Shown piece by piece: positions 1-64,000 of a stretch of DNA of 64,000 nt. Made by a program: the position numbers and the translations under genes. Numbering within the stretch: the stretch's first letter is position 1; each line of letters opens with the position of its first letter. The stretch comes from Pseudomonadota bacterium. Lineage in GTDB: Bacteria; Bdellovibrionota; Bacteriovoracia; Bacteriovoracales; Bacteriovoracaceae. The DNA lies in NCBI GenBank assembly GCA_027487515.1, contig JAIYDL010000018.1, positions 1-64,000 of the forward strand, written 5' to 3'. The notes below the pieces were generated by a model. The model did no database searches and had not been told where the DNA came from. It saw nothing but the letters and a program-made list of their open reading frames with translations.

Positions 1-44
1 GAAGCAGAGAGAGCGATGAGAGCAGCGAAAAGAAAAGTTTTCAT
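1..44 (-). CDS. partial secreted protein, N-terminus only
   Basis: Only the first 14 codons are in the window. They read as a basic then hydrophobic signal peptide start (MKTFLFAALIALSA), and the rest lies beyond base 1. The start is supported by a very strong ribosome binding site, AGGAGG, about 6 bases upstream on the minus strand (near 53-58). The mature protein is unknown. Bases 45-187 hold no gene; an AT-rich stretch near 100-115 could supply a minus-strand -10 element. Confidence 0.6.
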   Translation of the reverse strand, partial: MKTFLFAALIALSA

Positions 45-187
45 GTTATCCTCCTCAGGATGTTTATGATGAGAATCTTTTGATTCCCGTGTTTTGTGAG
101 GATAATATAATCTGACTCGGCGCAGCTTTCGAGTTATATATTTTGCGCAAGATGATTTTTGGGGAGATAGAGCATTTCTACTTCTAG

Positions 188-496
188 CTAACTGAATTTC
201 GGGGGCTTTCGTTTCGTGCCTTGAGTGCCACACTTATTTTTAAGGCAAAAAACTTTGTAGGGAGTCCCAGGGGCAGAAGGGGAAGCCTCTCTCCGAAGGC
301 AGTTTAAGCGAGCGTTCTCTCGCTGGTAATAGTCGGTTGCCACTTTTACAAAGGCCTTGGTCACCACCGCTTGCGCACAGTCGTAATCGATGTGCACGCA
401 GTCGGAGTCTTGGAAGCATCGAAACCAAGTATCGTTTGGTTTTAACTCACTCGCCAGAGTAACGACGCCAAAGAGGAGTACGAGGAGAGGTACCAT
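188..496 (-). CDS. small secreted cysteine-containing protein, function unknown
   Basis: About 102 residues. It starts with a hydrophobic signal peptide (MVPLLVLLFGVVTLAS), and the mature part carries five cysteines (FRCFQDSDC, DYDCAQ, LNCLR, VFCLKNKC region), which suggests an exported protein held by disulfides. A TTG six bases further upstream is in frame, but the ATG at 496 sits right behind the signal sequence and is preferred. It follows the stop of the upstream gene by only a few bases, so the two are probably co-transcribed and translationally coupled. No family recognised. Confidence 0.6.
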   Translation of the reverse strand: MVPLLVLLFGVVTLASELKPNDTWFRCFQDSDCVHIDYDCAQAVVTKAFVKVATDYYQRENARLNCLRREASPSAPGTPYKVFCLKNKCGTQGTKRKPPKFS

Positions 497-502
497 GGCC
501 AA

Positions 503-1318
503 TCACTGTGGGCTCGTCCGAGGCGCGACTCGGTAGCGATCTCCGGTTTGTTCGTATTGGATTTCTTTGCCACTCGATCGGTTTGCGTTGTTCACGGCAC
601 GGATTTCGTCGATCCTGCGCCGGAAGCAGATATGTGCCTCAGATAGAAGAATGCATAGGTCGTTGATACTCCGGGGGCCGCAGCTGCTCCTTCTCCGGTC
701 AGCGATTCCATTGTAGGTCTCGACTAAGTCTTCAATGGTGGCCTCATCTCCTCGCTCGCATCTCTCTTTGAGCTCGACCGCGAAGCTAATGTTTTCTCCA
801 TTTACGATGAGTACGGTCCCGATTGCCCCTACGACCATCCCTACGAGAAGAACGCCGAAGGGGAGAGCGTGAGCTTCACTGATGAAGAGACTTAAAACGC
901 TTGCACTTCTTCTCTGAGAGGAACTCTCAATTTCATCGATGAGTTCTTCGAAACTCATCGATGCGGGGATCCGTGTTTCTTTCTTCCCCCAAAGAAGCGT
1001 GATCTCTTGGGTCTGTGAAATTTTAAAGCGAATGTTTCTTTCTGCATCGATCACGATCTCTCGACCGTCAATTGAAATCGGCGGTAGCTTTTCTTCTAGG
1101 AACTTCTTTTCTTTGAGGTAGTTTTCTAGCTTCCGACCGTACTCTGGTGATGCCTGCTTAACATCCGCTGCGATGTCGCTGAAAGTCTTGTAGCTCTTGA
1201 GTTTTGCCGCCATGACTTTGTGGAGGTCAACTTTCGCGGGCACACTGGCGTGAATGTCAGGACTTCCGATGAGGACGAAGGTGATGACGAACGAGCATAA
1301 TCGGTAGAGAAATTGCAT
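503..1318 (-). CDS. hypothetical secreted or membrane-associated protein
   Basis: About 271 residues from the ATG at 1318, which begins a clear signal peptide (MQFLYRLCSFVITFVLIG...HAS). The longer in-frame extension to 1438 would put 40 charged residues before the signal peptide and is rejected. A second hydrophobic stretch (LPFGVLLVGMVVGAIGTVL), about 150 residues in, is a likely transmembrane helix. The C-terminal part has four cysteines (ERCERG, SSCGP, LCILL, HICF). It lies just upstream of the small cysteine protein at 188-496, probably in one transcript. Function not recognised. Confidence 0.65.
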   Translation of the reverse strand: MQFLYRLCSFVITFVLIGSPDIHASVPAKVDLHKVMAAKLKSYKTFSDIAADVKQASPEYGRKLENYLKEKKFLEEKLPPISIDGREIVIDAERNIRFKISQTQEITLLWGKKETRIPASMSFEELIDEIESSSQRRSASVLSLFISEAHALPFGVLLVGMVVGAIGTVLIVNGENISFAVELKERCERGDEATIEDLVETYNGIADRRRSSCGPRSINDLCILLSEAHICFRRRIDEIRAVNNANRSSGKEIQYEQTGDRYRVAPRTSPQ

Positions 1319-1403
1319 GTGATACCTCACTCTTGAGCGTATCGGATCTGTTCCGGATTCTATAAGGAGGCCCCCGGGGTACCTGACGGGAGCATTCAGG
1401 TGC

Positions 1404-2387
1404 TCAGAGCGAAACCTTGAGCGCGACTCTTTTCTCAACTTCTCCCTTCTTCGTTTTCAGCGGAGATCCTAGGGACTCATCGAGGATCTGGATCTCCCGC
1501 AGGACCTGCTTCAAAGCTTCGAAGGTCTTCTTCGTCACGGTATCTTGATTGACACTCATCCGGAGCTGCATCTGGACGACGTGCATGTCGGTCACCTGGA
1601 AAAGTTTTAGTTTCCCAAGCCTTAGCTCTTCGGCCACGGTCACGAGAGGGAGGAAGGCGAGGTGCTCGGAATTCCGAAGGATCGCCTTGGACGTCGTGGC
1701 GGTTTGTGATTCGTGGCCGATCTTTCGCTCTGACCATTTCAAAGGAAAGATATCATCCGATCGCTCCACGCGGTCATTCTGAAGAAAGGAAGCACCCACG
1801 AAGGGATACTTCTGAGTTTGTTTCACTCGGATTCGCTCCGGGAGGGGATGGTCAATGTTTCCGACCAGGCCCCAGGTAACGGTCGATGCGTTCTCGGAGA
1901 TCCAGCTGCTGGGCCAGTTCCATCGCTCGAGGTGGACCGCCACATCGACGGTGCCTGCGAGGGCCGCCTTAAAGAGATCCGACGGGGAGGAGTCCAAGAA
2001 GCGGAAGCGGGTTCCGAGCTTCGGGATGGGGGAGCGCGTGAGTGCCTCGGCAATGAGAGAAGTGAGAAACCCCCGGGAAGAGAGTGTCACGACGGGGTAC
2101 TTCGCAAACTCGGACTCAACGCGCTTGAGGGAGTCGATTTTTTTAAAGTGCCCGATGATCTCCTTCGCCAGGGATACCGCGTCTCTTCCCTCGGAGGTGA
2201 GATCAAGCCCCCGTTTCGTTCTCAGCGCGATGGGAAAGCCGATCGCCTCCTCCAAGTCCTGGATCAATCGAGTGATGGCCGCAGGATCCATGCGGTTCTT
2301 CCGCGCGAGGTCCCGGACTCCGCTGACCTCTCCGAGCTGGGAGAGGAGGTCAATCTGTTGGAGCGTGAAATCTTTTAAGACGAGCAT
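1404..2387 (-). CDS. LysR-family transcriptional regulator
   Basis: 327 residues, the usual LysR length. The N-terminus is a winged helix-turn-helix (FTLQQIDLLSQLGEVSGVRD, then a recognition helix around AAITRLIQDLEEAIGFPI and a wing at RTKRGLDLTSEG), followed by a periplasmic-binding-protein-like effector domain from about residue 95. It diverges from the fasciclin gene at 2526, and a perfect 7-7-7 palindrome with T-N11-A geometry sits between them (2413-2433). LysR proteins usually regulate the divergent neighbour and themselves, so fasciclin and possibly the his genes behind it are the likely targets. The effector cannot be told from sequence. Confidence 0.9.
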   Translation of the reverse strand: MLVLKDFTLQQIDLLSQLGEVSGVRDLARKNRMDPAAITRLIQDLEEAIGFPIALRTKRGLDLTSEGRDAVSLAKEIIGHFKKIDSLKRVESEFAKYPVVTLSSRGFLTSLIAEALTRSPIPKLGTRFRFLDSSPSDLFKAALAGTVDVAVHLERWNWPSSWISENASTVTWGLVGNIDHPLPERIRVKQTQKYPFVGASFLQNDRVERSDDIFPLKWSERKIGHESQTATTSKAILRNSEHLAFLPLVTVAEELRLGKLKLFQVTDMHVVQMQLRMSVNQDTVTKKTFEALKQVLREIQILDESLGSPLKTKKGEVEKRVALKVSL

Positions 2388-2412
2388 GTGCCTACCCTAG
2401 TCGACGGAAGAG

Positions 2413-2433
2413 GTGTTGTCAAATCCACAACAC
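2413..2433. promoter_or_regulatory. candidate LysR operator palindrome
   Basis: Perfect inverted repeat GTGTTGT - 7 bases - ACAACAC. T2417 and A2429 give the T-N11-A core typical of LysR sites. It lies 26 bases upstream of the lysR-type ATG (2387) and about 90 bases upstream of the divergent fasciclin start, where an autoregulatory LysR site is expected. Binding is inferred, not shown. Confidence 0.6.
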
Positions 2434-2525
2434 TCGTTGCCCCGAAATCAATATCAGAAGTCCTCCCGGTGGGAGAAAACCTCTTCCACGGAGTTACTAA
2501 CAAACTCTAAAACTTTGGAGGTTCT

Positions 2526-3014
2526 ATGAAGTATTTGCTTAACGGTTTTCTCACCCTCGTTCTCGGATCCATGCTCTCGACTCAGGCGCTGGCCTCGAAC
2601 CGCACCGACGATAAAAGTATCGTCGAAATCGCGGTCTCGGCGGGGAGCTTCGGCACCCTCGTGACAGCGCTCAAGGCCGCGGACCTGGTGGAAACGCTTT
2701 CCGGGAAAGGGCCGTTTACGGTCTTTGCTCCGACCGACGCTGCGTTCGCGAAGCTTCCGGCCGGAACGATCGACTTCCTCCTCGCGAACAAGGACAAGCT
2801 CACGGAGGTCCTCGTGTACCACGTCGTCGATGGAAAGCGCTCTCCGAAGTCGCTGGTGGCGGAGAGGTTCCCGAAGACCCTCCTCGGCAAGGAAGTGGAA
2901 GTTCGAGGCAACGCCTACCGGGTGCTTTCGATCAACGATTCTCTGGTCATCGGGAAGCCGATTCAGGCGTCAAACGGCATCATCTACGTCATCGATTCCG
3001 TGCTCATTCCTTAG
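2526..3014 (+). CDS. secreted fasciclin (FAS1) domain protein
   Basis: 162 residues: a signal peptide (to about residue 23, ...TQALAS) then one FAS1 domain. The two FAS1 signature regions are visible: FTVFAPTDAAFAKLP near residue 65, and the YHVVDGKRS element followed by a C-terminal NGIIYVIDSVLIP. FAS1 proteins are cell-surface or periplasmic adhesion-type proteins. The ribosome binding site is GGAGG, 5-6 bases before the ATG. It diverges from a LysR regulator. Only a terminator-like hairpin and about a dozen bases separate it from hisG. Confidence 0.92.
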   Translation: MKYLLNGFLTLVLGSMLSTQALASNRTDDKSIVEIAVSAGSFGTLVTALKAADLVETLSGKGPFTVFAPTDAAFAKLPAGTIDFLLANKDKLTEVLVYHVVDGKRSPKSLVAERFPKTLLGKEVEVRGNAYRVLSINDSLVIGKPIQASNGIIYVIDSVLIP

Positions 3015-3021
3015 TTCATCC

Positions 3022-3054
3022 AAAGAGGCGGGGCCTAGGTCCTGCCTCTTTTTT
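3022..3054 (+). terminator. intrinsic terminator or attenuator immediately before hisG
   Basis: AAAGAGGC (3022-3029) pairs perfectly with GCCTCTTT (3044-3051), an inner GG/CC pairing extends the stem, and the T tract runs to 3054. The hisG ribosome binding site (AAAGGA, 3055-3060) starts at once after the T tract, so there is no room for a promoter between this hairpin and hisG. Confidence 0.75.
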
Positions 3055-3066
3055 AAAGGACAGTTT

Positions 3067-3936
3067 ATGTTACGACTTGCGGTGCAAAAAAGTGGTCGCC
3101 TGACTCGGGGGGCCCTGGATCTTCTCAAACGCGGAGGATTCGAGTTCGAAGAAAAATCCACCGGCCTCATCAATCCCTGCAAAAATTTTCCCCTGGAACT
3201 CCTTCTCCTCCGGGATGAGGACATTCCCGAAGCCGTGAGTGCGGGAGCGGCAGATCTCGGAATCGTAGGATCCAACGTGCTCGAGGACTACGAACTCCGT
3301 GGGCCAGCGGAGAGGGCCGAGCGACTCCTCTCTTTACCCTTCTCGAGCTGCCGACTGAGCCTCGCTGTCCCTACCAAATGTGGCTTCGAGGTTCTGACCG
3401 ATCTTAAGGGGAAGAGAATCGCAACCTCATACCCTTCCATCCTCGCCCATTTTTCTGAGGCCCATGATCTCTCGCTCCTCCCTGTCCTTTTGAATGGGAG
3501 CGTCGAGGTGGCCCCAGCTCTCGGTCTTAGCGACGGCATCTTCGATCTGGTCTCTACCGGGGAAACGCTCAAGCAAAATAATCTCCGCGAATTCTACAAG
3601 GTGCTTGAATGTAATCCGCTCCTCATCTCAAGACCCCTTGGTCGTGGCGCCAAAGCAGGGCTGCGGGACGCTCTCATCTCTCGGCTCAACTCGGCCATCA
3701 ACTCACAGACAAACCGCTACCTCGTCTTCAATGCTCCGAAGTCGAACCTCGACTCCATCCTTCGGGATCTGCCCTCCATCGACGGGCCTACGTTGATGGA
3801 ACTCGCCAACGACTTCAGCAAGGTGGCCATCCACACTGTGGTTAAAAAAGATCAGCTCTGGAAGACGATCTCCGCGATCCAGGCCCTCGGGGCCACCGGA
3901 GTTTTAAGTTTCTCCATGGAAGCGCAGATCAACTAA
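3067..3936 (+). CDS. hisG: ATP phosphoribosyltransferase (long form)
   Basis: First step of histidine synthesis: joins ATP and PRPP. 289 residues, matching the long HisG form with a C-terminal ferredoxin-like regulatory domain (from about residue 215, ...TNRYLVFNAPKSNLDSIL to LSFSMEAQ) that normally binds histidine for feedback inhibition. The N-terminal start LRLAVQKSGRLTRGALDLL and the DLGIVGSNVLEDYEL motif are characteristic. The ATG at 3067 is chosen because it has AAAGGA upstream and begins the conserved MLRLAVQKSGRL; the reading frame is open further back into the fasciclin gene but without homology. First gene of the his operon; hisD follows after 11 bases. Confidence 0.96.
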   Translation: MLRLAVQKSGRLTRGALDLLKRGGFEFEEKSTGLINPCKNFPLELLLLRDEDIPEAVSAGAADLGIVGSNVLEDYELRGPAERAERLLSLPFSSCRLSLAVPTKCGFEVLTDLKGKRIATSYPSILAHFSEAHDLSLLPVLLNGSVEVAPALGLSDGIFDLVSTGETLKQNNLREFYKVLECNPLLISRPLGRGAKAGLRDALISRLNSAINSQTNRYLVFNAPKSNLDSILRDLPSIDGPTLMELANDFSKVAIHTVVKKDQLWKTISAIQALGATGVLSFSMEAQIN

Positions 3937-3947
3937 AGGAGGAGTCT

Positions 3948-5201
3948 ATGAAAGTGTATACGGCTTCAGAATTCACTCGGTCCATTTCAACGCGCCAGGG
4001 AGTGTGTGCGTTTTCTGAGCTCGTCGCCATGAATCGGATCCTTGAAAAAGTCATTCGCGACGGAGATGATGCGCTCAATGCCTTTGCCAGAGACTTCAAC
4101 GAAGGCGCGGTTCAGGCCTACTCCCGGGAGGCGCTTGAACCGTTCTGGAAGGGGCTTGGGCCAGAGATCAAGCGCTCGCTCCTTTACTCAATCGAGAATC
4201 TCAAGCGCGGCCACTCCTTTGAGGCGTCGTCTTCACTCATCATAAATCGTCAGCGCGGTGACGTGGAAATTTCCGGAAGGATTCTCCCGATCGAGCGGGT
4301 GGGTATCTACGTCCCGAACGGTCTGGCCCCCTTACCATCAACCATTCTGATGGGGGCAATCCCGGCCAAAATCGCGGGGACTTCCTTCGTTCTGGCGAGC
4401 TTCGCCGCTGGAATCGATGGACCTAATCCGCTTCTCATGGGTGCAGCCTTCGCGGCCGGTGTCGATCAGGTCGTCACCGTCGGTGGACCGCAAGCGATCA
4501 TGGCACTTGCCGTGGGCACCACCACTGTTCCCAAAGTCGATCTCATCGTCGGGCCCGGCGGCCAGCGGGTGACGGCCGCCAAAGCGCTGGTTTCTGCCCT
4601 GGGGCTCGTGGGTATCGACATGCTCGCAGGCCCGAGTGAGGTTTGTATCATCGCCGACGGCTCCACTCCGGTGGTCTGGACCGCCGCGGATCTCCTCTCG
4701 CAAATGGAGCACGGGGTGAGCTCCTCGGCCTACCTCATCACGGACCGGCCAGAGCTGATCCAAGAAGTCCGCTCGAGTGTCGTGGACCTTCTCCAAGAGC
4801 ACAACTTCAACGCCTCGATGTCTCAGCTCATCGCAGTCCTGGTGACGGATGAACGCGAGGCGATGGCGATGGCGAATCTCCTTGCCCCGGAGCATCTTCT
4901 GATCCAAACCCGCGATCCCGAGGTTTCTCTCTCCAGGCTCCAGTCTGCGGGCTCGGTTTTCTTGGGCCCGTACAGCGCTGAAGCGTTCGGTGACTACTCC
5001 AGTGGAACGAATCACGTCCTGCCGACCAGCGGACAGGCGCGAATTCGCGGAGGTCTCAGTGTGAACGACTTTCAAAAAAGAGTCAGCGTTCAGAGAGTCT
5101 CGTCCCAGGGAGCGAAGGAACTCGCACCCCATGTCGAGCTCCTCGCGCGGGAAGAGGGACTCTCCGCTCACCGGTTTGCAAGTGTCGTGAGGCGATCATG
5201 A
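3948..5201 (+). CDS. hisD: histidinol dehydrogenase
   Basis: Oxidises L-histidinol to histidine in two NAD-dependent steps with a catalytic zinc. 417 residues, normal length. Family motifs are present: IYVPNGLAPLPSTILMGAIP, VGPGGQRVTAAKAL, GPSEVCIIAD, the zinc-ligand region (SQMEHGVSSSAYLI), the catalytic pair in ANLLAPEHLLIQ and the C-terminal SGTNHVLPT. The ribosome binding site is AAAGGAGGAG before the ATG. It overlaps hisC by 4 bases (ATGA), so translation is coupled. Confidence 0.97.
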   Translation: MKVYTASEFTRSISTRQGVCAFSELVAMNRILEKVIRDGDDALNAFARDFNEGAVQAYSREALEPFWKGLGPEIKRSLLYSIENLKRGHSFEASSSLIINRQRGDVEISGRILPIERVGIYVPNGLAPLPSTILMGAIPAKIAGTSFVLASFAAGIDGPNPLLMGAAFAAGVDQVVTVGGPQAIMALAVGTTTVPKVDLIVGPGGQRVTAAKALVSALGLVGIDMLAGPSEVCIIADGSTPVVWTAADLLSQMEHGVSSSAYLITDRPELIQEVRSSVVDLLQEHNFNASMSQLIAVLVTDEREAMAMANLLAPEHLLIQTRDPEVSLSRLQSAGSVFLGPYSAEAFGDYSSGTNHVLPTSGQARIRGGLSVNDFQKRVSVQRVSSQGAKELAPHVELLAREEGLSAHRFASVVRRS

Positions 5202-6199
5202 ACGTGCGAAGTGATAGGCTAACTAAATATGTTTCCGCCAGATCTCTGGGCGCTGAAGGCGCGATCCTTTTAGACGCGAACGAGGCACAAACCGGGAGCG
5301 AACTAAGATCTTACGGAATTCAGCAGAACCGTGAGCTCCTGGGTCTCTTGGCGCGGAACTACCAAGTCGGCGACGCGACTGTCCTTTACGACCGTGGCCT
5401 GGACGAGATCATCTCGCTGATCCTCAGGGCCACCTGCGATGCAGGGTCTCGGGTACGGATCTTCACTCCGACTTACGGCATGTACGCCGTCGAGGCCGAG
5501 GCCCAAGGAGTCGCTGTCGAACGAGTTGCGCTCCGGCCTGACGGGCGTCTTGACCTTGAAGAGATCTCTCAGAATCCTGGAACCCCGTCTCTCGTCATAC
5601 TCTGCCGCCCGAATAATCCTCTCGGAACGGTGGATTCGGTTTCCTCGGTCATCGAACTCCTCGAAACCTACCGTGGGATTTGTCCGGTCTTCATCGACGA
5701 AGCCTATGCGGAATTTACTCCCGATACGGCACTCGATTACCGGAAACTCATCGAGGAGTACGACGTTGTCTTCGGAAGAACCTTTTCCAAGGCCTATGGT
5801 CTGGCCGGTTTGCGGTTCGGCTGCGCCCTCGCTGCTCCCCGGTGGATCTCGCGCCTCTCTGTGGTGCAACGGCCCTACCCGGTCTCTCGGTTGGTGGAGT
5901 CCTTTATCCTTTCTCACTTCGAGAGCACCATTCGTCCGAGCGCGGAAAGAAACATCGAGTCCATGCTCGACGCTCGACCTCGCTGGCAAAAAGCTCTCTC
6001 CGATCTCTTGGTTCTTACTCCGCTTCCGAGTCACGCAAATTTTCTTTGCTTCCAGACTCTCCAAGCGCAAAAGATCTATGCGAGGTTCCGATCCGGAGGA
6101 GTCGTGGTGCGTTTCTTTGAACCTGATCTCCTCCGGATCACGGTCGGGACCGACACTCAATTGAACCGAATCGAAGAGCTTCTCGGAAGTCCTCTATGA
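5198..6199 (+). CDS. hisC: histidinol-phosphate aminotransferase
   Basis: PLP-dependent class I/II aminotransferase making histidinol phosphate from imidazole-acetol phosphate. 333 residues, slightly short for HisC (about 350). Motifs: RPNNPLGTVDS (asparagine contact to PLP), VFIDEAYAEF (aspartate to the pyridine nitrogen), and FSKAYGLAGLRFG with the Schiff-base lysine. The C-terminus has the substrate-binding VVVRFFEPDLLRITVG. Overlaps both hisD and hisB by 4 bases at ATGA. Its operon position removes doubt about which aminotransferase it is. Confidence 0.95.
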   Translation: MNVRSDRLTKYVSARSLGAEGAILLDANEAQTGSELRSYGIQQNRELLGLLARNYQVGDATVLYDRGLDEIISLILRATCDAGSRVRIFTPTYGMYAVEAEAQGVAVERVALRPDGRLDLEEISQNPGTPSLVILCRPNNPLGTVDSVSSVIELLETYRGICPVFIDEAYAEFTPDTALDYRKLIEEYDVVFGRTFSKAYGLAGLRFGCALAAPRWISRLSVVQRPYPVSRLVESFILSHFESTIRPSAERNIESMLDARPRWQKALSDLLVLTPLPSHANFLCFQTLQAQKIYARFRSGGVVVRFFEPDLLRITVGTDTQLNRIEELLGSPL

Positions 6200-7260
6200 C
6201 AAAACTCAAAGATAAATACGCCATCCTTGACCGGGACGGGACCATCCTCGTCGAGCCCTTCGATAAGCAGGTGGACTCGGTTGCGAAGTTCTCCTTCAAG
6301 CTCGGTGTGATCGAGGCCCTGATCGGACTCAAGGCCGAAGGCTATAAGTTCATCCTCATCACGAACCAAGACGGTCTCGGGACTTCCTCGTTTCCGACCG
6401 AGGCCTACCGCGAGGTCAATGACCTCATGCTCGGGGTCCTTCGTTCTTGTGGAATCGTCTTCGAGGCGGTCTGTGTTTGCCCTCACTTCGCAGCTGAGAG
6501 CTGTGGCTGCCGAAAGCCGAGTCCTTCACTCTTACCCCTCCACATCCGAGAGGGTCACTTTGATAAAGCGAGCTCGTTTTTGGTGGGGGACAGAGATTGT
6601 GACTTAGAGCTCGCTCAGACCCTCGGGATCCGTGGATTAAGTTGCGCCACGAAGGACTGGAGCGAACTCATGAAAACCCGTGATCAGTCCCGGGCGTGGT
6701 GCTTCGAGCGCGTAACCAGTGAAACGGCGGTGAGAGTTCGCCTCAGCAACGCCAGTGCTAAAAATGAGATCCGGACCACACTGCCATTTTTCGACCACAT
6801 GCTCGATGCTCTGTTTCGGTTCTCCGGTCTCTCCGTTGCCATCGAGGCCACCGGAGACACGGACGTCGGAGACCATCACTTAATCGAAGACGTTGCCATC
6901 TCCGTAGGTCAGGTCCTCGCCAGTCGGGCCAGTGACAAGCGTGGGATTCAGCGCTTCTCCCAGTGGACCCCCATGGATGAGAGCTTGAGTAAGATCAGTC
7001 TTGATCTCTCCGGACGGCCCTCCTTTGAGTTCGTCGGGGCCTTCCCCCGAGACACCATCGGGGGGATTGACACGGAAATGCTCGTGCACTTTTTTAAAAC
7101 CCTGGCCTTCGAAATGAGGATCACTGTGCACATCGAACTCTCGGGCCTTAACACTCACCATCAGTGCGAAGCCCTCTTTAAGGGATTTGGCCTGGCCCTC
7201 CGGAGAGCTCTTCGATCCACGGGCCCGGGGCTTGTACCCTCCACCAAAGGAGTCTTGTGA
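6196..7260 (+). CDS. hisB: fused histidinol-phosphatase / imidazoleglycerol-phosphate dehydratase
   Basis: Bifunctional HisB of the enterobacterial type, 354 residues. Residues 1 to about 165 are a HAD phosphatase: nucleophile motif LDRDGT at residues 11-16, ITNQDGLGTSSF, the zinc-binding run CVCPHFAAESCGCRKP, and GDRDCDLE. From about residue 170 it is IGP dehydratase, with its metal histidines in FFDHMLDALFRFSG, GDHHLIEDVAISVGQ and the C-terminal NTHHQCEALFKGFG. Overlaps hisC by 4 bases; hisH begins at the GTG that overlaps its TGA. Confidence 0.96.
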   Translation: MTKLKDKYAILDRDGTILVEPFDKQVDSVAKFSFKLGVIEALIGLKAEGYKFILITNQDGLGTSSFPTEAYREVNDLMLGVLRSCGIVFEAVCVCPHFAAESCGCRKPSPSLLPLHIREGHFDKASSFLVGDRDCDLELAQTLGIRGLSCATKDWSELMKTRDQSRAWCFERVTSETAVRVRLSNASAKNEIRTTLPFFDHMLDALFRFSGLSVAIEATGDTDVGDHHLIEDVAISVGQVLASRASDKRGIQRFSQWTPMDESLSKISLDLSGRPSFEFVGAFPRDTIGGIDTEMLVHFFKTLAFEMRITVHIELSGLNTHHQCEALFKGFGLALRRALRSTGPGLVPSTKGVL

Positions 7261-7805
7261 AGACGATCATCAAAACACCCTTCTCCAATGCTTTATCCTT
7301 GGCCGCAAGCCTTGACCGTCTGGGGATTCCGAATCAGAGTGTGACCCTGCCGCTTGACGTTAGCGCCGATACCACCCATCTCCTGTTCCCGGGGGTCGGA
7401 CATGCCGGCAAGATGCTGGCCTTCCTGCGTGACAATGGTTGGGACCAGTTCATCCGAGAGACGACGCTGCCCTTCATGGGGATCTGTTTGGGCTTTCAGG
7501 TGCTGTTTGATTTCCTCGAAGAAGGGGAGTGCGAGGGCCTGGGGATCTTCGACGGCCGAGTGGGGAAACTTGCCCTCAAGCCCCTGCCGCACATGGGCTG
7601 GGCGCGGGAGCGCGGGCATCCGGAGTATTACTACTTCGTGCACTCCTTCGGGGTCGCGACGTCCCAGGCCGCCACACATTACCTCGAAACTGATCTCCCG
7701 GTGGTGAGCCGTGCGCGGAGGAAGAATTTCTACGGCTGTCAGTTTCACCCGGAGCGCTCCTCGGAGACCGGGGCGAGGATTTTAAAGGAGTTTTTATGTT
7801 CGTGA
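7257..7805 (+). CDS. hisH: imidazole glycerol phosphate synthase, glutaminase subunit
   Basis: Class I glutamine amidotransferase that passes ammonia to HisF. 182 residues, shorter than most HisH (about 195-210); the usual N-terminal DYGMGN strand is replaced by the shorter IIKTPFSNALSLAASL. The catalytic triad is complete: Cys in FMGICLGFQVLF, and His and Glu in YGCQFHPERSS. It starts with GTG inside the hisB stop (GTGA), which agrees with the 4-base coupling used in this operon. It overlaps hisA by 10 bases. Confidence 0.94.
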   Translation: MKTIIKTPFSNALSLAASLDRLGIPNQSVTLPLDVSADTTHLLFPGVGHAGKMLAFLRDNGWDQFIRETTLPFMGICLGFQVLFDFLEEGECEGLGIFDGRVGKLALKPLPHMGWARERGHPEYYYFVHSFGVATSQAATHYLETDLPVVSRARRKNFYGCQFHPERSSETGARILKEFLCS

Positions 7806-8512
7806 TCCCGGCGATCGATGTCCTCGAGGGAAAGGTGGTGCGGCTTCGGAAAGGGGAGCGGAGTGAGAAGATTGTCCACGGTGAACTTCGACCAACTCTG
7901 GAGCGCTTCATTTCCGCAGGTGTCCGGCGAGTCCACGTGGTGGATCTCGACGGAGCGTTCGGGGCCCAGTCTGATCTCCTTGATCAACTTTCCGATTACC
8001 CGGACCTAAGGTTCCAAATCGGTGGGGGTCTTCGGAGTCTTGAGAAAATCCGGAAAGTCTTAGCGCGGCCTAATTTTGACGTGGTTCTTGGGAGTTTCTT
8101 GAGTCGCTCCGATGCGGAGGTGAGTGAGTTAGCCGCGCTCCCCGCCGAGCGAATGATCGCTGCTTTCGATGTCGTTTCAGAGTCAGGTCAGTATGTCGTT
8201 AAGGATCAAGGATGGACCCGAAGCACAAGGTATTCTCTTCCTCAGATTCTTCAAAAATACAGCTCCGTTAGTTTTCTGGGGATTCTCATGACGGACATTT
8301 CTCGAGACGGCCTTCCCCTGGGGCCAAATCTGGAGCTCTATCAAGAGGTCCTGAACCAAAACCCGAAGGTAAATCCCATCGCTTCCGGAGGGATCCGGGA
8401 TGCAGGAGATCTCGAGGCGCTTCGGAGAGTTGGGGTGACGTCGGCCGTCATCGGCAGAGGGCTGTACGAGGGCGCCGTTTCGTTACAAGAGGTGATCCGA
8501 TGGCAACAGTAA
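7796..8512 (+). CDS. hisA: phosphoribosylformimino-AICAR-P isomerase (HisA)
   Basis: Amadori isomerase of histidine synthesis, a TIM barrel of 238 residues. The general acid/base aspartates are visible: Asp in VIPAIDVLEGKVVRL near residue 7, and Asp in LMTDISRDGLPLGPN near residue 168. VVDLDGAFG, QIGGGLRS and the C-terminal phosphate site (IASGGIRDAGDLEAL, AVIGRGLYEG) are standard. The ribosome binding site AAAGGAG lies in the end of hisH. Overlaps hisF by 13 bases. Confidence 0.95.
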   Translation: MFVIPAIDVLEGKVVRLRKGERSEKIVHGELRPTLERFISAGVRRVHVVDLDGAFGAQSDLLDQLSDYPDLRFQIGGGLRSLEKIRKVLARPNFDVVLGSFLSRSDAEVSELAALPAERMIAAFDVVSESGQYVVKDQGWTRSTRYSLPQILQKYSSVSFLGILMTDISRDGLPLGPNLELYQEVLNQNPKVNPIASGGIRDAGDLEALRRVGVTSAVIGRGLYEGAVSLQEVIRWQQ

Positions 8513-9255
8513 GGATCATCGCCTGCTTGGACGTTTTGGATGGCCAGGTCGTCAAAGGCGTTAAGTTTAAAAATCACCGGCCCATTGGCGACCCCGTCTC
8601 CCTGGCCCAGCGCTATGCTTTGGAGGGTGTCGATGAACTGGTGTTCTACGACATCGGCGCAAGCCCTCGAGGGCGAATGTTTGACCCGACGCTGGTGGAA
8701 AACATCGCCCGTGCAGTGGACATCCCGTTCTGCGTGGCAGGGGGAATCCGGTCCGTGGAAGACGCTCGCCGAGCGATTGCGTCCGGCGCAGATAAGATTT
8801 CCGTGAATTCAGCGGCCATCGCTAGACCTGGCCTCATCAGTGAAATCTCTCGGGAACTCGGCGCTCAGGCAGTTGTCGTAGGAGTGGATTGCCTAGGTTC
8901 AAAAGTCTACCGGCTAACTGGGTCTGAAGCGACCACGCAAGCGACGGGCCTTGATGTCTTTGACTGGTGCCGCGAGGCCCAGGAGCGGGGGTGTGGCGAA
9001 ATCGTTTTAAACTGCATGGCGGCCGACGGTACGAAGGCCGGGGCCGAGGTGTGTCTTTTGTCCGAGCTTCGAGCAAAACTTATTGTGCCGGTCGTGGCCA
9101 GCGGAGGGCTCGGAACGATGGAGCATTTTGAGCGTGTCTTCAAGTCCAGTGGAGTGAGCGCGGCCCTTGCGGCCTCGGTCTTTCACGACCAGGAGATCAA
9201 GGTCTCAGCACTTAAAAACTTTCTTCACACTTCCGGGATCGAGGTAAGACTATGA
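8500..9255 (+). CDS. hisF: imidazole glycerol phosphate synthase, cyclase subunit
   Basis: Cyclase partner of HisH, a TIM barrel of 251 residues. The N-terminal ACLDVLDGQVVKGVKF carries the first catalytic Asp. The second is in VLNCMAADGTKAG, where most HisF have a SMDRDGTK-like sequence, so this strand is slightly divergent while the Asp-Gly-Thr-Lys core is kept. CVAGGIRSVEDAR and VVASGGLGTMEHF are the phosphate loops. Overlaps hisA by 13 bases and hisI by 4. Confidence 0.95.
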   Translation: MATVRIIACLDVLDGQVVKGVKFKNHRPIGDPVSLAQRYALEGVDELVFYDIGASPRGRMFDPTLVENIARAVDIPFCVAGGIRSVEDARRAIASGADKISVNSAAIARPGLISEISRELGAQAVVVGVDCLGSKVYRLTGSEATTQATGLDVFDWCREAQERGCGEIVLNCMAADGTKAGAEVCLLSELRAKLIVPVVASGGLGTMEHFERVFKSSGVSAALAASVFHDQEIKVSALKNFLHTSGIEVRL

Positions 9256-9902
9256 CGTACGAGATAGATTGGGAGACATCTCCGCTGGTGGCGGCCTGTG
9301 TGCAGGATGCAGCGACTAAGAAAGTTCTCATGATTGGATACCTTTCGCGCGAGAGTTACGAGGAAACGCTTCGGACGGGCGACGTCGTTTTTTATTCTCG
9401 ACGTCGCAAAAAGCTTTGGCGGAAGGGAGAAACGAGTGGGAACACGCTGAAGGTCCTAGAGATCCTACCGGATTGCGATAACGACGCCGTCCTGATCCTG
9501 GCCGATCCGCAAGGGCCCACGTGCCACACCCTTAGGCCGAGTTGTTTTGACCGAACTGAGCTCGATGTTCTTGAAGAGTCGATCTCTGAGCGCGAATCGC
9601 AAATAGATGGCCATTCCTATACCCAATCACTCCTCAAGGGGCCCAGGAAAAATCTCTTTAAAAAAGTCGGGGAAGAAGCGACAGAAGTCGTGGTCGCACT
9701 GGCCATGCAGGATAAGACTGACCTCTTGGATGAGATCGCTGATCTTGTCTATCACTTGAGTGTGTCGATGCGCTCGCGGCAGGTGAAGTGGACCGAGGTG
9801 TTTCAGGTTCTGGCCTTGCGGCGGTTGAGGGGACTTCGAGAAGTCTCGAGTTCCAGCGTTCCGAGATCTCGGACTTCTTCGCTCCAAGAATCTGAGTTGT
9901 AG
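9252..9902 (+). CDS. hisI: fused phosphoribosyl-AMP cyclohydrolase / phosphoribosyl-ATP pyrophosphatase
   Basis: Bifunctional HisIE, 216 residues, second and third steps of the pathway. Residues 1 to about 110 are the HisI cyclohydrolase with VVFYSRRRKKLWRKGETSG and the metal-binding DCDNDAVLI and GPTCHTL. From about residue 120 comes the HisE pyrophosphohydrolase with NLFKKVGEEATEVVVAL and LLDEIADLVYHLSV. The last 20 or so residues (SSSVPRSRTSS...) are a serine-rich tail not typical of HisE. Last gene of the operon. Confidence 0.95.
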   Translation: MTYEIDWETSPLVAACVQDAATKKVLMIGYLSRESYEETLRTGDVVFYSRRRKKLWRKGETSGNTLKVLEILPDCDNDAVLILADPQGPTCHTLRPSCFDRTELDVLEESISERESQIDGHSYTQSLLKGPRKNLFKKVGEEATEVVVALAMQDKTDLLDEIADLVYHLSVSMRSRQVKWTEVFQVLALRRLRGLREVSSSSVPRSRTSSLQESEL

Positions 9903-10011
9903 ACCGGAGGCCACCGGAAATTCGCTTTTCTTAAGCTGAATGTGCTTTCTCAGATGAAGTGAATTTAATTTCTTTTTCCCGCATGAGTTACAGTTTTTCG
10001 TTAGACTTCTC

Positions 10012-10116
10012 ATGATGGGAAAGATTTATCTCGGATTCTTCTTCATCTCAGCGGGGCTCAACGTAGGCCCGTGGTGGCGATCCTCGATTCAAAGACCACT
10101 GGTCTTTCCACTTTAA
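10012..10116 (+). CDS. possible small hydrophobic peptide (34 aa)
   Basis: Short reading frame starting at a double ATG: MMGKIYLGFFFISAGLNVGP followed by WWRSSIQR and a stop ten bases before the PAP2 gene. The hydrophobic core could insert in a membrane, and the position could make it a leader peptide for the next gene. There is no clear ribosome binding site upstream, so it may be chance. Confidence 0.25.
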   Translation: MMGKIYLGFFFISAGLNVGPWWRSSIQRPLVFPL

Positions 10117-10125
10117 GGAAGTCGA

Positions 10126-11007
10126 ATGAAGACAATTTTTCTTTTTCTTTTTTTCTTCAGCTTGCCATCCTGGGCAGAGGAAAAGCTTGCCCTAAAACTT
10201 GTGGTGACCGGAGTTCCCCAGACGAGTAAAAAGTTTCTAAGCGAGAGTTTCTCCAAGGAGGCCCTACCCTACTGGGGTGTCATCCTCGGAAGCACCGCCC
10301 TCCTGTACCATTACGACGAAGAGATCTACCACGACCTTCAACGACAGGGCCGAAATCTGGGCATCGGAAACGGAGATGAAACTCGCTCCGTGCTGTCGAT
10401 CAGCGGGCACGAGATTGTCCGTGCCCCCTCGGATACGGGATCATTCATGTACTTCCTGGGGGACGGGTGGATGCACGCCGGGATCGGGGCCGGGTTCGTC
10501 GCCACGGGCCAGTTTGGGGACGATAACTACGCTTACAATACGGGCCTCATGATCTGGCACGGGATGGTCGTTTCGACGATCTTTAACCAGGCCCTCAAGC
10601 GCTCGTTTGGACGGGAGAGCCCGGAAGTGAGCACCTCCAAGCGCGGCAGCTGGACCCTCTTCCCGAACGTGAACGACTACAACTCAAAGACCGCGAGCTA
10701 CGATGCCATGCCGAGCGGCCACGTGATGACAGCGACGTTGACCTTCACGATCCTCGCCGAGCGCTACCCAGACTCTGCTAAATTCATTTACCCGGCCTAT
10801 GGCGTCTGGGCGACGGCGCTCATGTTCCAGATGGTGAACAACGGGGTCCACTGGGCGAGCGATTACCCCTTGGGGATTGCCATGGGGTATGTGATCGGAA
10901 AACAAGCGGCCCAGCTTGGGAAATCCGAAGGAGGGGAGACTGGGGAGAAAACGTCTTGGACAGTCTATCCTACGCCAAGGGGGGTCGTTGCGGCCCGGGT
11001 ATTTTAG
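10126..11007 (+). CDS. PAP2-superfamily membrane-associated phosphatase
   Basis: 293 residues with an N-terminal signal peptide (cleavage after ...LPSWA). The acid-phosphatase/lipid-phosphatase signature is complete in order: KRSFGRESP (motif 1), AMPSGHV (motif 2, catalytic His) and NNGVHWASDYPLG (motif 3, nucleophile His and Asp). Several hydrophobic segments in between fit periplasmic-face catalysis at the membrane, for example on undecaprenyl pyrophosphate, phosphatidate or lipid A phosphate. The substrate cannot be fixed from sequence. The ribosome binding site AAGGAAG precedes the ATG. Monocistronic. Confidence 0.88.
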   Translation: MKTIFLFLFFFSLPSWAEEKLALKLVVTGVPQTSKKFLSESFSKEALPYWGVILGSTALLYHYDEEIYHDLQRQGRNLGIGNGDETRSVLSISGHEIVRAPSDTGSFMYFLGDGWMHAGIGAGFVATGQFGDDNYAYNTGLMIWHGMVVSTIFNQALKRSFGRESPEVSTSKRGSWTLFPNVNDYNSKTASYDAMPSGHVMTATLTFTILAERYPDSAKFIYPAYGVWATALMFQMVNNGVHWASDYPLGIAMGYVIGKQAAQLGKSEGGETGEKTSWTVYPTPRGVVAARVF

Positions 11008-11249
11008 GTAATGTCCGGAAGCTTGTGATCGCAATCCTTACCTGTTTTTTCTTGTCTATAGATTCTCCTGCCTCCAGATACTTTTTGGGGCCCCTCTCTA
11101 GAGTAAAGGAAGGAGACCTTACCCCCGATAGAAAGAGCCCCTTGGAATTTTTTATAGGGTTTTTTTAAGAAACAAGGCCCCCATTAAATTACTGTTGCGC
11201 TCTGCATTGCTTCGCTTTAGTATTCCCCGCAATCAACCAAGGAGCACTT

Positions 11250-11537
11250 ATGAAATTTTCACTCATGATCATGGCCACCTTTGTTCTCGGAAGCAACGTT
11301 GCGCTTGCAAACAGCAAGTGCCAGAGAGAGGCTGAACAGCAGGCACGGAGATTTTCTGCTCGAGAAAACCAGGTCTCAATTTCATCTATCAGAGCTGAGG
11401 ATTCTTTTTTCCACAGCGAAACACGTGGAGTTCTGTACTACGGTGTCCGCTTAGATAATCGCGAGGAGCTAAACGTCGGTCTTCGGAAGTCGAACTGCAG
11501 TCTTGCCGAAATTAACTACGTCACCGGCGGTCTCTAG
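11250..11537 (+). CDS. small secreted protein, function unknown
   Basis: 95 residues with a textbook signal peptide (MKFSLMIMATFVLGSNVALA). The mature part has two cysteines (SKCQREAEQ and KSNCSLAE), likely one disulfide. AAGGAGC lies before the ATG. No family recognised. It resembles, in size and layout only, the small exported proteins at 17424 and 188. The region 11008-11249 upstream contains no convincing gene. Confidence 0.65.
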   Translation: MKFSLMIMATFVLGSNVALANSKCQREAEQQARRFSARENQVSISSIRAEDSFFHSETRGVLYYGVRLDNREELNVGLRKSNCSLAEINYVTGGL

Positions 11538-11548
11538 TCGAGGGGCGA

Positions 11549-11602
11549 AGGTTCTTCTCACCCCCGCAGACCTTCGTTCTGTCGTTGGTCTGCAGAGAAC
11601 CT
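11549..11602 (+). terminator. two-part inverted repeat downstream of the small secreted protein
   Basis: AGGTTCT (11549-11555) pairs with AGAACCT (11596-11602), and inside it GCAGACC (11566-11572) pairs with GGTCTGC (11587-11593). Together they make a long interrupted stem 12 bases after a stop codon. No U tract follows, so it is either a weak terminator or another RNA structure. Confidence 0.4.
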
Positions 11603-11650
11603 GAAAGCTTCGATTTTACCTCGTCCTAAATAGTCTTTTTCATTCTCGTC

Positions 11651-11682
11651 ATCACAAGGGAACCGAACTGGTCCCTTGTGAT
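11651..11682. terminator. strong hairpin between convergent genes
   Basis: ATCACAAGGGAACC pairs with GGTCCCTTGTGAT around a 5-base loop (gaact), with one bulged base. It sits between the convergent small secreted gene and the TerC gene and can act on either strand. The right arm overlaps a second hairpin GATCAC-gag-GTGATC (11680-11694), so the two structures would compete. Confidence 0.55.
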
Positions 11683-11716
11683 CACGAGGTGATCCCGCCT
11701 CAGGCTTCGGCTTCTC

Positions 11717-12688
11717 TTACGTGGACTTCGCTTTGGGTGCCTTCATGAGAGAGAGAATGATCGAAGAGCCCACGAGGGCCACGATGATCAGGAGTGACCA
11801 CGTGATGGGGAACTTCCCTCCGAAGGCGCCGTTAAGATAGCTCATCTTGAGACCCACAAAAACCAGCACCGCCGCGAGACCGTACTTGATGTACGTGAAC
11901 TTATCCATGAAGCCGCTGATCATAAAGTACATCGACCGAAGTCCTAGGATCGCCATGATGTTCGACGTAAAGACGATGAGCGGTTCCTTCGTGAGAGCGA
12001 AGATCGCCGGTACAGAATCAACCGCGAAGATAATGTCTGAGACCTCGATGACGATGAGGGCCAGGAACAGTGGTGTTACGAAAAACTTGCCCTGGATCCG
12101 CCGGAAGAAGGATCCTTGATCGTCGTCACTCTGGAGCGGCAGATAGCGGCGAAGGACTCGAATGAACCAGCGGTCATTCATGTCACCGCTATCGTCATGG
12201 AACGCCATCTTAAGGCCCGTAAATATCAAGAGCACGCCGAAGCCGATGACGATGAAGTGGTACTCCATCAGAAAGGATCCGAGGGCGATGAAGATCCCCC
12301 GGAAGAAGAGGGCACCGAGGATTCCCCAGAAGAGGACCTTGTGCTGAAACTTCAACGGGATTTTGAAGTAGGAGAACACCATCGCGAAGACGAAGATGTT
12401 ATCGACGGCCAGGGTTTTCTCGACGACATAGCCCGCGAGAAATTCAAGGCCCACCCGAGTCGCGATCTCAGCGTTTCCGAACTTTGTGAGGGTGTAGGTA
12501 TAGAGACCGAGGTTAAAGAGACCAGCGAGTGCGACCCAGGCGAGGGTCCATAATCCTGCCTCTTTGAGTGTGGGTTGGTGAGGCGTTTTGTTGAAGACGC
12601 CGAGGTCAATGGCGAGCACCACGGCGATGAGGCCCAAAAAACTTGCGTAGATCCACCAGTACTCGGCGAAAGGGAATAGAGAATCCAT
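11717..12688 (-). CDS. TerC/Alx-family integral membrane protein (probable manganese exporter)
   Basis: 323 residues with about eight or nine hydrophobic helices. TerC-family signatures include AVDNIFVFAMVFSYFKIP, the acidic membrane motifs in SDIIFAVDSVPAIFALT, and GLRSMYFMISGFMDKFTYIKYGLA. Family members such as E. coli Alx and B. subtilis MeeF/MeeY are tied to manganese export. That role is strongly supported here because the 5' leader carries the hallmarks of a yybP-ykoY Mn2+ riboswitch (12712-12797). The ribosome binding site is AAGGAG. Tellurite resistance, the historic name, is not implied. Confidence 0.93.
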   Translation of the reverse strand: MDSLFPFAEYWWIYASFLGLIAVVLAIDLGVFNKTPHQPTLKEAGLWTLAWVALAGLFNLGLYTYTLTKFGNAEIATRVGLEFLAGYVVEKTLAVDNIFVFAMVFSYFKIPLKFQHKVLFWGILGALFFRGIFIALGSFLMEYHFIVIGFGVLLIFTGLKMAFHDDSGDMNDRWFIRVLRRYLPLQSDDDQGSFFRRIQGKFFVTPLFLALIVIEVSDIIFAVDSVPAIFALTKEPLIVFTSNIMAILGLRSMYFMISGFMDKFTYIKYGLAAVLVFVGLKMSYLNGAFGGKFPITWSLLIIVALVGSSIILSLMKAPKAKST

Positions 12689-12711
12689 ATAACTCCTTGT
12701 GACAGTTACAT

Positions 12712-12797
12712 GGTCTTGCCTTATGACATCCGCGCCGGGGCGTGACCCGGGTTGACGGTCGCGGAAAACTTCCGGGGTGGAAGAGGGCTACTCCCCA
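12712..12797 (-). promoter_or_regulatory. yybP-ykoY manganese riboswitch upstream of the TerC gene
   Basis: Read on the minus strand, the leader contains GGGGAGTAGCCC (12796-12785), then GTCAACCCGGG (near 12755-12745), then GGCAAGACC (12720-12712), followed about 24 bases later by the TerC start. The GGGGAGUAG and GGCAAGACC blocks are the two conserved internal loops of the yybP-ykoY class, which docks around Mn2+, and the class is well known in front of TerC/Alx genes. A candidate -10 (TAAAAT) lies upstream near 12817-12822. Identified by eye; a covariance-model search has not been run. Confidence 0.8.
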
Positions 12798-12870
12798 TTG
12801 GTTTAATGCTGTTATTTTAAGGGAATTTCCAGTTTCGGAAAAATCAATAATAAGTATGCTACCGATCACT

Positions 12871-14307
12871 TTAATCGAGTCTTGCCCAGCCTACTTTCTT
12901 TCTCATCAGATTCATCTCTCCCGTCTCACCTGGCGCTCCCTCGAGGGCCTCTCGCAAGGCCAGGTAGTTTGGATCATGGAGTTCATGGAGCTCATCGTCC
13001 ACCCAAGCGAGGTGCCTCTGGGCATCGAAGTAGATCGACCGGCGAGGATTGGACCGGTAAGTCCCGGCAGCGTTGTGGGCCGCGCGCTCAAGCCCCCGGT
13101 GGGGACGGGAAGTGAAGGAGAGTGATTCACGCCGGGGAGTCGGATCGAGGAGATGCCTTCCCTCTAAGGCTTGCGCGGGAGCGATCTTCCATCCCAGCAG
13201 GGCCTGCACCGTTGGGAAGAGGTCCGTGGTGTTCGTGAGGTGAGTCAAGTGCTGAAGTCCTGCTCGCCGGCGATCGAGTTCCGGATGGAAGATCATAAGT
13301 GGCAGGCGCGCAGACGCCGGAGTCACCATGGCGTACCCGAAGGAGGGGTCGTAGCTTCGGCCCTCGGGTCTGTGGTACTGAGTGAATAAGTTGTCTCCGC
13401 TGTCAGCGGTTAAGACCACGATGGTTTTCTCCAAAAGGTTCTCTTCCTCGAGCGCGCGGAAGAGCTCTCCGACGAAAGCGTCGGCGAAGCGGATGGCCCT
13501 ATCGTAGATCTGACGGAGATGGATCTCCCCTTTTTCTCCGTCGTAAAGCTTCGCCGTATGGATGTTCCAGTACTCATCTCGGAGGTGGGCCTGGCGCGCT
13601 AGCTCGTCCCGCGCCAGCGTCTCGGGTCGCTCAGCGATGGCCCTCTTGAGCTCTTTCCAATCATCGAAGGCGAGTGCCTCGTACTCCTCCTGAGTGGTTG
13701 GTAAGAGACCTTGGTAGTTTGAAACTTCTGGGTGATGCGCAGAGTTCGCGGGAATAAAAAAATGGGGAAAGTGGGTGCGCACGGTGTTCACGAGGCCAAT
13801 GAATTTCCCCCCCCGCATGGCCTTAAGTGCGCTGCGGACGCGCTGCTGATCCCCGACGGAGTGAAGGCAGTGCCGATCCACCACATCCACGCCCCGAGTG
13901 ATCCCAGCGGCGGGGCTAAAAAAGTTTAAGTGAGGGTCTCCGCCGATAAGAAAGCTTCGGTAACCGTTGGCCTTTGCCACTTCCGGTAGAGTCTGGTGAT
14001 CGGGGGAAATCATGTCTTCTGAGAGACCTAAATTTTTATAGTGAATCCGGTTGTGGAACCCATTATTCCAGACCCGGTGAGACGTCGGGAGAAGGCCCGT
14101 CAGTGCCGAGACGATGGATTGGAAGGGCCAGTGGGAAACTGCGAAGTGTTGATCGAAGACGAGCCCGTGGCTAAAATAGCGCTTCGCCTCAGGATCAACC
14201 TCCGAACTCCCCCCGTAGAAACAAAGTCTATCGCGGTTCAAGGCCGAGTGTGAGAAGATAATTAAGTTGTAGTCTTCGCCGGTGGCGAGTGCATCGAGGG
14301 AAGGCAT
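12871..14307 (-). CDS. alkaline-phosphatase/sulfatase-fold protein lacking expected metal ligands
   Basis: 478 residues. The order of elements fits the sulfatase/phosphoethanolamine-transferase fold: an N-terminal strand NLIIFSHSALNRDRLCFYGG, a helix ending in SIVSALTGLLPTSH, VNTVRTHFPHFF, and late in the protein IVVLTADSGDNLF then TTDLFPTVQALLGW. Against active relatives (VDALRAD... and TSDHGE), the first metal Asp is Ser, the late metal His is Ser, and the usual nucleophile position reads Pro. I infer loss of normal hydrolysis or a changed active site. No signal peptide or transmembrane segment is seen, so it is probably cytoplasmic. Diverges from the beta-lactamase-fold lipoprotein. Confidence 0.7.
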   Translation of the reverse strand: MPSLDALATGEDYNLIIFSHSALNRDRLCFYGGSSEVDPEAKRYFSHGLVFDQHFAVSHWPFQSIVSALTGLLPTSHRVWNNGFHNRIHYKNLGLSEDMISPDHQTLPEVAKANGYRSFLIGGDPHLNFFSPAAGITRGVDVVDRHCLHSVGDQQRVRSALKAMRGGKFIGLVNTVRTHFPHFFIPANSAHHPEVSNYQGLLPTTQEEYEALAFDDWKELKRAIAERPETLARDELARQAHLRDEYWNIHTAKLYDGEKGEIHLRQIYDRAIRFADAFVGELFRALEEENLLEKTIVVLTADSGDNLFTQYHRPEGRSYDPSFGYAMVTPASARLPLMIFHPELDRRRAGLQHLTHLTNTTDLFPTVQALLGWKIAPAQALEGRHLLDPTPRRESLSFTSRPHRGLERAAHNAAGTYRSNPRRSIYFDAQRHLAWVDDELHELHDPNYLALREALEGAPGETGEMNLMRKKVGWARLD

Positions 14308-14373
14308 CTATTTATCCTAATCGATCCAGGTGTGAACCGAGAAGCTGATAGTTTGAGACAACGAGGCGCGGGC

Positions 14374-15471
14374 GTGAATTTTTTCCTTAAGATCCTTCTC
14401 ATCTGTCCGTGTTTTTTTCTTGCCTGCGCGGTGGTCAAGGAGGCCCCACGAGTGACCGCTGATCCTGAGAAACTGGAGCGACTTGCGGCCAAGGCCTTCG
14501 CCTCGACGGAGGGGAGGAAGACCCTCGCCTTCCTCGTCGCCAAGGGAGGCCGGGTACTCGTCGAGCGATACGCTCCCGGAACGGACGCGGCGACCCCGCA
14601 CGGAGTCTACTCTGCGGGCCAGCTTCTTTTTCACGCGCTGATTGGAAACCAGCTCCTCGCCCAACCTGATCTCCTATCGGTCAAGCTCAACTCTGTCTTC
14701 AAACCCTGGCCCGGTGCCCTTTCCTCTGACCTCTGCTTTGAAGATCTTCTTCGGTTAAGTTCTGGGATCCGCTACCCCTTTGACCGAGAGGCGATGGAAA
14801 CTCTGCCCGTCTCCGACCTCCCACCAGTGCCTCAGAAATCGCCGCTCCAGCTCCGCTACCCTGAGCTCCTCGGAGTCTCGGTCTATCCGCCGGGCACTCG
14901 CTATCATTTCGCTTTCATGGATCGAAACCTGGTGGTGTACTTTCTGATCGAGCTCTTGGGCGACGTCGAAGGAATCTTTCAGAGAAACATCGCGGACCCC
15001 TTGGGGCTGCGCGAGACCAGTGTCCGCTTGAACTATGGAAGAGACACGAGCTCGGCCTACCCCCTCATCGATTACTCAGCTGCATCAGTCAGAACCAGTG
15101 CTCGGGATCTGCATCGAGTCCTCACCCTCTACCTGACCAAGGGCCTTCACCAGGGGGAGCGCATCTTTCCCGCGGACTGGACAGAGCGCTCCCGGAGTCG
15201 CTCCGAAGGCCAGCGCAGCATCAGCGTCGACCGAGAAAATGTGAGCACAGATGCCTTCGGTCTTTTCTGGACCCTCAATACGAAGCACCCGGGACACGGG
15301 AGACGCTTTCTCCCTGGGGCACCGGATGATCTGATGATGATCCGTGGTCACCGAGGTCAGTTCCTAGCGGTGATCCCCTCCCTGGACCTGATCTTCATCC
15401 GGATCGGGGACGATGAGTTCACGTCGCCGAAGTTTTCTCGGGCCCTCCTGGCCGAGCTTCTTTCCCTGTAG
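14374..15471 (+). CDS. lipoprotein with serine beta-lactamase/penicillin-binding fold, catalytic lysine missing
   Basis: 365 residues from a GTG start that directly begins a lipoprotein signal peptide (NFFLKILLICPCFFLAC, lipobox FLAC). A longer frame from 14332 would add 14 residues in front of it. The body follows the class C beta-lactamase/esterase (PF00144) pattern: YSAGQLLFHALIGNQL where SxxK is expected, DLLRLSSGIRYP (usual DLLTHTSG), DPLGLRETSV and a late RGHRGQFLAV (usual HTG-like element). The SxxK lysine is Gln and the YxN motif is not convincing, so ordinary acyl-enzyme chemistry is doubtful. Periplasmic or outer-membrane anchored. Confidence 0.72.
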   Translation: MNFFLKILLICPCFFLACAVVKEAPRVTADPEKLERLAAKAFASTEGRKTLAFLVAKGGRVLVERYAPGTDAATPHGVYSAGQLLFHALIGNQLLAQPDLLSVKLNSVFKPWPGALSSDLCFEDLLRLSSGIRYPFDREAMETLPVSDLPPVPQKSPLQLRYPELLGVSVYPPGTRYHFAFMDRNLVVYFLIELLGDVEGIFQRNIADPLGLRETSVRLNYGRDTSSAYPLIDYSAASVRTSARDLHRVLTLYLTKGLHQGERIFPADWTERSRSRSEGQRSISVDRENVSTDAFGLFWTLNTKHPGHGRRFLPGAPDDLMMIRGHRGQFLAVIPSLDLIFIRIGDDEFTSPKFSRALLAELLSL

Positions 15472-15477
15472 GTTGCC

Positions 15478-16557
15478 TCAGTCGGAGGTGGTTCGGAATG
15501 GGAGCGCCTTTTCGAGCTCACCAAGGAGCTGCCGATGCTCGAGCGTCTCTCGCCGGATGAAGTCGGAGATGGCGCTGTGGAAAGCGGGGTGCTTCAGCTT
15601 ATGAGCACTCAACACCGTGACTGGTCTCATGCCCCGGAGGAGCTTATGCTCACCCTGGGCCCCCGCTTCAAAGACTTTAAGATTCCTTTCGAAGACGAAG
15701 TCCATGCCCTGGTAGTAGCAGAGTTCGAAGTGCAGGTTGGGGATGAAGTCTGTGGTTCCCCAGTAGCGGCCGTAAAGTTTTTCCTGATCAAAGAAGAAGA
15801 GTGCTCCCGCGAAGGGTTGCTCGTCCCGGTAGGCCTCAACGAAAAGAATTTGATCCCGAAGGGTTTCGAAGATCCTCCGGAAGAAGCGTTCGGTCAAATA
15901 GTCGAAGGAGTTCTTGTTTTCGATCGTCGTGAGGTAGTACCGGTACATCCGGGACCCGTGGTCGGCCGTGAGCTCGCTGCCGCTCAGCTGCCGGATTTCA
16001 ATGCCTGGGTGTCGGCGCTCGGCCCGCAGCTGCTTCGCCTTTTTTCCACGGAGAGTTCCGAGGAACTCCTCGAAGTCACGGTAACTCTCGTTAAAGAAAT
16101 GGTACTGGAGGGTCTCTCGGATGAGGTAGTCCCGCGCCTCGAAGACGGAGCGCTCCCCGGGGGCCAGAAAGAGGAAGTGGGCACTTGATTCGGGGGCCGC
16201 GGCGAAGTGGGTGTCGAAGACCGCGAGCGCGGCCCCGGCGCTCACCGGATTAAATTCCTGGCAGAGAAAATGCGGAGTGGTGACCGGGGTAAAGGGAACC
16301 ATGGAAGTGAACTTCGGGTAGTAGGGGAGACCGTGACGCTCGTACGCATTGGCCCACGCCCAATCGAAGATGAACTCTCCGTAACTGTGGGCCTTCTGGT
16401 AGGTCATGAGCCGCACCTCCCCAGCACAGAATTCCATCGGAACCCAGCCGGCACTGGGTCCAATACACTGACCGCTCTCCAGAGCTTCGAAGAACTCAAA
16501 CGAAAGAAACGGATTCGTTCCGGGCCTTTGGAGGTTCCACTCCTCAGGGGAGAGCAC
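15478..16557 (-). CDS. DUF482 / COG3146 GNAT-like acyltransferase family protein
   Basis: 359 residues. Characteristic of the COG3146 'predicted N-acyltransferase' family: NPFLSFEFFEALESG at the start, YGEFIFDWAWANAYERHGLPYYPKF (here split: YGEFIFDWAWANAY then ERHGLPYYPK), MVPFTPVTTPHFL, the KKAKQLRAERR block, and the C-terminal GAQGEHKLLRGM element. The fold resembles Fem/GNAT aminoacyl and acyl transferases; the biological substrate is not established. It lies head to tail before the methyltransferase lipoprotein (3 bases apart), so the two are probably one transcript. It is convergent with the beta-lactamase-fold gene, 6 bases away. Confidence 0.85.
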   Translation of the reverse strand: MLSPEEWNLQRPGTNPFLSFEFFEALESGQCIGPSAGWVPMEFCAGEVRLMTYQKAHSYGEFIFDWAWANAYERHGLPYYPKFTSMVPFTPVTTPHFLCQEFNPVSAGAALAVFDTHFAAAPESSAHFLFLAPGERSVFEARDYLIRETLQYHFFNESYRDFEEFLGTLRGKKAKQLRAERRHPGIEIRQLSGSELTADHGSRMYRYYLTTIENKNSFDYLTERFFRRIFETLRDQILFVEAYRDEQPFAGALFFFDQEKLYGRYWGTTDFIPNLHFELCYYQGMDFVFERNLKVFEAGAQGEHKLLRGMRPVTVLSAHKLKHPAFHSAISDFIRRETLEHRQLLGELEKALPFRTTSD

Positions 16558-16559
16558 GG

Positions 16560-17249
16560 CTAGTTTTTCCGGAAGGTGAGCTGGAAGCTCTCCTTGAACG
16601 GGATCTTTTCCTCTCTCAGGAAAGTGAAACCGTTGTCCGAGATCTCCCGGATGAACTCTTCTTGCGACTTATCGACGTGGTCAAGGACCCATTGCCGAGC
16701 GTTCGGAGTCCGTTTGAAGTCGACCACCACCAGATGGCCCCCTCCTCGCAGAACCCCTCTGAAGTCGGCGAGCATTTTCGCCGGATGATCGAAGTGATGG
16801 TAGGTATCGACGATGAGGATCACATCGACACTCGCGGCCGGAAGTGTTGTTCGCTCGAGCTCCCCCTGAACGACTTCAACATTTTTTAGACCCTCGTGCT
16901 TAAAGCGCTCTTTCATGTAGGGAATGAAGGCGGGCGCCACATCCACCGCAAAAACCTTACCCGCGGGCCCCACCAGGGCCCCGAGGTCGCGCTCGAGGGC
17001 CCCGGTTCCTGCCCCCACGTCAGCGATGACGTCTCCTTTTTTAAGCGGAAGATGGGCCAGCATGGCATCTTTGTGAGCGATGGTATCCTTCTCGCTGGAT
17101 TCAAAGCCCTTGTTCCACTCTTCCGCGTTGCAGTTCGGGTCGAGGTACCTTTCATTTTTCGTTCCTGCTTGTCCGTGGTGGTGCTTCGGGTGGTTTCCTG
17201 CGCAGGCCGCGATCAAGAGAAGAGTAGGAACAAGGATGCTGAATTTCAT
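16560..17249 (-). CDS. lipoprotein with class I SAM-dependent methyltransferase domain
   Basis: 229 residues from the ATG at 17249, preceded by GAGG. The N-terminus is a lipoprotein signal peptide (MKFSILVPTLLLIAACAG, lipobox IAAC) followed by a His-rich linker. The rest is a complete Rossmann methyltransferase: motif I VIADVGAGTGALERDL, KVFAVDVAP, SVDVILIVDTYHHFDHP and GGHLVVVDFKR. Such signal-bearing methyltransferases occur in some proteobacterial genomes, but SAM is not expected outside the cytoplasm, which makes the localisation puzzling. A longer frame to 17324 gives no better start. Upstream of the DUF482 gene. Confidence 0.82.
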   Translation of the reverse strand: MKFSILVPTLLLIAACAGNHPKHHHGQAGTKNERYLDPNCNAEEWNKGFESSEKDTIAHKDAMLAHLPLKKGDVIADVGAGTGALERDLGALVGPAGKVFAVDVAPAFIPYMKERFKHEGLKNVEVVQGELERTTLPAASVDVILIVDTYHHFDHPAKMLADFRGVLRGGGHLVVVDFKRTPNARQWVLDHVDKSQEEFIREISDNGFTFLREEKIPFKESFQLTFRKN

Positions 17250-17423
17250 AGGACCTCGGTGGTAGGGAGGAATAAGACTTTTAGTGCGTCCCCAAGATTC
17301 TACCCCGGAGGCGAAAATTGTCATTGAGAGATCAAGCTGTCACAATGAAATTTATTCTTGGGGCATTTACGAAGGATTTTGCCTGTGGGATGACATTTCC
17401 AATAATTAGTACAAGGGGTCTCT

Positions 17424-17831
17424 ATGAAATCCATTCTCTTCGCCGTTGCTCTCACATCGCTTAGCAGTTTTGCTGCTGAAGTTAGTTTCGAATGCAAAAT
17501 CTCAGATCAAAAGCACATCAACCAGTTTTCTCTGGAAGTGAGAGGTCTCATCAGCGACGAAGGCCAGTTCTCCGACGCAAGCTTCGACTTTTCTCTTCGG
17601 AAGAGTGGCACTGATTCACGCACCGAGCGGCTTTCTGTGACCCGCGACGGCACAGTTTCTTTCTTCGAGGCCGGAACATTCGGTCCTAAGAAGAGCTTCC
17701 GAGTTTCTTCACCGGTCCCGGGAAATGATGTGGAGTATGTGAATATCCTCGTCGACGTGGCGCCTAAGTACTCTTCTCAGGTCCGGATGGCCGATGGTCG
17801 GGTCTACTTCGGAACTTGTAAGTCTCTTTAA
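17424..17831 (+). CDS. small secreted protein, function unknown
   Basis: 135 residues with a signal peptide (MKSILFAVALTSLSSFAAEV). The mature part is beta-rich with two cysteines, near the start (FECKISD) and at the end (YFGTCKSL), probably one disulfide. It ends in VRMADGRVYFGTCKSL. No family recognised. Monocistronic. A hairpin lies shortly after the stop. Confidence 0.65.
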   Translation: MKSILFAVALTSLSSFAAEVSFECKISDQKHINQFSLEVRGLISDEGQFSDASFDFSLRKSGTDSRTERLSVTRDGTVSFFEAGTFGPKKSFRVSSPVPGNDVEYVNILVDVAPKYSSQVRMADGRVYFGTCKSL

Positions 17832-17840
17832 ATCATTCTT

Positions 17841-17869
17841 TGCGCCCTTCATACCCTTTGGAGGGCGCA
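17841..17869 (+). terminator. GC-rich hairpin after the small secreted protein
   Basis: TGCGCCCT (17841-17848) pairs with AGGGCGCA (17862-17869), ten bases after a stop codon. There is no U tract, so termination is plausible but unproven. A second, AT-rich repeat TGTTTGA-N12-TCAAACA followed by TTTT lies at 17891-17920. Confidence 0.4.
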
Positions 17870-18064
17870 GGAACTGCCTTACTTGAATGGTGTTTGAATG
17901 TAAAAAAGCTCAAACATTTTAATGATTTAATACACATCTTTTAGTTTATTTCTAGACTTGTCCGAAGATCAATAAAAGCTCCTCCCCATTTCTTCTCTTA
18001 AGTTTCATATTTGAGATTGCCATCTGTGTTTTCTAACACCAATCAAAGAGGGCAGTTTGTGGGT

Positions 18065-18099
18065 AAAAAAAAAGGCCCGGTTACCCAGGCCTTTTTTTT
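18065..18099. terminator. bidirectional intrinsic terminator
   Basis: GGCC (18074-18077) and GGCC (18088-18091) form the stem base, flanked on the left by nine A and on the right by eight T, so the A/T tracts extend the helix and give a U tract on either strand. It lies 20 bases after the stop of the minus-strand lipoprotein gene, which it most likely terminates. Confidence 0.8.
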
Positions 18100-18118
18100 G
18101 CTTTTGAATCGTTGAAGA

Positions 18119-18343
18119 TTACTGAGCAGGAGCAGCTTCTGGAGCAGCTTCAGTTGGAGCAGCTTCAGCAGGAGCGGCTTCAGCAGGCATAGTTTCAGCA
18201 GGAGCAGCTTCAGGAGCTACTTCAGTTGCTGGAGCAGTCTGCTCAACAGTTGTGCCTTCAGCAGGAGCAGCAGTTTCTTCTTTCTTGTTGCAAGCAACAG
18301 CGAGAACAACGAGTGCAGCAGCGAGTACGAGATACTTAGACAT
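18119..18343 (-). CDS. small Ala/Pro/Glu-rich lipoprotein
   Basis: 74 residues from the ATG at 18343 with AAGGAG upstream. A lipoprotein signal peptide (MSKYLVLAAALVVLAVAC) is followed by KKEE and then low-complexity repeats of the EAAPAE/TEAAPEA type to the end. Such extended Pro/Ala/Glu tails act as spacers in the periplasm or on the outer membrane. An in-frame extension to 18445 is rejected because it would bury the signal peptide. Own promoter and terminator are visible. Confidence 0.75.
   Translation of the reverse strand: MSKYLVLAAALVVLAVACNKKEETAAPAEGTTVEQTAPATEVAPEAAPAETMPAEAAPAEAAPTEAAPEAAPAQ
18127..18240 (-). repeat. imperfect short tandem repeats coding for Ala/Pro/Glu units
   Basis: Units close to 'ggagcagcttc' recur about every 12-15 bases throughout this interval, encoding the AAPxE repeats of the lipoprotein. 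Copy number may vary between strains. Confidence 0.65.
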
Positions 18344-18416
18344 AGAATTCTCCTTTTTGTAACTCATCCAGATGACATTTATCAGATGATTCATAATTCT
18401 TGATTGATTGGCTATA

Positions 18417-18445
18417 AATCTATCGAAACTCCCTGTGTCACGCAA
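18417..18445 (-). promoter_or_regulatory. possible promoter of the Ala/Pro/Glu lipoprotein
   Basis: On the minus strand TTGCGT (18445-18440) and TAGATT (18422-18417) are separated by 17 bases, resembling -35 and -10 elements, about 75 bases before the start codon. Weak matches to consensus; inference only. Confidence 0.3.
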
Positions 18446-18500
18446 GTGGTTTAACTCAATTATTTTAGGCCCTTGCTGCTTGTTTAAGCTACGCCAAGCG

Positions 18501-19340
18501 TTAAAGCTTAAGGGTCTTTTTCCGGCACAGTGTAAAGGCCAACTTCGTTGGGTAGTAAGCCGCCTCGTTAATAAAGATTGGGTAAAGCTCTTCGCTGGCC
18601 TTCCTTTTTAGATCCGCACCAGAGAAGGATTTAAACGCGACGTATTCTCCCTCGAGAGCACAGAAATCTTTTCCTTGAAGCTCCGGATGAATGTACGCCG
18701 TGAGCTCACCGCTCTCATCCAAAGGATAGTAGACATCCTCAATCTCTTCATAGATTTCTAGTGCCGTCTCCGTCAAGTTGGAGGGTGTCGCAAGCTCTCG
18801 GAGCGTCTCCGCAAGAAGGGCCTTGGTTGCCAAGAGCGCCCTCGGTTCGAGGACTCCATTTGCAACGGGGCCAACCTCGATCATCAGGCCAAAATCAGAT
18901 TGTGAAACAAGGTATTTTCGCTGAGGGTCCGGAGAAAGAATGACTCGAGTCTCTGGGATCTTTCGCACCAATTCTGCGGCGACGCGAAGGTTCAGGGGGT
19001 GCTGCCGGGTGATGATCACCGTGTTGCCCATGGCGGCCGTCGTCGTGTGCAGATCGATGACAAAACAGGGCCGCTGGGCCATGCGTTCACGGAGCTCTCG
19101 CGCCCGGCGGTGCTCATAGGAGCTGGGTCTCGCCTCAGTCAGGAATTGGAAGGCGCGGTTCAGGTCTTCGTCTTTGAAGCGACGGTTGAGCGCAAAGGCT
19201 TCGGGGTTGGCGTGGATGAACTCGACCTCTAGGCCCCGGGCCTCCTGCTGGAGCTCTTGAGCGAACTTCTGGATAGCGTAGACTCCGGTCCACTCGTTCC
19301 CATGGGTTCCGCCGAACACCAGAACAGTCTTGGGAGTCAT
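18501..19340 (-). CDS. aspartoacylase / succinylglutamate desuccinylase-family zinc deacylase
   Basis: 279 residues. Zinc hydrolase of the AspA/AstE group. Zinc ligands are in VFGGTHGNEWTGV (His and Glu) and IDLHTTTAAMGN (His). The substrate-binding NRRFKDEDLNRAF is the aspartoacylase NxRRxxxxDLNR motif, and the proton-shuttle Glu is in LMIEVGPVANG. Such enzymes remove an acyl group from an N-acyl amino acid. The gene overlaps the ATP-grasp ligase upstream by 4 bases (ATGA), so the two proteins are made together; a peptide or acyl-amino-acid product of that ligase is a likely partner substrate. Confidence 0.87.
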   Translation of the reverse strand: MTPKTVLVFGGTHGNEWTGVYAIQKFAQELQQEARGLEVEFIHANPEAFALNRRFKDEDLNRAFQFLTEARPSSYEHRRARELRERMAQRPCFVIDLHTTTAAMGNTVIITRQHPLNLRVAAELVRKIPETRVILSPDPQRKYLVSQSDFGLMIEVGPVANGVLEPRALLATKALLAETLRELATPSNLTETALEIYEEIEDVYYPLDESGELTAYIHPELQGKDFCALEGEYVAFKSFSGADLKRKASEELYPIFINEAAYYPTKLAFTLCRKKTLKL

Positions 19341-20821
19341 TTCTTTTCCTCGATGCGTTTTACGAAGTCGTTGATCACGTTGTGGTACAAGTCCATTCCC
19401 GCGATGGCGTCCTCGACGTTGGCGTCGATGTTGGGGTTGTCGTTGATCTCGATCACGAAGGCCTTGCCGTTTTTTTCTTTCAGGTCAACGCCGTAGAGAC
19501 TATCACCCACTTGGTGGGCGAGCTTCAGCGCCGTCGCGACCACGGACTTCGGCACCTTCGAGATCGGAAACGTCTCGGCCTCTCCGGAGGTGACCCCGTT
19601 CTTTTTCTTCTTGTTGTGATCGTAGATCTGCCAGTGGCCCTTGGTCATGTAGTACTTGCAGGCGAAGAGGGGCCGGTTGTTCAGGATCCCGATGCGCCAG
19701 TCGAAGTCCGTGTAAAAGTACTCCTGGGCCAGAAGAAGAGCGGTCTTCTTGAACAGATCGTCGGTGACCGTCCGGAGCTCCTCTTCGGTCTGGACCTTAA
19801 AGATCCCCTTGGAGAACGACCCGTCAGGGATTTTAATGATCATGGGAAGCCCGATCGTTTCGATCGCCTCCCGCAGCTGCTCAGGGCCGGTCCCGATGAC
19901 CAGCGTCTTCGGGGCCGAGATGTGGTTGGACTGAAGGAGGTTCTGGAGATAAATTTTATTCGTGCACCGGAGGATCGACATCGAGTCGTCGATGCAAACA
20001 AGACCCTCCGCTTCCGCCTTCTTCGCGAAGCGGTAGGTGTGGTTCGTGATCGAAGTGGTTTCACGGATGAAGAGAGCGTCGTACTCCGCGATGCGGCCGT
20101 AGTCCTTTTTTTCGATCAGCTCCACCAAGACGTCATTCTCCTTCCCGGCCCGGATGAAGTTGGCCAGGGCCTTCTTGTCACTCGGGGCCATGGCCTCGGT
20201 GGGGTTGTGAAGGATCGCCAGGTCGTAGCGGTATTTCTTCTTCGCCTTGGGCTTGCGCCAAATTTTTCCGGAGTACTCGTCGAGGGCGCTCGCGAAGCGA
20301 TCTTCTTCAACTCCTGAAAGCGTGTTGAGACTTCCGGTGCGAATGGAGTTGATCTCCCACTTCTTATCCCAGTCGAATTCGACGTGGAGGATCGGGGCCG
20401 GGAAGAGATCGAAGATCTGGCGGGCCACGTCCTGGAGCTGTTCTTTTTCCGTCCGCCCGAAGTAGATCGAAACGGAGACTCCATCGGTCGGGGCCTGGCC
20501 CCGGAACGCTTTCTGGACAGCGATGTCGAGGTCCTCGGTGGCCAGACTGTAGAGCGTTGACTTCGAAAGATCGTTGATCGCCTTGACCGAGGGAATCACC
20601 GAGTGTCCTCGCGCTTCGGCCAGGAGAGAGCAGTAGTAGCCACTGCTCAGGTACCGGAAGTTCCGGCAGAGGTTGATGATTTTGATACGCTCCCGGCCAG
20701 CGGCGTCGTAGAGCTTTTCATCCCAATTGACGAGGTAGTCTTGCGGCGTCATGAGCTGTTCAACCGGATAGAAAGAGTTCCAGTCCTTGAGCTTTTCGAC
20801 GATGACGATAATCTTGGCCAC
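19337..20821 (-). CDS. RimK-like ATP-grasp ligase with N-terminal RLAN-type domain
   Basis: 494 residues. The C-terminal half is an ATP-grasp amide ligase: NHISAPKTLVIG, LPMIIKIPDGSFSKGIFKV (nucleotide-binding lysine and loop), LLLAQEYFYTDFDWRIGI, GDSLYGVDLKEKNGKAFVIE ending in the metal-binding EINDNPNIDANVED. The N-terminal ~190 residues (IIVIVEKLKDWNSFYP, then FRYLSSGYYCSLLAEARGH) fit the domain described as RLAN, found in front of such ATP-grasps. It would join an amino acid to a carboxylate. GTG at 20821, behind GGAAGG, is preferred over GTG at 20845. First gene of a two-gene operon, divergent from the GNAT-C39 gene. Confidence 0.85.
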   Translation of the reverse strand: MAKIIVIVEKLKDWNSFYPVEQLMTPQDYLVNWDEKLYDAAGRERIKIINLCRNFRYLSSGYYCSLLAEARGHSVIPSVKAINDLSKSTLYSLATEDLDIAVQKAFRGQAPTDGVSVSIYFGRTEKEQLQDVARQIFDLFPAPILHVEFDWDKKWEINSIRTGSLNTLSGVEEDRFASALDEYSGKIWRKPKAKKKYRYDLAILHNPTEAMAPSDKKALANFIRAGKENDVLVELIEKKDYGRIAEYDALFIRETTSITNHTYRFAKKAEAEGLVCIDDSMSILRCTNKIYLQNLLQSNHISAPKTLVIGTGPEQLREAIETIGLPMIIKIPDGSFSKGIFKVQTEEELRTVTDDLFKKTALLLAQEYFYTDFDWRIGILNNRPLFACKYYMTKGHWQIYDHNKKKKNGVTSGEAETFPISKVPKSVVATALKLAHQVGDSLYGVDLKEKNGKAFVIEINDNPNIDANVEDAIAGMDLYHNVINDFVKRIEEKK

Positions 20822-20891
20822 GTACCTTCCGTGAAAGACTCTCACCCATTTTACTGATGAAAGTTATTGGTTCCTTAAGTACAATAGCAGA

Positions 20892-20924
20892 ATGGAACGC
20901 ATCTTCAAGGGGGCCCGTGATTGA
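20892..20924 (+). CDS. possible 10-codon upstream ORF coupled to the GNAT-C39 gene
   Basis: ATG-initiated MERIFKGARD ends at a TGA that overlaps the TTG start of the next gene (TTGA). It contains the purine-rich AAGGGGG that also serves as that gene's ribosome binding site. It could load ribosomes for re-initiation at the TTG. Too short to judge by coding signal. Confidence 0.25.
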   Translation: MERIFKGARD

Positions 20925-22078
20925 AAGCTTCGAAATCGCCCCGGACATCCTCGGAGGCCAAGTTCGACCCCAAACTCGTGAAGCTCCGCCGGGCGCGGAT
21001 CACCGACCTGCGCCAGCTCCTTGAGTTAGAGAACGCGTGCTTTAGCTACGACCAGCTCAGCCGACGGAACTTTCAATGGATGATCAAGAAGGCCCGTTCG
21101 ATCTTCCTGGTCCTCGAGTACCAGTCAACCCTCATCGGTTACGGACTCGTGCTTGTGAACCGAGGCACGTCTCTGGCGCGGCTCTACTCCATCTGCACGT
21201 TGCGCACCTACCAAGGTCACGGCCTTGCCACACTGTTGATCCAGGAACTCGAGCGGCGCTCGGCGGATGAGGAGGACTGCGCCTACCTTCGGCTCGAGGT
21301 CAAGGAAGACAACCGAGGGGCGATCAAACTCTACGAAAAACTTGGCTACCGGAAGTTTACCAAAAAAGACGACTACTACGACGACGGAAAGGCCGCCCAC
21401 TGCTACGAGAAGCGCATCCGGATGCTCACGACTCCGCCGCGCCTCGATGTTCCCTACTACACCCAGGGAACCGAATTCACCTGCGGCGCCGCCACCCTCA
21501 TGATGGCGATGAAAGCGTTCACTCCGAGCTACGAACTATCGCTCTCAAACGAGCTCCAGATCTGGCGGGAGGCGACGACGATCTTCATGACCTCGGGCCA
21601 CGGCGGTTGTGGCCCCCACGGTCTTGCACTCTCCGCCTGGAGACGGGGCTACCGGGCCGAGATGTTTCTCTCGCGGAGTGAGGTGCTTTTCTTGGCCACC
21701 GTGCGCTCGGAAGAAAAAAAGAAAATCATCGAACTCGTGCATCAGGACTTCGTGAAAAAAATCGCCGAGACCAACATCCGAGTTGTGAAGAAGAAGCTCA
21801 CACTGGCGGATCTGCGAGATGTCCTGAAACGAGGGGGGATCCCCTTGGTTCTCATCACCACGTACCACTTCGACAGCAACCGCGTTCCTCACTGGGTCGT
21901 GGTGACCTCGTTTGATGATGCGTTCGTCTACATCCACGACCCGGATCAGTACCAAGACGCGGAACACGCCGGGGTCATCAGCCGTGTGCACATCCCCATC
22001 CCTGAGGATCAGTTCCTTAAGATCTCCCGGTGGGGTGCAGACCGGATGTCAGCGGCCGTGGTGATCTATCCCGACTAG
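20921..22078 (+). CDS. GNAT acetyltransferase - C39-like cysteine peptidase fusion
   Basis: 385 residues. Residues ~20-165 are a GNAT N-acetyltransferase: RRARITDLRQLLELENACF, SICTLRTYQGHGLATLL (acetyl-CoA loop, here RTYQGHGLA) and YLRLEVKEDNRGAIKLYEKL. From about residue 170 it is a papain-like C39 peptidase: YYTQGTEFTCGAATLMM with the catalytic Cys, then HWVVVTSFDDAFVYIHDPD with His and Asp. It starts at TTG behind AAGGGGG. It diverges from the ATP-grasp/deacylase operon with a 99-base shared control region. This trio is a recurrent neighbourhood in the literature on amidoligases; a role in making, trimming and capping a peptide tag or metabolite is inference. Confidence 0.85.
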   Translation: MKASKSPRTSSEAKFDPKLVKLRRARITDLRQLLELENACFSYDQLSRRNFQWMIKKARSIFLVLEYQSTLIGYGLVLVNRGTSLARLYSICTLRTYQGHGLATLLIQELERRSADEEDCAYLRLEVKEDNRGAIKLYEKLGYRKFTKKDDYYDDGKAAHCYEKRIRMLTTPPRLDVPYYTQGTEFTCGAATLMMAMKAFTPSYELSLSNELQIWREATTIFMTSGHGGCGPHGLALSAWRRGYRAEMFLSRSEVLFLATVRSEEKKKIIELVHQDFVKKIAETNIRVVKKKLTLADLRDVLKRGGIPLVLITTYHFDSNRVPHWVVVTSFDDAFVYIHDPDQYQDAEHAGVISRVHIPIPEDQFLKISRWGADRMSAAVVIYPD

Positions 22079-22081
22079 ACC

Positions 22082-22993
22082 CTAGTAGCAGCGGATTCTG
22101 ACTTTTTTCCCGATGATTTGGAAGCCCACTTGAGACCCGCTGGGGCACGTCGTTGGAGGAGTGGCATCGAGGATGGTGTTGTAGTTCACCCAGTCCTGGG
22201 GGAGTTGACAGCGGAGCCGACCGTTGGTGTCGATGCCCGTGTAGACTCGGCCGGCGGGGCAGCTCGTTCGAAGCTTGCAGATGTTCCGCACGGGATCCCA
22301 CTCGAAAGCGGCATCAGCGGGCACTGCGGCCGGAACGTTCGGGCTTGCCCAGGGATTGGAAATTCCAATCATTTGGTAGCACAGATCCATTGAGTTGGAA
22401 CTTCCCCGGAACCCCGATTGCTGACCGTTCAAGTCGAGCTTTGCGAGTTCCTCGGTGTAGCATGAGTCGAACGAGTCGAGTCCGGCCCCGCCTGCGTAGG
22501 GTCTCTTCTGGATATAAAAGACATGCTTCTTTCTTACTTCTTTTGCTCCCACGATGCGCCCGGTACGCGTCGTGTTGTTGTTTCGTTCGTAGATCACATT
22601 CAGCACTCCCGAACTTGAACCGTAGATGTTCCTCTGCCCAACCGTGATGGACTTAATACTGAATGCGTTGTTCATGTAGGCCGAGCCGACCTGGGCGATC
22701 GCCGTGGTAGAGTTGGCGGTCCAGATTTCGTTGAGATTGACTTGCGTAAAGGCGCTCACGATTTCGAGCTGCTTGCCGTTGGCCGTTATCGTTCTTCGGC
22801 AATTGGCCTTGTCAGCCAGAGTTGCAAAGAGCATTTCGTCGAACTGTTCGATGGCGTCTCGGGTTGAAGCTCCCCGCTGAGTCGCCTTTTGATCCATCAG
22901 AATTCTGGTGGCCACGAGTCCGGAGCCAGCGACGACCGCCGACAGGATCATGCCTTGGACGAGAGAAAAACCGCTTTGCAGAAAAGGCTTCAT
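22082..22993 (-). CDS. type IV prepilin-like protein with C-terminal cysteine module (paralogue 1)
   Basis: 303 residues. It has a short leader ending SG, then FSLVQGMILSAVVAGSGLVA, a class III signal helix for prepilin peptidase, except that position 5 after cleavage is Gln instead of the usual Glu. Cysteines at about 65, 178, 205, 239, 245, 262, 283 and 302 are spaced as in the proteins at 23206 and 24150, including WDPxxxxC and a penultimate Cys (RCY). It diverges from the other two. Likely a minor pilin or pseudopilin; the role of the cysteine module is unknown. Confidence 0.8.
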   Translation of the reverse strand: MKPFLQSGFSLVQGMILSAVVAGSGLVATRILMDQKATQRGASTRDAIEQFDEMLFATLADKANCRRTITANGKQLEIVSAFTQVNLNEIWTANSTTAIAQVGSAYMNNAFSIKSITVGQRNIYGSSSGVLNVIYERNNNTTRTGRIVGAKEVRKKHVFYIQKRPYAGGAGLDSFDSCYTEELAKLDLNGQQSGFRGSSNSMDLCYQMIGISNPWASPNVPAAVPADAAFEWDPVRNICKLRTSCPAGRVYTGIDTNGRLRCQLPQDWVNYNTILDATPPTTCPSGSQVGFQIIGKKVRIRCY

Positions 22994-23179
22994 GGTTAGA
23001 GTCTACTTTATATTGCTACTTTTAAATGACCCTATCGGAGCCTGTCGGTAACACCTTTAATTCCCAAGGATTTTTGGCGGCGTTTTCCGCAAAGCCATTT
23101 TCCCGGGCCCCGCGCTGCCATTTCTTTGCGGCTTAAGTTTTTCCACGGCTTTAGCCGATACAGCAGCATAAGAATTTTT

Positions 23180-23209
23180 ATGATATCCAAGAACAAGGGA
23201 TCTAATTGA
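23180..23209 (+). CDS. possible 9-residue upstream ORF coupled to prepilin paralogue 2
   Basis: ATG-initiated MISKNKGSN stops at a TGA overlapping the TTG start of the following gene, the same arrangement as at 20892-20924. It contains the AAGGGA ribosome binding site of that gene. Very short, so support is only positional. Confidence 0.22.
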   Translation: MISKNKGSN

Positions 23210-24162
23210 ATTTCCTAAGTCTGCTGGGGAAACACCGGCAAGCAGGATTTACGCTCACTGAGGTCATCGTCGGCGGAGCGGTGCTGGCGGGAGTTGGTCT
23301 CATGTCTGCGAAATTGTACCGAGACCAGCGGATGGCCCAAGCACGCATCAGCGCGGATCAGGCCATCGATTCGGCACACCAGATGATCCAAAAGACCCTG
23401 TCCCATGCTCCGAATTGCAACACGACACTGAAGCAAAGAATTGCCCAAAACTCCGCCATCACTGGGACTGTTGCATCACCCCTGACTTTCACTTCGATCT
23501 TCAAGTGCACCAATTGTCTCGACACTTCCAACGTCAACTTCGATGCCTACCATGCGATGTTTACCGGAACGGCCGAGTACACGGTCAACGCGTCTCCGTT
23601 TAAGCTAAGCAACACGGGAACGGCGAGCTTGAACGCCGCAACTCAAGGGAGCTCGGGTTGGACCATCGTGAGCATGGGGATCATTGACTCTCGAACCACT
23701 ACCGGGACTGTCCGGTTCCGCATCACTTACGGCATCACGGACGCATCTGGGCGGCAACGAACAGTGGCAAAGGATATCTCCCTCGGCTTACGCTTCGTCG
23801 GAGGATTTTTCCGGGAGTGCTACGACGCCGCCAAGTCGATCACGAACAATACTCAAAACGACATGTGCAAAACGTTTAACCTCGACGAGACCGACGGATC
23901 GGTCTCTGTGGACGGGCGCGTGGCCGTCTGGGACCCGATCGAGCAGCGGTGTGTGGTTTCGGGAGGAAAGAGCTGTGGTCCCGGCGAACAGATCTCCGGC
24001 ATCGGGAGCGATGGTGTCATCCGCTGCCGCTCCGTCATCTCTAGCTCGCAGAATGCGACGGACCTTTCGAACAGCACCGTCGTCAACTGTACCCCAGGCC
24101 AGAAGCCGACCCCCGTCTATGATACCGTCACGAAGAAAATGAGGGTTGTATGCAATCCTTAA
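23206..24162 (+). CDS. type IV prepilin-like protein with C-terminal cysteine module (paralogue 2)
   Basis: 318 residues from TTG, with AAGGGA upstream. The leader MNFLSLLGKHRQAG is followed by FTLTEVIVGGAVLAGVGLM, with the canonical Glu at position 5. Eight cysteines match paralogue 1 at about 71, 205, 221, 249, 257, 274, 295 and 316; two extra ones occur in FKCTNCLDT. The C-terminal module reads WDPIEQRC, then KSCGPGEQISGIGSDGVIRC, then RVVCNP at the end. Overlaps the next paralogue by 13 bases, so the two are co-translated. Presumably a minor pilin or adhesin-type pseudopilin. Confidence 0.82.
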   Translation: MNFLSLLGKHRQAGFTLTEVIVGGAVLAGVGLMSAKLYRDQRMAQARISADQAIDSAHQMIQKTLSHAPNCNTTLKQRIAQNSAITGTVASPLTFTSIFKCTNCLDTSNVNFDAYHAMFTGTAEYTVNASPFKLSNTGTASLNAATQGSSGWTIVSMGIIDSRTTTGTVRFRITYGITDASGRQRTVAKDISLGLRFVGGFFRECYDAAKSITNNTQNDMCKTFNLDETDGSVSVDGRVAVWDPIEQRCVVSGGKSCGPGEQISGIGSDGVIRCRSVISSSQNATDLSNSTVVNCTPGQKPTPVYDTVTKKMRVVCNP

Positions 24163-25034
24163 AAAACCAATGGGGGATGACCCTTCCGGAGATTACGGTG
24201 GCACTGGGCCTCATGGGAGGAATCTCTCTTGTGACCATGAAACTGGTGCAAGACCAAGCGGGGAACGAAGTGATGCTGCGGGCCCGTGCGGACGTGGATA
24301 AGACTTACTCCATCGTCAAAACCGCCTTGAGTGATCCGGAAAATTGCCGGAACGTTTTCAACCAGTTCTCGATCCCCGCCGTTACTGGAACACCGGTGGC
24401 GATGACTCGGATTGAGATTCCAAAGAAAGACGTTAACATGCATGGCCTCCTATCGACGGGTGCGGAAAAGTTCCTCCTTCTCCAAGTCGGACAGTATGAT
24501 AATTTCCGCGTCGCTGGGATCTCCTTTCGGCACCAAAGTGACGAAGGCCAGCGTGGGACTCTCGACGCCGTTAACAACCAATCGATGGTCTACAAAATTT
24601 CCAACATCGCTGTGACCTTAGACTTCCGGATTAAGACTCCCGGGACAAAAGGAAAAGAAGTGACTGTGCTGAAGTCGATCCCGCTCCGGGTCTCTCGCCG
24701 GACCGATGTGTGGATGGGAGCGCTGGCGGATAGAATCCAGGACTGCGAAATGACTTCGGACACGGAAGATGCCAATGCGAAACGTAAATTTTGTACCTCC
24801 CTTGGCTCCGCGGTGAATGTCGATCCGATCACCGGAGGGTGCACGATCAAGAACACCATGCAGTGTCCCTACGGTCAAGTGGTCCTCCGGATGACAAGCC
24901 TCGGAGGCGTGATCTGCGCGCCGTTTGAGCAGGTCGTGGACCCGTCGCAGCTCTTCGACGTTTCGACGTGCACGAACACCGGGCGATACACGATCATTGA
25001 AGTCGGAGGGAAGCTTCGGATTCAATGTATCTGA
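24150..25034 (+). CDS. type IV prepilin-like protein with C-terminal cysteine module (paralogue 3)
   Basis: 294 residues. The leader MQSLKNQWG is followed by MTLPEITVALGLMGGISLV: Met at position 1 of the mature protein and Glu at position 5. Cysteines at about 66, 199, 215, 231, 239, 256, 274 and 293 follow the pattern of the other two, with VDPITGGC, MQCPYGQVV...VIC and a terminal RIQCI. The start lies inside the end of the previous gene. An FHA-domain gene begins 35 bases later, and probable co-transcription links it to this set. Confidence 0.82.
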   Translation: MQSLKNQWGMTLPEITVALGLMGGISLVTMKLVQDQAGNEVMLRARADVDKTYSIVKTALSDPENCRNVFNQFSIPAVTGTPVAMTRIEIPKKDVNMHGLLSTGAEKFLLLQVGQYDNFRVAGISFRHQSDEGQRGTLDAVNNQSMVYKISNIAVTLDFRIKTPGTKGKEVTVLKSIPLRVSRRTDVWMGALADRIQDCEMTSDTEDANAKRKFCTSLGSAVNVDPITGGCTIKNTMQCPYGQVVLRMTSLGGVICAPFEQVVDPSQLFDVSTCTNTGRYTIIEVGGKLRIQCI

Positions 25035-25069
25035 CTTGTGAATCACAGCGCTTAAGGTAGAATGGAACT

Positions 25070-26278
25070 ATGCGCATTGAAGTTCTGGTTGGAAGCAATG
25101 ACCCGCTGATTTTCCCGATCAATAAACCTCGGCTCTCCATCGGGAGTGCGGAGGGGTGCGACGTCGTGATCAGTGCCGACGGAGTCAGCCGGAAGCACTT
25201 GATCATTGTGGTCGAGGGAGAGACTTTCTTCATCACCGACCAGGGGAGTACCAATGGCTCCTTCGTGAACGAAGAGCGACTTGTTCCAGGGAAGCGCGTC
25301 GAGTTCACCTCTTTTTTTCCCGTCCGTCTCGGTGACCACGTCCTGGTGAGTCTTCTCTCCGAAGAAGAGAGTGCGGAGATGGGAGCCGAGTCTTCACTCT
25401 CTTCGTTCCCCGAACTCACTCCCGAAGCGTCGCCAAAATCCAGCGACGCCGGAGAGCGGACAACCGTCATTAGCCTTCGGGACCTCAAGAACGCCAAGAC
25501 GGAGACTCTGGTTAAGGCGCGGGATCAAAAGCGGACGATCACCAAGGCCAAGGTCAGCACGAGCAAGACCGGCCCGGTGAAAAAGAAGGCGAAGCCTCGC
25601 CGATTCGTTCCTCTTCTTTCGTTACTGCTCTTCGTTGGGGCTGCGGCCTACAACATTTTCATGGTAGAACAGGAACCCCCACCGGTGAAGATCCTCAAAG
25701 TCGGCGAGGTCGTTAAGAGTGAACCGAAACCGAACCCGGACCCGGTGAAAGAGATCGCCCTCGTCCCGAGTGAGGAGGAAATACCAAAGGCCCAGAGCTA
25801 CGAGAATCTCATCGGAGATCTGAAGTGCGTGACGGAAGTCGAAGCTCCTCTCTGCGACGCATTCCCTGGTGCCCGGGAGAACGGGTTTGGCGTCGTGCAG
25901 GTCGGGCTCTCTTTCTATGTTCTGGTCAACGCGAATGCGCACGTCGAAGAGGCGAAGAAGCATCTACCAGCGGAGCGAGAAGATAATGTGGAAGAGAATA
26001 AGGTCCTTCTCAAAGATGTCGCCGCCTACCTCTACCTCATCTCCGTGCTAAAGTCGCCAACAGGAATCCCGAATTTGTCTGCGCACAAAGACTTCAATGT
26101 CTACATCCTGCTCTACACCGGTGAGGAAGCCTCACGCACGTTCCTGCGTGGCATTGCCCTGAAGGCCGACCGGTTACCAGTTCTCCCGGAGGCCGTGCAG
26201 GAGCCGAACCTCTACCTCATTCGCACCACGGGCCCCGCGGCCCTCGCCATCACAAAAAATTACTACCGCACCTTCTAG
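25070..26278 (+). CDS. FHA-domain transmembrane protein
   Basis: 402 residues. Residues 1-95 are a forkhead-associated domain that binds phosphothreonine peptides: RLSIGSAEGCDVVI, GVSRKHLIIV and GSTNGSFVNEERL. A long charged linker (Lys/Arg-rich to residue 178) leads to one transmembrane helix at about 179-198 (FVPLLSLLLFVGAAAYNIF), then a Pro/Glu spacer and a C-terminal extracytoplasmic domain of about 160 residues with two cysteines (LKCVTEVEAPLCDAF). It would carry a cytoplasmic phospho-signal to a periplasmic partner. Placement after the prepilins suggests a role in their assembly. It ends at CTAG, shared with the convergent cytochrome gene. Confidence 0.88.
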   Translation: MRIEVLVGSNDPLIFPINKPRLSIGSAEGCDVVISADGVSRKHLIIVVEGETFFITDQGSTNGSFVNEERLVPGKRVEFTSFFPVRLGDHVLVSLLSEEESAEMGAESSLSSFPELTPEASPKSSDAGERTTVISLRDLKNAKTETLVKARDQKRTITKAKVSTSKTGPVKKKAKPRRFVPLLSLLLFVGAAAYNIFMVEQEPPPVKILKVGEVVKSEPKPNPDPVKEIALVPSEEEIPKAQSYENLIGDLKCVTEVEAPLCDAFPGARENGFGVVQVGLSFYVLVNANAHVEEAKKHLPAEREDNVEENKVLLKDVAAYLYLISVLKSPTGIPNLSAHKDFNVYILLYTGEEASRTFLRGIALKADRLPVLPEAVQEPNLYLIRTTGPAALAITKNYYRTF

Positions 26279-27954
26279 AGCGTTTTTAAAAACTCAATCA
26301 ACTCCCGCTTCTCTTCTCGGGTGTAAATGTCGACCCCGTCTTTGAGAAAGATTCCTTCGTCGTGCCCGACGTTCGAGAGCCCGGGCCGGCGGGTATCGTA
26401 GAAGTACTCACGGTTCGCTCTCCAGGCCTGGGGCGTCTTCGCTCCTACCGGATAGCCTACGCACTCCGAATCAAAATCCGTCCGTCGATTTTCCGCGGGC
26501 CCTGCCCAGTAGGAGTCCGGGCGCTCGCTTCTCGCAGTGAGGAGGGCGCAGAGATTCGGAACCGAGTTATTATGGAAATAGGGCCAGCGCGCCCAGATCC
26601 CTTCTAAGGGAGGCGGTACGTAGCCCGTCTGCGGCTCGACGACGGCGCCGATGGCCCGGGAGATCTTCAGACGGTTTAAATCCTCGGCGAACTCCCGCAT
26701 GCCGAGGTAGCGGCCCGGATCGGTGCCGACATCCCGAACCGGTGTTTTCCGGGGGTAGGTGACTCGAGTCGTTTGAAGGAGAGCTGCCTTGGAAAGGCCT
26801 CTTGCAGAGGGAGAGTTCCAGGCCTTCTCGTAGACTCCATGGCAGCGTTGGCAGGAGGTCACGAAGTGGGCCTCGCCGCGCCGAGCACGTTCGAGGTCGA
26901 CGGCGTCAGCGCCGAAGAATTTTTCAAAGCGCGGCGCCTTTGATGCGAAAACGGCAGCGGTGAGTTCGTCGATTGTTTTCTTATTGTCCAAGAGCCACTT
27001 CTCGAGGGCAACGAGGTCCGTGCCGCGGCCTATTTCGTTCCAGAGAAAATTCGTGTGCACCGGATTTCCCGAGACGATGGACCCATCGGAGAGCCAGCGA
27101 TTTTTATACTTAAGGTTCCACCAAACGGCCGGTTTGGAGTCGGCCACGAGCGTTTCGAGTTTATTCGGGCGAGGCTTCCGGTACGAGTGGTCGGTCCGAG
27201 TGGCCAGTTCATCGGGTTCTCGTCGCGCTAAGGAGAGAGCAACCTGGGCGAGGGAAGTATCTAGCCCCAGCACCACCGGAGGCTTGGCCCCGACGTAGCG
27301 CAGGTGCTCCTTCGCCTTGACGAGCATGAGCCGTTCTCCTTCGGTGGCCTCGAGCACGTCCCGGAACACGAAGGAGTTCACGTAGGGCGCGAGCTGAGCG
27401 CCTCGACGGAAGAACTCATTGGCCCGGGGGAATCGGTTCGTGAGCCCGATCACTTTCACACCAAAGAGGTCTCCGGTGTGGCACGTGGCACATCCGAAGG
27501 TGAGGCCCGTGCCGTGCTCCGTCGCCACGAGAGTTGCGCCCATGGGAACTTCTCGCTCCTCGGTGGAGAGGGGAGGAAGAGGGTTCGGAGTTTCAGGCTG
27601 CATCTGTTGAGGAAAGTCATGGAGGCCTAGCCAGGTGTAGACCTCTTTCATACTTTTAAAGGGCGAGACTACTCGCGTGAGCTCAAAGAGGAGCTTGCGC
27701 ACAGGATGGTCGGGGTCACTCTCGAAGAATGTTTTTAACGGCGAGTACGGGATGCGAAGCTCACTCACGGCGACGGGATAGAAGAGCGCATGGCGCCGAC
27801 CGGCCATCACTGTTCGCTCGTAGTCCCCGGGAGGAAGCTCATAGAGGTTTTCCCTCGGGGCCCTCACTTCAACTCCTCTTGACCAGTCGGGAGTTGAGGC
27901 AAGAAGCGGCGTTGCAAGGATAAATAAATATAGTTTAATTAAGTGGTTGATCAT
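26275..27954 (-). CDS. exported di-haem cytochrome c
   Basis: 559 residues with a signal peptide (MINHLIKLYLFILATPLLAS). Two CXXCH haem sites: FGCATCHTGDLFG near residue 155 and SCQRCHGVYEK near residue 367. The rest includes EPQTGYVPPPLEGIWARWPYFHNNSVPNL, quoted here in parts: PPPLEGIWARWPYFHNN and SVPNL. This motif occurs in large di-haem oxidases and peroxidases of the RoxA/MauG-CcpA-related group, where the first haem is often the reactive one. I call it a periplasmic di-haem oxidase-like protein without a fixed substrate. Shares a CTAG stop overlap with the FHA gene. Confidence 0.82.
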   Translation of the reverse strand: MINHLIKLYLFILATPLLASTPDWSRGVEVRAPRENLYELPPGDYERTVMAGRRHALFYPVAVSELRIPYSPLKTFFESDPDHPVRKLLFELTRVVSPFKSMKEVYTWLGLHDFPQQMQPETPNPLPPLSTEEREVPMGATLVATEHGTGLTFGCATCHTGDLFGVKVIGLTNRFPRANEFFRRGAQLAPYVNSFVFRDVLEATEGERLMLVKAKEHLRYVGAKPPVVLGLDTSLAQVALSLARREPDELATRTDHSYRKPRPNKLETLVADSKPAVWWNLKYKNRWLSDGSIVSGNPVHTNFLWNEIGRGTDLVALEKWLLDNKKTIDELTAAVFASKAPRFEKFFGADAVDLERARRGEAHFVTSCQRCHGVYEKAWNSPSARGLSKAALLQTTRVTYPRKTPVRDVGTDPGRYLGMREFAEDLNRLKISRAIGAVVEPQTGYVPPPLEGIWARWPYFHNNSVPNLCALLTARSERPDSYWAGPAENRRTDFDSECVGYPVGAKTPQAWRANREYFYDTRRPGLSNVGHDEGIFLKDGVDIYTREEKRELIEFLKTL

Positions 27955-28118
27955 CCTAAGATGATCAGAAGGGTGAGAGGAAAGGTCAACTCGCCTTTTC
28001 TAACATTCTGATTGGGATTCGGTGTTATGAAAAAAGTGATTTGCTCTGTTGACGAGAAGTCGGGGATTCAAAGATGATGGGTTCGAAATCATCAGCCATG
28101 ATTTCACCTCCCAGATCT

Positions 28119-28154
28119 AATAGGGCCCTCGTCTTGACCTCGGGGGCCCCTATT
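28119..28154. terminator. GC-rich hairpin downstream of the receiver-like gene
   Basis: AATAGGGCCC (from 28119) pairs with GGGCCCCTATT (to about 28154) around a loop, giving a stable stem right after the minus-strand gene that stops at 28156. No good U tract is seen on either strand. The rest of 27955-28155 holds no gene. Confidence 0.4.
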
Positions 28155-28155
28155 C

Positions 28156-28722
28156 CTAACCAGCTTTCCTTACCCCTGATTGGATTTTTTGAATCTCCGC
28201 CAAGAGCTTTTTGTCATTGATTGGAAGCTGATAGTAGCCGTTGGCCCCGGAGGCCGTTTGGGCGTGGGCCTGGGCCTTTTCGGGAGAAATGTTGCGCGCG
28301 ATGATCATGGTCTTGGTCATCGGAAATTTCTTTTTGACCTGGGCACACAGATGGTTCACGGCCTTGGGATTGGCGTCGTAGTTAAACATCACGATCTGGA
28401 AGGTCCGCGCTCCGAGGTAGCGGTTAAGCTCACCGAGGTCCGTGGCCACGACGTAGTCAAAACCCTTCGGAAGGTGAGCGAGTGCTTTTTGGAAGAAGTC
28501 GCTCTGAAGGTCAAACAGAATGATCCTGATGCCTTCGACTTTCTTCGGAGCTGAGGTGTCTTTTCGCGGCTCCTCCGACGCTTCGTCTTCGGTCACAGGA
28601 GGAACGGAGAACTCGAGGTCATGGACGATGCTCGCGAGTTCTTCTTCTTGCTTGAGCTTCTGCTTTTTGAGCGCGTTCAGATCCAGAACGACGGTCGGCT
28701 TGTCATCATCATCCACGGCCAC
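28156..28722 (-). CDS. receiver-like domain protein lacking the phosphorylation site
   Basis: 188 residues from a GTG start with AAGGAG upstream. Residues 1-65 are charged and probably disordered. From about residue 67 (GIRIILFDLQSDFF) it follows the CheY-like beta-alpha pattern to GANGYYQLPINDKKLL. The Asp expected at the end of strand 3 is Asn (FQIVMFNYD), and the conserved Lys before the late Pro is Leu. It is therefore probably a pseudo-receiver used for protein contacts instead of aspartate phosphorylation. Divergent from the coiled-coil gene at 28888. Confidence 0.68.
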   Translation of the reverse strand: MAVDDDDKPTVVLDLNALKKQKLKQEEELASIVHDLEFSVPPVTEDEASEEPRKDTSAPKKVEGIRIILFDLQSDFFQKALAHLPKGFDYVVATDLGELNRYLGARTFQIVMFNYDANPKAVNHLCAQVKKKFPMTKTMIIARNISPEKAQAHAQTASGANGYYQLPINDKKLLAEIQKIQSGVRKAG

Positions 28723-28887
28723 CGGATACTCCTTGGGATCTCCCCGTTAGTGATCAGGAATCTTATCGGTCGGGATCCGACGAAGCTTTAGGTTTTCCCT
28801 GGAGTTTGCCCCCGAACCGCTCCCTCTGGAAGCTCAAGTCCAGGCCAAGAATTCCGATAAGTAAGGTAAGGATAGGTGGCTTAAAAC

Positions 28888-29439
28888 ATGGCCTTCGATG
28901 ATTTAGACCTCGAGTTTGAAGACGAGGAAGAGTCCAAGAAAAAGAAAAAAGAGGCCGTCGACGTCGACGTCGATCTCGCGTTTGGTGTCCCCGAAGGTGC
29001 CAAGCCCCGACCTGTTCCGCAGAAGCCACCGCCGCAAGGATCCGTCGCAGCGCGACCTCCGACTGGTCCCGCTCCGGTCCGCAACATCCAGGACGCTCGC
29101 ACCGCGCAGCCACGTCCGGGTGCACCACCAGGAGGTGCAGCACCACGGGCCGTTGGTAGCAGTGCCCTCAAATCAGAGCAAGGCTATGACCTCGAGTCTC
29201 AGCAGGTCGTGGAGCTGCGCGAGCAGGTTCGCAAGATCGAGCTCGAGTCTCAAGTGAAGGTCGCCGTCGCCGAGTTCAAGACCGAATACCTCACGGAGCT
29301 TTTGAGCGACTTGAAACTTGTCGACCACCAGGTCAATCAGCTCCTCATCCGGATTAACGCCAAGCACCCGGATATGAAGAATGAAGTGCTCATGATCAAA
29401 AAGCTTCTTGCCGACTTCACCGCAAAAAAAAGAAGATAG
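28888..29439 (+). CDS. acidic, proline-rich protein with C-terminal coiled coil
   Basis: 183 residues, with no signal peptide or membrane segment. It has a strongly acidic start (DDLDLEFEDEEESKKKKK), a Pro/Ala/Arg-rich middle (about residues 45-90) and a C-terminal helical region, likely coiled coil (ESQQVVELREQVRKIELESQ and onwards to the Lys/Arg end). The layout fits a cytoplasmic scaffold or adaptor. Function not recognised. The next gene begins just after the stop. Confidence 0.7.
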   Translation: MAFDDLDLEFEDEEESKKKKKEAVDVDVDLAFGVPEGAKPRPVPQKPPPQGSVAARPPTGPAPVRNIQDARTAQPRPGAPPGGAAPRAVGSSALKSEQGYDLESQQVVELREQVRKIELESQVKVAVAEFKTEYLTELLSDLKLVDHQVNQLLIRINAKHPDMKNEVLMIKKLLADFTAKKRR

Positions 29440-29458
29440 TTCATCACCATTTACCGGG

Positions 29459-30292
29459 ATGAACTTCATGCACCTTTCCCTTATCTTTTTAGTTTTCTTC
29501 TTTTCCTCCCTCTCGCAGGCAGGCCTGGAAAAACTAAGTGTGACGAAACTAGACCTCGATTACACCGCCCCGGTTGGTTCCGGCTCCTTTGAGCGACTCG
29601 GTGTCGGCATGGGATTGGAAAATGGCCCTTACTCGTTTCAGATCACCCGAACCGAAGAGGCGCTGGAGATCGTGACTCCGTTCGCAGACCTGACCTGGAC
29701 GAAGCCCTTGAAGGTTGTCTATGACCTGAAGGCGCTCTCGGTCCGAGGCCTCAGCGCTGCGGTTGGAGCGAAGGTCCACTCTTTCGAGGGCCAGGCCGTT
29801 GCGCTGACGAGTGGTCAGGGCGACGAGTACCAGGCCCAGGACTGGCGCGGAACCTGCGAAGGCGTGGCCTCTGGACCGCTCCACCAGCGCCTCTTCGAGG
29901 ACTGTCGAAAAAAACTTTCTCTCTCAGCTCGGAGGATCGATGTGCCGGAAGATTTCATCCTCTCCCGCATCCTCTCGAGGCTCCCGCTTCCGGCCACCCG
30001 AGACACCGCTATCCCGGCACGGAACTTAACCCTCACTGTGGGCGAGGGCCGCTTTGCGCTTGAGCTCTACCTGAAGCTTGTCTTCACGGCTGCCCTGCGA
30101 GTGAAAGGTGACCTTAGCTACGAGGATGACTACCGCACACTCGTGCTCCGGGTCGACGAGGTCCGGGTCGGGGAGCTCCAGATCACGGGTCTCTTCCTTC
30201 GAACACTCCAGGAACTCACCCGTGGCGCGGATGTGAAGGTCACGCCTCCCTTCGTCCGCATCGGCCTGGGGAAACTCTATGAACACCAGTAG
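29459..30292 (+). CDS. hypothetical exported protein
   Basis: 277 residues from the ATG at 29459, which opens a signal peptide (MNFMHLSLIFLVFFFSSLSQA). A longer frame overlaps the previous gene and puts 17 polar residues in front, so it is rejected. The mature part is beta-rich with few landmarks; two cysteines (WRGTCEGVA, FEDCRKK). No family recognised. Overlaps the esterase gene by 14 bases, so the two are coupled. Confidence 0.65.
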   Translation: MNFMHLSLIFLVFFFSSLSQAGLEKLSVTKLDLDYTAPVGSGSFERLGVGMGLENGPYSFQITRTEEALEIVTPFADLTWTKPLKVVYDLKALSVRGLSAAVGAKVHSFEGQAVALTSGQGDEYQAQDWRGTCEGVASGPLHQRLFEDCRKKLSLSARRIDVPEDFILSRILSRLPLPATRDTAIPARNLTLTVGEGRFALELYLKLVFTAALRVKGDLSYEDDYRTLVLRVDEVRVGELQITGLFLRTLQELTRGADVKVTPPFVRIGLGKLYEHQ

Positions 30293-30956
30293 AGAAACCG
30301 TCGCCGGAGTCGAACTCCTTCAGGTCCTTGGGCAGGACCCGAGCGTTGGGATTGTTTTTTTCCACGGCTACGGTGCGAACATGCACGACCTGTTTCCGCT
30401 CTGGGAGCTCTGGCACGCCGAAAAGTTCAATTGGTATTTTCCCAATGGCATCCACTCCCTTTCCATGGGCCCCTACGCGGGCCGGGCATGGTTCTCGATT
30501 GACCTCGAGGAGCTCGACCGGGCGATGCGCGAGGGGCGCACCCGGGATCTGAAGAAGAGTGTGCCCCCGGAGCTTGATCAGACGCTCCGGATGCTCGATG
30601 CCCTGGTTTCTGAACTTTCCACCCGCCATGAAACGATCGTTCTCGGTGGCTTTTCTCAAGGGGCCATGTGCGCCGCTCACTTAAGCCTTAGGCCCTCGCT
30701 CCGGGTAGATGGTCTAGTCCTACTCTCCGGCGCTCTCCTCGCAGAGGAGCGCTTCCCGGAACAGGCGAGAGGAATTCCCTTCTACCAGTCTCACGGCCAG
30801 CAGGATCCCGTGCTTCCTCTCGCCGGCGCTCGGGACCTTGAAGAGCGTCTTCGGTCGCTCCAGTTTAAGGGTCACCTGAAGCCGTTCTCTGGCGGGCACG
30901 AAATCCCTTCCTCCGTCATCGGGGACGTGAGCTCTTTTCTCCGGCAGTTCTCCTAG
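30279..30956 (+). CDS. phospholipase/carboxylesterase-family alpha/beta hydrolase
   Basis: 225 residues, the usual size for the YpfH/carboxylesterase group (PF02230). The oxyanion element is FFHGYGANMHDLFPL, the nucleophile elbow is LGGFSQGAMCA, and the acid and base lie in HGQQDPVLP and FSGGHEIP. No signal peptide, so cytoplasmic. Substrates of this family are short acyl esters and lysophospholipids; the specific one is not deducible. Overlaps the gene before by 14 bases and ends at a CTAG shared with the convergent gene. Confidence 0.9.
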   Translation: MNTSRETVAGVELLQVLGQDPSVGIVFFHGYGANMHDLFPLWELWHAEKFNWYFPNGIHSLSMGPYAGRAWFSIDLEELDRAMREGRTRDLKKSVPPELDQTLRMLDALVSELSTRHETIVLGGFSQGAMCAAHLSLRPSLRVDGLVLLSGALLAEERFPEQARGIPFYQSHGQQDPVLPLAGARDLEERLRSLQFKGHLKPFSGGHEIPSSVIGDVSSFLRQFS

Positions 30957-31957
30957 GGCCCCAGAAGGAGAGTGACCCCTTCACGGCTCGAGCGCTCGAA
31001 CGCCGAGCGGACAGTCTCAAAAGGGATGAATCCGAAGCCTCGGAGGCCGAGCTTCGTCCCTGCGTAGCCTGCGTAAATGTCTTTAACTTTTGAGACCAAA
31101 GCAACGGTCTCCGGGTCTGAGAAGAGGTAGCGGTAATCTTGGGATGATGTGAGAAATTCGTAGGACAAGGTCAGCATCAACGGCGCTGCCAGAGCGATGT
31201 CTTCCGGCTGGCCTGAAGCCGCGAGGGCCTTCGCGAGGTAGAGGGGGACGTAGAAGTGGTAGAGGTTCCGGTTCAGGTCCCGCTGGAGCTCCCGCGGGTA
31301 GAAGAGCATCCGGTAGTTATCTTCGGACATGTCGAGCACGAGGTTGATGGTGTCGATCACTCGAGAGAGGAGTTCTTTGTTGGACTGGAATTGCGCGCCA
31401 CCCTCTGTACCCGCGGTCTCGAGGTAGGCGAGGTGGAGCTTCCTTGAACTTGTATCCTGGAAGAGTGCTGCCATGACCTTGGCCGCATCGTGGTCGGTGC
31501 GGAAATACTTCTTCGTGACGCTCCAGATGTTGAGGTCGCGCTTGTTGCCCGAGATGAAGCGGTAGAGCTCCTGGTTAAGATCGTCGAGGAAGGTTTCGGT
31601 CAAAGAGTTCGAGAGAAGATCGACGAGATTGGCCTTGAAGGCGATGAAGACAAAGGAGCTCGGGGTCCAGGTGTTGTTCGGATTCCACGGGGCCAGGATT
31701 TTATCGGAAAAAATGACGTCGTAGTCTAAAAGCTCTATCAATTTTTTGACACCCGTTCGGCACGGACCTTTTCGGTCTTGGGGCAGGTAGCGGTTGCAGC
31801 GTGCTCCGATCACTTGATGGAGGGCAAAATCCCGTGCGCCCTCTTGTTGAGCGATGAATCTGAGCAATCGATTTGATCGACGGTCCGCGCTATGGACCGA
31901 CGCTTCTAGGAGTGAAGAGAAGAAGAGCACTAAAGCACAGAGGAGGAAGTTTTTCAT
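30953..31957 (-). CDS. hypothetical exported protein
   Basis: 334 residues with a signal peptide (MKNFLLCALVLFFSSLLEA). The mature part is helical and rich in Leu, Arg and Asp, with two cysteines (IGARCNRYL, KGPCRTGV). No domain recognised. Convergent with the esterase, with both TAG stops in one CTAG; diverges from the sucA operon. Confidence 0.65.
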   Translation of the reverse strand: MKNFLLCALVLFFSSLLEASVHSADRRSNRLLRFIAQQEGARDFALHQVIGARCNRYLPQDRKGPCRTGVKKLIELLDYDVIFSDKILAPWNPNNTWTPSSFVFIAFKANLVDLLSNSLTETFLDDLNQELYRFISGNKRDLNIWSVTKKYFRTDHDAAKVMAALFQDTSSRKLHLAYLETAGTEGGAQFQSNKELLSRVIDTINLVLDMSEDNYRMLFYPRELQRDLNRNLYHFYVPLYLAKALAASGQPEDIALAAPLMLTLSYEFLTSSQDYRYLFSDPETVALVSKVKDIYAGYAGTKLGLRGFGFIPFETVRSAFERSSREGVTLLLGP

Positions 31958-32130
31958 AGAGAGTTAGGGTGCTTTAAGCGATTGTATTGGTCAATCAAAA
32001 ATGCGTCTTAAATGTTGCGGCGTACAAGAAAACTAACTCATCAAATTTCTTGGTTTTGGCATTTTCACAAGGGTTGGCCTGTCATATAATTCACCCATCA
32101 TTAACTCCATCTTTAAAGAGAACCTTCACT

Positions 32131-34878
32131 ATGACTGTTTCCCACGATTATTCGTATGTCTCGTCTTCTGATAACGCTTTCATTGATGGTCTCTACCTCG
32201 ACTACAAACGAAATCCTGAGTCCATCGACCAATCTTGGAAGCAGTTCTTCCGAGGGGTGGAGTTCGCCCTGGCCAAACCAGAAGCCGCGGGCCCAGCGAC
32301 GAGCGCGGCTCCGGGGAACCTTGCGAAAGAGTTTAAGGTCTACCGGTTGATCGAAGCCTACCGCTCCCGCGGACACCTCGTTTCTACGACCAACCCAATC
32401 CGGGAGCGCGTCAACCGTCATCCTCGGCTCGAGCTCGAAGACCAGGGACTCTCGGCGGCGGACCTTGAGGAGACGTTTGCGATCGGCGAAACCCTCGGGC
32501 TTAAGAACGCTAAGCTTAAAGACATCGTCGCTCACCTGCGGGGAATCTACTGCGGTAACCTCGGCGCCGAGTACATGCACTCAAACGACTCTGACATCCG
32601 CGAGTGGTTCCAGAAAAAAATTGAAAACGGCGCTGCGGATCGAGCGTTTGGGATTGAGAAGAAAAAGCGCATCTTGGCCAAGCTCAACGAGGCCGTCGCC
32701 TTCGAGAATTTTCTCCACACTAAGTACGTGGGCCAGAAGCGATTCTCCCTCGAGGGCGGAGAGAACACGATCCCCGCACTCGATGCCATCATCAACGCCT
32801 CCGCGTCCCATGGAGTCGAGGAAGTCGTCATCGGGATGGCCCACCGAGGGCGGTTGAATGTGCTCGCGAACGTCATGGGAAAAACCTACGAGTACATCTT
32901 CAACGAGTTCGAGGGAACCGCACAACCGGATCTCACCATGGGGGACGGGGATGTGAAGTATCACATGGGCTACGCCTCCCAGGTCACGGCTTCCGGCGGA
33001 CAGAAGGTTTACCTCAAGCTCATGCCGAACCCGTCGCACCTTGAAGCCGTCGACGCCGTCGTGCTGGGATACACCCGGGCCCAAGGTGACACTCTCTACG
33101 GTGAGAACCCAGAGAAACTCCTTCCCATCATCATCCACGGGGACGCCGCCGTCGCGGGCCAGGGCATCGTCTATGAGACGGTCCAGATGTCAGGTCTGAA
33201 GGGCTACAACGTCGGCGGTGCGATCCATTTCGTGATCAACAATCAGATCGGCTTCACCACCGACTTTGACGACGCCCGCTCCTCCATTTATTCTACCTCC
33301 GTGGCGCGGGTTCTCGAGACCCCGATCCTCCACGTGAACGGAGACGACGCGGAAGCCGTGGTCTACGCCGTTGAACTGGCGGCGGAGTTCAGGGCCAAGT
33401 TTCACAAAGACATCTTCGTCGACATGGTCTGCTACCGGAAGCACGGGCACAATGAGTCCGACGAGCCTCGGTTCACACAACCGAAGTTCTATTCTCAGAT
33501 CTCGAAGCACGCCAACCCTCGCGAAGTCTACAAAGATAAGCTCATCGAGGGCAAGCAGATCGAGGCCCAGTTGGCCGTCCAGATGGAAGAGCAGTTCAAG
33601 AACCTCCTCCAGGACCGCTTCAATATGGTGAAGCAAAAACCGCTTCCTTACCTTTACCAGAAGCCGGAGGAGCAGTGGAAGTCATTCCGCCGCTCGACGC
33701 CGAAGGACTTCGACTACTCTCCGAAAACTGCGGTCTCCAGAGATCTCCTCGAGAAATCCCTGAAGGCCCTCACGACCCTGCCGGCCGATTTTAAGCCGAT
33801 TCAAAAAATCGAAAAGCTCATCGAGGAGCGGAGCAAGCGCTGGCAGGACGATCAGGTGGACTGGGCCCTGGCCGAAAACATGGCCTACGGCTCACTCCTC
33901 CAAGAAGGCATTAGTGTCCGGATGTCTGGCCAGGACTGTATCCGGGGAACCTTTTCCCATCGGCACGCCGGAGTCGTGGACGAGCAGTCCAACACCCGGT
34001 ACATCTTCTTGAACTCGGTCGCTCAAAAACAGGCCAAGTACAAGATCTACAATTCGCTTCTCTCTGAGTACGCGGTGCTGGGCTTTGAGTACGGCTACTC
34101 CCTAGGCTCACCGAGTTCCCTCAATATTTGGGAAGCGCAGTTTGGTGACTTCGCCAATGGGGCCCAGACGATCATTGACCAGTTCATCTCCTCCGGCGAG
34201 TCCAAGTGGCAGCGCCAGAGTGGGGTTGTGATGCTCCTTCCTCATGGCTACGAAGGCCAGGGGCCCGAGCACTCTAACGCTCGGCCTGAACGCTTCCTTC
34301 AGCTGGCCGCCGAGTGGAACATCGTGGTCGCCAACCTCACGACCCCGGCCAACATCTTCCACGCTCTCCGGCGTCAGGTGAAGTGGGACTTCCGGAAACC
34401 CCTCGTGATCTTCACGCCGAAATCCCTCCTCCGTCACCCAGACTGTGTCTCCCCGACCAAGGACCTGGTCGAGGGCGCCTTCCAAGAGATCATCGATGAC
34501 TCGAGCGTTGCTGCGAAGGATGTGAAGCGACTTCTGATGTGCACCGGGAAAGTGTACTACGACCTGAAGGCGCGGCAGCAGAAGGATAAGCGCAAAGACG
34601 TGGCGATCGTTCGCCTCGAGCAGCTCTACCCGATGCCGGAAGAGCAGAGCTGGAAGCTCCTCGAGAAATACAAGACCGCCGAGAAAGTCTGGGTTCAGGA
34701 AGAGCCGAAGAACATGGGGGCCTTCACGTTCCTTCGCCGCTACACTCAGTTCGATGACTTTAAGCTCATCGCCCGGAAGTCCTCGGCCTCACCAGCGACG
34801 GGCTACGCTAGTGTCCACGCTCAGGAACAAGCGAAGATCGTGAGTAACGCGTTCTCAGAAAAGATCGAATCCGTTTAA
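32131..34878 (+). CDS. sucA: 2-oxoglutarate dehydrogenase E1 component
   Basis: 915 residues. Thiamine-diphosphate dehydrogenase of the TCA cycle. The N-terminal FIDGLYLDYKRNPESID and IEAYRSRGHLVSTTNP are family features. IGMAHRGRLNVLANVMGK, HGDAAVAGQGIVYET, CYRKHGHNESDEPRFTQP and LLPHGYEGQGPEHSNARPE mark the cofactor and active site. The ATG at 32131 is chosen because it opens the conserved N-terminus; the frame is open back to 31987 but that part is unlike any E1. First gene of sucA-sucB-lpdA. Confidence 0.97.
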   Translation: MTVSHDYSYVSSSDNAFIDGLYLDYKRNPESIDQSWKQFFRGVEFALAKPEAAGPATSAAPGNLAKEFKVYRLIEAYRSRGHLVSTTNPIRERVNRHPRLELEDQGLSAADLEETFAIGETLGLKNAKLKDIVAHLRGIYCGNLGAEYMHSNDSDIREWFQKKIENGAADRAFGIEKKKRILAKLNEAVAFENFLHTKYVGQKRFSLEGGENTIPALDAIINASASHGVEEVVIGMAHRGRLNVLANVMGKTYEYIFNEFEGTAQPDLTMGDGDVKYHMGYASQVTASGGQKVYLKLMPNPSHLEAVDAVVLGYTRAQGDTLYGENPEKLLPIIIHGDAAVAGQGIVYETVQMSGLKGYNVGGAIHFVINNQIGFTTDFDDARSSIYSTSVARVLETPILHVNGDDAEAVVYAVELAAEFRAKFHKDIFVDMVCYRKHGHNESDEPRFTQPKFYSQISKHANPREVYKDKLIEGKQIEAQLAVQMEEQFKNLLQDRFNMVKQKPLPYLYQKPEEQWKSFRRSTPKDFDYSPKTAVSRDLLEKSLKALTTLPADFKPIQKIEKLIEERSKRWQDDQVDWALAENMAYGSLLQEGISVRMSGQDCIRGTFSHRHAGVVDEQSNTRYIFLNSVAQKQAKYKIYNSLLSEYAVLGFEYGYSLGSPSSLNIWEAQFGDFANGAQTIIDQFISSGESKWQRQSGVVMLLPHGYEGQGPEHSNARPERFLQLAAEWNIVVANLTTPANIFHALRRQVKWDFRKPLVIFTPKSLLRHPDCVSPTKDLVEGAFQEIIDDSSVAAKDVKRLLMCTGKVYYDLKARQQKDKRKDVAIVRLEQLYPMPEEQSWKLLEKYKTAEKVWVQEEPKNMGAFTFLRRYTQFDDFKLIARKSSASPATGYASVHAQEQAKIVSNAFSEKIESV

Positions 34879-34896
34879 GAGATCAAAGGATAAGTT

Positions 34897-36105
34897 ATGG
34901 TTGATGTAAAAGTTCCAAGTGTAGGCGAATCCATCTCCGAGGTCACGATCGCGAGCTGGCTCAAGAAGGACGGCGACGTGGTGAAGCTTGATGAGGCGAT
35001 CTGTTCCATCGAGTCCGACAAGGCGACCCTTGAGATCTCTGCTCCCAAAGCAGGGAAGCTAAAAATTCTCATCAAAGAAGGCGAGACCGTCTCCATCGGC
35101 ACAAAAGTGGCCGAGGTCGATGAGACCGTGAGCGCGAGTTCCCCGGTCGACTCCCGTCCCGAAGCGAAAGAAGCCGCGGCACCGAGTGCGGCCCGAGAAA
35201 CGGCCGAAGCGAAGAACTTTCCTTCTCCTGCAGCGGCGAAGATCCTCGCTGAAAAAGGTGTCGACACCGGATCAGTCTCCGGAAGCGGCCGCGACGGGCG
35301 CATAACGAAGGGCGATGCTCTCTCTGTGGCCCCAAGGGCCGAGGCCGCACCCGTTGATTCATCCCTCAAGGCCCTGGCCCGGGAAACACTTTCTTCGTCA
35401 TTCTCCCGTGAAACTCGGCGGGAAAAAATGACGGGTCTGCGGAAAACTATCGCCGCTCGCCTGGTCGCCGCCAAGAATACGACGGCCATGCTGACGACGT
35501 TCAATGAAGTCGACATGACGGCCGTGATGGATCTGCGCAAAAAGTACAAGGACAGCTTCAAGGATAAGCATGGCGTGGGCCTTGGGTTCATGAGCTTCTT
35601 TACCAAAGCGGCCTGCGCTGCCCTCAAGTCCTACCCGGCCGTGAACGGGATGATCGATGGGCAGGAGCTCGTCTACCACAACTACGCTGACGTCGGCGTC
35701 GCTGTCTCCACCCCCCGGGGCCTCGTGGTCCCAGTGATCCGCAACGCAGAGTCCATGGGAATGGCCGCGATCGAATCAAAAATCATCGAACTCGCGACCC
35801 GGGCCCGCGACGGGAAGATCACCCTCGAGGAAATGCAGGGCGGAACCTTCACCATCACCAATGGCGGGATCTTCGGCTCGATGCTTTCGACGCCGATCCT
35901 GAACGCTCCACAATCAGCGATCCTAGGTCTTCATAACATCGTCGAGCGCCCCGTGGCGGTGAACGGCCAAGTGGTCATCCGTCCGATCATGTACCTCGCT
36001 CTGTCGTATGACCACCGGATCATCGACGGGCGCGAGTCCGTCTCCTTCCTCAAAGCTGTGAAGGAGATGATCGAAGATCCTTCGCGTCTCCTCTTGGATG
36101 TGTAA
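34897..36105 (+). CDS. sucB: dihydrolipoamide succinyltransferase (E2)
   Basis: 402 residues, the three-part E2 layout. The lipoyl domain is at 1-80, with the lipoylated Lys in [13 protein letters not shown] (residue 42). The peripheral subunit-binding domain is around 110-140 ([28 protein letters not shown]). The catalytic acyltransferase follows, with [16 protein letters not shown] carrying the active His and Asp. Linkers are Ala/Pro/Glu-rich. Core of the 2-oxoglutarate dehydrogenase complex, encoded 18 bases after sucA. Confidence 0.97.
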
Positions 36106-36106
36106 C

Positions 36107-37498
36107 ATGGAACAGTTTGATTTGATCGTCATCGGGTCCGGCCCGGGGGGCTACATCGCTGCCATCCGCGCCGCTCAGTTAGGTAAGAGAGTGGCCATCG
36201 TCGAGCGCTATAAGACTCTGGGTGGAACCTGTTTGAACGTCGGCTGCATTCCTTCCAAGGCGTGGCTTGACTCCTCCGAGCGCTACCACGAGACAGTCCA
36301 CTCCCACGCTCTCCACGGGATCGAGGTGAGTGACGTGAAGCTGAACATGAAAAAGATGTCTGAGCGCGTCGCCAAGGTGGTCGAGGGCATCACAGGTGGT
36401 GTCCAGTTTTTGATGAAGAAAAATAAGATCACTGTCATCCAGGGCCATGGATCGTTTAAGGATAAGAACACGGTGGTCGTCGCCGGGAAAGACTACGGCT
36501 TCACTCACGCCATCATTGCGACGGGCTCCAAGCCCGCCTCTCTTCCGGGAGTGACCGTTGATAAAGAGCGCGTGATCACGTCCACCGAAGCCCTGAAACT
36601 CGTGGATGTGCCAAAGCACATGATCGTGATCGGCGCCGGTGTGATTGGACTGGAGCTTGGGTCGGTCTTCAAGCGTCTGGGAGCGAAGGTTTCGGTGGTT
36701 GAATTCGCTGACTCTTGTATCGCGGCCATGGACGTTGATATGGGGAAGGAAATTCAGAAGGTGCTCAAGAAAGACGGCATGGATTTTTACTTGGGCCATG
36801 GAGTCACGGGTGTGACTCGAAACGGTCAGGAGGTCACGGTCAAGGCGAAGAACAAGACTTCTGGGGAAGAGCTCGTCCTCACGGGAGATTACTGTCTCGT
36901 AGCGGTTGGTCGGAAACCCTACACCGATGGGCTTGGACTTGAGAACGCGGGCCTGAAGGCCGATGAGCGCGGGCGCATCCCGGTGAATGATCACCTCCAG
37001 ACCGCTCAGCCTCACATCTATGCCATCGGAGATGTGGTTCGCGGGGCGATGCTTGCCCACAAAGCCGAGGAAGAGGGTGTGTTCGTGGCCGAGGTCATCG
37101 CAGGCCAGAAACCCCACCTGAACTACCTACTTATCCCTGGCGTTGTCTACACCTGGCCAGAAGTCGCCTCCGTAGGCCACACCGAGCAGGAACTCAAAGA
37201 GAAGGGGATCGATTACAAGGTCGGGAAGTTTCCTTTCCTTGCTCTTGGTCGTGCCGCTGCGTCGAATGAGAAGAATGGACTCATCAAGGTCCTCGCCGAC
37301 AAGAGGACCGATGAAATCTTAGGTGTGCACATGATCGGGCCGCGGACGGCGGACTTGATTGCTGAGGCCGTGGTGGCGATGGAATTCCGGGCCAGCGCCG
37401 AAGACATCGGTCGCATCTCTCATGCGCATCCGACGTACTCGGAAGGCTTCAAAGAGGCCTGCCTTGCTGCCACCGAGAACCGCGCTCTTAATATGTAG
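36107..37498 (+). CDS. lpdA: dihydrolipoamide dehydrogenase (E3)
   Basis: 463 residues from the ATG at 36107; an ATG nine bases upstream, overlapping the sucB stop, is possible but adds residues not found in the family. FAD site LIVIGSGPGGYIAAIRAAQL, redox disulfide GGTCLNVGCIPSKAWL, NAD site MIVIGAGVIGLELGSVF, second FAD contact IYAIGDVV, and C-terminal SHAHPTYSEGFKEA with the catalytic His-Glu pair. Re-oxidises E2 lipoamide. Its place in the suc operon makes it dedicated to this complex, though it may serve other dehydrogenases as well. Confidence 0.97.
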   Translation: MEQFDLIVIGSGPGGYIAAIRAAQLGKRVAIVERYKTLGGTCLNVGCIPSKAWLDSSERYHETVHSHALHGIEVSDVKLNMKKMSERVAKVVEGITGGVQFLMKKNKITVIQGHGSFKDKNTVVVAGKDYGFTHAIIATGSKPASLPGVTVDKERVITSTEALKLVDVPKHMIVIGAGVIGLELGSVFKRLGAKVSVVEFADSCIAAMDVDMGKEIQKVLKKDGMDFYLGHGVTGVTRNGQEVTVKAKNKTSGEELVLTGDYCLVAVGRKPYTDGLGLENAGLKADERGRIPVNDHLQTAQPHIYAIGDVVRGAMLAHKAEEEGVFVAEVIAGQKPHLNYLLIPGVVYTWPEVASVGHTEQELKEKGIDYKVGKFPFLALGRAAASNEKNGLIKVLADKRTDEILGVHMIGPRTADLIAEAVVAMEFRASAEDIGRISHAHPTYSEGFKEACLAATENRALNM

Positions 37499-37515
37499 TG
37501 CGTCTGCTCCCTGGA

Positions 37516-37941
37516 TCAGGCCGCCGCTTGAGTTGCGGGTGAGCGGCGCTGGTCTATGTGTGCCTTCACCGCATCTGGGCGGTCCACAAAGCGGAGCCGG
37601 GCCTGGCCTTTGGCGGTGAAGATTTTAACGGTGGCAAACGTCTGCCCTGGGTCCGAGACCTCGACCTTGAGGATCTCTGAGTACCGGATGAATTTAGTTC
37701 CCGAGAAGAACTGGATGCTGATCCCGCTGGGATTGAAGTCTGCACTGTGCTTCAGGTCATAGGTGATGAATCCCGCGATCATGGCGGCGATGAATCCGCC
37801 GAGAACACTCAGGCTTATTTGGGTAAACTCCCCGGGAGAGACCTGAAGGATCATGAAGCACTGGAGCGCGTACCCGGTGACGATGAAGGGAACAACACGC
37901 ACCATATGGTCGAGGTGATTTTCCCGAGTGATCTTATCCAT
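37516..37941 (-). CDS. small membrane protein with two helices and a PH-like soluble part
   Basis: 141 residues from the ATG at 37941, preceded by GGGAGG. Two hydrophobic helices (VVPFIVTGYALQCFMILQV and ISLSVLGGFIAAMIAGFI) are followed by a soluble part of about 75 residues (GISIQFFSGTKFIRYSEIL, VKIFTAKGQARLRFVD) with the strand pattern seen in bacterial PH-like (DUF304/YdbS-type) domains. That last point is inference. An upstream frame extension is rejected. Convergent with lpdA. Confidence 0.65.
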   Translation of the reverse strand: MDKITRENHLDHMVRVVPFIVTGYALQCFMILQVSPGEFTQISLSVLGGFIAAMIAGFITYDLKHSADFNPSGISIQFFSGTKFIRYSEILKVEVSDPGQTFATVKIFTAKGQARLRFVDRPDAVKAHIDQRRSPATQAAA

Positions 37942-38199
37942 GAGTGTCCTCCCTGACCTAGAGCTTCTCGGTGAAAGCGGTTTCTGGGTGAAGAGATATT
38001 TCAACAGGCCTTCTGCGGTGGGGAGATTTTTGCTCAACGCACCAGTGTGACTCCCATGGCCCGCAGGGTGAGGTGTGAAGAAGGCCCAGGGGAGGCGTAG
38101 GATTCTCCGAAACACGGGCGACGGCCATGATTTGTCATAGTCACACGTCGGAGCTCGGGATAGAATGACTCATAAATTTTCTTACCGAGGAGTGAACAA

Positions 38200-40890
38200 G
38201 TGTCAGAGAAAAGACTCGATTCTTTTAAGGCCCGCCGGACTCTTAAAGTTGGCAATAAATCCTACGATTATTTTTCCCTGAAGGCGGCCCAAGCGGCGGG
38301 CGTCGGCGACGTCGAGAACTTGCCCTACTCCCTCAAAGTGCTGATGGAAAACCTTCTCCGGAACGAAGACGGCTTCACGGTCTTCGGAGACGACATCAAG
38401 GCGATGGGCCAGTGGACCCGAGACCGCCGGTCCACCCGAGAGATCAACTACTACCCAGCGCGGGTTCTGATGCAAGACTTCACGGGAGTCCCGGCCGTCG
38501 TTGACCTTGCGGCCATGCGAGACGCGATGAAAGCGGTGGGTGGGAACCCTCAGAAAATTAATCCTCTTGTTCCCGTGGACCTCGTGATTGACCACTCCGT
38601 GATCGTCGACTACTCGGCCGATGCGGAGGCCTTCACGAAGAACATGCAGCTCGAATACGAGCGCAACGGCGAACGCTACAAGTTTTTGAAGTGGGGCCAG
38701 AAAGCGTTTAAAAATTTCCGGGTCGTTCCTCCGGGGACAGGCATCTGCCACCAGGTCAATGTTGAGTACCTGGCCCAGACCGTCTGGACCAAAGAAGAAA
38801 ACGGCACCACTCTGGCCTACTGCGATACCTGTGTGGGAACCGACTCCCACACCACCATGGTCAACGGACTCTCCGTCCTCGGCTGGGGCGTCGGAGGAAT
38901 CGAGGCCGAAGCGGCCATGCTAGGCCAGGCCGTCACCATGCTCATCCCTGAAGTTGTTGGCTTCCGCCTCACCGGGAAAGCGCGTGAAGGCGTCACGGCA
39001 ACAGACGTGGTCCTGACCGTCACCAACATGCTCCGGAAAAAAGGTGTGGTCGATAAGTTCGTTGAGTTCTTTGGCCCAGGGCTGAAGGATTTGACACTTG
39101 CGGACCGCGCGACCATCGCCAACATGGCGCCCGAGTACGGAGCGACCTGCGGCTTCTTCCCCGTCGATGAGAAAACCATCGAATACCTCCGGTTCACAGG
39201 TCGGGATGAGGACCGAGTGCAGCTCGTCGAGGCCTATGCCAAGGAGCAAGGGTTCTGGAGAAACGATTCGAAGGACCCTGTCTTCACCGATACCCTTGAG
39301 CTCGATCTCTCAACGGTTGAGCCGTCGCTGGCGGGACCGAAGCGCCCGCAGGACCGAGTCTCTCTTTCAAGCATCGCTGAAGGCTTCAAGAAAGATCTTG
39401 TCTCCGAGAGTGGCTTCAAGGTCAAGGCCGACGAGGCGCAGATCGCGCAGAAGATCGATGGCCACGAGTTCACGCTCACCCACGGTGACGTGATGATCGC
39501 CGCCATCACCTCTTGCACCAACACGTCGAACCCGTCGGTGCTCATCGCCGCGGGGCTCGTCGCCAAGAAGGCCAATGCTCTCGGGCTCACGCGCAAGCCG
39601 TGGGTGAAGACCTCGCTTGCTCCCGGCTCGAAAGTTGTCACCGACTACCTCGAAGCCGCGGGACTTCAGCCAGAACTCAACAAGCTCGGCTTCAACCTCG
39701 TGGGTTACGGGTGCACCACTTGCATCGGGAACTCGGGGCCTCTGCGACCAGAGTTCTCCAAAGCGATCAAAGACGGAAACCTCACCGCTGCCGCAGTCCT
39801 CTCTGGGAACCGGAATTTCGAGGGAAGGGTTTCCCCTGACGTCAAGGCCAACTACCTCGCTTCGCCTCCGCTTGTGGTGGCGTACGCCATCGCTGGCAAC
39901 GTCAAGCTTGACCTGACGACGGAGCCCATCGGCAAAGACACCAAAGGAAACAAGGTCTTCTTAAAAGACATCTGGCCATCCTCGGCCGAGATCGCTGAGG
40001 CGATGGGGAAGATCACTCCGCAGATGTTCAAGTCTCGGTACTCGGACGTCTTTAAGGGCGATGAGTTCTGGCAGAAAGTTTCCGTCCCAGAAGGTGAAAC
40101 CTTCGCGTGGGACGCGGCCTCCACGTACATCAATAATCCTCCGTACTTTAAGGGGATGAAAAAAGATCCAGAAGCGGTCAAAGACATCCTGGGTGCCCAG
40201 ATCCTCGGAGTCTTCGGTGACTCGATCACCACCGATCACATTTCCCCGGCCGGCTCGTTTAAGCCGGAAACACCCGCAGGTCAGTACCTCGTGGGTCGCG
40301 GCGTTCAGCCTAAGGACTTCAACCAGTATGGTGCTCGTCGAGGCCACGATGAGGTTATGACCCGTGGCACTTTTGCCAACATCCGACTGAAAAATGAAAT
40401 GGTAAAATCCGGAAAAGAAGGGGGGCTTACGACCTACGTTCCGACCGGCGATGAGACCACGATCTATGACGCCTCCATGAAATACCAAGCTGCGGGGAAA
40501 CCCCTCGTGGTCATCGCCGGAAAAGAATACGGCACTGGCTCTTCTCGCGACTGGGCGGCCAAGGGGACGCGACTCCTGGGGATCAAGGCAGTGATCACAG
40601 AGAGCTTCGAGAGGATCCACCGCTCGAACCTCATCGGGATGGGAGTGATCCCTCTCCAGTTCACTCACGGAGACACCCGGAAATCTTTAGGCCTCGACGG
40701 CACGGAAGAGGTCACCATTTCGGGGCTCACGGACATGAGGCCCAAGGCCGAACTCACCGCGCAGATCAAGCGGCGCTCGGGTGAAGTCTTGACGGTGAAG
40801 CTCCAGTCACGGATCGATACCGCCAACGAGCTAGAGTACTACAAAAACTCCGGGATTCTCCATTACGTCCTTCGAAAGTTAAATGCGTAA
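38200..40890 (+). CDS. acnA: aconitate hydratase (AcnA/IRP1 type)
   Basis: 896 residues, normal for AcnA. Isomerises citrate to isocitrate with a 4Fe-4S cluster. The cluster cysteines lie in [17 protein letters not shown] and [51 protein letters not shown] (here [17 protein letters not shown]) and [14 protein letters not shown] are active-site stretches. GTG start with GAGGAG seven bases upstream. It belongs functionally with the suc genes upstream but is separated by 258 bases with no gene, so it probably has its own promoter. Confidence 0.97.
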
Positions 40891-42352
40891 AGTTTTTCCA
40901 GGCCTCTCCTTCACCGGAGGGGCCTTTTTGTTTTCTGCTCTCTTCTTTGGATTCTTCTTCCGCCTCCTCGGTCTCGCTAGTGTCTCCGCCTGGGGCGATG
41001 AAATGGCGAGCTGGTACTTTGCCCTCGATCTTGGGGCCGTCTTCTCCCACGAATCCCACACGCCTTTGAGTTACTTCTTCAATCGCCTCTGGCTCTCGGT
41101 CTTCCCTGGGGGAGTGCTTTCTCTTCGGTATTTTTCAGTGGTTTCAAATGCCCTCCTTACGGCCCTGGCCGTGGGGATCGTGTTTAAGCGCCAATCCCCC
41201 CGGAAGGCCTACCTCTTGTTCGTGCTCTGGTGGCTCTGGCCCCTCGCCGTCATGAGCTCACGCCAGGCACGGCACTACGGCGCCTACGCTGACCTCACAC
41301 TTCTGGTTCTCATCGCCTGGTCTCTCCGGGGCGAGCTGCACCGATGGGCAGTCTGGTTCCTCCTCTGCCTCTCAACCATGCTCCACCCATTCGCACTCAT
41401 TCCCATGGTCTCTCTTCTCGGTGCGGACCTGCTCCTTCGGCGCCTTCCGCGCAAGGATTTTTTTTTCTTCGCGACGAGTGCGCTCCCGGTTTGCGTGTAC
41501 TATGGCCTTCGGTTCCTGACCCTCGGTCAGGAGAAGGTCCTGAGTAACATTCAGTGGATCACCTCCAGCGCCGAGCTCTTTTACGGGGCCCTGGTCCTGC
41601 TCTTCGGGGGAGACAGCTTCCCCCATAAAAAGTTTTACCCCCTGGCCCCGCTTCCGGTTTTCCTCCTCCTGGTCGTCACACTTTTGACTCTCTTGGGAGG
41701 AAGTCCTCTGCCCAAGCTGCGGGCCCAGGCCAGTCCTATGCTGCGCACGGGTCTTGTCATCGTTCTCACGGTTTTCGTGGTCGAACTCTCGCTCCTCCTC
41801 GGGGTAGACCTGCGAGTCAATCGATACTTCATCTACCTCGTTCCGGCGGTGCTCTATTTTCTTTGGGAGCTGGCCGATGGGGAGCGCTTCTTCGAAGCGA
41901 GAATCGCACTCCTTTGTGTCGCATTGGTTTCGTTCAACGCTTTCGTGCTGAGGCCCTGGGCCGACTATGACTGGGACGATGATCACGTTGCCCGGTTCCT
42001 CGAACTCAAGGCCCAGCTCCCGGAGAAGAAACTCGTGATCTGCGGGAGTCCCTACCAGTTGCGCTATTACTTCCAGCGGGAGGCCTCGGATTGCAGGGCG
42101 ACGGTGATCGGCCTGCACCAGCGCAAACAAGACTTTTATCTTTTCGATCTCAATGGTAGTTATAGTGTGCTACCGATTCTCGTCTCGCGGGAGGTACTGC
42201 CTGTGCGCTTTGAAAGCTTCGGGCACGCCCGCTTTTTCTCGTTTTCCTATTCGAAGGAGAAGGATCATGGGTCACATCAGAACTCTCATCACCGGGGCCT
42301 CCAGCGGCATCGGCCGGGCCACGGCCCTCGCTCTGGCGGGGAAGGGCCATGA
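40883..42352 (+). CDS. GT-C family integral membrane glycosyltransferase
   Basis: 489 residues with about ten transmembrane helices and a C-terminal soluble part. The first outer loop has the GT-C acidic motif ([14 protein letters not shown]), and [17 protein letters not shown] resembles the PMT/ArnT-type second loop, so a polyprenyl-phosphate-sugar donor is likely. It overlaps acnA by 8 bases. The last 28 codons run out of frame through the start of the SDR gene (86-base overlap), giving a tail rich in His, Arg and Gly. That is either a true overlap or a lost upstream stop. Confidence 0.78.
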
Positions 42353-43028
42353 ACTCTTTTTGCTGGCCCGCAGAGAAGAGAAGCTCCGTGAACTTCAGGC
42401 CGAACTCCAGGACCGCTCCCCGGGTATCTTAACTCACGCAATTGCCTTTGATGTCACAGACCCAGGTCTCGCCGCAAAACTCGGCGAGGTGACCGGTGAG
42501 CGCCTCGATGTTTTGATCAATAATGCGGGCCTCGCCCTGGGTCGAGAGAAGGCCCAGTCCGCGCGCTTCGAGGACTGGGAGCAGATGATTGGAACGAACA
42601 TCACCGCGAACTTCCGAGTGGTCCACACCGTTCTGCCCTGGATGCTTCGTGGAGGCCGTGGTGACATCCTGAATTTGTGCTCCATCGCGGGCCACTACAC
42701 CTACGCGGGTGGAACGGTCTACTGCGCGACTAAGCACGCCGTCAAGGCGTTCACCCGGGCGCTCCGAGAAGAGACCTGCGGAAAGAATATCCGAGTCATG
42801 CAAATTTCTCCGGGCATGGTCAACACGGAGTTTAGCACCGTTCGGTTCGGGGGCGACGCGGCCGCGGCGGATGCCGTCTACGCTGGGATGACTCCGTTGC
42901 TGGCGGAAGACATCGCACGGATGATCACCTTCATGCTGGAGCAGCCTCGGCACGTCGTGATCGATGAGATCATCACCATGCCCCTGGACCAGGGGTCACC
43001 CACCACCGTCACGAGGAGTCACCGATGA
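42267..43028 (+). CDS. short-chain dehydrogenase/reductase (YdfG-like)
   Basis: 253 residues from the ATG at 42267, which has AAGGAGAAGGA upstream and opens the Rossmann strand. Cofactor motif [25 protein letters not shown], and catalytic Ser, Tyr and Lys in LNLCSIAGHYTYAGGTVY and YCATKHAVKAF. The C-terminus resembles the NADP-dependent 3-hydroxy acid dehydrogenase group (QISPGMVNTEFSTVRF). The frame is open upstream to 42153, but that part is antisense to nothing and unlike SDRs. Overlaps the following dihydroorotase by 4 bases. Confidence 0.92.
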   Translation: MGHIRTLITGASSGIGRATALALAGKGHELFLLARREEKLRELQAELQDRSPGILTHAIAFDVTDPGLAAKLGEVTGERLDVLINNAGLALGREKAQSARFEDWEQMIGTNITANFRVVHTVLPWMLRGGRGDILNLCSIAGHYTYAGGTVYCATKHAVKAFTRALREETCGKNIRVMQISPGMVNTEFSTVRFGGDAAAADAVYAGMTPLLAEDIARMITFMLEQPRHVVIDEIITMPLDQGSPTTVTRSHR

Positions 43029-44290
43029 CCCGGATCGAAGCCGTCTGTGTGACCTCCGCTGAAGTTGCGCGAAAGCTCATCACCTTCGATGCGGCGACGG
43101 GCCTCATCACGGCCGTCACTCCACCCCTGCCCACAGTGACCCCCGATTTTGTTTTCCCCGATGAGTGTTACCTCTTCGCCGGGATGGGGGATGTGCACAT
43201 CCACGCGCGGGAAGATGTCTCGGGCAAGAACACTTACAAAGAAGATTTCACCACGGCCCGGCAGGCCCTCCGGAACGGAGGTCTGTGCCATGCTGGGGAC
43301 ATGCCCAATAATCCCAGTCCTCCGGTGGATGATGAGTCCTATGAGGCGAAGTTTCGCCTCGCACTCAAGGCCCAAGGAGAGCTCTGGATCTACGCCGGGA
43401 TCGGGCCTCGGACACGGCCGCTGAGTTACCCCGTGCCCTACAAGGTCTACATGGGACCCTCCGTGGGGGATCTCTTTTTTAAAGACCTAGAAACACTCGA
43501 GCACACGCTTGCTCCTTACCGGCAGCAGGTGGTGAGCTTTCACTGTGAAGATCCGGTCACCCTCGAAGCGCACAAGGATGGCGCTACCCACCACCAGCGC
43601 CGCCCGGTATCCGCCGAGGTGATTGCCACCCGGGATGCGCTGGAGCTGATCGAAAAGTACGAGCTTCGAGGGAAGCTCTGCCACTACAGCTCCGGCGAAG
43701 GGCTGACTCTCATCCGGCAGGCCCGCCAGCGGGGGGCAAAGGTCCTGATTGAGGTCACTCCGCAGCACCTGTTCTTTGAGCTCGAACAGATTAGGGCCTC
43801 GGATCTGACCCATCTCCAGATGAATCCTCCGATCCGAACGTCGGAGGACCGACGCTCTCTCTTCGAAGCACTGAAGAACGGAGAAATTGATTTCCTGGCC
43901 ACTGACCATGCTCCGCACACGAATGAAGAAAAAGAGCGAGGAACCTCGGGCCTCACGGGCCTAGATACCTTCGGTCCGTTTGTGACTTGGCTCATCCAAG
44001 AGGGCATCGACCCGAAGCTGATCGCGAAAGTGGCCGCAGAAAACCCGGGTGATTTTTTTAACCAGTTCCTGCCCTCGTGGTCTCGGATCTCGCCGCTCTT
44101 CCAGAGTTTCGGGAAAGGAAACGGTTACCTGGCCCCTGGGTACCGCGCGAGCTTCACGGTGCTAAACCTCCGAAGGCCCCTGACCGTCACGACGGAATTC
44201 TTGAAAACAAAACCTAAAAACTCACCCTTCCTTGGGATCTCTTTCCCGGGGCAGGTTGAGGCCTTGTTCATCGGTGGAAAAAAGATATGA
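43025..44290 (+). CDS. dihydroorotase-like amidohydrolase
   Basis: 421 residues. Metal-dependent hydrolase: DVHIHARED (two metal His), KVYMGPSVGDLFF (the Lys in YKVYMG is where carbamylation occurs), SFHCEDP and LCHYSSGEG (metal His residues), and FLATDHAPHTNEEK (catalytic Asp). This matches dihydroorotase of pyrimidine synthesis. No other pyr gene is near, so a related ring-opening amidohydrolase is possible and I leave the symbol open. It overlaps both neighbours by 4 bases and is translationally coupled. Confidence 0.87.
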   Translation: MTRIEAVCVTSAEVARKLITFDAATGLITAVTPPLPTVTPDFVFPDECYLFAGMGDVHIHAREDVSGKNTYKEDFTTARQALRNGGLCHAGDMPNNPSPPVDDESYEAKFRLALKAQGELWIYAGIGPRTRPLSYPVPYKVYMGPSVGDLFFKDLETLEHTLAPYRQQVVSFHCEDPVTLEAHKDGATHHQRRPVSAEVIATRDALELIEKYELRGKLCHYSSGEGLTLIRQARQRGAKVLIEVTPQHLFFELEQIRASDLTHLQMNPPIRTSEDRRSLFEALKNGEIDFLATDHAPHTNEEKERGTSGLTGLDTFGPFVTWLIQEGIDPKLIAKVAAENPGDFFNQFLPSWSRISPLFQSFGKGNGYLAPGYRASFTVLNLRRPLTVTTEFLKTKPKNSPFLGISFPGQVEALFIGGKKI

Positions 44291-45339
44291 AGATCGCTCT
44301 GATTGGTCTCCTCTTCCTGGGGCTTGGCCTCGTTGCTCTCATTGCCTGGGCCGCCTCACCCTGGAGCCTTTCTCTTTCCGTCTCCACCCCTCCGGTGGTG
44401 AGTGTGGAGACTCAGCTGCCCCAGGAGCAGGAGGAGTTTGCATCGGTGCTGAAGGTGCTCTCGTTTAACCTCGGGTTCCTCTACGGCCAGGGCTCGGAAG
44501 GCCCGGGCTATGAGTTGCGAGACCGAGACTACTACTTGAAAAGTCTTGAGACCCTGGCCGCCGATCTGCGCTCCTGGGACGCAGATGTCGTTTTTTTGCA
44601 GGAGATCGACTTTGCTTCAAGCCGCTCCCAAGACATCAACCAGGCACGGTTCCTCGCTCAGAAGGCCGGGTACCCGTACGTCGCCGAGGCCACATCTTGG
44701 CGTGCCAACTACATTCCGTTTCCCTACTGGCCCCTGAGAAATAACTTCGGTCGGATGAACTCTGGGGGAGCGATCCTGAGCCGCTTTCCGCTCGAAGACC
44801 ATGAGGTGACCCTTCTGCTGAAGCCCCTGTCCCAGCCCTGGTGGTACAATCTCTTTTACCTTCACCGCTACTTCCAGAGAGCGACGATCCTGGTGGGTGA
44901 TAAAAAGTTCAAGGCCATCAATCTGCACCTCGAGGCCTTCGACCGAGTTGACCGAATGTCCCAGGTCGAGCTCCTCGTGAAAAAGGTTGCGACGGAGACG
45001 ATTGATTTCGTCGCTGGTGATTTTAACATGCTTCCTCCTCGGGCCTCGAAGACCACGAAGTTCTACGTCGAGGAAGGCTACGACAACGACCGGAGCTACG
45101 AGCTGATGCGGGCGACGGGTCTCTCGGAAGTGATCCCGGATGAAGTCTACGTGAAAGATGAGGCCCGGTTTTTTACGTTCCCTGCTTGGGCGCCGGACCG
45201 CCGCTTGGATTACATTTGGTTTCGGCCCGGCCCTAAAATTATGAAGGCCGAAGTTTTACCTTCGGCCTCGTCAGATCATTTACCACTTCGAGCGACGTTC
45301 CAGATCGATGGCCCGCGCTTTAATCCATATTCACAATGA
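44287..45339 (+). CDS. endonuclease/exonuclease/phosphatase-family protein, membrane-anchored
   Basis: 350 residues. One N-terminal hydrophobic helix (IALIGLLFLGLGLVALIAWAA) probably anchors or exports it. The EEP catalytic order is intact: LSFNLGFLYG (Asn), VVFLQEIDFAS (metal Glu), FVAGDFNMLP (Asp and Asn), RRLDYIWF (Asp) and SSDHLPLRATF (Asp-His). Such proteins cleave phosphodiesters in nucleic acids, inositol phosphates or sphingolipids; extracytoplasmic placement favours the last or a nuclease. The last 20 bases overlap the convergent mltD gene. Confidence 0.87.
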   Translation: MKIALIGLLFLGLGLVALIAWAASPWSLSLSVSTPPVVSVETQLPQEQEEFASVLKVLSFNLGFLYGQGSEGPGYELRDRDYYLKSLETLAADLRSWDADVVFLQEIDFASSRSQDINQARFLAQKAGYPYVAEATSWRANYIPFPYWPLRNNFGRMNSGGAILSRFPLEDHEVTLLLKPLSQPWWYNLFYLHRYFQRATILVGDKKFKAINLHLEAFDRVDRMSQVELLVKKVATETIDFVAGDFNMLPPRASKTTKFYVEEGYDNDRSYELMRATGLSEVIPDEVYVKDEARFFTFPAWAPDRRLDYIWFRPGPKIMKAEVLPSASSDHLPLRATFQIDGPRFNPYSQ

Positions 45340-47005
45340 TTTTCTGTCCAGGGTAGATCGCTCCTCGCCGAAGGGCGTTGAGTTTCACTAGGGCTTCCAC
45401 GGGCCGACGGAAGTCTCGGGCCACTTTTATGAGGTGGTCTCCCTTCCGGACAGTGTAGATTCCCTTCTTGGTATCCGGCAGAACGATGCGCTGGCCAACG
45501 AGGACCTTCCCATGGCGCAGGTTATTGGCGCGCTTAATCCTTGAGAGCTTGATGTCGAAGAGCTTGGCCAGGTCTGTGAGGTTATCACCCTTGCGGATTT
45601 TATAGACGATGGGGGAGTTGGTGACCTTGACCTTCTGATCGACCGTTCGAGTGGCCAGGCGCTGCGGGGCCGCGGCCGTGAGCTTGATCGATTGGCCGAC
45701 CTTAACGGAAGTCTTCCAGCTCCGAAGGCCATTGAACCGGGCCAGCTCCCGGGCAGGAATTTCGTAGCGCCGAGCAATGGCAACGAAAGTTTCTCCTCGG
45801 CGTACCCGATGGACCCGTGGCTTCAGGGTTTCGACCACTGGGTCAGATGTGGCAGACGCCGTTTCAGGAGCAGACGCGGTTCGGCGTTTGATGTCTTTCT
45901 TCGATTCGGGCCGCGCCACCCTGGCGACCGTCGCTTCTTCCGCGAAGGCACGCTGGGCGTACCGCGACTGCGGGATGCGAAGGAAGTACGTTCCGGAAAG
46001 GTGCCGCGGGGTAAAATCTCTGCGCAGCTCAGGGTTGAGCTTCCGGAGAAGGGCGACGCTTACGTTCAGGCGACGGGCGACAGAGGCCAAGGGAACATTC
46101 TTTTTCAGGGCCCGCAGTTCCGTCTGATCAAAGAGGCGGTGCTTTTTCTGAGGAATGGTGAAGCCGTATTTTTGTGCGTTGTTGAAGACGTGCATCGCGG
46201 CCAGGACTTTCGGAACGTAGTTGATCGTCTCCGACGGAAGCTGCTTATTTTGGGAGAGCTGATAGAAGTCTCGGGTCCCGTGCTTCATGATCCGCCGGAT
46301 GATGCCGTATTCTCCGGCGTTGTACGCAGAGAGGGCGAGCTCCCAGCTCGAGAAAATGTTGTGAAGGTCTTTGAAATACATGGCCGCGGCCCGGGTCGCC
46401 TTAAACAGATCCTGCCGCTCGTCGATCTCCGGTGTGATCCGAAGGCCGTAGCGTTTTCCGGTGCCGCGAATGAACTGCCAAGGGCCGACGGCGGCCGCGT
46501 GAGACCGGGCCCCGAGGTAGTAGCCCGATTCGATGAGGCCCACGAAGTAGAGCTCCTTCGGAAGTCCCTGGGCCTCGAGCTCTCTTTCGATGACGGGCCG
46601 GAACTCTTCACCGTTGTTGATGAAGCGCTGGAAGCGCTCGCGGTTCTTGTTGGTGAAGTAGTCGACCCAGAACTGCATGCGTTTAGTTTTTTTCTGGGCC
46701 AGGAAGCTTCTCGAGTAGGGGACTCGATCGCTCTCGGAGTCCGGAAGCTCCTTATCGATGTCGGCCGAGCCAACAGCGGATTTGATCTTCTGATCGTCGG
46801 CGTCGGCTTCCGCGAGAGCGTGCGTGTATTCACCGTTCTTCGGGGTCTCTTCGAACACGTCTTCGTCGGTGACGTCGACCGTCTCCATCAAATTGGCCAT
46901 GGCCCTGGAGGGGGGAGTCTTTTCGATGGGAGTCTTGATCGTGGCGCAGCTAGCTAGAAGGAGTGACGAAAGCGTGAGCGTGGAGAGGACGTGCAGTTTC
47001 TTCAT
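45320..47005 (-). CDS. mltD: membrane-bound lytic murein transglycosylase D-like lipoprotein
   Basis: 561 residues. Lipoprotein signal (MKKLHVLSTLTLSSLLLASC). SLT domain near residues 145-290: FVGLIESGYYLGARSHAAAV with the catalytic Glu, GPWQFIRGTGKRYGLRI, ALSAYNAGEYGI and NYVPKVLAAM. Three LysM repeats follow, starting VRRGETFVAIARRYEI, IRKGDNLTDLAKLFDI and VRKGDHLIKVARDFRR, and bind peptidoglycan. The enzyme cuts glycan strands to 1,6-anhydro ends. Predators of the Bdellovibrio type carry many of these, but this one looks like the housekeeping MltD. Confidence 0.93.
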   Translation of the reverse strand: MKKLHVLSTLTLSSLLLASCATIKTPIEKTPPSRAMANLMETVDVTDEDVFEETPKNGEYTHALAEADADDQKIKSAVGSADIDKELPDSESDRVPYSRSFLAQKKTKRMQFWVDYFTNKNRERFQRFINNGEEFRPVIERELEAQGLPKELYFVGLIESGYYLGARSHAAAVGPWQFIRGTGKRYGLRITPEIDERQDLFKATRAAAMYFKDLHNIFSSWELALSAYNAGEYGIIRRIMKHGTRDFYQLSQNKQLPSETINYVPKVLAAMHVFNNAQKYGFTIPQKKHRLFDQTELRALKKNVPLASVARRLNVSVALLRKLNPELRRDFTPRHLSGTYFLRIPQSRYAQRAFAEEATVARVARPESKKDIKRRTASAPETASATSDPVVETLKPRVHRVRRGETFVAIARRYEIPARELARFNGLRSWKTSVKVGQSIKLTAAAPQRLATRTVDQKVKVTNSPIVYKIRKGDNLTDLAKLFDIKLSRIKRANNLRHGKVLVGQRIVLPDTKKGIYTVRKGDHLIKVARDFRRPVEALVKLNALRRGAIYPGQKIIVNMD

Positions 47006-47106
47006 GAAAATGAACCTTGTTGGGTTAGACTTCGTGTCAGATTATTTATTGTAGCATTAGAGACGGTCATTGCAAGATTTGTTAACCGGAAAAATCCTCC
47101 TTTGGT

Positions 47107-47631
47107 ATGATGAAGAGCATGGATAAAGTTGCGAACACAGAGTCAAAGATTATTGGCTGGCGCGAGTGGGTGTCCCTTCCCGATCTGCGCCTCGGGGCCG
47201 TGAAGGCCAAGATCGATACCGGAGCGAAAACTTCAAGCTTGCACGCCTTCGACATCGAGCTTGAAGAGGCCGAGGCCAAGACCTACGTCCGCTTCAAAGT
47301 CCATCCACTCCAGCGTGACGAAAGCATCGTCGTGGCGTGCCGGGCCCTGTTGGTTGACCGGCGGCAGGTCACAGATTCCGGGGGGCACCGCGAAGAGCGC
47401 TTCGTGATCCGGACCACCCTCATCCTCGCGGGCCACAAGAAAAAGATCGAACTCACGCTCACGAACCGAGAGTCCATGAAGTACCGGATGCTCATCGGAC
47501 GCGCGGCCCTGAAGCACCTCTACATCGATCCGTGTCAGTCCTACCTTGCGGGGAAGTCTCTCAGGCAGAGGCGGTTCCTGAAGGAGTTTTGTCTCCCGGC
47601 GGCGGGGAGAGGCGCGCGAACGCTTCCGTGA
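47107..47631 (+). CDS. retropepsin-like protease, RimB / 'ATP-dependent zinc protease' family
   Basis: 174 residues. PF05618-type domain: IIGWREWVSLPDLRLG, then KAKIDTGAKTSSLHAF with the aspartic-protease-like DTGA motif, then RMLIGRAALKHLYIDP. In Pseudomonas the relative RimB trims poly-glutamate added to ribosomal protein S6 by RimK, and family members often sit beside ATP-grasp ligases. Here the nearest ATP-grasp gene is 26 kb away. ATG at 47107 or 47119; neither has a strong ribosome binding site. The 3' end overlaps phhB by 71 bases on the other strand. Confidence 0.85.
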   Translation: MMKSMDKVANTESKIIGWREWVSLPDLRLGAVKAKIDTGAKTSSLHAFDIELEEAEAKTYVRFKVHPLQRDESIVVACRALLVDRRQVTDSGGHREERFVIRTTLILAGHKKKIELTLTNRESMKYRMLIGRAALKHLYIDPCQSYLAGKSLRQRRFLKEFCLPAAGRGARTLP

Positions 47632-47944
47632 TCTTCGCGGCCAGGATGAAATCGTTTTCCACCAGATCGTTATTTGTGTGAGTCCAGATCTCAACGTCAC
47701 AGTGGCCCCAGCCCAAGTGCAGTTCCGGGTGATGCTTCTCCTCATCGGCCAGGCGCCCTACTTCGTTGGCAAACTCGAGGGCTCGTCGAAAGTTTTTAAA
47801 CTTAAACGGCCGGGTCAGGCGCTTCCCCTCCTGGACCAAGGTCCATCCGTTGCCCAGGGCCTCGAGGTAGCGCGCCTTCTCTTCGTCTCCTAATGGGGGA
47901 ACCCAGCTTGAGCACGGAATGCACTTTTTATCTTTTAACTCCAT
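47561..47944 (-). CDS. phhB: pterin-4a-carbinolamine dehydratase
   Basis: 127 residues. The family signature is EEKHHPELHLGWGHCDVEIW followed by THTNNDL, with the catalytic histidines and Asp. NFRRALEFANEVGRLA is the helix before it. It recycles the pterin cofactor of aromatic amino acid hydroxylases, but no phenylalanine hydroxylase is in the window. GGAG lies before the ATG. The last 20 or so codons (PPPGDKTPSG...) are also read on the other strand as the end of the retropepsin-like gene. Confidence 0.92.
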   Translation of the reverse strand: MELKDKKCIPCSSWVPPLGDEEKARYLEALGNGWTLVQEGKRLTRPFKFKNFRRALEFANEVGRLADEEKHHPELHLGWGHCDVEIWTHTNNDLVENDFILAAKITEAFARLSPPPGDKTPSGTASA

Positions 47945-47996
47945 TTTAATTCTCCTAGACTGACTTGAAGTATTACCTAATCCACCGGAGTCGTAA

Positions 47997-49706
47997 ATGC
48001 GATCCCTCTTCCTATTTTTCCTCCTCCTCGGCTGCAGCCACCAGGTCCGGATCGTTGCACCAACGGTCGTTCAGCCACGGGTCGCCCACGAGAGCGTCGC
48101 GAAGAGTGAGATGGTCACGGCCCAGGGAGCGGGAACAACACGGGCGGCCCTCTCCATCTTCCAGCGCGGGGGAAACATCATCGATGCCTTCGTCGCTGCG
48201 TCTTTTGCGATTTCCGTGGAAAGGCCCCATTCCACCGGCATCGGCGGCGGCGGCTTTCTCCTTTATTATCACCGGGCGGAGAACAAGGTCTACGCCTTCG
48301 ATTTCCGTGAGATCGCCCCCCTTGCGGCCACCGCGACCATGTACCTCACGAAGAAAGGTGACCCACAGCCTCTCCTGTCTCAGGAAGGGGCGCTCGCGGT
48401 GGCAAACCCAGGCCTCGTTCGAGGTCTCTTCGAGATCCATAGGCGCTTCGGGAGTCTCCCTTGGAAGGAGACCGTGGCACCAGCGATCAAACTCGCCCGA
48501 GAAGGGTTTCCGCTCTACGAGGAGCTCCATGAGGCCCTCGAGGATAGGCGTGAAGTTTTCATCCTCGATCCGGGAGCGCGCTCCACGTTTTACACCTCCG
48601 AGGGTCGGACCCCGAACCTCGGAACAACGATTGTGCAGGAAAACCTCGCGCGCACCCTGGAGCTGATTGCGGACAAGGGCGCCGACGGCTTTTACCGGGG
48701 GCCCGTCGCCGATGCCATCATTAAAACAATCCGCTCCAAGCGCGGGCTTCTCTCTTACCGGGATCTTCGGACCTACTCGATGGTGGAGCGCACTCCCGTG
48801 AAGGGGAGCTACAAGGGGCTTCAGATCCATTCCATGCCTCCACCGAGTTCGGGTGGCATCCACGTGATTCAGATCCTGAAGATGCTTGAGAAGCATCCGC
48901 TCAGATCCCTTGGTCCTCAGTCCACCGAGGCCGTGCATCTGACTGCAAATGCCATGCAGCGAGCGTTCCTCGACCGGGCCAGTTATCTGGGAGACCCGGA
49001 CTTCCATCCGGTCCCCACCAAAGAGCTCCTCGACGAACGCTACCTCTCTCGCCTTTCGGGATCGATCAAAACCCGGAAGGCGATGAAGGCCGATCAGTTA
49101 AAGGCGATTCCTCTGGCCTACGAGTCATCGGACACAACGCATTTTACCATCGCTGACCGAGCGGGGAATCTTGTGGCGTCGACTCAGACGATCAACGGAT
49201 GGTTCGGTTCCGCGGTCATGGCCGAAGGCACGGGAATCATCCTTAATAACGAGATGGATGACTTCGCTCAGAAAGTGGGGGTGCAGAATCTCTACGGTGC
49301 CGTCGGGGGTCAGAACAACCTGATCCAGCCCCGGAAGCGACCACTCTCGTCCATGTCACCGACCATCATCACAAAGGACAATGGCCCCTTCATGGCCCTG
49401 GGCTCTCCGTCTGGGACCCGGATCATAACCTGTGTTGCTCAGACCATCCTGAATACCGTTGAGTTTGAGATGCCACTCTACGAAGCCGTTGCTGCGACCC
49501 GGATCCACCAGCAGTGGATGCCCGATGTCCTGAAGGTCGAGGCCCCGTTCTTAACCCCGGCCGTTGAGGCCGAGCTCCGGGAGAAAGGTCACCAGGTGGT
49601 GCACGAAAAACTCGGCTGCTCCATCCAGGCCATTCGGAAAACTCCCGACGGCTGGCATGGTGTGAGTGATCCTCGAGGCGAGGGCCTGGCCCTGGGGCTT
49701 AATTAG
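47997..49706 (+). CDS. ggt: gamma-glutamyltransferase, lipoprotein form
   Basis: 569 residues with a short lipoprotein signal (MRSLFLFFLLLGC). It cleaves gamma-glutamyl bonds such as in glutathione. Precursor is self-cleaved at Thr in DTTHFTIADRAGNLVAST. Substrate-binding IGGGGFLLYYHRAENK, DFREIAP, and PLSSMSPTI near the C-terminus are standard. The large subunit is residues 1 to about 380 and the small subunit the remainder. Anchoring as a lipoprotein instead of a soluble periplasmic enzyme is less common. Convergent overlap of 8 bases with the next gene. Confidence 0.95.
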   Translation: MRSLFLFFLLLGCSHQVRIVAPTVVQPRVAHESVAKSEMVTAQGAGTTRAALSIFQRGGNIIDAFVAASFAISVERPHSTGIGGGGFLLYYHRAENKVYAFDFREIAPLAATATMYLTKKGDPQPLLSQEGALAVANPGLVRGLFEIHRRFGSLPWKETVAPAIKLAREGFPLYEELHEALEDRREVFILDPGARSTFYTSEGRTPNLGTTIVQENLARTLELIADKGADGFYRGPVADAIIKTIRSKRGLLSYRDLRTYSMVERTPVKGSYKGLQIHSMPPPSSGGIHVIQILKMLEKHPLRSLGPQSTEAVHLTANAMQRAFLDRASYLGDPDFHPVPTKELLDERYLSRLSGSIKTRKAMKADQLKAIPLAYESSDTTHFTIADRAGNLVASTQTINGWFGSAVMAEGTGIILNNEMDDFAQKVGVQNLYGAVGGQNNLIQPRKRPLSSMSPTIITKDNGPFMALGSPSGTRIITCVAQTILNTVEFEMPLYEAVAATRIHQQWMPDVLKVEAPFLTPAVEAELREKGHQVVHEKLGCSIQAIRKTPDGWHGVSDPRGEGLALGLN

Positions 49707-50637
49707 GGATGACGGGTTCATCGCCCGTCAGAGGCCGTGACTTCTTCGGGGGTCTCGTTGGCCTTGCTGGGGTGACGATCTTGCGCTTGTCCGAAGGGTC
49801 GATCTGCTGGCGCCACAACGGGTCTTCAGGAGTTGGGTAGTGCCCGCGGTCGAGGATAATGCCCTCGGCGCGGGTGCCAGGCCCGGAGGCCCCGGGTGCG
49901 ATGTTCTTCACCAGCTTCTGCGTGATCCAGCGATGGATGAGCCCTGGGTCGAGGAACCGAACAGCAATTGATTCTTCTCCATCCCGCGCCCAGCTGTCGA
50001 GGTGACTTAACAGGTCCAGGACTCCGACGGTTTGCTCTTTGAGTGGCGGCCCTGCGAGAGTGGCCGGAACCTGCAGGGTCCGAGTCCAGTGCTCAACCAT
50101 CTCCTGGTCGAGGAGGTTTAAGACCTCGAGGAAGCTCACGGCGAAAGACGCGGCACTGGCACCATCTGCGCTCCGAGGCTTCACGGCCAGGGAGTAATTG
50201 CGCTCGACTTTGTATTTGCGAAATTCTGCCAGGTAGCGCAGGGCCCTCTGGCACTGAAGAGGAGAGAGCTTGAGGGTGAGAAAGCGAACGTCAGGCCGAC
50301 GGCGCTCCTCTTCGAGGTCAGAGAGCTCTTCGAAGGCGCCAGGAAAATTCTGAACGATGGCCCCGAGGCCCTGTCCATGGATCAAGACCGGGCCCAGGAA
50401 GGAGGTCCTGAGGGGACGAACTCCGACGAGGCTGCGGGCCGTTCCGCAGGTGAGCTCCACCCAGGCCGATCCTAGAAACGAGTCCCCGAAACTCACCGCA
50501 TGCCAGATCGCCGTTCGCACCAGGGCCCCCGGTGTCGACCAGTCCACCGTTTCCTTAGGTGCTCGGACAAACAGTGTGAGCTCCTCGGCGCGGGCGGAAG
50601 AGAGACCCAAGATGAGAGCGGCCAGTAAAGTTTTCAT
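49699..50637 (-). CDS. hypothetical exported protein
   Basis: 312 residues; signal peptide MKTLLAALILGLSSARA. The middle (AIWHAVSFGDSFLGSAWVEL, TLKLSPLQCQRALRYL, NYSLAVKPRSADGASAASFA) has the spacing of a secreted alpha-beta domain, with two cysteines, but I do not recognise the family. The C-terminal 45 residues are Arg/Pro-rich and probably disordered. ATG preceded by GAGGAT. Overlaps the end of ggt by 8 bases. Confidence 0.68.
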   Translation of the reverse strand: MKTLLAALILGLSSARAEELTLFVRAPKETVDWSTPGALVRTAIWHAVSFGDSFLGSAWVELTCGTARSLVGVRPLRTSFLGPVLIHGQGLGAIVQNFPGAFEELSDLEEERRRPDVRFLTLKLSPLQCQRALRYLAEFRKYKVERNYSLAVKPRSADGASAASFAVSFLEVLNLLDQEMVEHWTRTLQVPATLAGPPLKEQTVGVLDLLSHLDSWARDGEESIAVRFLDPGLIHRWITQKLVKNIAPGASGPGTRAEGIILDRGHYPTPEDPLWRQQIDPSDKRKIVTPARPTRPPKKSRPLTGDEPVIPN

Positions 50638-50768
50638 ATCCTCATTCTCTCCGTGCGCTCGCCCTTCCTCCAGAGGGAGAAAACTTTACCCCACCTCGCT
50701 CTGGGGCCCTTTCCTTATTGCAAATTTCTACCGAATTGGTACAGGTATTCTTTTGAGGTGCTTGAGCT

Positions 50769-52184
50769 ATGAACTGGGAATTGATTGGGATCGGCCTGTA
50801 TGTCATCGGTATGATCGGGATGGGGATTTTCTTCTCCCGCCGGATTAAGACCGACGCTGATTATTTCTTGGGTGGACGGACCTTGGGTCCGTACCTGGCG
50901 ACGTTTTCCATCTTTGCCACATGGTTCGGAGCGGAGACCTGCATCGGCACGGCCGGGGCCGTTTACCGCCATGGTCTGGCCAGTCTTCACGCAGATCCTC
51001 TCGGCTACACGGTCTGTCTCTTGCTCATGGGAGTCCTGTTTGCCAAAGTCCTCTGGGAGCGGCAGATCACGACGATCCCGGATCTCTTTCGGCAGAGGTA
51101 TTCGGCGGCCGCAGAAAAGCTCGCCGCACTCATCTTGATTCCAAGCTCCATCATTTGGTCCGGTGCGCAGGTCCGGGCCCTGGGGCAGATCGTCCACGCC
51201 ACCACCGATGTGGGCCCTCTCGTGGCGGTCACGGTCGCCGCTGCGGTGGTGATTTGCTACACGATGTTCGGTGGGATGCTCGCCGACGCCTACGCCGATC
51301 TGATTCAGGGCATTGCGATCATGATCGGCCTCTTTCTTTTGGTGGGGGCCATTGTCCTGGACCTCGGAGGCATCGAGGCGACGCTGCGGACGATCCCCCT
51401 CGAGAAACTGAGCTTTTCCGGAGGAGAAATGCCGGGCCTCTCGTTTCTTGGGAAGCTCGAGCTCTGGCTCGTGCCGATCTTCGGGTCGGTGATGGCCCAG
51501 GAGCTTGTCGGAAGAGTCGCCGCTAGCCGCTCGGGTGCCGTGGCGCGGAACTCCGCGTTCCGTGCCGCCGGGATTTACCTCCTGGTGGGCTCGGTGCCAG
51601 TGCTCTTGGGTCTTCTGGGGTCTCGCTACTACCCAGGTCTTAACGATCCGGAGACTCTCATGCCGGCCCTGGCGCGGGCCCATCTCCCGTACTTCCTCTA
51701 CATCGTCTTCATCGGCGCTCTGATCTCGGCCATCTTGTCTACGGTGGATACGACGCTTCTGGCGAGCTCCGCACTCCTTTCTCACAACTTGATTTACCCG
51801 TCGCTGCCGCACTTAACTGAAAAGCAAAAGGTGCTGGTGGCGCGACTTGGAACCCTCTTCGCTGGGGTCGTCTCCTACGGGATCGCATTCGCTTCCGATT
51901 CCATCACTGGCCTCGTGGAAATGGCCTCGGGTCTCGGAGGGCCCATCATTTTCGTCGTGGCCCTCGCGGCCCTTTGGGACAAGCGCGGAAATGCGACTAG
52001 TGCGTTGGTTGCCCTGGCCTCTGGTCTTGCGAGCTGGCCCGTGTTTCACTTCGTGCTGGATCTGGAGTACCCCGTGATCATGACCATGGTCTCTTGTGCC
52101 GCGGGCTACCTCGTCACTTTGCCTTTCACTGGGCCCTACCCTGGGAACGGGACTGAAACTCTCGCTCCCAAGGCCTCGCCCTAG
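50769..52184 (+). CDS. sodium:solute symporter (SSS family)
   Basis: 471 residues with about thirteen transmembrane helices. SSS signatures are DYFLGGRTLGPYLATFSIFA, ATWFGAETCIGTAGAVYRHG at the sodium/substrate site, and VMAQELVGRVAASRSGAVAR in the fifth-sixth helix region. The fold supports sodium-coupled uptake of a small organic solute; proline, pantothenate or acetate cannot be told apart. Monocistronic. It ends at CTAG shared with the convergent histone-fold gene. Confidence 0.9.
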   Translation: MNWELIGIGLYVIGMIGMGIFFSRRIKTDADYFLGGRTLGPYLATFSIFATWFGAETCIGTAGAVYRHGLASLHADPLGYTVCLLLMGVLFAKVLWERQITTIPDLFRQRYSAAAEKLAALILIPSSIIWSGAQVRALGQIVHATTDVGPLVAVTVAAAVVICYTMFGGMLADAYADLIQGIAIMIGLFLLVGAIVLDLGGIEATLRTIPLEKLSFSGGEMPGLSFLGKLELWLVPIFGSVMAQELVGRVAASRSGAVARNSAFRAAGIYLLVGSVPVLLGLLGSRYYPGLNDPETLMPALARAHLPYFLYIVFIGALISAILSTVDTTLLASSALLSHNLIYPSLPHLTEKQKVLVARLGTLFAGVVSYGIAFASDSITGLVEMASGLGGPIIFVVALAALWDKRGNATSALVALASGLASWPVFHFVLDLEYPVIMTMVSCAAGYLVTLPFTGPYPGNGTETLAPKASP

Positions 52185-52579
52185 GTGAGAGTCGTCGGCG
52201 CCATGAAGTCGCGGTCCATGACTGTTTTGCGCTTATCTGCTTTGGCATTCTCGATCGCCCGCAGGCAGACCGTTTGGATCCGGTTGGTCAGCTGGTCAAT
52301 CGCCTGAGCAGAAGTGGAAAGGTTGGCCTCGTCTTTGACGAGCTTTTTAACTTTTGACGCCACCACGAGAGCTTCCTCGATGTTGATGTTTTCAACGTAG
52401 AGGTTAAAGTCTTTCCCCATGACTGTTTTACGACCCAATTTTTGCGCGTGGGCCACAGCGTCACGGCAGGCCTTCACCACGTCTGAGTTCAGCGGTTCGA
52501 AGAATCCGGTGGAGGTGTTCATATCTGATTTCTCTTTAATGAATTTCTTAACTTTAGAAATAACGATCAGACTTTCCAT
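52181..52579 (-). CDS. bacterial histone-fold doublet protein
   Basis: 132 residues from the ATG at 52579, with AAGGAG upstream; an extension to 52639 is rejected. Two histone-like folds lie end to end: residues ~3-60 (LIVISKVKKFIKEKSDM ... GRKTVMGKDF) and ~69-126 (ALVVASKVKKLVKDEANL ... DKRKTVMDRDF). Each has helix-long helix-helix spacing and ends in an RKTVMxxDF loop/helix that matches the RKT(V/I)xxxD signature of eukaryotic H4 and archaeal histones. The halves also match each other at SKVKK and NTSTG/LSTSA. The doublet can form a pseudo-dimer on its own. Abundant nucleoid histones are known in Bdellovibrio. A TTGACA lies at 52639-52634 upstream. Divergent from the KAS/ole operon. Confidence 0.85.
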   Translation of the reverse strand: MESLIVISKVKKFIKEKSDMNTSTGFFEPLNSDVVKACRDAVAHAQKLGRKTVMGKDFNLYVENINIEEALVVASKVKKLVKDEANLSTSAQAIDQLTNRIQTVCLRAIENAKADKRKTVMDRDFMAPTTLT

Positions 52580-52760
52580 AGCGGGAACTCCTTGAGACTG
52601 GCGGTCGCTTAATCGGCAGCAGTTTTTTAATCGTGTCAATCATGTCTTAAGGTCTCATGGAAATCAAGGTATCTAATCTTAATTGTTCACTATACAAACA
52701 AAGTTCGATGAGCTAATTTTTTCCATCGGTTTGCCTCTCAAAACCTTAGGATTTTTTCTC

Positions 52761-53999
52761 ATGAGTGACTCACAACGCATCGTGATGACGGGGATCGGTC
52801 TGACGGCCCCTAACGGAAATAATTTGGCCGAATTCAGGAAGTCTCTTCTCGAGTGCCGCTCCGGTGTCAAACATCACGAGATCCGTTACATGGGAAAGCA
52901 AGTCGCCGGCATGTGTGACTTTGATGAGTACAAGTATCAGTCCAAAAAACTCCGCCGGCGGGGAACCCGCGCCGGTTCCATTTCCATTTACTGCGCCAAC
53001 GAGGCCATCGCCGATGCGGGCCTTGACTGGGCCAGCACTGATAAATCCATGGTCGGTGTCTACCTCGGAATAACGGAGCACGGGAACGTTGAGACCGAAG
53101 AAGAGATCTACCAGATGCATCAGAATGGCCTGGATTGGAAGCTCTGGTCCCCTCACCACAATCCCCGGACCGTGGCCAATTCCCCGGCCGGTGAAGTGAC
53201 GTTAAACCTCAGCATCACGGGGCCTCATTACACTCTTGGTTCGGCCTGTGCCGGTGGGAATGTGGGCATCATCCAAGGTGTGCAGCAGCTCCTCTTAGGA
53301 GAGGTTGATCTGGCACTTGCGGGTGGGGTCTCTGAATCTTCTCAAACATTTGGCATCTTCGCCGCCTTCGCGGCCCAAGGGGCCCTGGCCCATCACGATG
53401 ACCCGACCCGGGCCTCAAGGCCCTTAGAAAAGAATCGAAACGGGATCGCCATCTCAGAAGGTGGCTGCGTCTTCGTCTTGGAACGTCTTCCAGATGCCCT
53501 GAAGCGCGGGGCCAAGATTTACGCCGAGATCGTAGGCTATGCGATCAACTCCGACGCTACTGACTTCGTGAATCCCAATGGAGAGCGGCAGGTCCAGTGT
53601 ATGCACAAGGCGATCCGCCGGGCAGGCCTTACTCCCGCTGACATCGACCTCGTGAACATGCACGCCACCGGCACTGGCACCGGGGACGTGAATGAATCCC
53701 AAGCGGTGCGGAAAGCGTTCGAGAGCTCGCCCAAGACCTACGTGAACTTCACGAAAGGACACATTGGCCACTGCATGGGGGCCGCGGGCTCCATCGAGCT
53801 TGCGGGCAACATCCCGAGCTTCACCGACGGCCTGGTTCATCCGGGGATGAACTGCGCCGAACTCGATCCAGAATGCGAAATTCCGAACCTCGTCGTCAAC
53901 GAACCTCGACCGGTAGGGAACATTAATTACATCCTCAATAACTCCTTCGGGATGCTGGGGATCAACTCAGCGCTAATTGTAAAGAAGTATCAGGCATAA
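52761..53999 (+). CDS. beta-ketoacyl-ACP synthase (KAS I/II, FabF-like)
   Basis: 413 residues from the ATG at 52761 (MSDSQRIVMTGIGLTAPNG). Catalytic triad complete: Cys163 in YTLGSACAGGNVGII, His301 in NMHATGTGTGDVNE, and Lys332/His337 in FTKGHIGHCMGAAG. The cysteine motif differs from FabF (usually TACATG), so this is a divergent, probably specialised chain-elongating synthase. First gene of a seven-gene operon; the ACP starts 10 bases after it. It presumably extends an acyl chain on that ACP. Confidence 0.93.
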   Translation: MSDSQRIVMTGIGLTAPNGNNLAEFRKSLLECRSGVKHHEIRYMGKQVAGMCDFDEYKYQSKKLRRRGTRAGSISIYCANEAIADAGLDWASTDKSMVGVYLGITEHGNVETEEEIYQMHQNGLDWKLWSPHHNPRTVANSPAGEVTLNLSITGPHYTLGSACAGGNVGIIQGVQQLLLGEVDLALAGGVSESSQTFGIFAAFAAQGALAHHDDPTRASRPLEKNRNGIAISEGGCVFVLERLPDALKRGAKIYAEIVGYAINSDATDFVNPNGERQVQCMHKAIRRAGLTPADIDLVNMHATGTGTGDVNESQAVRKAFESSPKTYVNFTKGHIGHCMGAAGSIELAGNIPSFTDGLVHPGMNCAELDPECEIPNLVVNEPRPVGNINYILNNSFGMLGINSALIVKKYQA

Positions 54000-54009
54000 G
54001 GAGATACCT

Positions 54010-54261
54010 ATGGCAGACGTAAGACAGATCGTGATTGATATCATCTCAGACATAGCTCCAGACGAAGACGTTTCGAGCATCGACGATGCGAAGTCCCTGC
54101 GCGAGCAGCTGGACCTCGATTCCATGGATTTCCTCGACATCGTGATGGAACTCCGGAAGCGGCATAAGGTTGAAGTTCCTCAGGAAGATTATCCGAAGCT
54201 CGCCTCCCTCCAGAGTTGCGTCGCTTACCTCGGGCCTAAGTTCGCGGCCGCACCCGTTTAG
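54010..54261 (+). CDS. acyl carrier protein
   Basis: 83 residues, acidic, four-helix ACP. The phosphopantetheine serine is Ser38 in QLDLDSMDFLDIVMEL (consensus DSL replaced by DSM). Ribosome binding site AAGGAG. Set between the KAS and the FAD oxidoreductase with 10- and 6-base gaps, so it is most likely a dedicated carrier for the pathway and not the housekeeping AcpP. Confidence 0.94.
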   Translation: MADVRQIVIDIISDIAPDEDVSSIDDAKSLREQLDLDSMDFLDIVMELRKRHKVEVPQEDYPKLASLQSCVAYLGPKFAAAPV

Positions 54262-54267
54262 GATCAG

Positions 54268-55674
54268 ATGACCTACGACGCGATCGTCATCGGCGCTGGG
54301 ATGTCGGGGCTCGCCGCTGGGATCCGGCTGGCGATGTTCGACAAGAGAGTGCTCATAATCGAGAAACACTCCATCCCCGGTGGCCTCAATTCTTATTACC
54401 AGCGGCGAAACTTCGACCGGGGCGGGATTCGGCAATTCGACGTGGGTCTTCACGCGCTCACGAATTTCATTAAAAAAGGGGAGAAAGGGAAGCCCTTTTC
54501 GAAACTCTTAAAACAGCTCCGACTCTCCTACGATGACTTTAAACTTTGCCCCCAGAGCTACTCGGCGATCCGGTTCCCAGGAACGGAGCTGCGCTTCTCC
54601 AACGACTTCGAACTTCTTCGAAGTGAGATCTCCGCGAAGTTTCCCCAAGACATTGATGGCTTCAACCTTCTGGTGGAAAAAGTCCGGGCCTTCAACGAAC
54701 TCGACCTCTCTTTAGGCTACACGTCGTCTCGGGAAGTCCTCCGAGGTATCCTGAAGGATGAACTCCTCGCGGAGATGCTGCTTTGTCCGCTCCTGATCTA
54801 TGGCTCGGCCTGGGAAGACGACATGGATTTCGCGCAGTTTGTGATCATGTTCAAGTCTCTCTACTTCGAGGGCTTCTCGAGACCAGAGGGTGGTGTGCGC
54901 ACCATCCTCGGACTTCTGATGACCAAGCTCCAAGAGCTTGGTGCTGAAGTCCGATTTAAAACCACTGTCTCCGAAATCCTCGTCAAAAACGGCGAGGCCG
55001 TCGGTGTCGTGGCCGGAGGGGAAGAGATCCGGGCCCCGGTCGTGTTCTCATCGATCGGCTTTCCGGAGACCGCGGTCCTTGCCCCATCCTTAGACGCGAG
55101 ACCTCGAGTGGGGGCCATGACCTTCTTGGAAAGTATCTTCGTCTTCGATCGGAAAATCCCCCTCTCCTCGAACGAGGCGACGATTGTGTTTTCTAACAAT
55201 TCTCAAACCTACGCTTACCGACCGGCCCAAAATTACTTCGATGCCGTCTCGGCCGTCGTCTGTTTCCCGGATAACTATGAGCCCCACGTCCGAGACGGAG
55301 AGGGCACTGTCCGAGTGACCTACATGGCCAACTACCAGCAGTGGAAGGAGCTCGAGCGATCGCGCTACCTCGAGATGAAGGAGAAGGTCGGGGAGAGTGC
55401 TCTGGCCCTGGTGAAGTCTCTGGTGCCGGGCCTCGCTGAAAAGCCACTCTTCACGGATGTCTTTTCTCCGCTCACCATCGAGCGGTACACGGGCCACTTC
55501 AACGGCACGGTCTACGGGTCCACTGACAAGACCCGCGACGGCCGAACCCCAGTCAAGAATCTCTTCGTCATCGGCACGGACCAGGGCTTCCTCGGGATCG
55601 TCGGTGCCATGCTCTCGGGGATCTCGATGGCCAACCTCCACGGCCTCATGGGCGAAGCGAAGCAGGGCCAATGA
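54268..55674 (+). CDS. CrtI-like FAD-dependent oxidoreductase/desaturase
   Basis: 468 residues. The N-terminal dinucleotide fold (AIVIGAGMSGLAAGIRLA) and IIEKHSIPGGLNSYYQR identify the phytoene-desaturase/retinol-saturase superfamily. The C-terminal FAD contact is NLFVIGTDQGFLGIVGAMLSG. No signal peptide. Carotenoid genes are absent; instead it sits between an ACP and oleA, so an acyl-ACP or acyl-thioester chain is the likely substrate, introducing or reducing double bonds. Overlaps oleA by 4 bases (ATGA). Confidence 0.87.
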   Translation: MTYDAIVIGAGMSGLAAGIRLAMFDKRVLIIEKHSIPGGLNSYYQRRNFDRGGIRQFDVGLHALTNFIKKGEKGKPFSKLLKQLRLSYDDFKLCPQSYSAIRFPGTELRFSNDFELLRSEISAKFPQDIDGFNLLVEKVRAFNELDLSLGYTSSREVLRGILKDELLAEMLLCPLLIYGSAWEDDMDFAQFVIMFKSLYFEGFSRPEGGVRTILGLLMTKLQELGAEVRFKTTVSEILVKNGEAVGVVAGGEEIRAPVVFSSIGFPETAVLAPSLDARPRVGAMTFLESIFVFDRKIPLSSNEATIVFSNNSQTYAYRPAQNYFDAVSAVVCFPDNYEPHVRDGEGTVRVTYMANYQQWKELERSRYLEMKEKVGESALALVKSLVPGLAEKPLFTDVFSPLTIERYTGHFNGTVYGSTDKTRDGRTPVKNLFVIGTDQGFLGIVGAMLSGISMANLHGLMGEAKQGQ

Positions 55675-56699
55675 TCTTTCAAAAACTCTCTCTTCATTCC
55701 TATGCGTCTCAAGCGCCCACGGAGTTTCTTACCTCCGATGAGATCGAAGCTTCACTCGCGTCGCTCTACGACCGGGCCCGGCTTCCCTACGGCAGGCTCG
55801 AACTCCAGACCGGGATCAAACGTCGGGGTCTCTGGCCCAATGGGACGCGTCCCTCGACCATCGCCGCTCAGGCGGCGGAGCAAATCCTGGAGTACTTTCC
55901 CAGAGAGAAGATTGACCTTCTCCTTCATGCCTCGGTTTGTCGGGACTTCTTAGAGCCCGCGACGGCGGCCCAGGTGCACCGGAACCTTCGGCTCTCCGCC
56001 CACTGCATGATCGCAGATCTTTCCAACGCCTGCCTTGGGGTCCTTTCGAGCATCATCATGGCGGGCCAGATGATCGAGCGCGGAGCGATCCGAACGGCGT
56101 TGATTGTTTCCGGAGAAAACGCGGGGCCTTTGATCCGAGAAACTCTGAAACACCTAGTGACCGACCCTGCGATGGACCGCAAGCGCCTGAAGCCCTACAT
56201 GGCCTCGTTGACCATCGGCTCTGCAGCGGTGGCGTTTCTTTTGACCCATTCTGATTTAGCACCCGGAGCGCCAAAGATTTTGGGTGGATCTTCCCTCACG
56301 GACTCCTCGGCGGTTGAACTTTGCCAAGGGGATGGTTCCACTCATGGGTTAATGATGGAGACGGATTCGGAGGCCCTCCTCAAAGCGGGTGTCGCCTTGG
56401 CGAGAGAGAACTGGGAAAAATGCCGCACACTTCTGGGGTGGGAGAATCGTGACGTCGATCGAATCATTCCCCACCAGGTGGGCACGGCCCACCGCTTGGC
56501 GATGCTCACCCAGCTTGGTCTTCCTCTAGACCGAGACTTTCAGACCTATGAACAATTCGGGAATACGGGATCAGCGGCTCTGCCTCTCACGCTCATTAAG
56601 GCGAGCGAGGCCGGGTTCCTAAGGCCCGGTGATAAAGTTGCCCTTCTAGGGATCGGCAGTGGTTTAACGAGCACTATGCTCGGAATGGAGTGGACGTGA
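55671..56699 (+). CDS. oleA: OleA, head-to-head acyl-CoA condensing thiolase
   Basis: 342 residues. KAS III/thiolase fold that joins two fatty acyl thioesters head to head into a 2-alkyl-3-ketoacid. Catalytic Cys121 (DLSNACLGVLSS), His268 (IIPHQVGTAH) and Asn298 (FGNTGSAALP) are all present. Glu95 in CRDFLEPATAA matches the glutamate that distinguishes OleA, where it deprotonates the second acyl chain, from FabH. Directly followed by oleB and oleC, which makes the assignment firm. Confidence 0.93.
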   Translation: MIFQKLSLHSYASQAPTEFLTSDEIEASLASLYDRARLPYGRLELQTGIKRRGLWPNGTRPSTIAAQAAEQILEYFPREKIDLLLHASVCRDFLEPATAAQVHRNLRLSAHCMIADLSNACLGVLSSIIMAGQMIERGAIRTALIVSGENAGPLIRETLKHLVTDPAMDRKRLKPYMASLTIGSAAVAFLLTHSDLAPGAPKILGGSSLTDSSAVELCQGDGSTHGLMMETDSEALLKAGVALARENWEKCRTLLGWENRDVDRIIPHQVGTAHRLAMLTQLGLPLDRDFQTYEQFGNTGSAALPLTLIKASEAGFLRPGDKVALLGIGSGLTSTMLGMEWT

Positions 56700-57574
56700 C
56701 GGCCATCAGGGATCGCATCAAAGAGCTCGGCCTCGAGGAGCAGTATCCGTTTAGGTCTCATTTTTTGAGCCTCGGAGGAAAGAACCTTCACTATGTGGAC
56801 GAGGGCCAGGGTCAGCCGATCCTCATGCTTCATGGGAATCCGACCTGGTCATTTTACTACCGGAATCTCATCCGCACCTTTTCCCCAAAGTTCCGCGCCG
56901 TGGTGCCGGATCACATGGGCTGTGGCATGTCCGATAAACCTCAGGACTACGACTACTCTCTGGAGACGCACATCCAAAATGCTTACCAACTCATCCGCTT
57001 CCTGGACCTGAAGAAGATCATTCTCATCGTCCACGACTGGGGGGGAGCGATTGGGTTCGGGCTCGTCACTCGCTACCCGGAACTCTTCGAGCGCATCGTG
57101 ATTTTGAACACGGCCGCCTACCCCTCCGAGCACATCCCCCAGCGGATCAACCTCCTTCGGCAGGGCCGAGTCGGGGAGTGGCTCACGCGTCAGCTCAACC
57201 TCTTCGCCTGGCCCGCGACCTTTATGACCACCGAGAAGAAGCTCCCGCGGGCGATCAAAGACGGCTATCTTTTGCCGTACAATTCGTGGGAAAACCGCAT
57301 CGCCGTCGCTCGCTTCGTCCAGGATATTCCCATGGAGAAGGAGCATAAAACCTACCAGACCTTGGTGGACATCGAGGCGCGGCTGGCGGGTCTACCGCAC
57401 CCGAAACTCATCCTCTGGGGAGGCAAAGATTTTTGCTTCAATCACCACTACTTTGAGAAGTGGGTCCAGATCTACCCGAGTGCCCAGGCGCATTGGTTCG
57501 CGGCCGCAGGCCACTATGTCTTGGAAGATGCCCTGGACGAGGTCTCACTTAAAATTTGGGACTTCGTAAAGTAG
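56696..57574 (+). CDS. oleB: OleB, beta-lactone decarboxylase (alpha/beta hydrolase)
   Basis: 292 residues. Haloalkane-dehalogenase-like alpha/beta hydrolase: oxyanion LMLHGNPTWSFYYRN, nucleophile Asp in IVHDWGGAIGFGL (about residue 114) and catalytic His in AAGHYVLEDA. OleB converts the beta-lactone from OleC to the cis-olefin plus CO2. The GTG at 56696 overlaps the oleA stop (GTGA) and has GGAG at 5 bases; GTG at 56690 is an alternative that adds two residues. Start choice is the only uncertainty. Confidence 0.9.
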   Translation: MTAIRDRIKELGLEEQYPFRSHFLSLGGKNLHYVDEGQGQPILMLHGNPTWSFYYRNLIRTFSPKFRAVVPDHMGCGMSDKPQDYDYSLETHIQNAYQLIRFLDLKKIILIVHDWGGAIGFGLVTRYPELFERIVILNTAAYPSEHIPQRINLLRQGRVGEWLTRQLNLFAWPATFMTTEKKLPRAIKDGYLLPYNSWENRIAVARFVQDIPMEKEHKTYQTLVDIEARLAGLPHPKLILWGGKDFCFNHHYFEKWVQIYPSAQAHWFAAAGHYVLEDALDEVSLKIWDFVK

Positions 57575-57587
57575 GGGAGGGCCGTCC

Positions 57588-59231
57588 GTGAACATCGCCC
57601 AGAGAATCTGCGACGTCGCCGCCCGGTTTCCCGAGAAGCCCTCCGTGGTTCTGGCAAAGGATAAGTCGTTCTACACGTTCCAAGAATTCGAGGAGCGCTC
57701 CAACCGACTCGCCAACCGCTTCCAGCGGCTGGGGATCCGGCCGGGGATGCGCACACTCCTGTTCGTTAAACCGTGCCTCGATTTCTCTGTGATCACTTTT
57801 GCTCTCTTTAAACTGGGGGCCGTTCCGGTTCTGATCGATCCCGGTATGGGGCTGCCCAATCTTTTAAACTCGGTCAAACAAGTAAGGCCCGAGGCGCTCA
57901 TCTCCGTAGGCCTCGTCCATTGGGTCCGCCGCCTGAGGTCCAGTTTTTTTTCTTCGGTCCAGGTGAAAATCTCTCTCAACCGTGTCGGGGGCGCAACCCA
58001 CTACCTCTATGACGATCTGTCGGTCGAGGCGTCGACATTTCCACCTCTGGCCGTGACCTCCGATGCCCTCGCCGCCATCCTCTTCACTTCGGGGGGGACG
58101 GGGATTCCGAAAGGTGTCCTTTACACGCACGGAATCCTGAACGCACAAACGGATGTTCTGCAGAAGATGTTTTCCCTCGATGAACACAAGACCGACTTGC
58201 CCGGCTTCCCGCTCTTTGCCCTCTTCACTCTCGCCATGGGGATGACTTCTGTGATTCCGGAAATGGACCCCACGAGACCTGCTGGGTGCGACCCTGCGAA
58301 AATCGTTCGGAACATCAAGGACCATGGGGTGACCTTCGTCGCGGGCTCCCCGGCGATCTGGGAGCGAGTCGGGCGCTACTGTGTCGACAACGCCATCACG
58401 CTTGCGTCTTTGGAGCAGGTGGTGATGTTCGGTGCACCGGTGAGGCCCGAGGTCCACCAACTCTTTCAGCAAGTGTTGCCCAAGGGAGACACGTTCACTC
58501 CCTATGGCGCCACGGAGTGTTTACCGGTGTCGCTGACGTCAGGCTCAGAGATCCTGAAGGCCCATCTTCCGCTCATGCGTAAAGGCTTCGGGACTTGTAT
58601 CGGCAAGGCCGTTCCAGGAGTGAGACTGAAAATTATAAAAACTTCGGATATTCCAGAGGATGCTCTTAAGGAATGTGCACCCGGTGAGGTGGGAGAAATC
58701 GCCGTCCAAGGACCGCAGGTCACGCCGGGGTACTTTGAGATGCCGGAGGAAACAAAGCGCTCGAAGATCCTTTCAGAGGGAGAGCTCTGGCACCGCATGG
58801 GAGACCTGGGCCGCTTGGATCAGGACCAGAATCTTTGGTTTCTTGGGCGGAAGGTCCATCGGGTGGAATCGGAAACCGGGACCCACTTCTCGATCCAACT
58901 CGAAGCGATCTTTAACCAGCACCCAGAGATCCGCAAGTGTGCCTTAGTGAAGCTCACCGTGGACTCGAAGGTTGTTCCGGGTCTTGTCATCGAGCGCCAT
59001 GACCGGTCCACGCGCATGAGCGCTGCCTTTTACCAAGAGCTCCTTCGGCTTCGAGATTCGGAAGTCTTCACTCAACCGATCGCCCAGTTCTTCCTGCACA
59101 AGGCGCTTCCGGTCGACATTCGTCACAACATCAAGATTGACCGCACCGGACTCTCGGTCTGGGCACAAAAGCGCCTTGGAAAGTCTCTCCCTCAGGGACC
59201 TCTCTCGTCGCAGAGATCCCTTAAATCTTAG
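57588..59231 (+). CDS. oleC: OleC, beta-lactone synthetase (AMP-ligase fold)
   Basis: 547 residues, ANL superfamily. ATP loop ILFTSGGTGIPKGVLYTHG (split: LFTSGGTGIPKG), adenine-binding TPYGATECLPVS, and WHRMGDLGRLDQDQNLWFLG with the ribose-binding Asp. OleC adenylates the 2-alkyl-3-hydroxy acid and closes the beta-lactone ring. GTG start with GAGG upstream, 13 bases after oleB. Followed 13 bases later by the AI-2E-family gene. Confidence 0.92.
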   Translation: MNIAQRICDVAARFPEKPSVVLAKDKSFYTFQEFEERSNRLANRFQRLGIRPGMRTLLFVKPCLDFSVITFALFKLGAVPVLIDPGMGLPNLLNSVKQVRPEALISVGLVHWVRRLRSSFFSSVQVKISLNRVGGATHYLYDDLSVEASTFPPLAVTSDALAAILFTSGGTGIPKGVLYTHGILNAQTDVLQKMFSLDEHKTDLPGFPLFALFTLAMGMTSVIPEMDPTRPAGCDPAKIVRNIKDHGVTFVAGSPAIWERVGRYCVDNAITLASLEQVVMFGAPVRPEVHQLFQQVLPKGDTFTPYGATECLPVSLTSGSEILKAHLPLMRKGFGTCIGKAVPGVRLKIIKTSDIPEDALKECAPGEVGEIAVQGPQVTPGYFEMPEETKRSKILSEGELWHRMGDLGRLDQDQNLWFLGRKVHRVESETGTHFSIQLEAIFNQHPEIRKCALVKLTVDSKVVPGLVIERHDRSTRMSAAFYQELLRLRDSEVFTQPIAQFFLHKALPVDIRHNIKIDRTGLSVWAQKRLGKSLPQGPLSSQRSLKS

Positions 59232-59244
59232 CCCGGAGGTTGCG

Positions 59245-60348
59245 GTGAATAAGGAACTAAGTATCCGGTTACTCTACGTGCTTGTGCTCGTGGGGGCCCT
59301 CTTCGTTTTAGTCTGGCCCTTTGTGATCCCGCTCATCTTTGCAGCAACGGTGGCCCTGGCGCTGAAGCCTCTTCATTCGCGACTGGTACAGAAGGGTCTC
59401 ACCGGGGCAAGTGCCGCGGGAGTCCTGACCGCGCTCTTGGGGTTTGTCCTGAGTGTTCCTCTTTCGTTTTTCATCGTCAAAGGCACCGTCGCCGTGACGA
59501 CGAAGCTCGAGGAACTGGCGATCAACAAACTTCTGCGGGACCAGGGAGTCACGGCGCTGGTGAAGGACATCCGGCACGACTTCATCCTGGCGATCCAAGA
59601 GTACTCCGCGCGGTTTGAGTTTTTGGACTTTCTGAGCGAGAAAAAAATAGATAACTACCTCGGCATCGTGATCACCTACCTCCTGGATTCCTTCCGCGCC
59701 TTCCTCGCCCAGGTGCCGACGCTCTTCATCCTGCTTCTCATCATGATCCTCTGCACGTACTCCTTCCTGCGACACGCCGGTCGGATTCGCAGGTTCTTCC
59801 AGAGTCTCCTCGGCTTCTCCGACTCGAAAATGGATGAGCTCATTCATATCCTGGTGATGGACTCTCGGTCGGTGTACCTTTCGAACATCGTCACGGGAGT
59901 GGTCCAGTCACTCTTGGTGGCATCCGGGGTCAGGCTTCTGGGTCTCGGGGATTTCTTCCTCGTGTTCTTCATCACGCTCATGCTGTCTTTTATCCCGGTG
60001 ATCGGTGCGGCCCCGGTGGCTTTCCTTTTCGCCCTGCTGGGTCTCGTGAATGGCAACGTTCAAGCGGCCATCATCCTCGGCTGCTTGGGGGCCTTCACTG
60101 GGCTCGTGGATAATATCCTTCGACCCTGGCTGGCCACGTTCGGGGAAAGTAAGATTCCCCCTGTCTTTGCCTTCATCTGTGTCATCGGAGGTGCCCTGTG
60201 GCTGGGATTCCCAGGACTCTTCATTGGCCTTTTGATCGGCTCCTTTGCCTACGATACGGTGCCCATCTTTTGGGAAGAATTCAATACCCGAGGGGCGGAC
60301 AAGGCACTAGCACCCCGGGATCAAGGCGACCGGGAAGGCCTAGGCTAG
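59245..60348 (+). CDS. AI-2E-family (TqsA/YdiK-type) membrane transporter
   Basis: 367 residues from GTG, with GGAGG upstream; an in-frame extension to 59137 into oleC is rejected. About seven helices. The family C-terminus is clear: LSFIPVIGAAPVAFLFALLG, then DNILRPWLATFGESKIPPVF and FIGLLIGSFAYD. PF01594 proteins include exporters of quorum signals and sodium/proton antiporters; no substrate is implied here. Its place after oleC in the same operon suggests export or membrane placement of the hydrocarbon product or an intermediate, as inference. Ends at a shared CTAG. Confidence 0.9.
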   Translation: MNKELSIRLLYVLVLVGALFVLVWPFVIPLIFAATVALALKPLHSRLVQKGLTGASAAGVLTALLGFVLSVPLSFFIVKGTVAVTTKLEELAINKLLRDQGVTALVKDIRHDFILAIQEYSARFEFLDFLSEKKIDNYLGIVITYLLDSFRAFLAQVPTLFILLLIMILCTYSFLRHAGRIRRFFQSLLGFSDSKMDELIHILVMDSRSVYLSNIVTGVVQSLLVASGVRLLGLGDFFLVFFITLMLSFIPVIGAAPVAFLFALLGLVNGNVQAAIILGCLGAFTGLVDNILRPWLATFGESKIPPVFAFICVIGGALWLGFPGLFIGLLIGSFAYDTVPIFWEEFNTRGADKALAPRDQGDREGLG

Positions 60349-61325
60349 TCTCTAAAGAATTTGAGAATCTCCTGGAGGGCGGCCCCGCGGATGGAGTCTT
60401 TTTCCATCAGGATCTCGTGGCGGGCCTCGGGGAATTTGAGCATCCGGCAGAAAGAGGAGCGACAGAACGTATTCTGCCGACCATTCTTCACCACAAGTTC
60501 CTGGCCCGCCTGAAAGAGCAGCACCGGAGTGCTGATCTGGGCGCGGTCAATCCGGCGAGTGACTTTGAGCGCCTGATTAACCCAACGAACCGTGGCACCG
60601 CCGACGGCGAGCTCGGGCCTTTGGGCGATGAGCTCGGAGCTTGCCTGGTAGCGAACCTCACTATGGGTGACGGTGTTGCCTTCGAATGGAAGGTTGACGT
60701 ACGGCACTTGCCCCGGGGCGTAGGTCGATCCCTTGCCGAGGATCACCAGGAGCCCAGCGTAGATCCGGGCCACCGGCTCAGTGTACGGAGTGGTATCGAG
60801 CTCAAGCATCGGTGCGGAGAGGACGGCTTTTTTGACGATGCCCGGATGGCGCTTGAGGTAGAGTGTGGCGATGGTCCCGCCCATGGAGTGGGCCAGGATG
60901 TAGATGTCTTTTTTAAGCGGAAGAACTACTTCGCTCATGAGCTGCTCAACGTCTCTGACGTAGTCATCAAACCGCGCCACATGTCCTTTCTCTGTGTCCC
61001 GAAGAAGTCGCCCCGATTCTCCTTGACCTTGATGGTCGAGAAGAACGAGGTCGTAGCCTTCGTTTCGAAGATCGAAGAGGACCTCGGCGTACTTCCTCGC
61101 GGGCTCGGTTCGTCCTGGGAGAATCACCAGGACCTTTTGGTTAGCGGCACTCCGGTGAGCGAAGTAGGTGAGCTCAAGTCCCTGACGGTTGCGAAGAACG
61201 CCGGAGGGAAGGCCCTCAAAGAACGGGAGAACTTCTTCGCGCCACTGGGTCCGGAAGGTCTCTTCAGGAATTGCCAGGGCGACGGAACTGATCAGGAGGG
61301 TCAGGAGAGCGAGAGTCGTTTTCAT
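60345..61325 (-). CDS. exported alpha/beta hydrolase (lysophospholipase/monoacylglycerol-lipase-like)
   Basis: 326 residues with a signal peptide (MKTTLALLTLLISSVALA). Serine-hydrolase elements: LVILPGRTEPARKYAEVL, LDHQGQGESGR, nucleophile elbow ILAHSMGGTIATL, a late Asp region (VLLFQAGQELVV) and a C-terminal His (PEARHEILME). Related to PldB and monoacylglycerol lipases, acting in the periplasm. It separates oleC/transporter from oleD and is on the opposite strand, sharing a CTAG with the transporter gene. Confidence 0.86.
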   Translation of the reverse strand: MKTTLALLTLLISSVALAIPEETFRTQWREEVLPFFEGLPSGVLRNRQGLELTYFAHRSAANQKVLVILPGRTEPARKYAEVLFDLRNEGYDLVLLDHQGQGESGRLLRDTEKGHVARFDDYVRDVEQLMSEVVLPLKKDIYILAHSMGGTIATLYLKRHPGIVKKAVLSAPMLELDTTPYTEPVARIYAGLLVILGKGSTYAPGQVPYVNLPFEGNTVTHSEVRYQASSELIAQRPELAVGGATVRWVNQALKVTRRIDRAQISTPVLLFQAGQELVVKNGRQNTFCRSSFCRMLKFPEARHEILMEKDSIRGAALQEILKFFRD

Positions 61326-61398
61326 GGGCTTAGCCTACTTGGGCCCCGGTGCCGCAGTCAATCTGGACGAAGGTAGGCGGAAGATTTAACATGGACCT

Positions 61399-62406
61399 AT
61401 GCGAATCCTTGTGACAGGTGGCGGTGGATTCTTAGGAACCCACATCATCAAAGAACTCCTTAAGAATCCGGCCTCAATTGTGACGAATCTTTCTCGTCAC
61501 ACCTACGCCCATCTCGAGGACCTGGGAGTCCCCACCATTCGCGGGGACCTCCGGCACCGCCAGGACGTTGAACGGGCCCTCCGACAAGGCTTCGACGCCA
61601 TTTTCCACGTAGCAGCACTGGCCGGTGTCTGGGGAAAGTACGAGGACTACTACGGCATCAACTACCTCGGCACCAAGAACCTCGTCGAGGTTGCAAAGGA
61701 GATGGGAGTGAGTCGTTTCGTCTACACTTCGACGCCGTCGGTGGTCTTCAACAAAGACGATCTTCTGGGAGTGGGCGAAGAGCAGCCCTATGCCACGGAA
61801 TTTTTGAACGGGTATTCCGAGACGAAGACCTTGGCCGAAAAATTGGTTCTGGCGGCCAACGACGGACAATCCTTTTTGACCTGTGCCATTAGGCCCCACC
61901 TCATCTGGGGGCCGGGAGACCCGCACCTCTTTCCGCGGGTGATTCAAAAGGGGCGAGAGGGGAAACTGCGCATGGTGGGCGACGGGGAGAATCTCGTCGA
62001 TGTCATCTACGTGGAAAACGCGGCCCTGGCCCACGTGCAGGCCCTGGAGCATCTCTCCCCCGGATCCGCGGTCTGTGGCGAGGCCTACTTCGTCGGGCAG
62101 GAGAGACCCGTGAAGCTTTGGGATTTCATCAATCAGGTCCTCGCACAGGTGAAGCTCGACCCCGTGAGCGGTGCGATCGACGTCTCCGCGGCGTACCGGC
62201 TGGGATGGCTCCTGGAAAAAGTTTTTGGGCTCTTAGGCATTAACAAACCCGAGCCGCCCATGACTCGGTTCGTGGCGCTCAACCTTGGCAAGTCCCATTA
62301 CTTCTCCCACGAGAAGGCCCGGCGACACTTTGGCTACGTTCCTCGGATTTCGATCGAAGAAGGGCTCCGGCGGACCTTCGCCCACCGGGAACTCACGGGG
62401 CGCTAG
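61399..62406 (+). CDS. oleD: OleD, NADPH-dependent 2-alkyl-3-ketoacid reductase
   Basis: 335 residues. Extended SDR fold: ILVTGGGGFLGTHIIKEL cofactor motif, catalytic YSETKTLAEK (Tyr-x3-Lys), and HLIWGPGDPHLFPRV. OleD reduces the OleA product before OleC closes the lactone. It is not contiguous with oleABC but lies 1.05 kb downstream on the same strand and completes the pathway. Sequence alone could also fit a sterol-dehydrogenase-type epimerase; context decides. Ends at CTAG, overlapping the convergent fabI. Confidence 0.88.
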   Translation: MRILVTGGGGFLGTHIIKELLKNPASIVTNLSRHTYAHLEDLGVPTIRGDLRHRQDVERALRQGFDAIFHVAALAGVWGKYEDYYGINYLGTKNLVEVAKEMGVSRFVYTSTPSVVFNKDDLLGVGEEQPYATEFLNGYSETKTLAEKLVLAANDGQSFLTCAIRPHLIWGPGDPHLFPRVIQKGREGKLRMVGDGENLVDVIYVENAALAHVQALEHLSPGSAVCGEAYFVGQERPVKLWDFINQVLAQVKLDPVSGAIDVSAAYRLGWLLEKVFGLLGINKPEPPMTRFVALNLGKSHYFSHEKARRHFGYVPRISIEEGLRRTFAHRELTGR

Positions 62407-63182
62407 ATCTTTTTTGCGAAGGTTTTGACCACGGCCTGGTCGAAGGTGTTGCAGCTCATGCCCGCGTCGACCAGAACGGTGGTGGCATTGATCCCGCTTG
62501 ACTTGGGAGAGAGCAGGAAGCAGACGGTGTTGGCCACTTCCTGGGTTTCGAGCGCCGCTCGTCGAAGTGTCAGGGCCTCTGCGAAAAGGTAGTTATCGAT
62601 GTAGTCCGGGATACCGGCACTCGCGGACGTCTTGAGGGGGCCTGCTCCCACGGCGTTGACCCTGATGCGAGAGAAGTCGGAGAACGACTTCGCGAGGTAG
62701 GGGACGGTGGCGTCGAGCATGGCCTTGATGGGCCCGAGGTAGCCGTAGCTCGTGGCCCTGGTGTTGGAGATAGAAATCGTTACGATGCTGGCGGTGGGGA
62801 CCAAGCACTCCCGAAGCTGGTGACTCATTTCGACAAGCGAGAAGCAACTGATCTGGGCCGCTTGAAGGTAGTCTTCGCGCTTGGTCTCAAGAAACGGCTT
62901 GGGGCCTTCAGAGAAATTCGCAAACGCCAGGGAGTGGACGAAACCGTCGAGTGGTCGAGCGACCTTGGCGCCTAGGTCCCGGTCCTTTTCCACGTCGAAG
63001 ACGAAGCACTCTGATCCTGGGAAGAGCTTCGTCACCGCAGGGAGATGGGCCTCACTCTGAACGGAAAAGAGGCACGTCGCTCCGTGTTCAATCAGCGTTC
63101 GAGCGGTGAAGAAGGCCACGGATTTTTTGTTGGCGACGCCGGAGATGAGAAAGGTTCGGCCAGCGACATCCAGGAAGTTCAT
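62403..63182 (-). CDS. fabI: enoyl-ACP reductase, FabI-like
   Basis: 259 residues. FabI-type atypical SDR: ISGVANKKSVAFFTARTL (NAD loop), then SYGYLGPIKAMLDATVPYLA with the Tyr-x6-Lys pair, then RVNAVGAGPLKTSASAGI. The last is the FabI ISAGPI(R/K)T signature with minor changes. Saturates the enoyl chain at the end of each elongation round. ATGA overlap with fabZ upstream and a CTAG overlap with oleD. Could be a specialised paralogue instead of the cell's main enoyl reductase. Confidence 0.88.
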   Translation of the reverse strand: MNFLDVAGRTFLISGVANKKSVAFFTARTLIEHGATCLFSVQSEAHLPAVTKLFPGSECFVFDVEKDRDLGAKVARPLDGFVHSLAFANFSEGPKPFLETKREDYLQAAQISCFSLVEMSHQLRECLVPTASIVTISISNTRATSYGYLGPIKAMLDATVPYLAKSFSDFSRIRVNAVGAGPLKTSASAGIPDYIDNYLFAEALTLRRAALETQEVANTVCFLLSPKSSGINATTVLVDAGMSCNTFDQAVVKTFAKKI

Positions 63183-63616
63183 TCCGCTCCCTCGTTTTCA
63201 ACCAGTGTTGCCGCGAATTCGATGGTCATGATGGTTTTCCCCTCGCAGGTGATTTTTCCTTTCATGAACGCAGCGTTCGCGAGCATCTCGATGAAGTCGA
63301 CGGTGATGTGGAGGAGATCCCCGGGGCGAGCGATGTTTTTGAACTTCGTCCCTTGGATCCTCGTCACAAGGGCGGTCTTAGAGTTTCCCGCTGCCTCGCC
63401 TCGAAGGGCCATTAGGAGAGCACCGGTCTGGAACGCGGCCTCACACAGGAGCACCCCGGGCATGACCGGTCGACCTGGAAAGTGGCCCCGAAAAAAATCC
63501 TCGTCTCCCGTGAGCTTCTTCGACGTCGTGATGGAGGTCTCCGAGCTATCGACGATCTGTTCGATGAAGAGGAAAGGATCGCGCTGAGGGATGTTGGCAA
63601 GGATGGTCTCAAGCAT
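63179..63616 (-). CDS. fabZ: 3-hydroxyacyl-ACP dehydratase, FabZ-like
   Basis: 145 residues from the ATG at 63616 (GGAGG upstream); the longer frame to 63703 lies in fabG and is rejected. Hotdog fold with the FabZ active site: DEDFFRGHFPGRPVMPGVLL with the catalytic His, and CEAAFQTGALL with the Glu. N-terminal IPQRDPFLFIEQIVD matches FabZ. Removes water from 3-hydroxyacyl-ACP. Between fabG and fabI in a coupled trio. Confidence 0.92.
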   Translation of the reverse strand: MLETILANIPQRDPFLFIEQIVDSSETSITTSKKLTGDEDFFRGHFPGRPVMPGVLLCEAAFQTGALLMALRGEAAGNSKTALVTRIQGTKFKNIARPGDLLHITVDFIEMLANAAFMKGKITCEGKTIMTIEFAATLVENEGAE

Positions 63617-64000
63617 TGAGGCCTCCGGCGACGTCGAGGGTTGCCCCGGTGATGTAGGAAGCCTCGCGGGCGGCGAAGAAGAGGACCGCGTGGGCCACCT
63701 CATCGACTTTCCCGAACCGCTTCATCGGCACCTGAGACTTGTACTCCTTCACTTGCTCTTCCGGGAGATCGGCCAGAAGCTCGGTCTCGATGAACCCGGG
63801 ACAGACGTTGTTGATGGTGATGTTTCTCTTGGCGACTTCCTTTGAAACCGACAAGGAAAGCGCGATCTGTCCGGCCTTCGACGCGGCGTAGTTGGCCTGT
63901 CCGGGAAGGCCCAGCTTTCCGCCGACGGAGGACATGTTCACGATGCGGCCGTAGCGGTTTTTCATCATCTGGAGGACCGCGAAGCGAGTCATGAGGTAGG
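63609..64000 (-). CDS. fabG: 3-oxoacyl-ACP reductase, FabG-like (partial)
   Basis: The C-terminal 129 or so residues are in the window; the N-terminus lies beyond base 64000. Visible: GRIVNMSSVGGKLGLPGQ with the catalytic Ser, YAASKAGQIAL with Tyr and Lys, NNVCPGFIETELL, and the C-terminal YITGATLDVAGGLNA. Standard FabG/SDR. Overlaps fabZ by 8 bases. More genes of the same operon probably lie outside the window. Confidence 0.92.
   Translation of the reverse strand, partial: YLMTRFAVLQMMKNRYGRIVNMSSVGGKLGLPGQANYAASKAGQIALSLSVSKEVAKRNITINNVCPGFIETELLADLPEEQVKEYKSQVPMKRFGKVDEVAHAVLFFAAREASYITGATLDVAGGLNA

Follow-up and report, generated by a model that had tools for sequence, protein, structure and literature searches.

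A putative type II fatty-acid synthase with two CrtI-like flavoenzymes is linked to oleABCD in Bacteriovoracaceae and may supply chains for polyunsaturated hydrocarbons

OleABCD systems are known from Xanthomonas, Micrococcus, and Shewanella. According to passages of PMC6463001, Ole pathways elsewhere take ordinary chains, and in Shewanella the chain that OleA condenses is predicted to be 16:4. C31 polyenes have been reported not only from Pfa-containing bacteria but also from at least one species that reportedly lacks this synthase (PMC2649909 and portions of PMC6463001). Desulfotalea psychrophila makes C31:8 and C31:9, reportedly without a polyketide-type PUFA synthase (Rattray 2009, PMC2649909), and its phytoene-dehydrogenase-like genes DP1860, DP2405, and DP2406 lie in fab clusters. 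The same paper proposed an anaerobic PUFA pathway and takes the hydrocarbon to arise from a long fatty acid by decarboxylation; neither "oleABCD" nor "ole gene" appears in its text. For Deltaproteobacteria and Planctomycetes, a pfa-like Type I source was suggested by Shulse and Allen in the part of PMC3098273 consulted. The OleA of Halobacteriovorax marinus is active on a p-nitrophenyl ester, as stated in an excerpt of PMC7064751, and no paper on Bacteriovoracaceae hydrocarbons was among the matches listed in our literature search.

The window analyzed here is the whole stretch of 64,000 nucleotides at positions 1 to 64,000 of the forward strand of contig JAIYDL010000018.1 (contig C6 below) in assembly GCA_027487515.1. 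The first-pass annotation had placed KAS, ACP, a CrtI-like enzyme, oleA, oleB, oleC, oleD, and fabG-fabZ-fabI at its end, and all of them were found there. Following the fabG operon past the window, as had been proposed, added a gene for a second CrtI-like enzyme, which brings the pathway genes to eleven. The features are as follows.

52761-53999, + strand: KAS, a FabF-like condensing enzyme of a divergent subfamily (ATG at 52761; Pfam and NCBIfam)
54010-54261, + strand: ACP, a dedicated acyl carrier protein with its Ser in DSMDF
54268-55674, + strand: CrtI1, a FAD enzyme folded like a carotenoid desaturase and predicted to desaturate or isomerize acyl chains
55671-56699, + strand: OleA, head-to-head condensing thiolase (NF006720 and PDB 3row match)
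56690-57574, + strand: OleB, an alpha/beta hydrolase, beta-lactone decarboxylase (named by position and homology)
57588-59231, + strand: OleC, AMP-binding beta-lactone synthetase (NF006754)
59137-60348, + strand: ORF for an AI-2E-type transporter with an uncertain start (conserved at genus level and not part of the core)
60345-61325, - strand: alpha/beta hydrolase with a signal peptide recognized by eye (in this genus it intervenes between oleC and oleD)
61399-62406, + strand: OleD, 2-alkyl-3-oxoalkanoate reductase (OleD models and residues)
62403-63182, - strand: FabI2, enoyl-ACP-reductase-like
63179-63616, - strand: FabZ2, 3-hydroxyacyl-ACP dehydratase that retains its His and Glu (start inferred)
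63609-64000 in the window and on to contig position 64355, - strand: FabG2, 3-oxoacyl-ACP reductase, start inferred
C6:64357-65787, past the window, - strand: CrtI2, the second CrtI-like flavoenzyme and first gene of the convergent operon

By their ORF coordinates, the genes from KAS through ACP, CrtI1, OleA, and OleB to OleC form a coupled operon whose junctions overlap or are 6-13 bases apart. OleD lies downstream, and FabI-FabZ-FabG converge on it from the minus strand. The transporter had been counted in this operon, but it is conserved at the genus level only. Similarly, oleD does follow the operon, but the minus-strand hydrolase intervenes between it and the transporter. The transporter and the hydrolase occurred in 4/5 same-genus neighborhoods and in 0/30 neighborhoods of other relatives, bar one 21%-identity transporter match on the opposite strand. 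Neither is therefore considered core, and the transporter was dropped as a core part owing to its poor conservation across the 35 relatives. A promoter scan of the locus found none, and terminator matches were no more frequent than chance.

OleA scored 380.8 bits against NF006720 (cut-off 285) and matched PDB 3row, the Xanthomonas campestris OleA, along its full length; its Cys, Glu, His, and Asn are present in 68/68 alignment rows, its own included. OleC and OleD are present and clustered with OleA and OleB. OleC exceeded the NF006754 cut-off (567 bits versus 478), whereas the OleC-specific models gave 434 and 422 bits, under their cut-offs, and the OleD models gave 355 bits, under the cut-off of 580. 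These specific scores indicate that the OleC and OleD subfamily differs. The Ser-Tyr-Lys of OleD was retained in 43/43 rows. Among the OleB profile matches there was no NCBIfam OleB model; the nucleophilic Asp and the His of OleB were found in 58/58 rows. A stable beta-lactone, one of the products suggested at first pass, is disfavored because OleB is present with these catalytic residues, whereas beta-lactone natural-product clusters consist of oleACD without oleB.

The KAS, ACP, FabG, FabZ, and FabI proteins of the set retain their catalytic residues. KAS fell below every NCBIfam cut-off listed in the profile search and is 30% identical to the housekeeping FabF, with Cys-His-His in 48/48 alignment rows; the Ser and Tyr of FabG were found in 30/31 rows. 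FabI2 scored 138.8 bits against a FabI-model cut-off of 362 and carries Ile at the Tyr146 position. InhA has Phe at the equivalent position, and the equivalents of Tyr156 and Lys163 are kept in 50/50 rows, so we did not adopt the view that loss of Tyr146 inactivates FabI2. Discrete KAS, ACP, KR, DH, and ER with catalytic residues are thus all present as a type II fatty-acid synthase set; FabD was not found in the gene set. Across relatives, catalytic residues are nearly invariant in 8/11 proteins, a count in which some contigs appear twice (as the 8-kb and 20-kb locus of one contig, for example L109/L233) and from which rows of insufficient length or lacking a clear match had been removed beforehand.

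A second fab set, whose existence was a check proposed at first pass, was found elsewhere in the genome. FabF, ACP, FabG, FabD, and FabH, all over curated cut-offs, are encoded at a single locus on contig C24. The same contig carries a typical FabI (C24:26665-27507), whose best score against FabI models is 333.6 bits. FabZ-like proteins are encoded twice more, on C17 at the lpxD-lpxA place and on C2. The cluster fab genes are accordingly not the sole copies. The cluster FabZ is the top-scoring FabZ of this incomplete genome and might for that reason serve general metabolism too. Contig C16 carries a type I synthase of the secondary-lipid type, with two genes (AT-ACP-ACP-KR and KS-AfsA), two ACPs, and scores below the PfaA cut-off. 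It could supply chains, and if it made the polyunsaturated chain as in Shewanella, in line with the suggestion in the cited part of PMC3098273, the discrete fab genes would be incidental. We consider this very improbable, since the C16 locus is unlinked to ole, no PfaD exceeded its cut-off (best 24.6 bits versus 449.25, in a genome 93.9% complete), and D. psychrophila reportedly has no such synthase (PMC2649909).

CrtI1 and CrtI2 have the CrtI-family fold, and their best family names are of that family. Their nearest folds are carotenoid desaturases, with resemblance also to the Propionibacterium acnes fatty-acid isomerase 2b9w; the fold class also includes saturases. Fold and names would suit carotenoid enzymes that stand beside ole by accident, a reading that is scarcely credible here. 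CrtI1 and CrtI2 scored 42.6 and 65.2 bits against the crtI_fam cut-off of 238.1, and their linkage to KAS-ACP is kept in four phyla. Moreover, a separate CrtB-CrtI-CrtY cluster with its own CrtI (693 bits) lies elsewhere in the genome, so CrtI1 and CrtI2 are not needed for carotenoids. Anammox CrtI homologues failed to desaturate phytoene, as described in a portion of PMC4790861.

The gene order from KAS to OleD was repeated in 33/35 relatives fetched, which argues against chance. CrtI1 was found in 64/72 family genomes, this one included, and in 0/168 other genomes of the phylum; CrtI2 was found in 107/129 family genomes, again with this one included. Among the 72 family genomes scored for both, 61 carried CrtI1 and CrtI2, 3 and 1 carried one of them, and 7 neither. 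In 40 of these 61, the two genes shared a contig and always lay within 22 kb of each other. No CrtI2-fab genes were seen near the ole operon in 13/35 relatives. With the neighborhood conserved and the fab genes duplicated elsewhere, the first-pass idea of a dedicated pathway is supported.

The same gene set recurs, rearranged, outside the phylum, and CrtI-like and chain-making genes stand beside ole genes in at least four phyla. Four Desulfobulbaceae-type contigs carry KAS-ACP-CrtI1-CrtI2-FabG-FabZ-FabI-OleA-OleB-OleC-OleD as a single same-strand run, as do 6/20 further Desulfobulbales loci. Smaller or reordered forms of the set were found in Phycisphaerae (OleC-OleD-KAS-ACP-CrtI1-CrtI2-FabZ(-FabI)), Chloroflexota (OleA-KAS-ACP-CrtI1-CrtI2-FabG-FabZ-FabI), and Opitutales. 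Retention of the set despite the changed order argues for one function. In four genomes whose OleA has fab genes next to it (loci L155, L159, L091, and L145), CrtI2 had no match; two of these genomes (G303 and G304) matched CrtI1. At the sampled actinobacterial ole loci, no chain-making genes were found in the 8 kb covered, bar one weak match; plasmid searches yielded six relatives of OleA, all actinobacterial, and no match to CrtI2 at E 1e-20.

At the other 14/20 Desulfobulbales loci, no OleA adjoins the KAS-ACP-CrtI1-CrtI2 module, suggesting that the product of this module may also feed other lipids. The module might even serve mainly membrane lipids, as has been proposed for anammox ladderanes, with Ole a secondary outlet attached in some lineages; the anaerobic PUFA pathway of Rattray 2009 (PMC2649909) is in keeping with this. 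We find such a role rather doubtful, because in the family studied here the chain module adjoins oleABCD in 33/35 loci and, in the OleA tree, the OleAs with chain genes lie on one side of a supported branch, together with 7 others.

Taken together, we estimate a probability of roughly 60% that the eleven-gene set comprises a type II synthase with its own ACP and two CrtI-like flavoenzymes that yields a polyunsaturated acyl-ACP, two of which OleABCD would join into a long polyunsaturated hydrocarbon. In this scheme, KAS, FabG, FabZ, and FabI would elongate the chain on ACP, and CrtI1 and CrtI2 would put in or shift double bonds of the ACP-bound chain. OleA would condense two chains, OleD would reduce the keto group, OleC would close the beta-lactone, and OleB would take off CO2, so that the central double bond remains. 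Of the chain types considered at first pass, a desaturated one is favored because the set includes two CrtI-like flavoenzymes.

FabI allows a saturated chain, however. The extra fab genes and ACP could instead set a special length or branching, with CrtI1 and CrtI2 acting as saturases, as isomerases like 2b9w, or on another substrate, and the product would be an ordinary mono- or di-olefin, just as ordinary chains enter Ole pathways elsewhere (PMC6463001, in the passages cited). This appears unlikely given that the set retains a pair of different CrtI-like enzymes in four phyla and that D. psychrophila, which is related to the bacteria with the one-run form, produces C31:8 and C31:9, reportedly without a polyketide PUFA synthase (PMC2649909). 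For the polyunsaturated product, C31:8-C31:9 from C16:4-type chains is likely by analogy with Desulfotalea and Shewanella, the presumed link to the D. psychrophila polyenes being drawn from taxonomic order and PMC2649909. The route likely operates without the giant PUFA synthase of Shewanella.

We tentatively suggest, as a possibility short of an even chance, that the set represents a missing route to C31 polyenes, one that relies on discrete enzymes, does not depend on Pfa or, probably, on oxygen, and is used by Bacteriovoracaceae, sulfate reducers, cable bacteria, Phycisphaerae, and Chloroflexota. In that case, CrtI1 and CrtI2 would form a new class of carrier-protein-dependent acyl desaturases or double-bond isomerases, and the machinery would be ancestral or related to the part of ladderane synthesis that makes the polyene. 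The eleven-gene set would answer where chains come from in C31 polyene producers reportedly lacking a Pfa synthase, offer a testable way to many acyl-chain double bonds without one, and provide relatives of the flavoenzymes that ladderane synthesis has long been suspected to involve. For predatory Bacteriovoracaceae and for cable bacteria, it makes a concrete prediction about their lipids.

Compared with the known OleABCD systems of Xanthomonas, Micrococcus, and Shewanella, the locus has all four Ole proteins, with the catalytic residues of OleA, OleB, and OleD kept, but its OleC and OleD fall under the curated OleC and OleD models. The chains used by known ole clusters come from general metabolism or from Pfa, whereas this set has a dedicated KAS, ACP, KR, DH, and ER with two FAD enzymes. 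In the Shewanella Pfa-OleABCD route to hentriacontanonaene, covered by the portions of PMC6463001 cited above, Ole is likewise coupled to dedicated chain-making and the product is likely polyunsaturated; unlike that route, the present locus uses discrete single-function enzymes and CrtI-like flavoenzymes, with no PfaD over cut-off. CrtI1 and CrtI2 share the fold and FAD motif of the carotenoid desaturases and isomerases CrtI, CrtD, and CrtISO but lie under the carotenoid family cut-offs and have other neighbors. Rattray-type clusters have SAM radical genes, in contrast to this set: no radical SAM domain appeared when the genes between 52181 and contig position 67740 were scanned with Pfam, farther genes being surveyed by eye. 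Likened by description, the FASII clusters of D. psychrophila and Kuenenia (PMC2649909) combine extra FabF, ACP, FabG, and FabZ with phytoene-dehydrogenase-like genes, as does the set described here, and two of the D. psychrophila genes have neighboring locus numbers, comparable to CrtI1-CrtI2 in Desulfobulbales.

At the right end of the window, KAS, ACP, CrtI1 (one of two carotenoid-desaturase-like FAD enzymes), OleA, OleB and OleC run in the same direction, with junctions that overlap or span 6-13 bases. Beyond OleC come a transporter ORF, then a hydrolase on the minus strand, then OleD. FabI, FabZ and FabG lie on the opposite strand and converge on OleD, the ends of FabI and OleD sharing four bases. 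For FabZ, FabG and the transporter, the start codons were inferred. All the genes named by the first-pass annotation (KAS, ACP, a CrtI-like enzyme, OleA-D, the transporter and the converging FabG-FabZ-FabI) were recovered, and the rest of the fabG operon, expected past the window, begins with a second CrtI-like enzyme, which shares only 23% identity with CrtI1:

C6:64357-65787, minus strand: CrtI2, first gene of the convergent operon, on the same contig beyond the window end

With CrtI2 found there, the pathway set therefore comprises eleven genes.

The first-pass annotation had proposed that this is a fatty-acid elongation set dedicated to OleABCD. The genome spans 3.4 Mb in 27 contigs and is 93.9% complete. 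It carries a separate fabF-acp-fabG-fabD-fabH locus on contig C24, each gene scoring over at least one curated cut-off, and the cluster KAS, ACP and FabG share 30%, 29% and 39% identity with the C24 copies. Of two further FabZ-like genes, one sits on C17, flanked by lpxD and lpxA, and the other on C2. Another FabI is also on C24:

C24:26665-27507: other FabI, best FabI-model score 333.6 bits vs 138.8 for the cluster FabI

The cluster fab genes and ACP are thus not the sole copies, in keeping with the dedicated reading. As a caution, the cluster FabZ scores highest of the three on the FabA-like domain of FabZ (77 vs 51 and 37 bits). No PfaD, the enoyl reductase of the Pfa synthase, was found over cut-off in this 93.9% complete genome. 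Two other lipid loci were observed. One (C16:53349-61340, L008) encodes a secondary-lipid-type synthase, with AT-ACP-ACP-KR (1247 aa), KS with an AfsA-like hotdog (925 aa) and an AMP ligase; membrane proteins come next, beginning with an ICMT/PEMT-like methyltransferase. The other (C12:25465-29925, L270) is a carotenoid locus with a CrtB-like synthase, CrtI, a prenyltransferase (by reading) and CrtY.

A search of 240 genomes from the phylum, including the window's own, detected CrtI1 (E <= 1e-30) in 64 of the 72 family members and in none of the 168 others. CrtI2 (E <= 1e-40) was detected in 107 of 129 family genomes. Both enzymes were scored in 72 genomes: 61 carry the pair, three CrtI1 alone, one CrtI2 alone and seven neither; the pair shares a contig in 40 of the 61, 5.9-21.6 kb apart. 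The near relatives bear the names Bacteriovoracaceae, Peredibacter and Halobacteriovorax, which marks the family as Bacteriovoracaceae-like, and Halobacteriovorax proteins (including P0275) are among the CrtI1 relatives; this genus likely lies in the window's family. Neighbourhoods were fetched from 35 relatives with CrtI1, picked to span genera. The order KAS-ACP-CrtI1-OleA-OleB-OleC-OleD is kept in 33, which, with the presence of CrtI1 in most of the family, bears out the expected conservation of the neighbourhood. The exceptions are L071, a 7-kb contig, and L055 (genome G156), where CrtI1 is directly followed by OleB and OleA is absent at the locus. FabI, FabZ, FabG and CrtI2 were all seen near the ole operon in 16 relatives and in part in six; none of them was seen there in 13. 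Two flanking genes were also seen. A small protein divergent from KAS (52181-52639, minus strand), near the cluster in 13 of the 35 relatives, resembles two histone folds in tandem; its Pfam match stays below threshold (16.9 vs 21.4 bits). A membrane protein with a DCC1-like domain (C6:65911-67740; L001:3911-5740), divergent from CrtI2, adjoins it in all five loci fetched from the same genus and also in L060, from one near genus.

Outside the family, in four Desulfobulbaceae-type loci (L231, L232, L233, L236) all eleven genes follow one another on a single strand, as KAS-ACP-CrtI1-CrtI2-FabG-FabZ-FabI-OleA-OleB-OleC-OleD. Two Chloroflexota genomes (L224 and L225 from one, L227 from another) show OleA-KAS-ACP-CrtI1-CrtI2-FabG-FabZ-FabI, and Phycisphaerae (L226, L229) show OleC-OleD-KAS-ACP-CrtI1-CrtI2-FabZ, with FabI also in L229 and FabG found in neither locus. 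In the cable bacterium Candidatus Electrothrix aarhusensis, the genes found are divided between two contigs (L234, L139), one with KAS, ACP, CrtI2 and a fragmented match to CrtI1, the other with OleA-OleB. Compared with the family proteins, KAS is 58-67%, CrtI1 37-50% and CrtI2 50-61% identical.

The Desulfobulbales, the order to which the L136 genome belongs, have CrtI2 in 101 of 146 genomes (E <= 1e-80); for CrtI1 the count is 200 of 257 (E <= 1e-60). Twenty further loci of this order were picked for CrtI2 on a long contig. KAS-ACP-CrtI1-CrtI2 is present in all 20, chosen as they were for CrtI2; the run continues through OleD in six, OleD or OleC plus OleD is on the facing strand in three, and no ole gene of the cluster's kind is beside the chain module in 11. 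The four-gene chain module is therefore the core in Desulfobulbales, with ole a frequent, not constant, neighbour. At L246, L252 and L255, the four genes were seen with no FabG, FabZ, FabI or ole gene detected in the 20 kb fetched.

For a cross-phylum sample, named genomes were pattern-scanned for the OleA motif, giving at least 118 stretches of up to 8 kb, and queried with the family's proteins for KAS, ACP, CrtI1, CrtI2, FabZ or FabI. Among the 118 stretches listed, 19 include a chain-making gene: 13 Desulfobulbales-type contigs (ten titled Desulfobulbaceae, Desulfobulbales or Desulfobulbus, three Pseudomonadota or Deltaproteobacteria), four Opitutales/Puniceicoccales and two Chloroflexota. 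L177, with one weak match (26%, 44 bits), was counted apart, and 98 of those listed have none in the up to 8 kb covered. Whole-genome searches of 26 sampled genomes (25 non-actinobacterial) detected CrtI2 in 14. CrtI2 was not found in four whole genomes with OleA beside fab genes (L155, L159, L091, L145), two of which (G303, G304) do have CrtI1. Among actinobacteria, the search covered the whole genome for L108 and, for the others, the sampled stretch. One record with oleA and oleB (L107) is titled Bifidobacterium breve MAG, a doubtful label.

Quick trees were built for KAS, CrtI1 and CrtI2. In each of them, the rows of any one phylum fall on one side of a branch with support of at least 92; the exception is the KAS tree, where the branch of the two Phycisphaerae has 52. 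KAS from the clusters stand apart from two housekeeping FabF. In an OleA tree of a chosen subset of 71 rows, a supported branch sets off the 40 that have chain genes close to OleA or in the genome. Seven rows called unlinked (L195, L176, L096, L126, L171, L193, L169) fall on the same side as these 40; L096, the one of these searched for CrtI2, has no match in its genome.

The residues that we take to be catalytic, chosen from the protein families, were counted over rows from the window's genome, its family and the linked loci, with some contigs entering twice. They are present throughout in KAS (Cys, His, Lys, His; 48/48), ACP (Ser; 49/49), OleA (Cys, Glu, His, Asn; 68/68), OleB (Asp, His; 58/58), OleD (Ser, Tyr, Lys; 43/43), FabZ (His, Glu; 40/40) and FabI (Tyr, Lys; 50/50), while FabG has Ser and Tyr in 30/31 rows and Lys in 31/31. 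At the FabI Tyr146 position, the cluster FabI2 (62403-63182, minus strand) and the cross-phylum FabI2 have Ile in 50/50 rows, and the genome's other FabI has Tyr. This Ile is a diagnostic marker of the cluster's FabI subfamily.

Desulfotalea psychrophila is reported to contain C31:8 and C31:9 hydrocarbons, to lack a polyketide PUFA synthase in its genome and to have phytoene-dehydrogenase-like DP1860, DP2405 and DP2406 in fatty-acid clusters (Rattray 2009, PMC2649909); 'ole gene' and 'oleABCD' have 0 occurrences in that paper. OleA links Pfa to a 31:8 ketone, from a 16:4 chain inferred by the authors (Allen and colleagues, PMC6463001), and a pfa-like source was suggested for C31:9 of Geobacter bemidjiensis (Shulse and Allen, PMC3098273). 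With these three sources taken together, the set is predicted most likely to make a C16-type polyene acyl-ACP that Ole would turn into a C31 polyene. In two further papers, an OleA of Halobacteriovorax marinus is active in an ester assay (PMC7064751), and anammox CrtI-like enzymes gave no phytoene desaturation (Javidpour 2016, PMC4790861). Among the literature titles and abstract openings listed, none describes oleABCD alongside a synthase of discrete enzymes and CrtI-like proteins. The Ole chemistry itself is already known; the part that appears new is the chain source.
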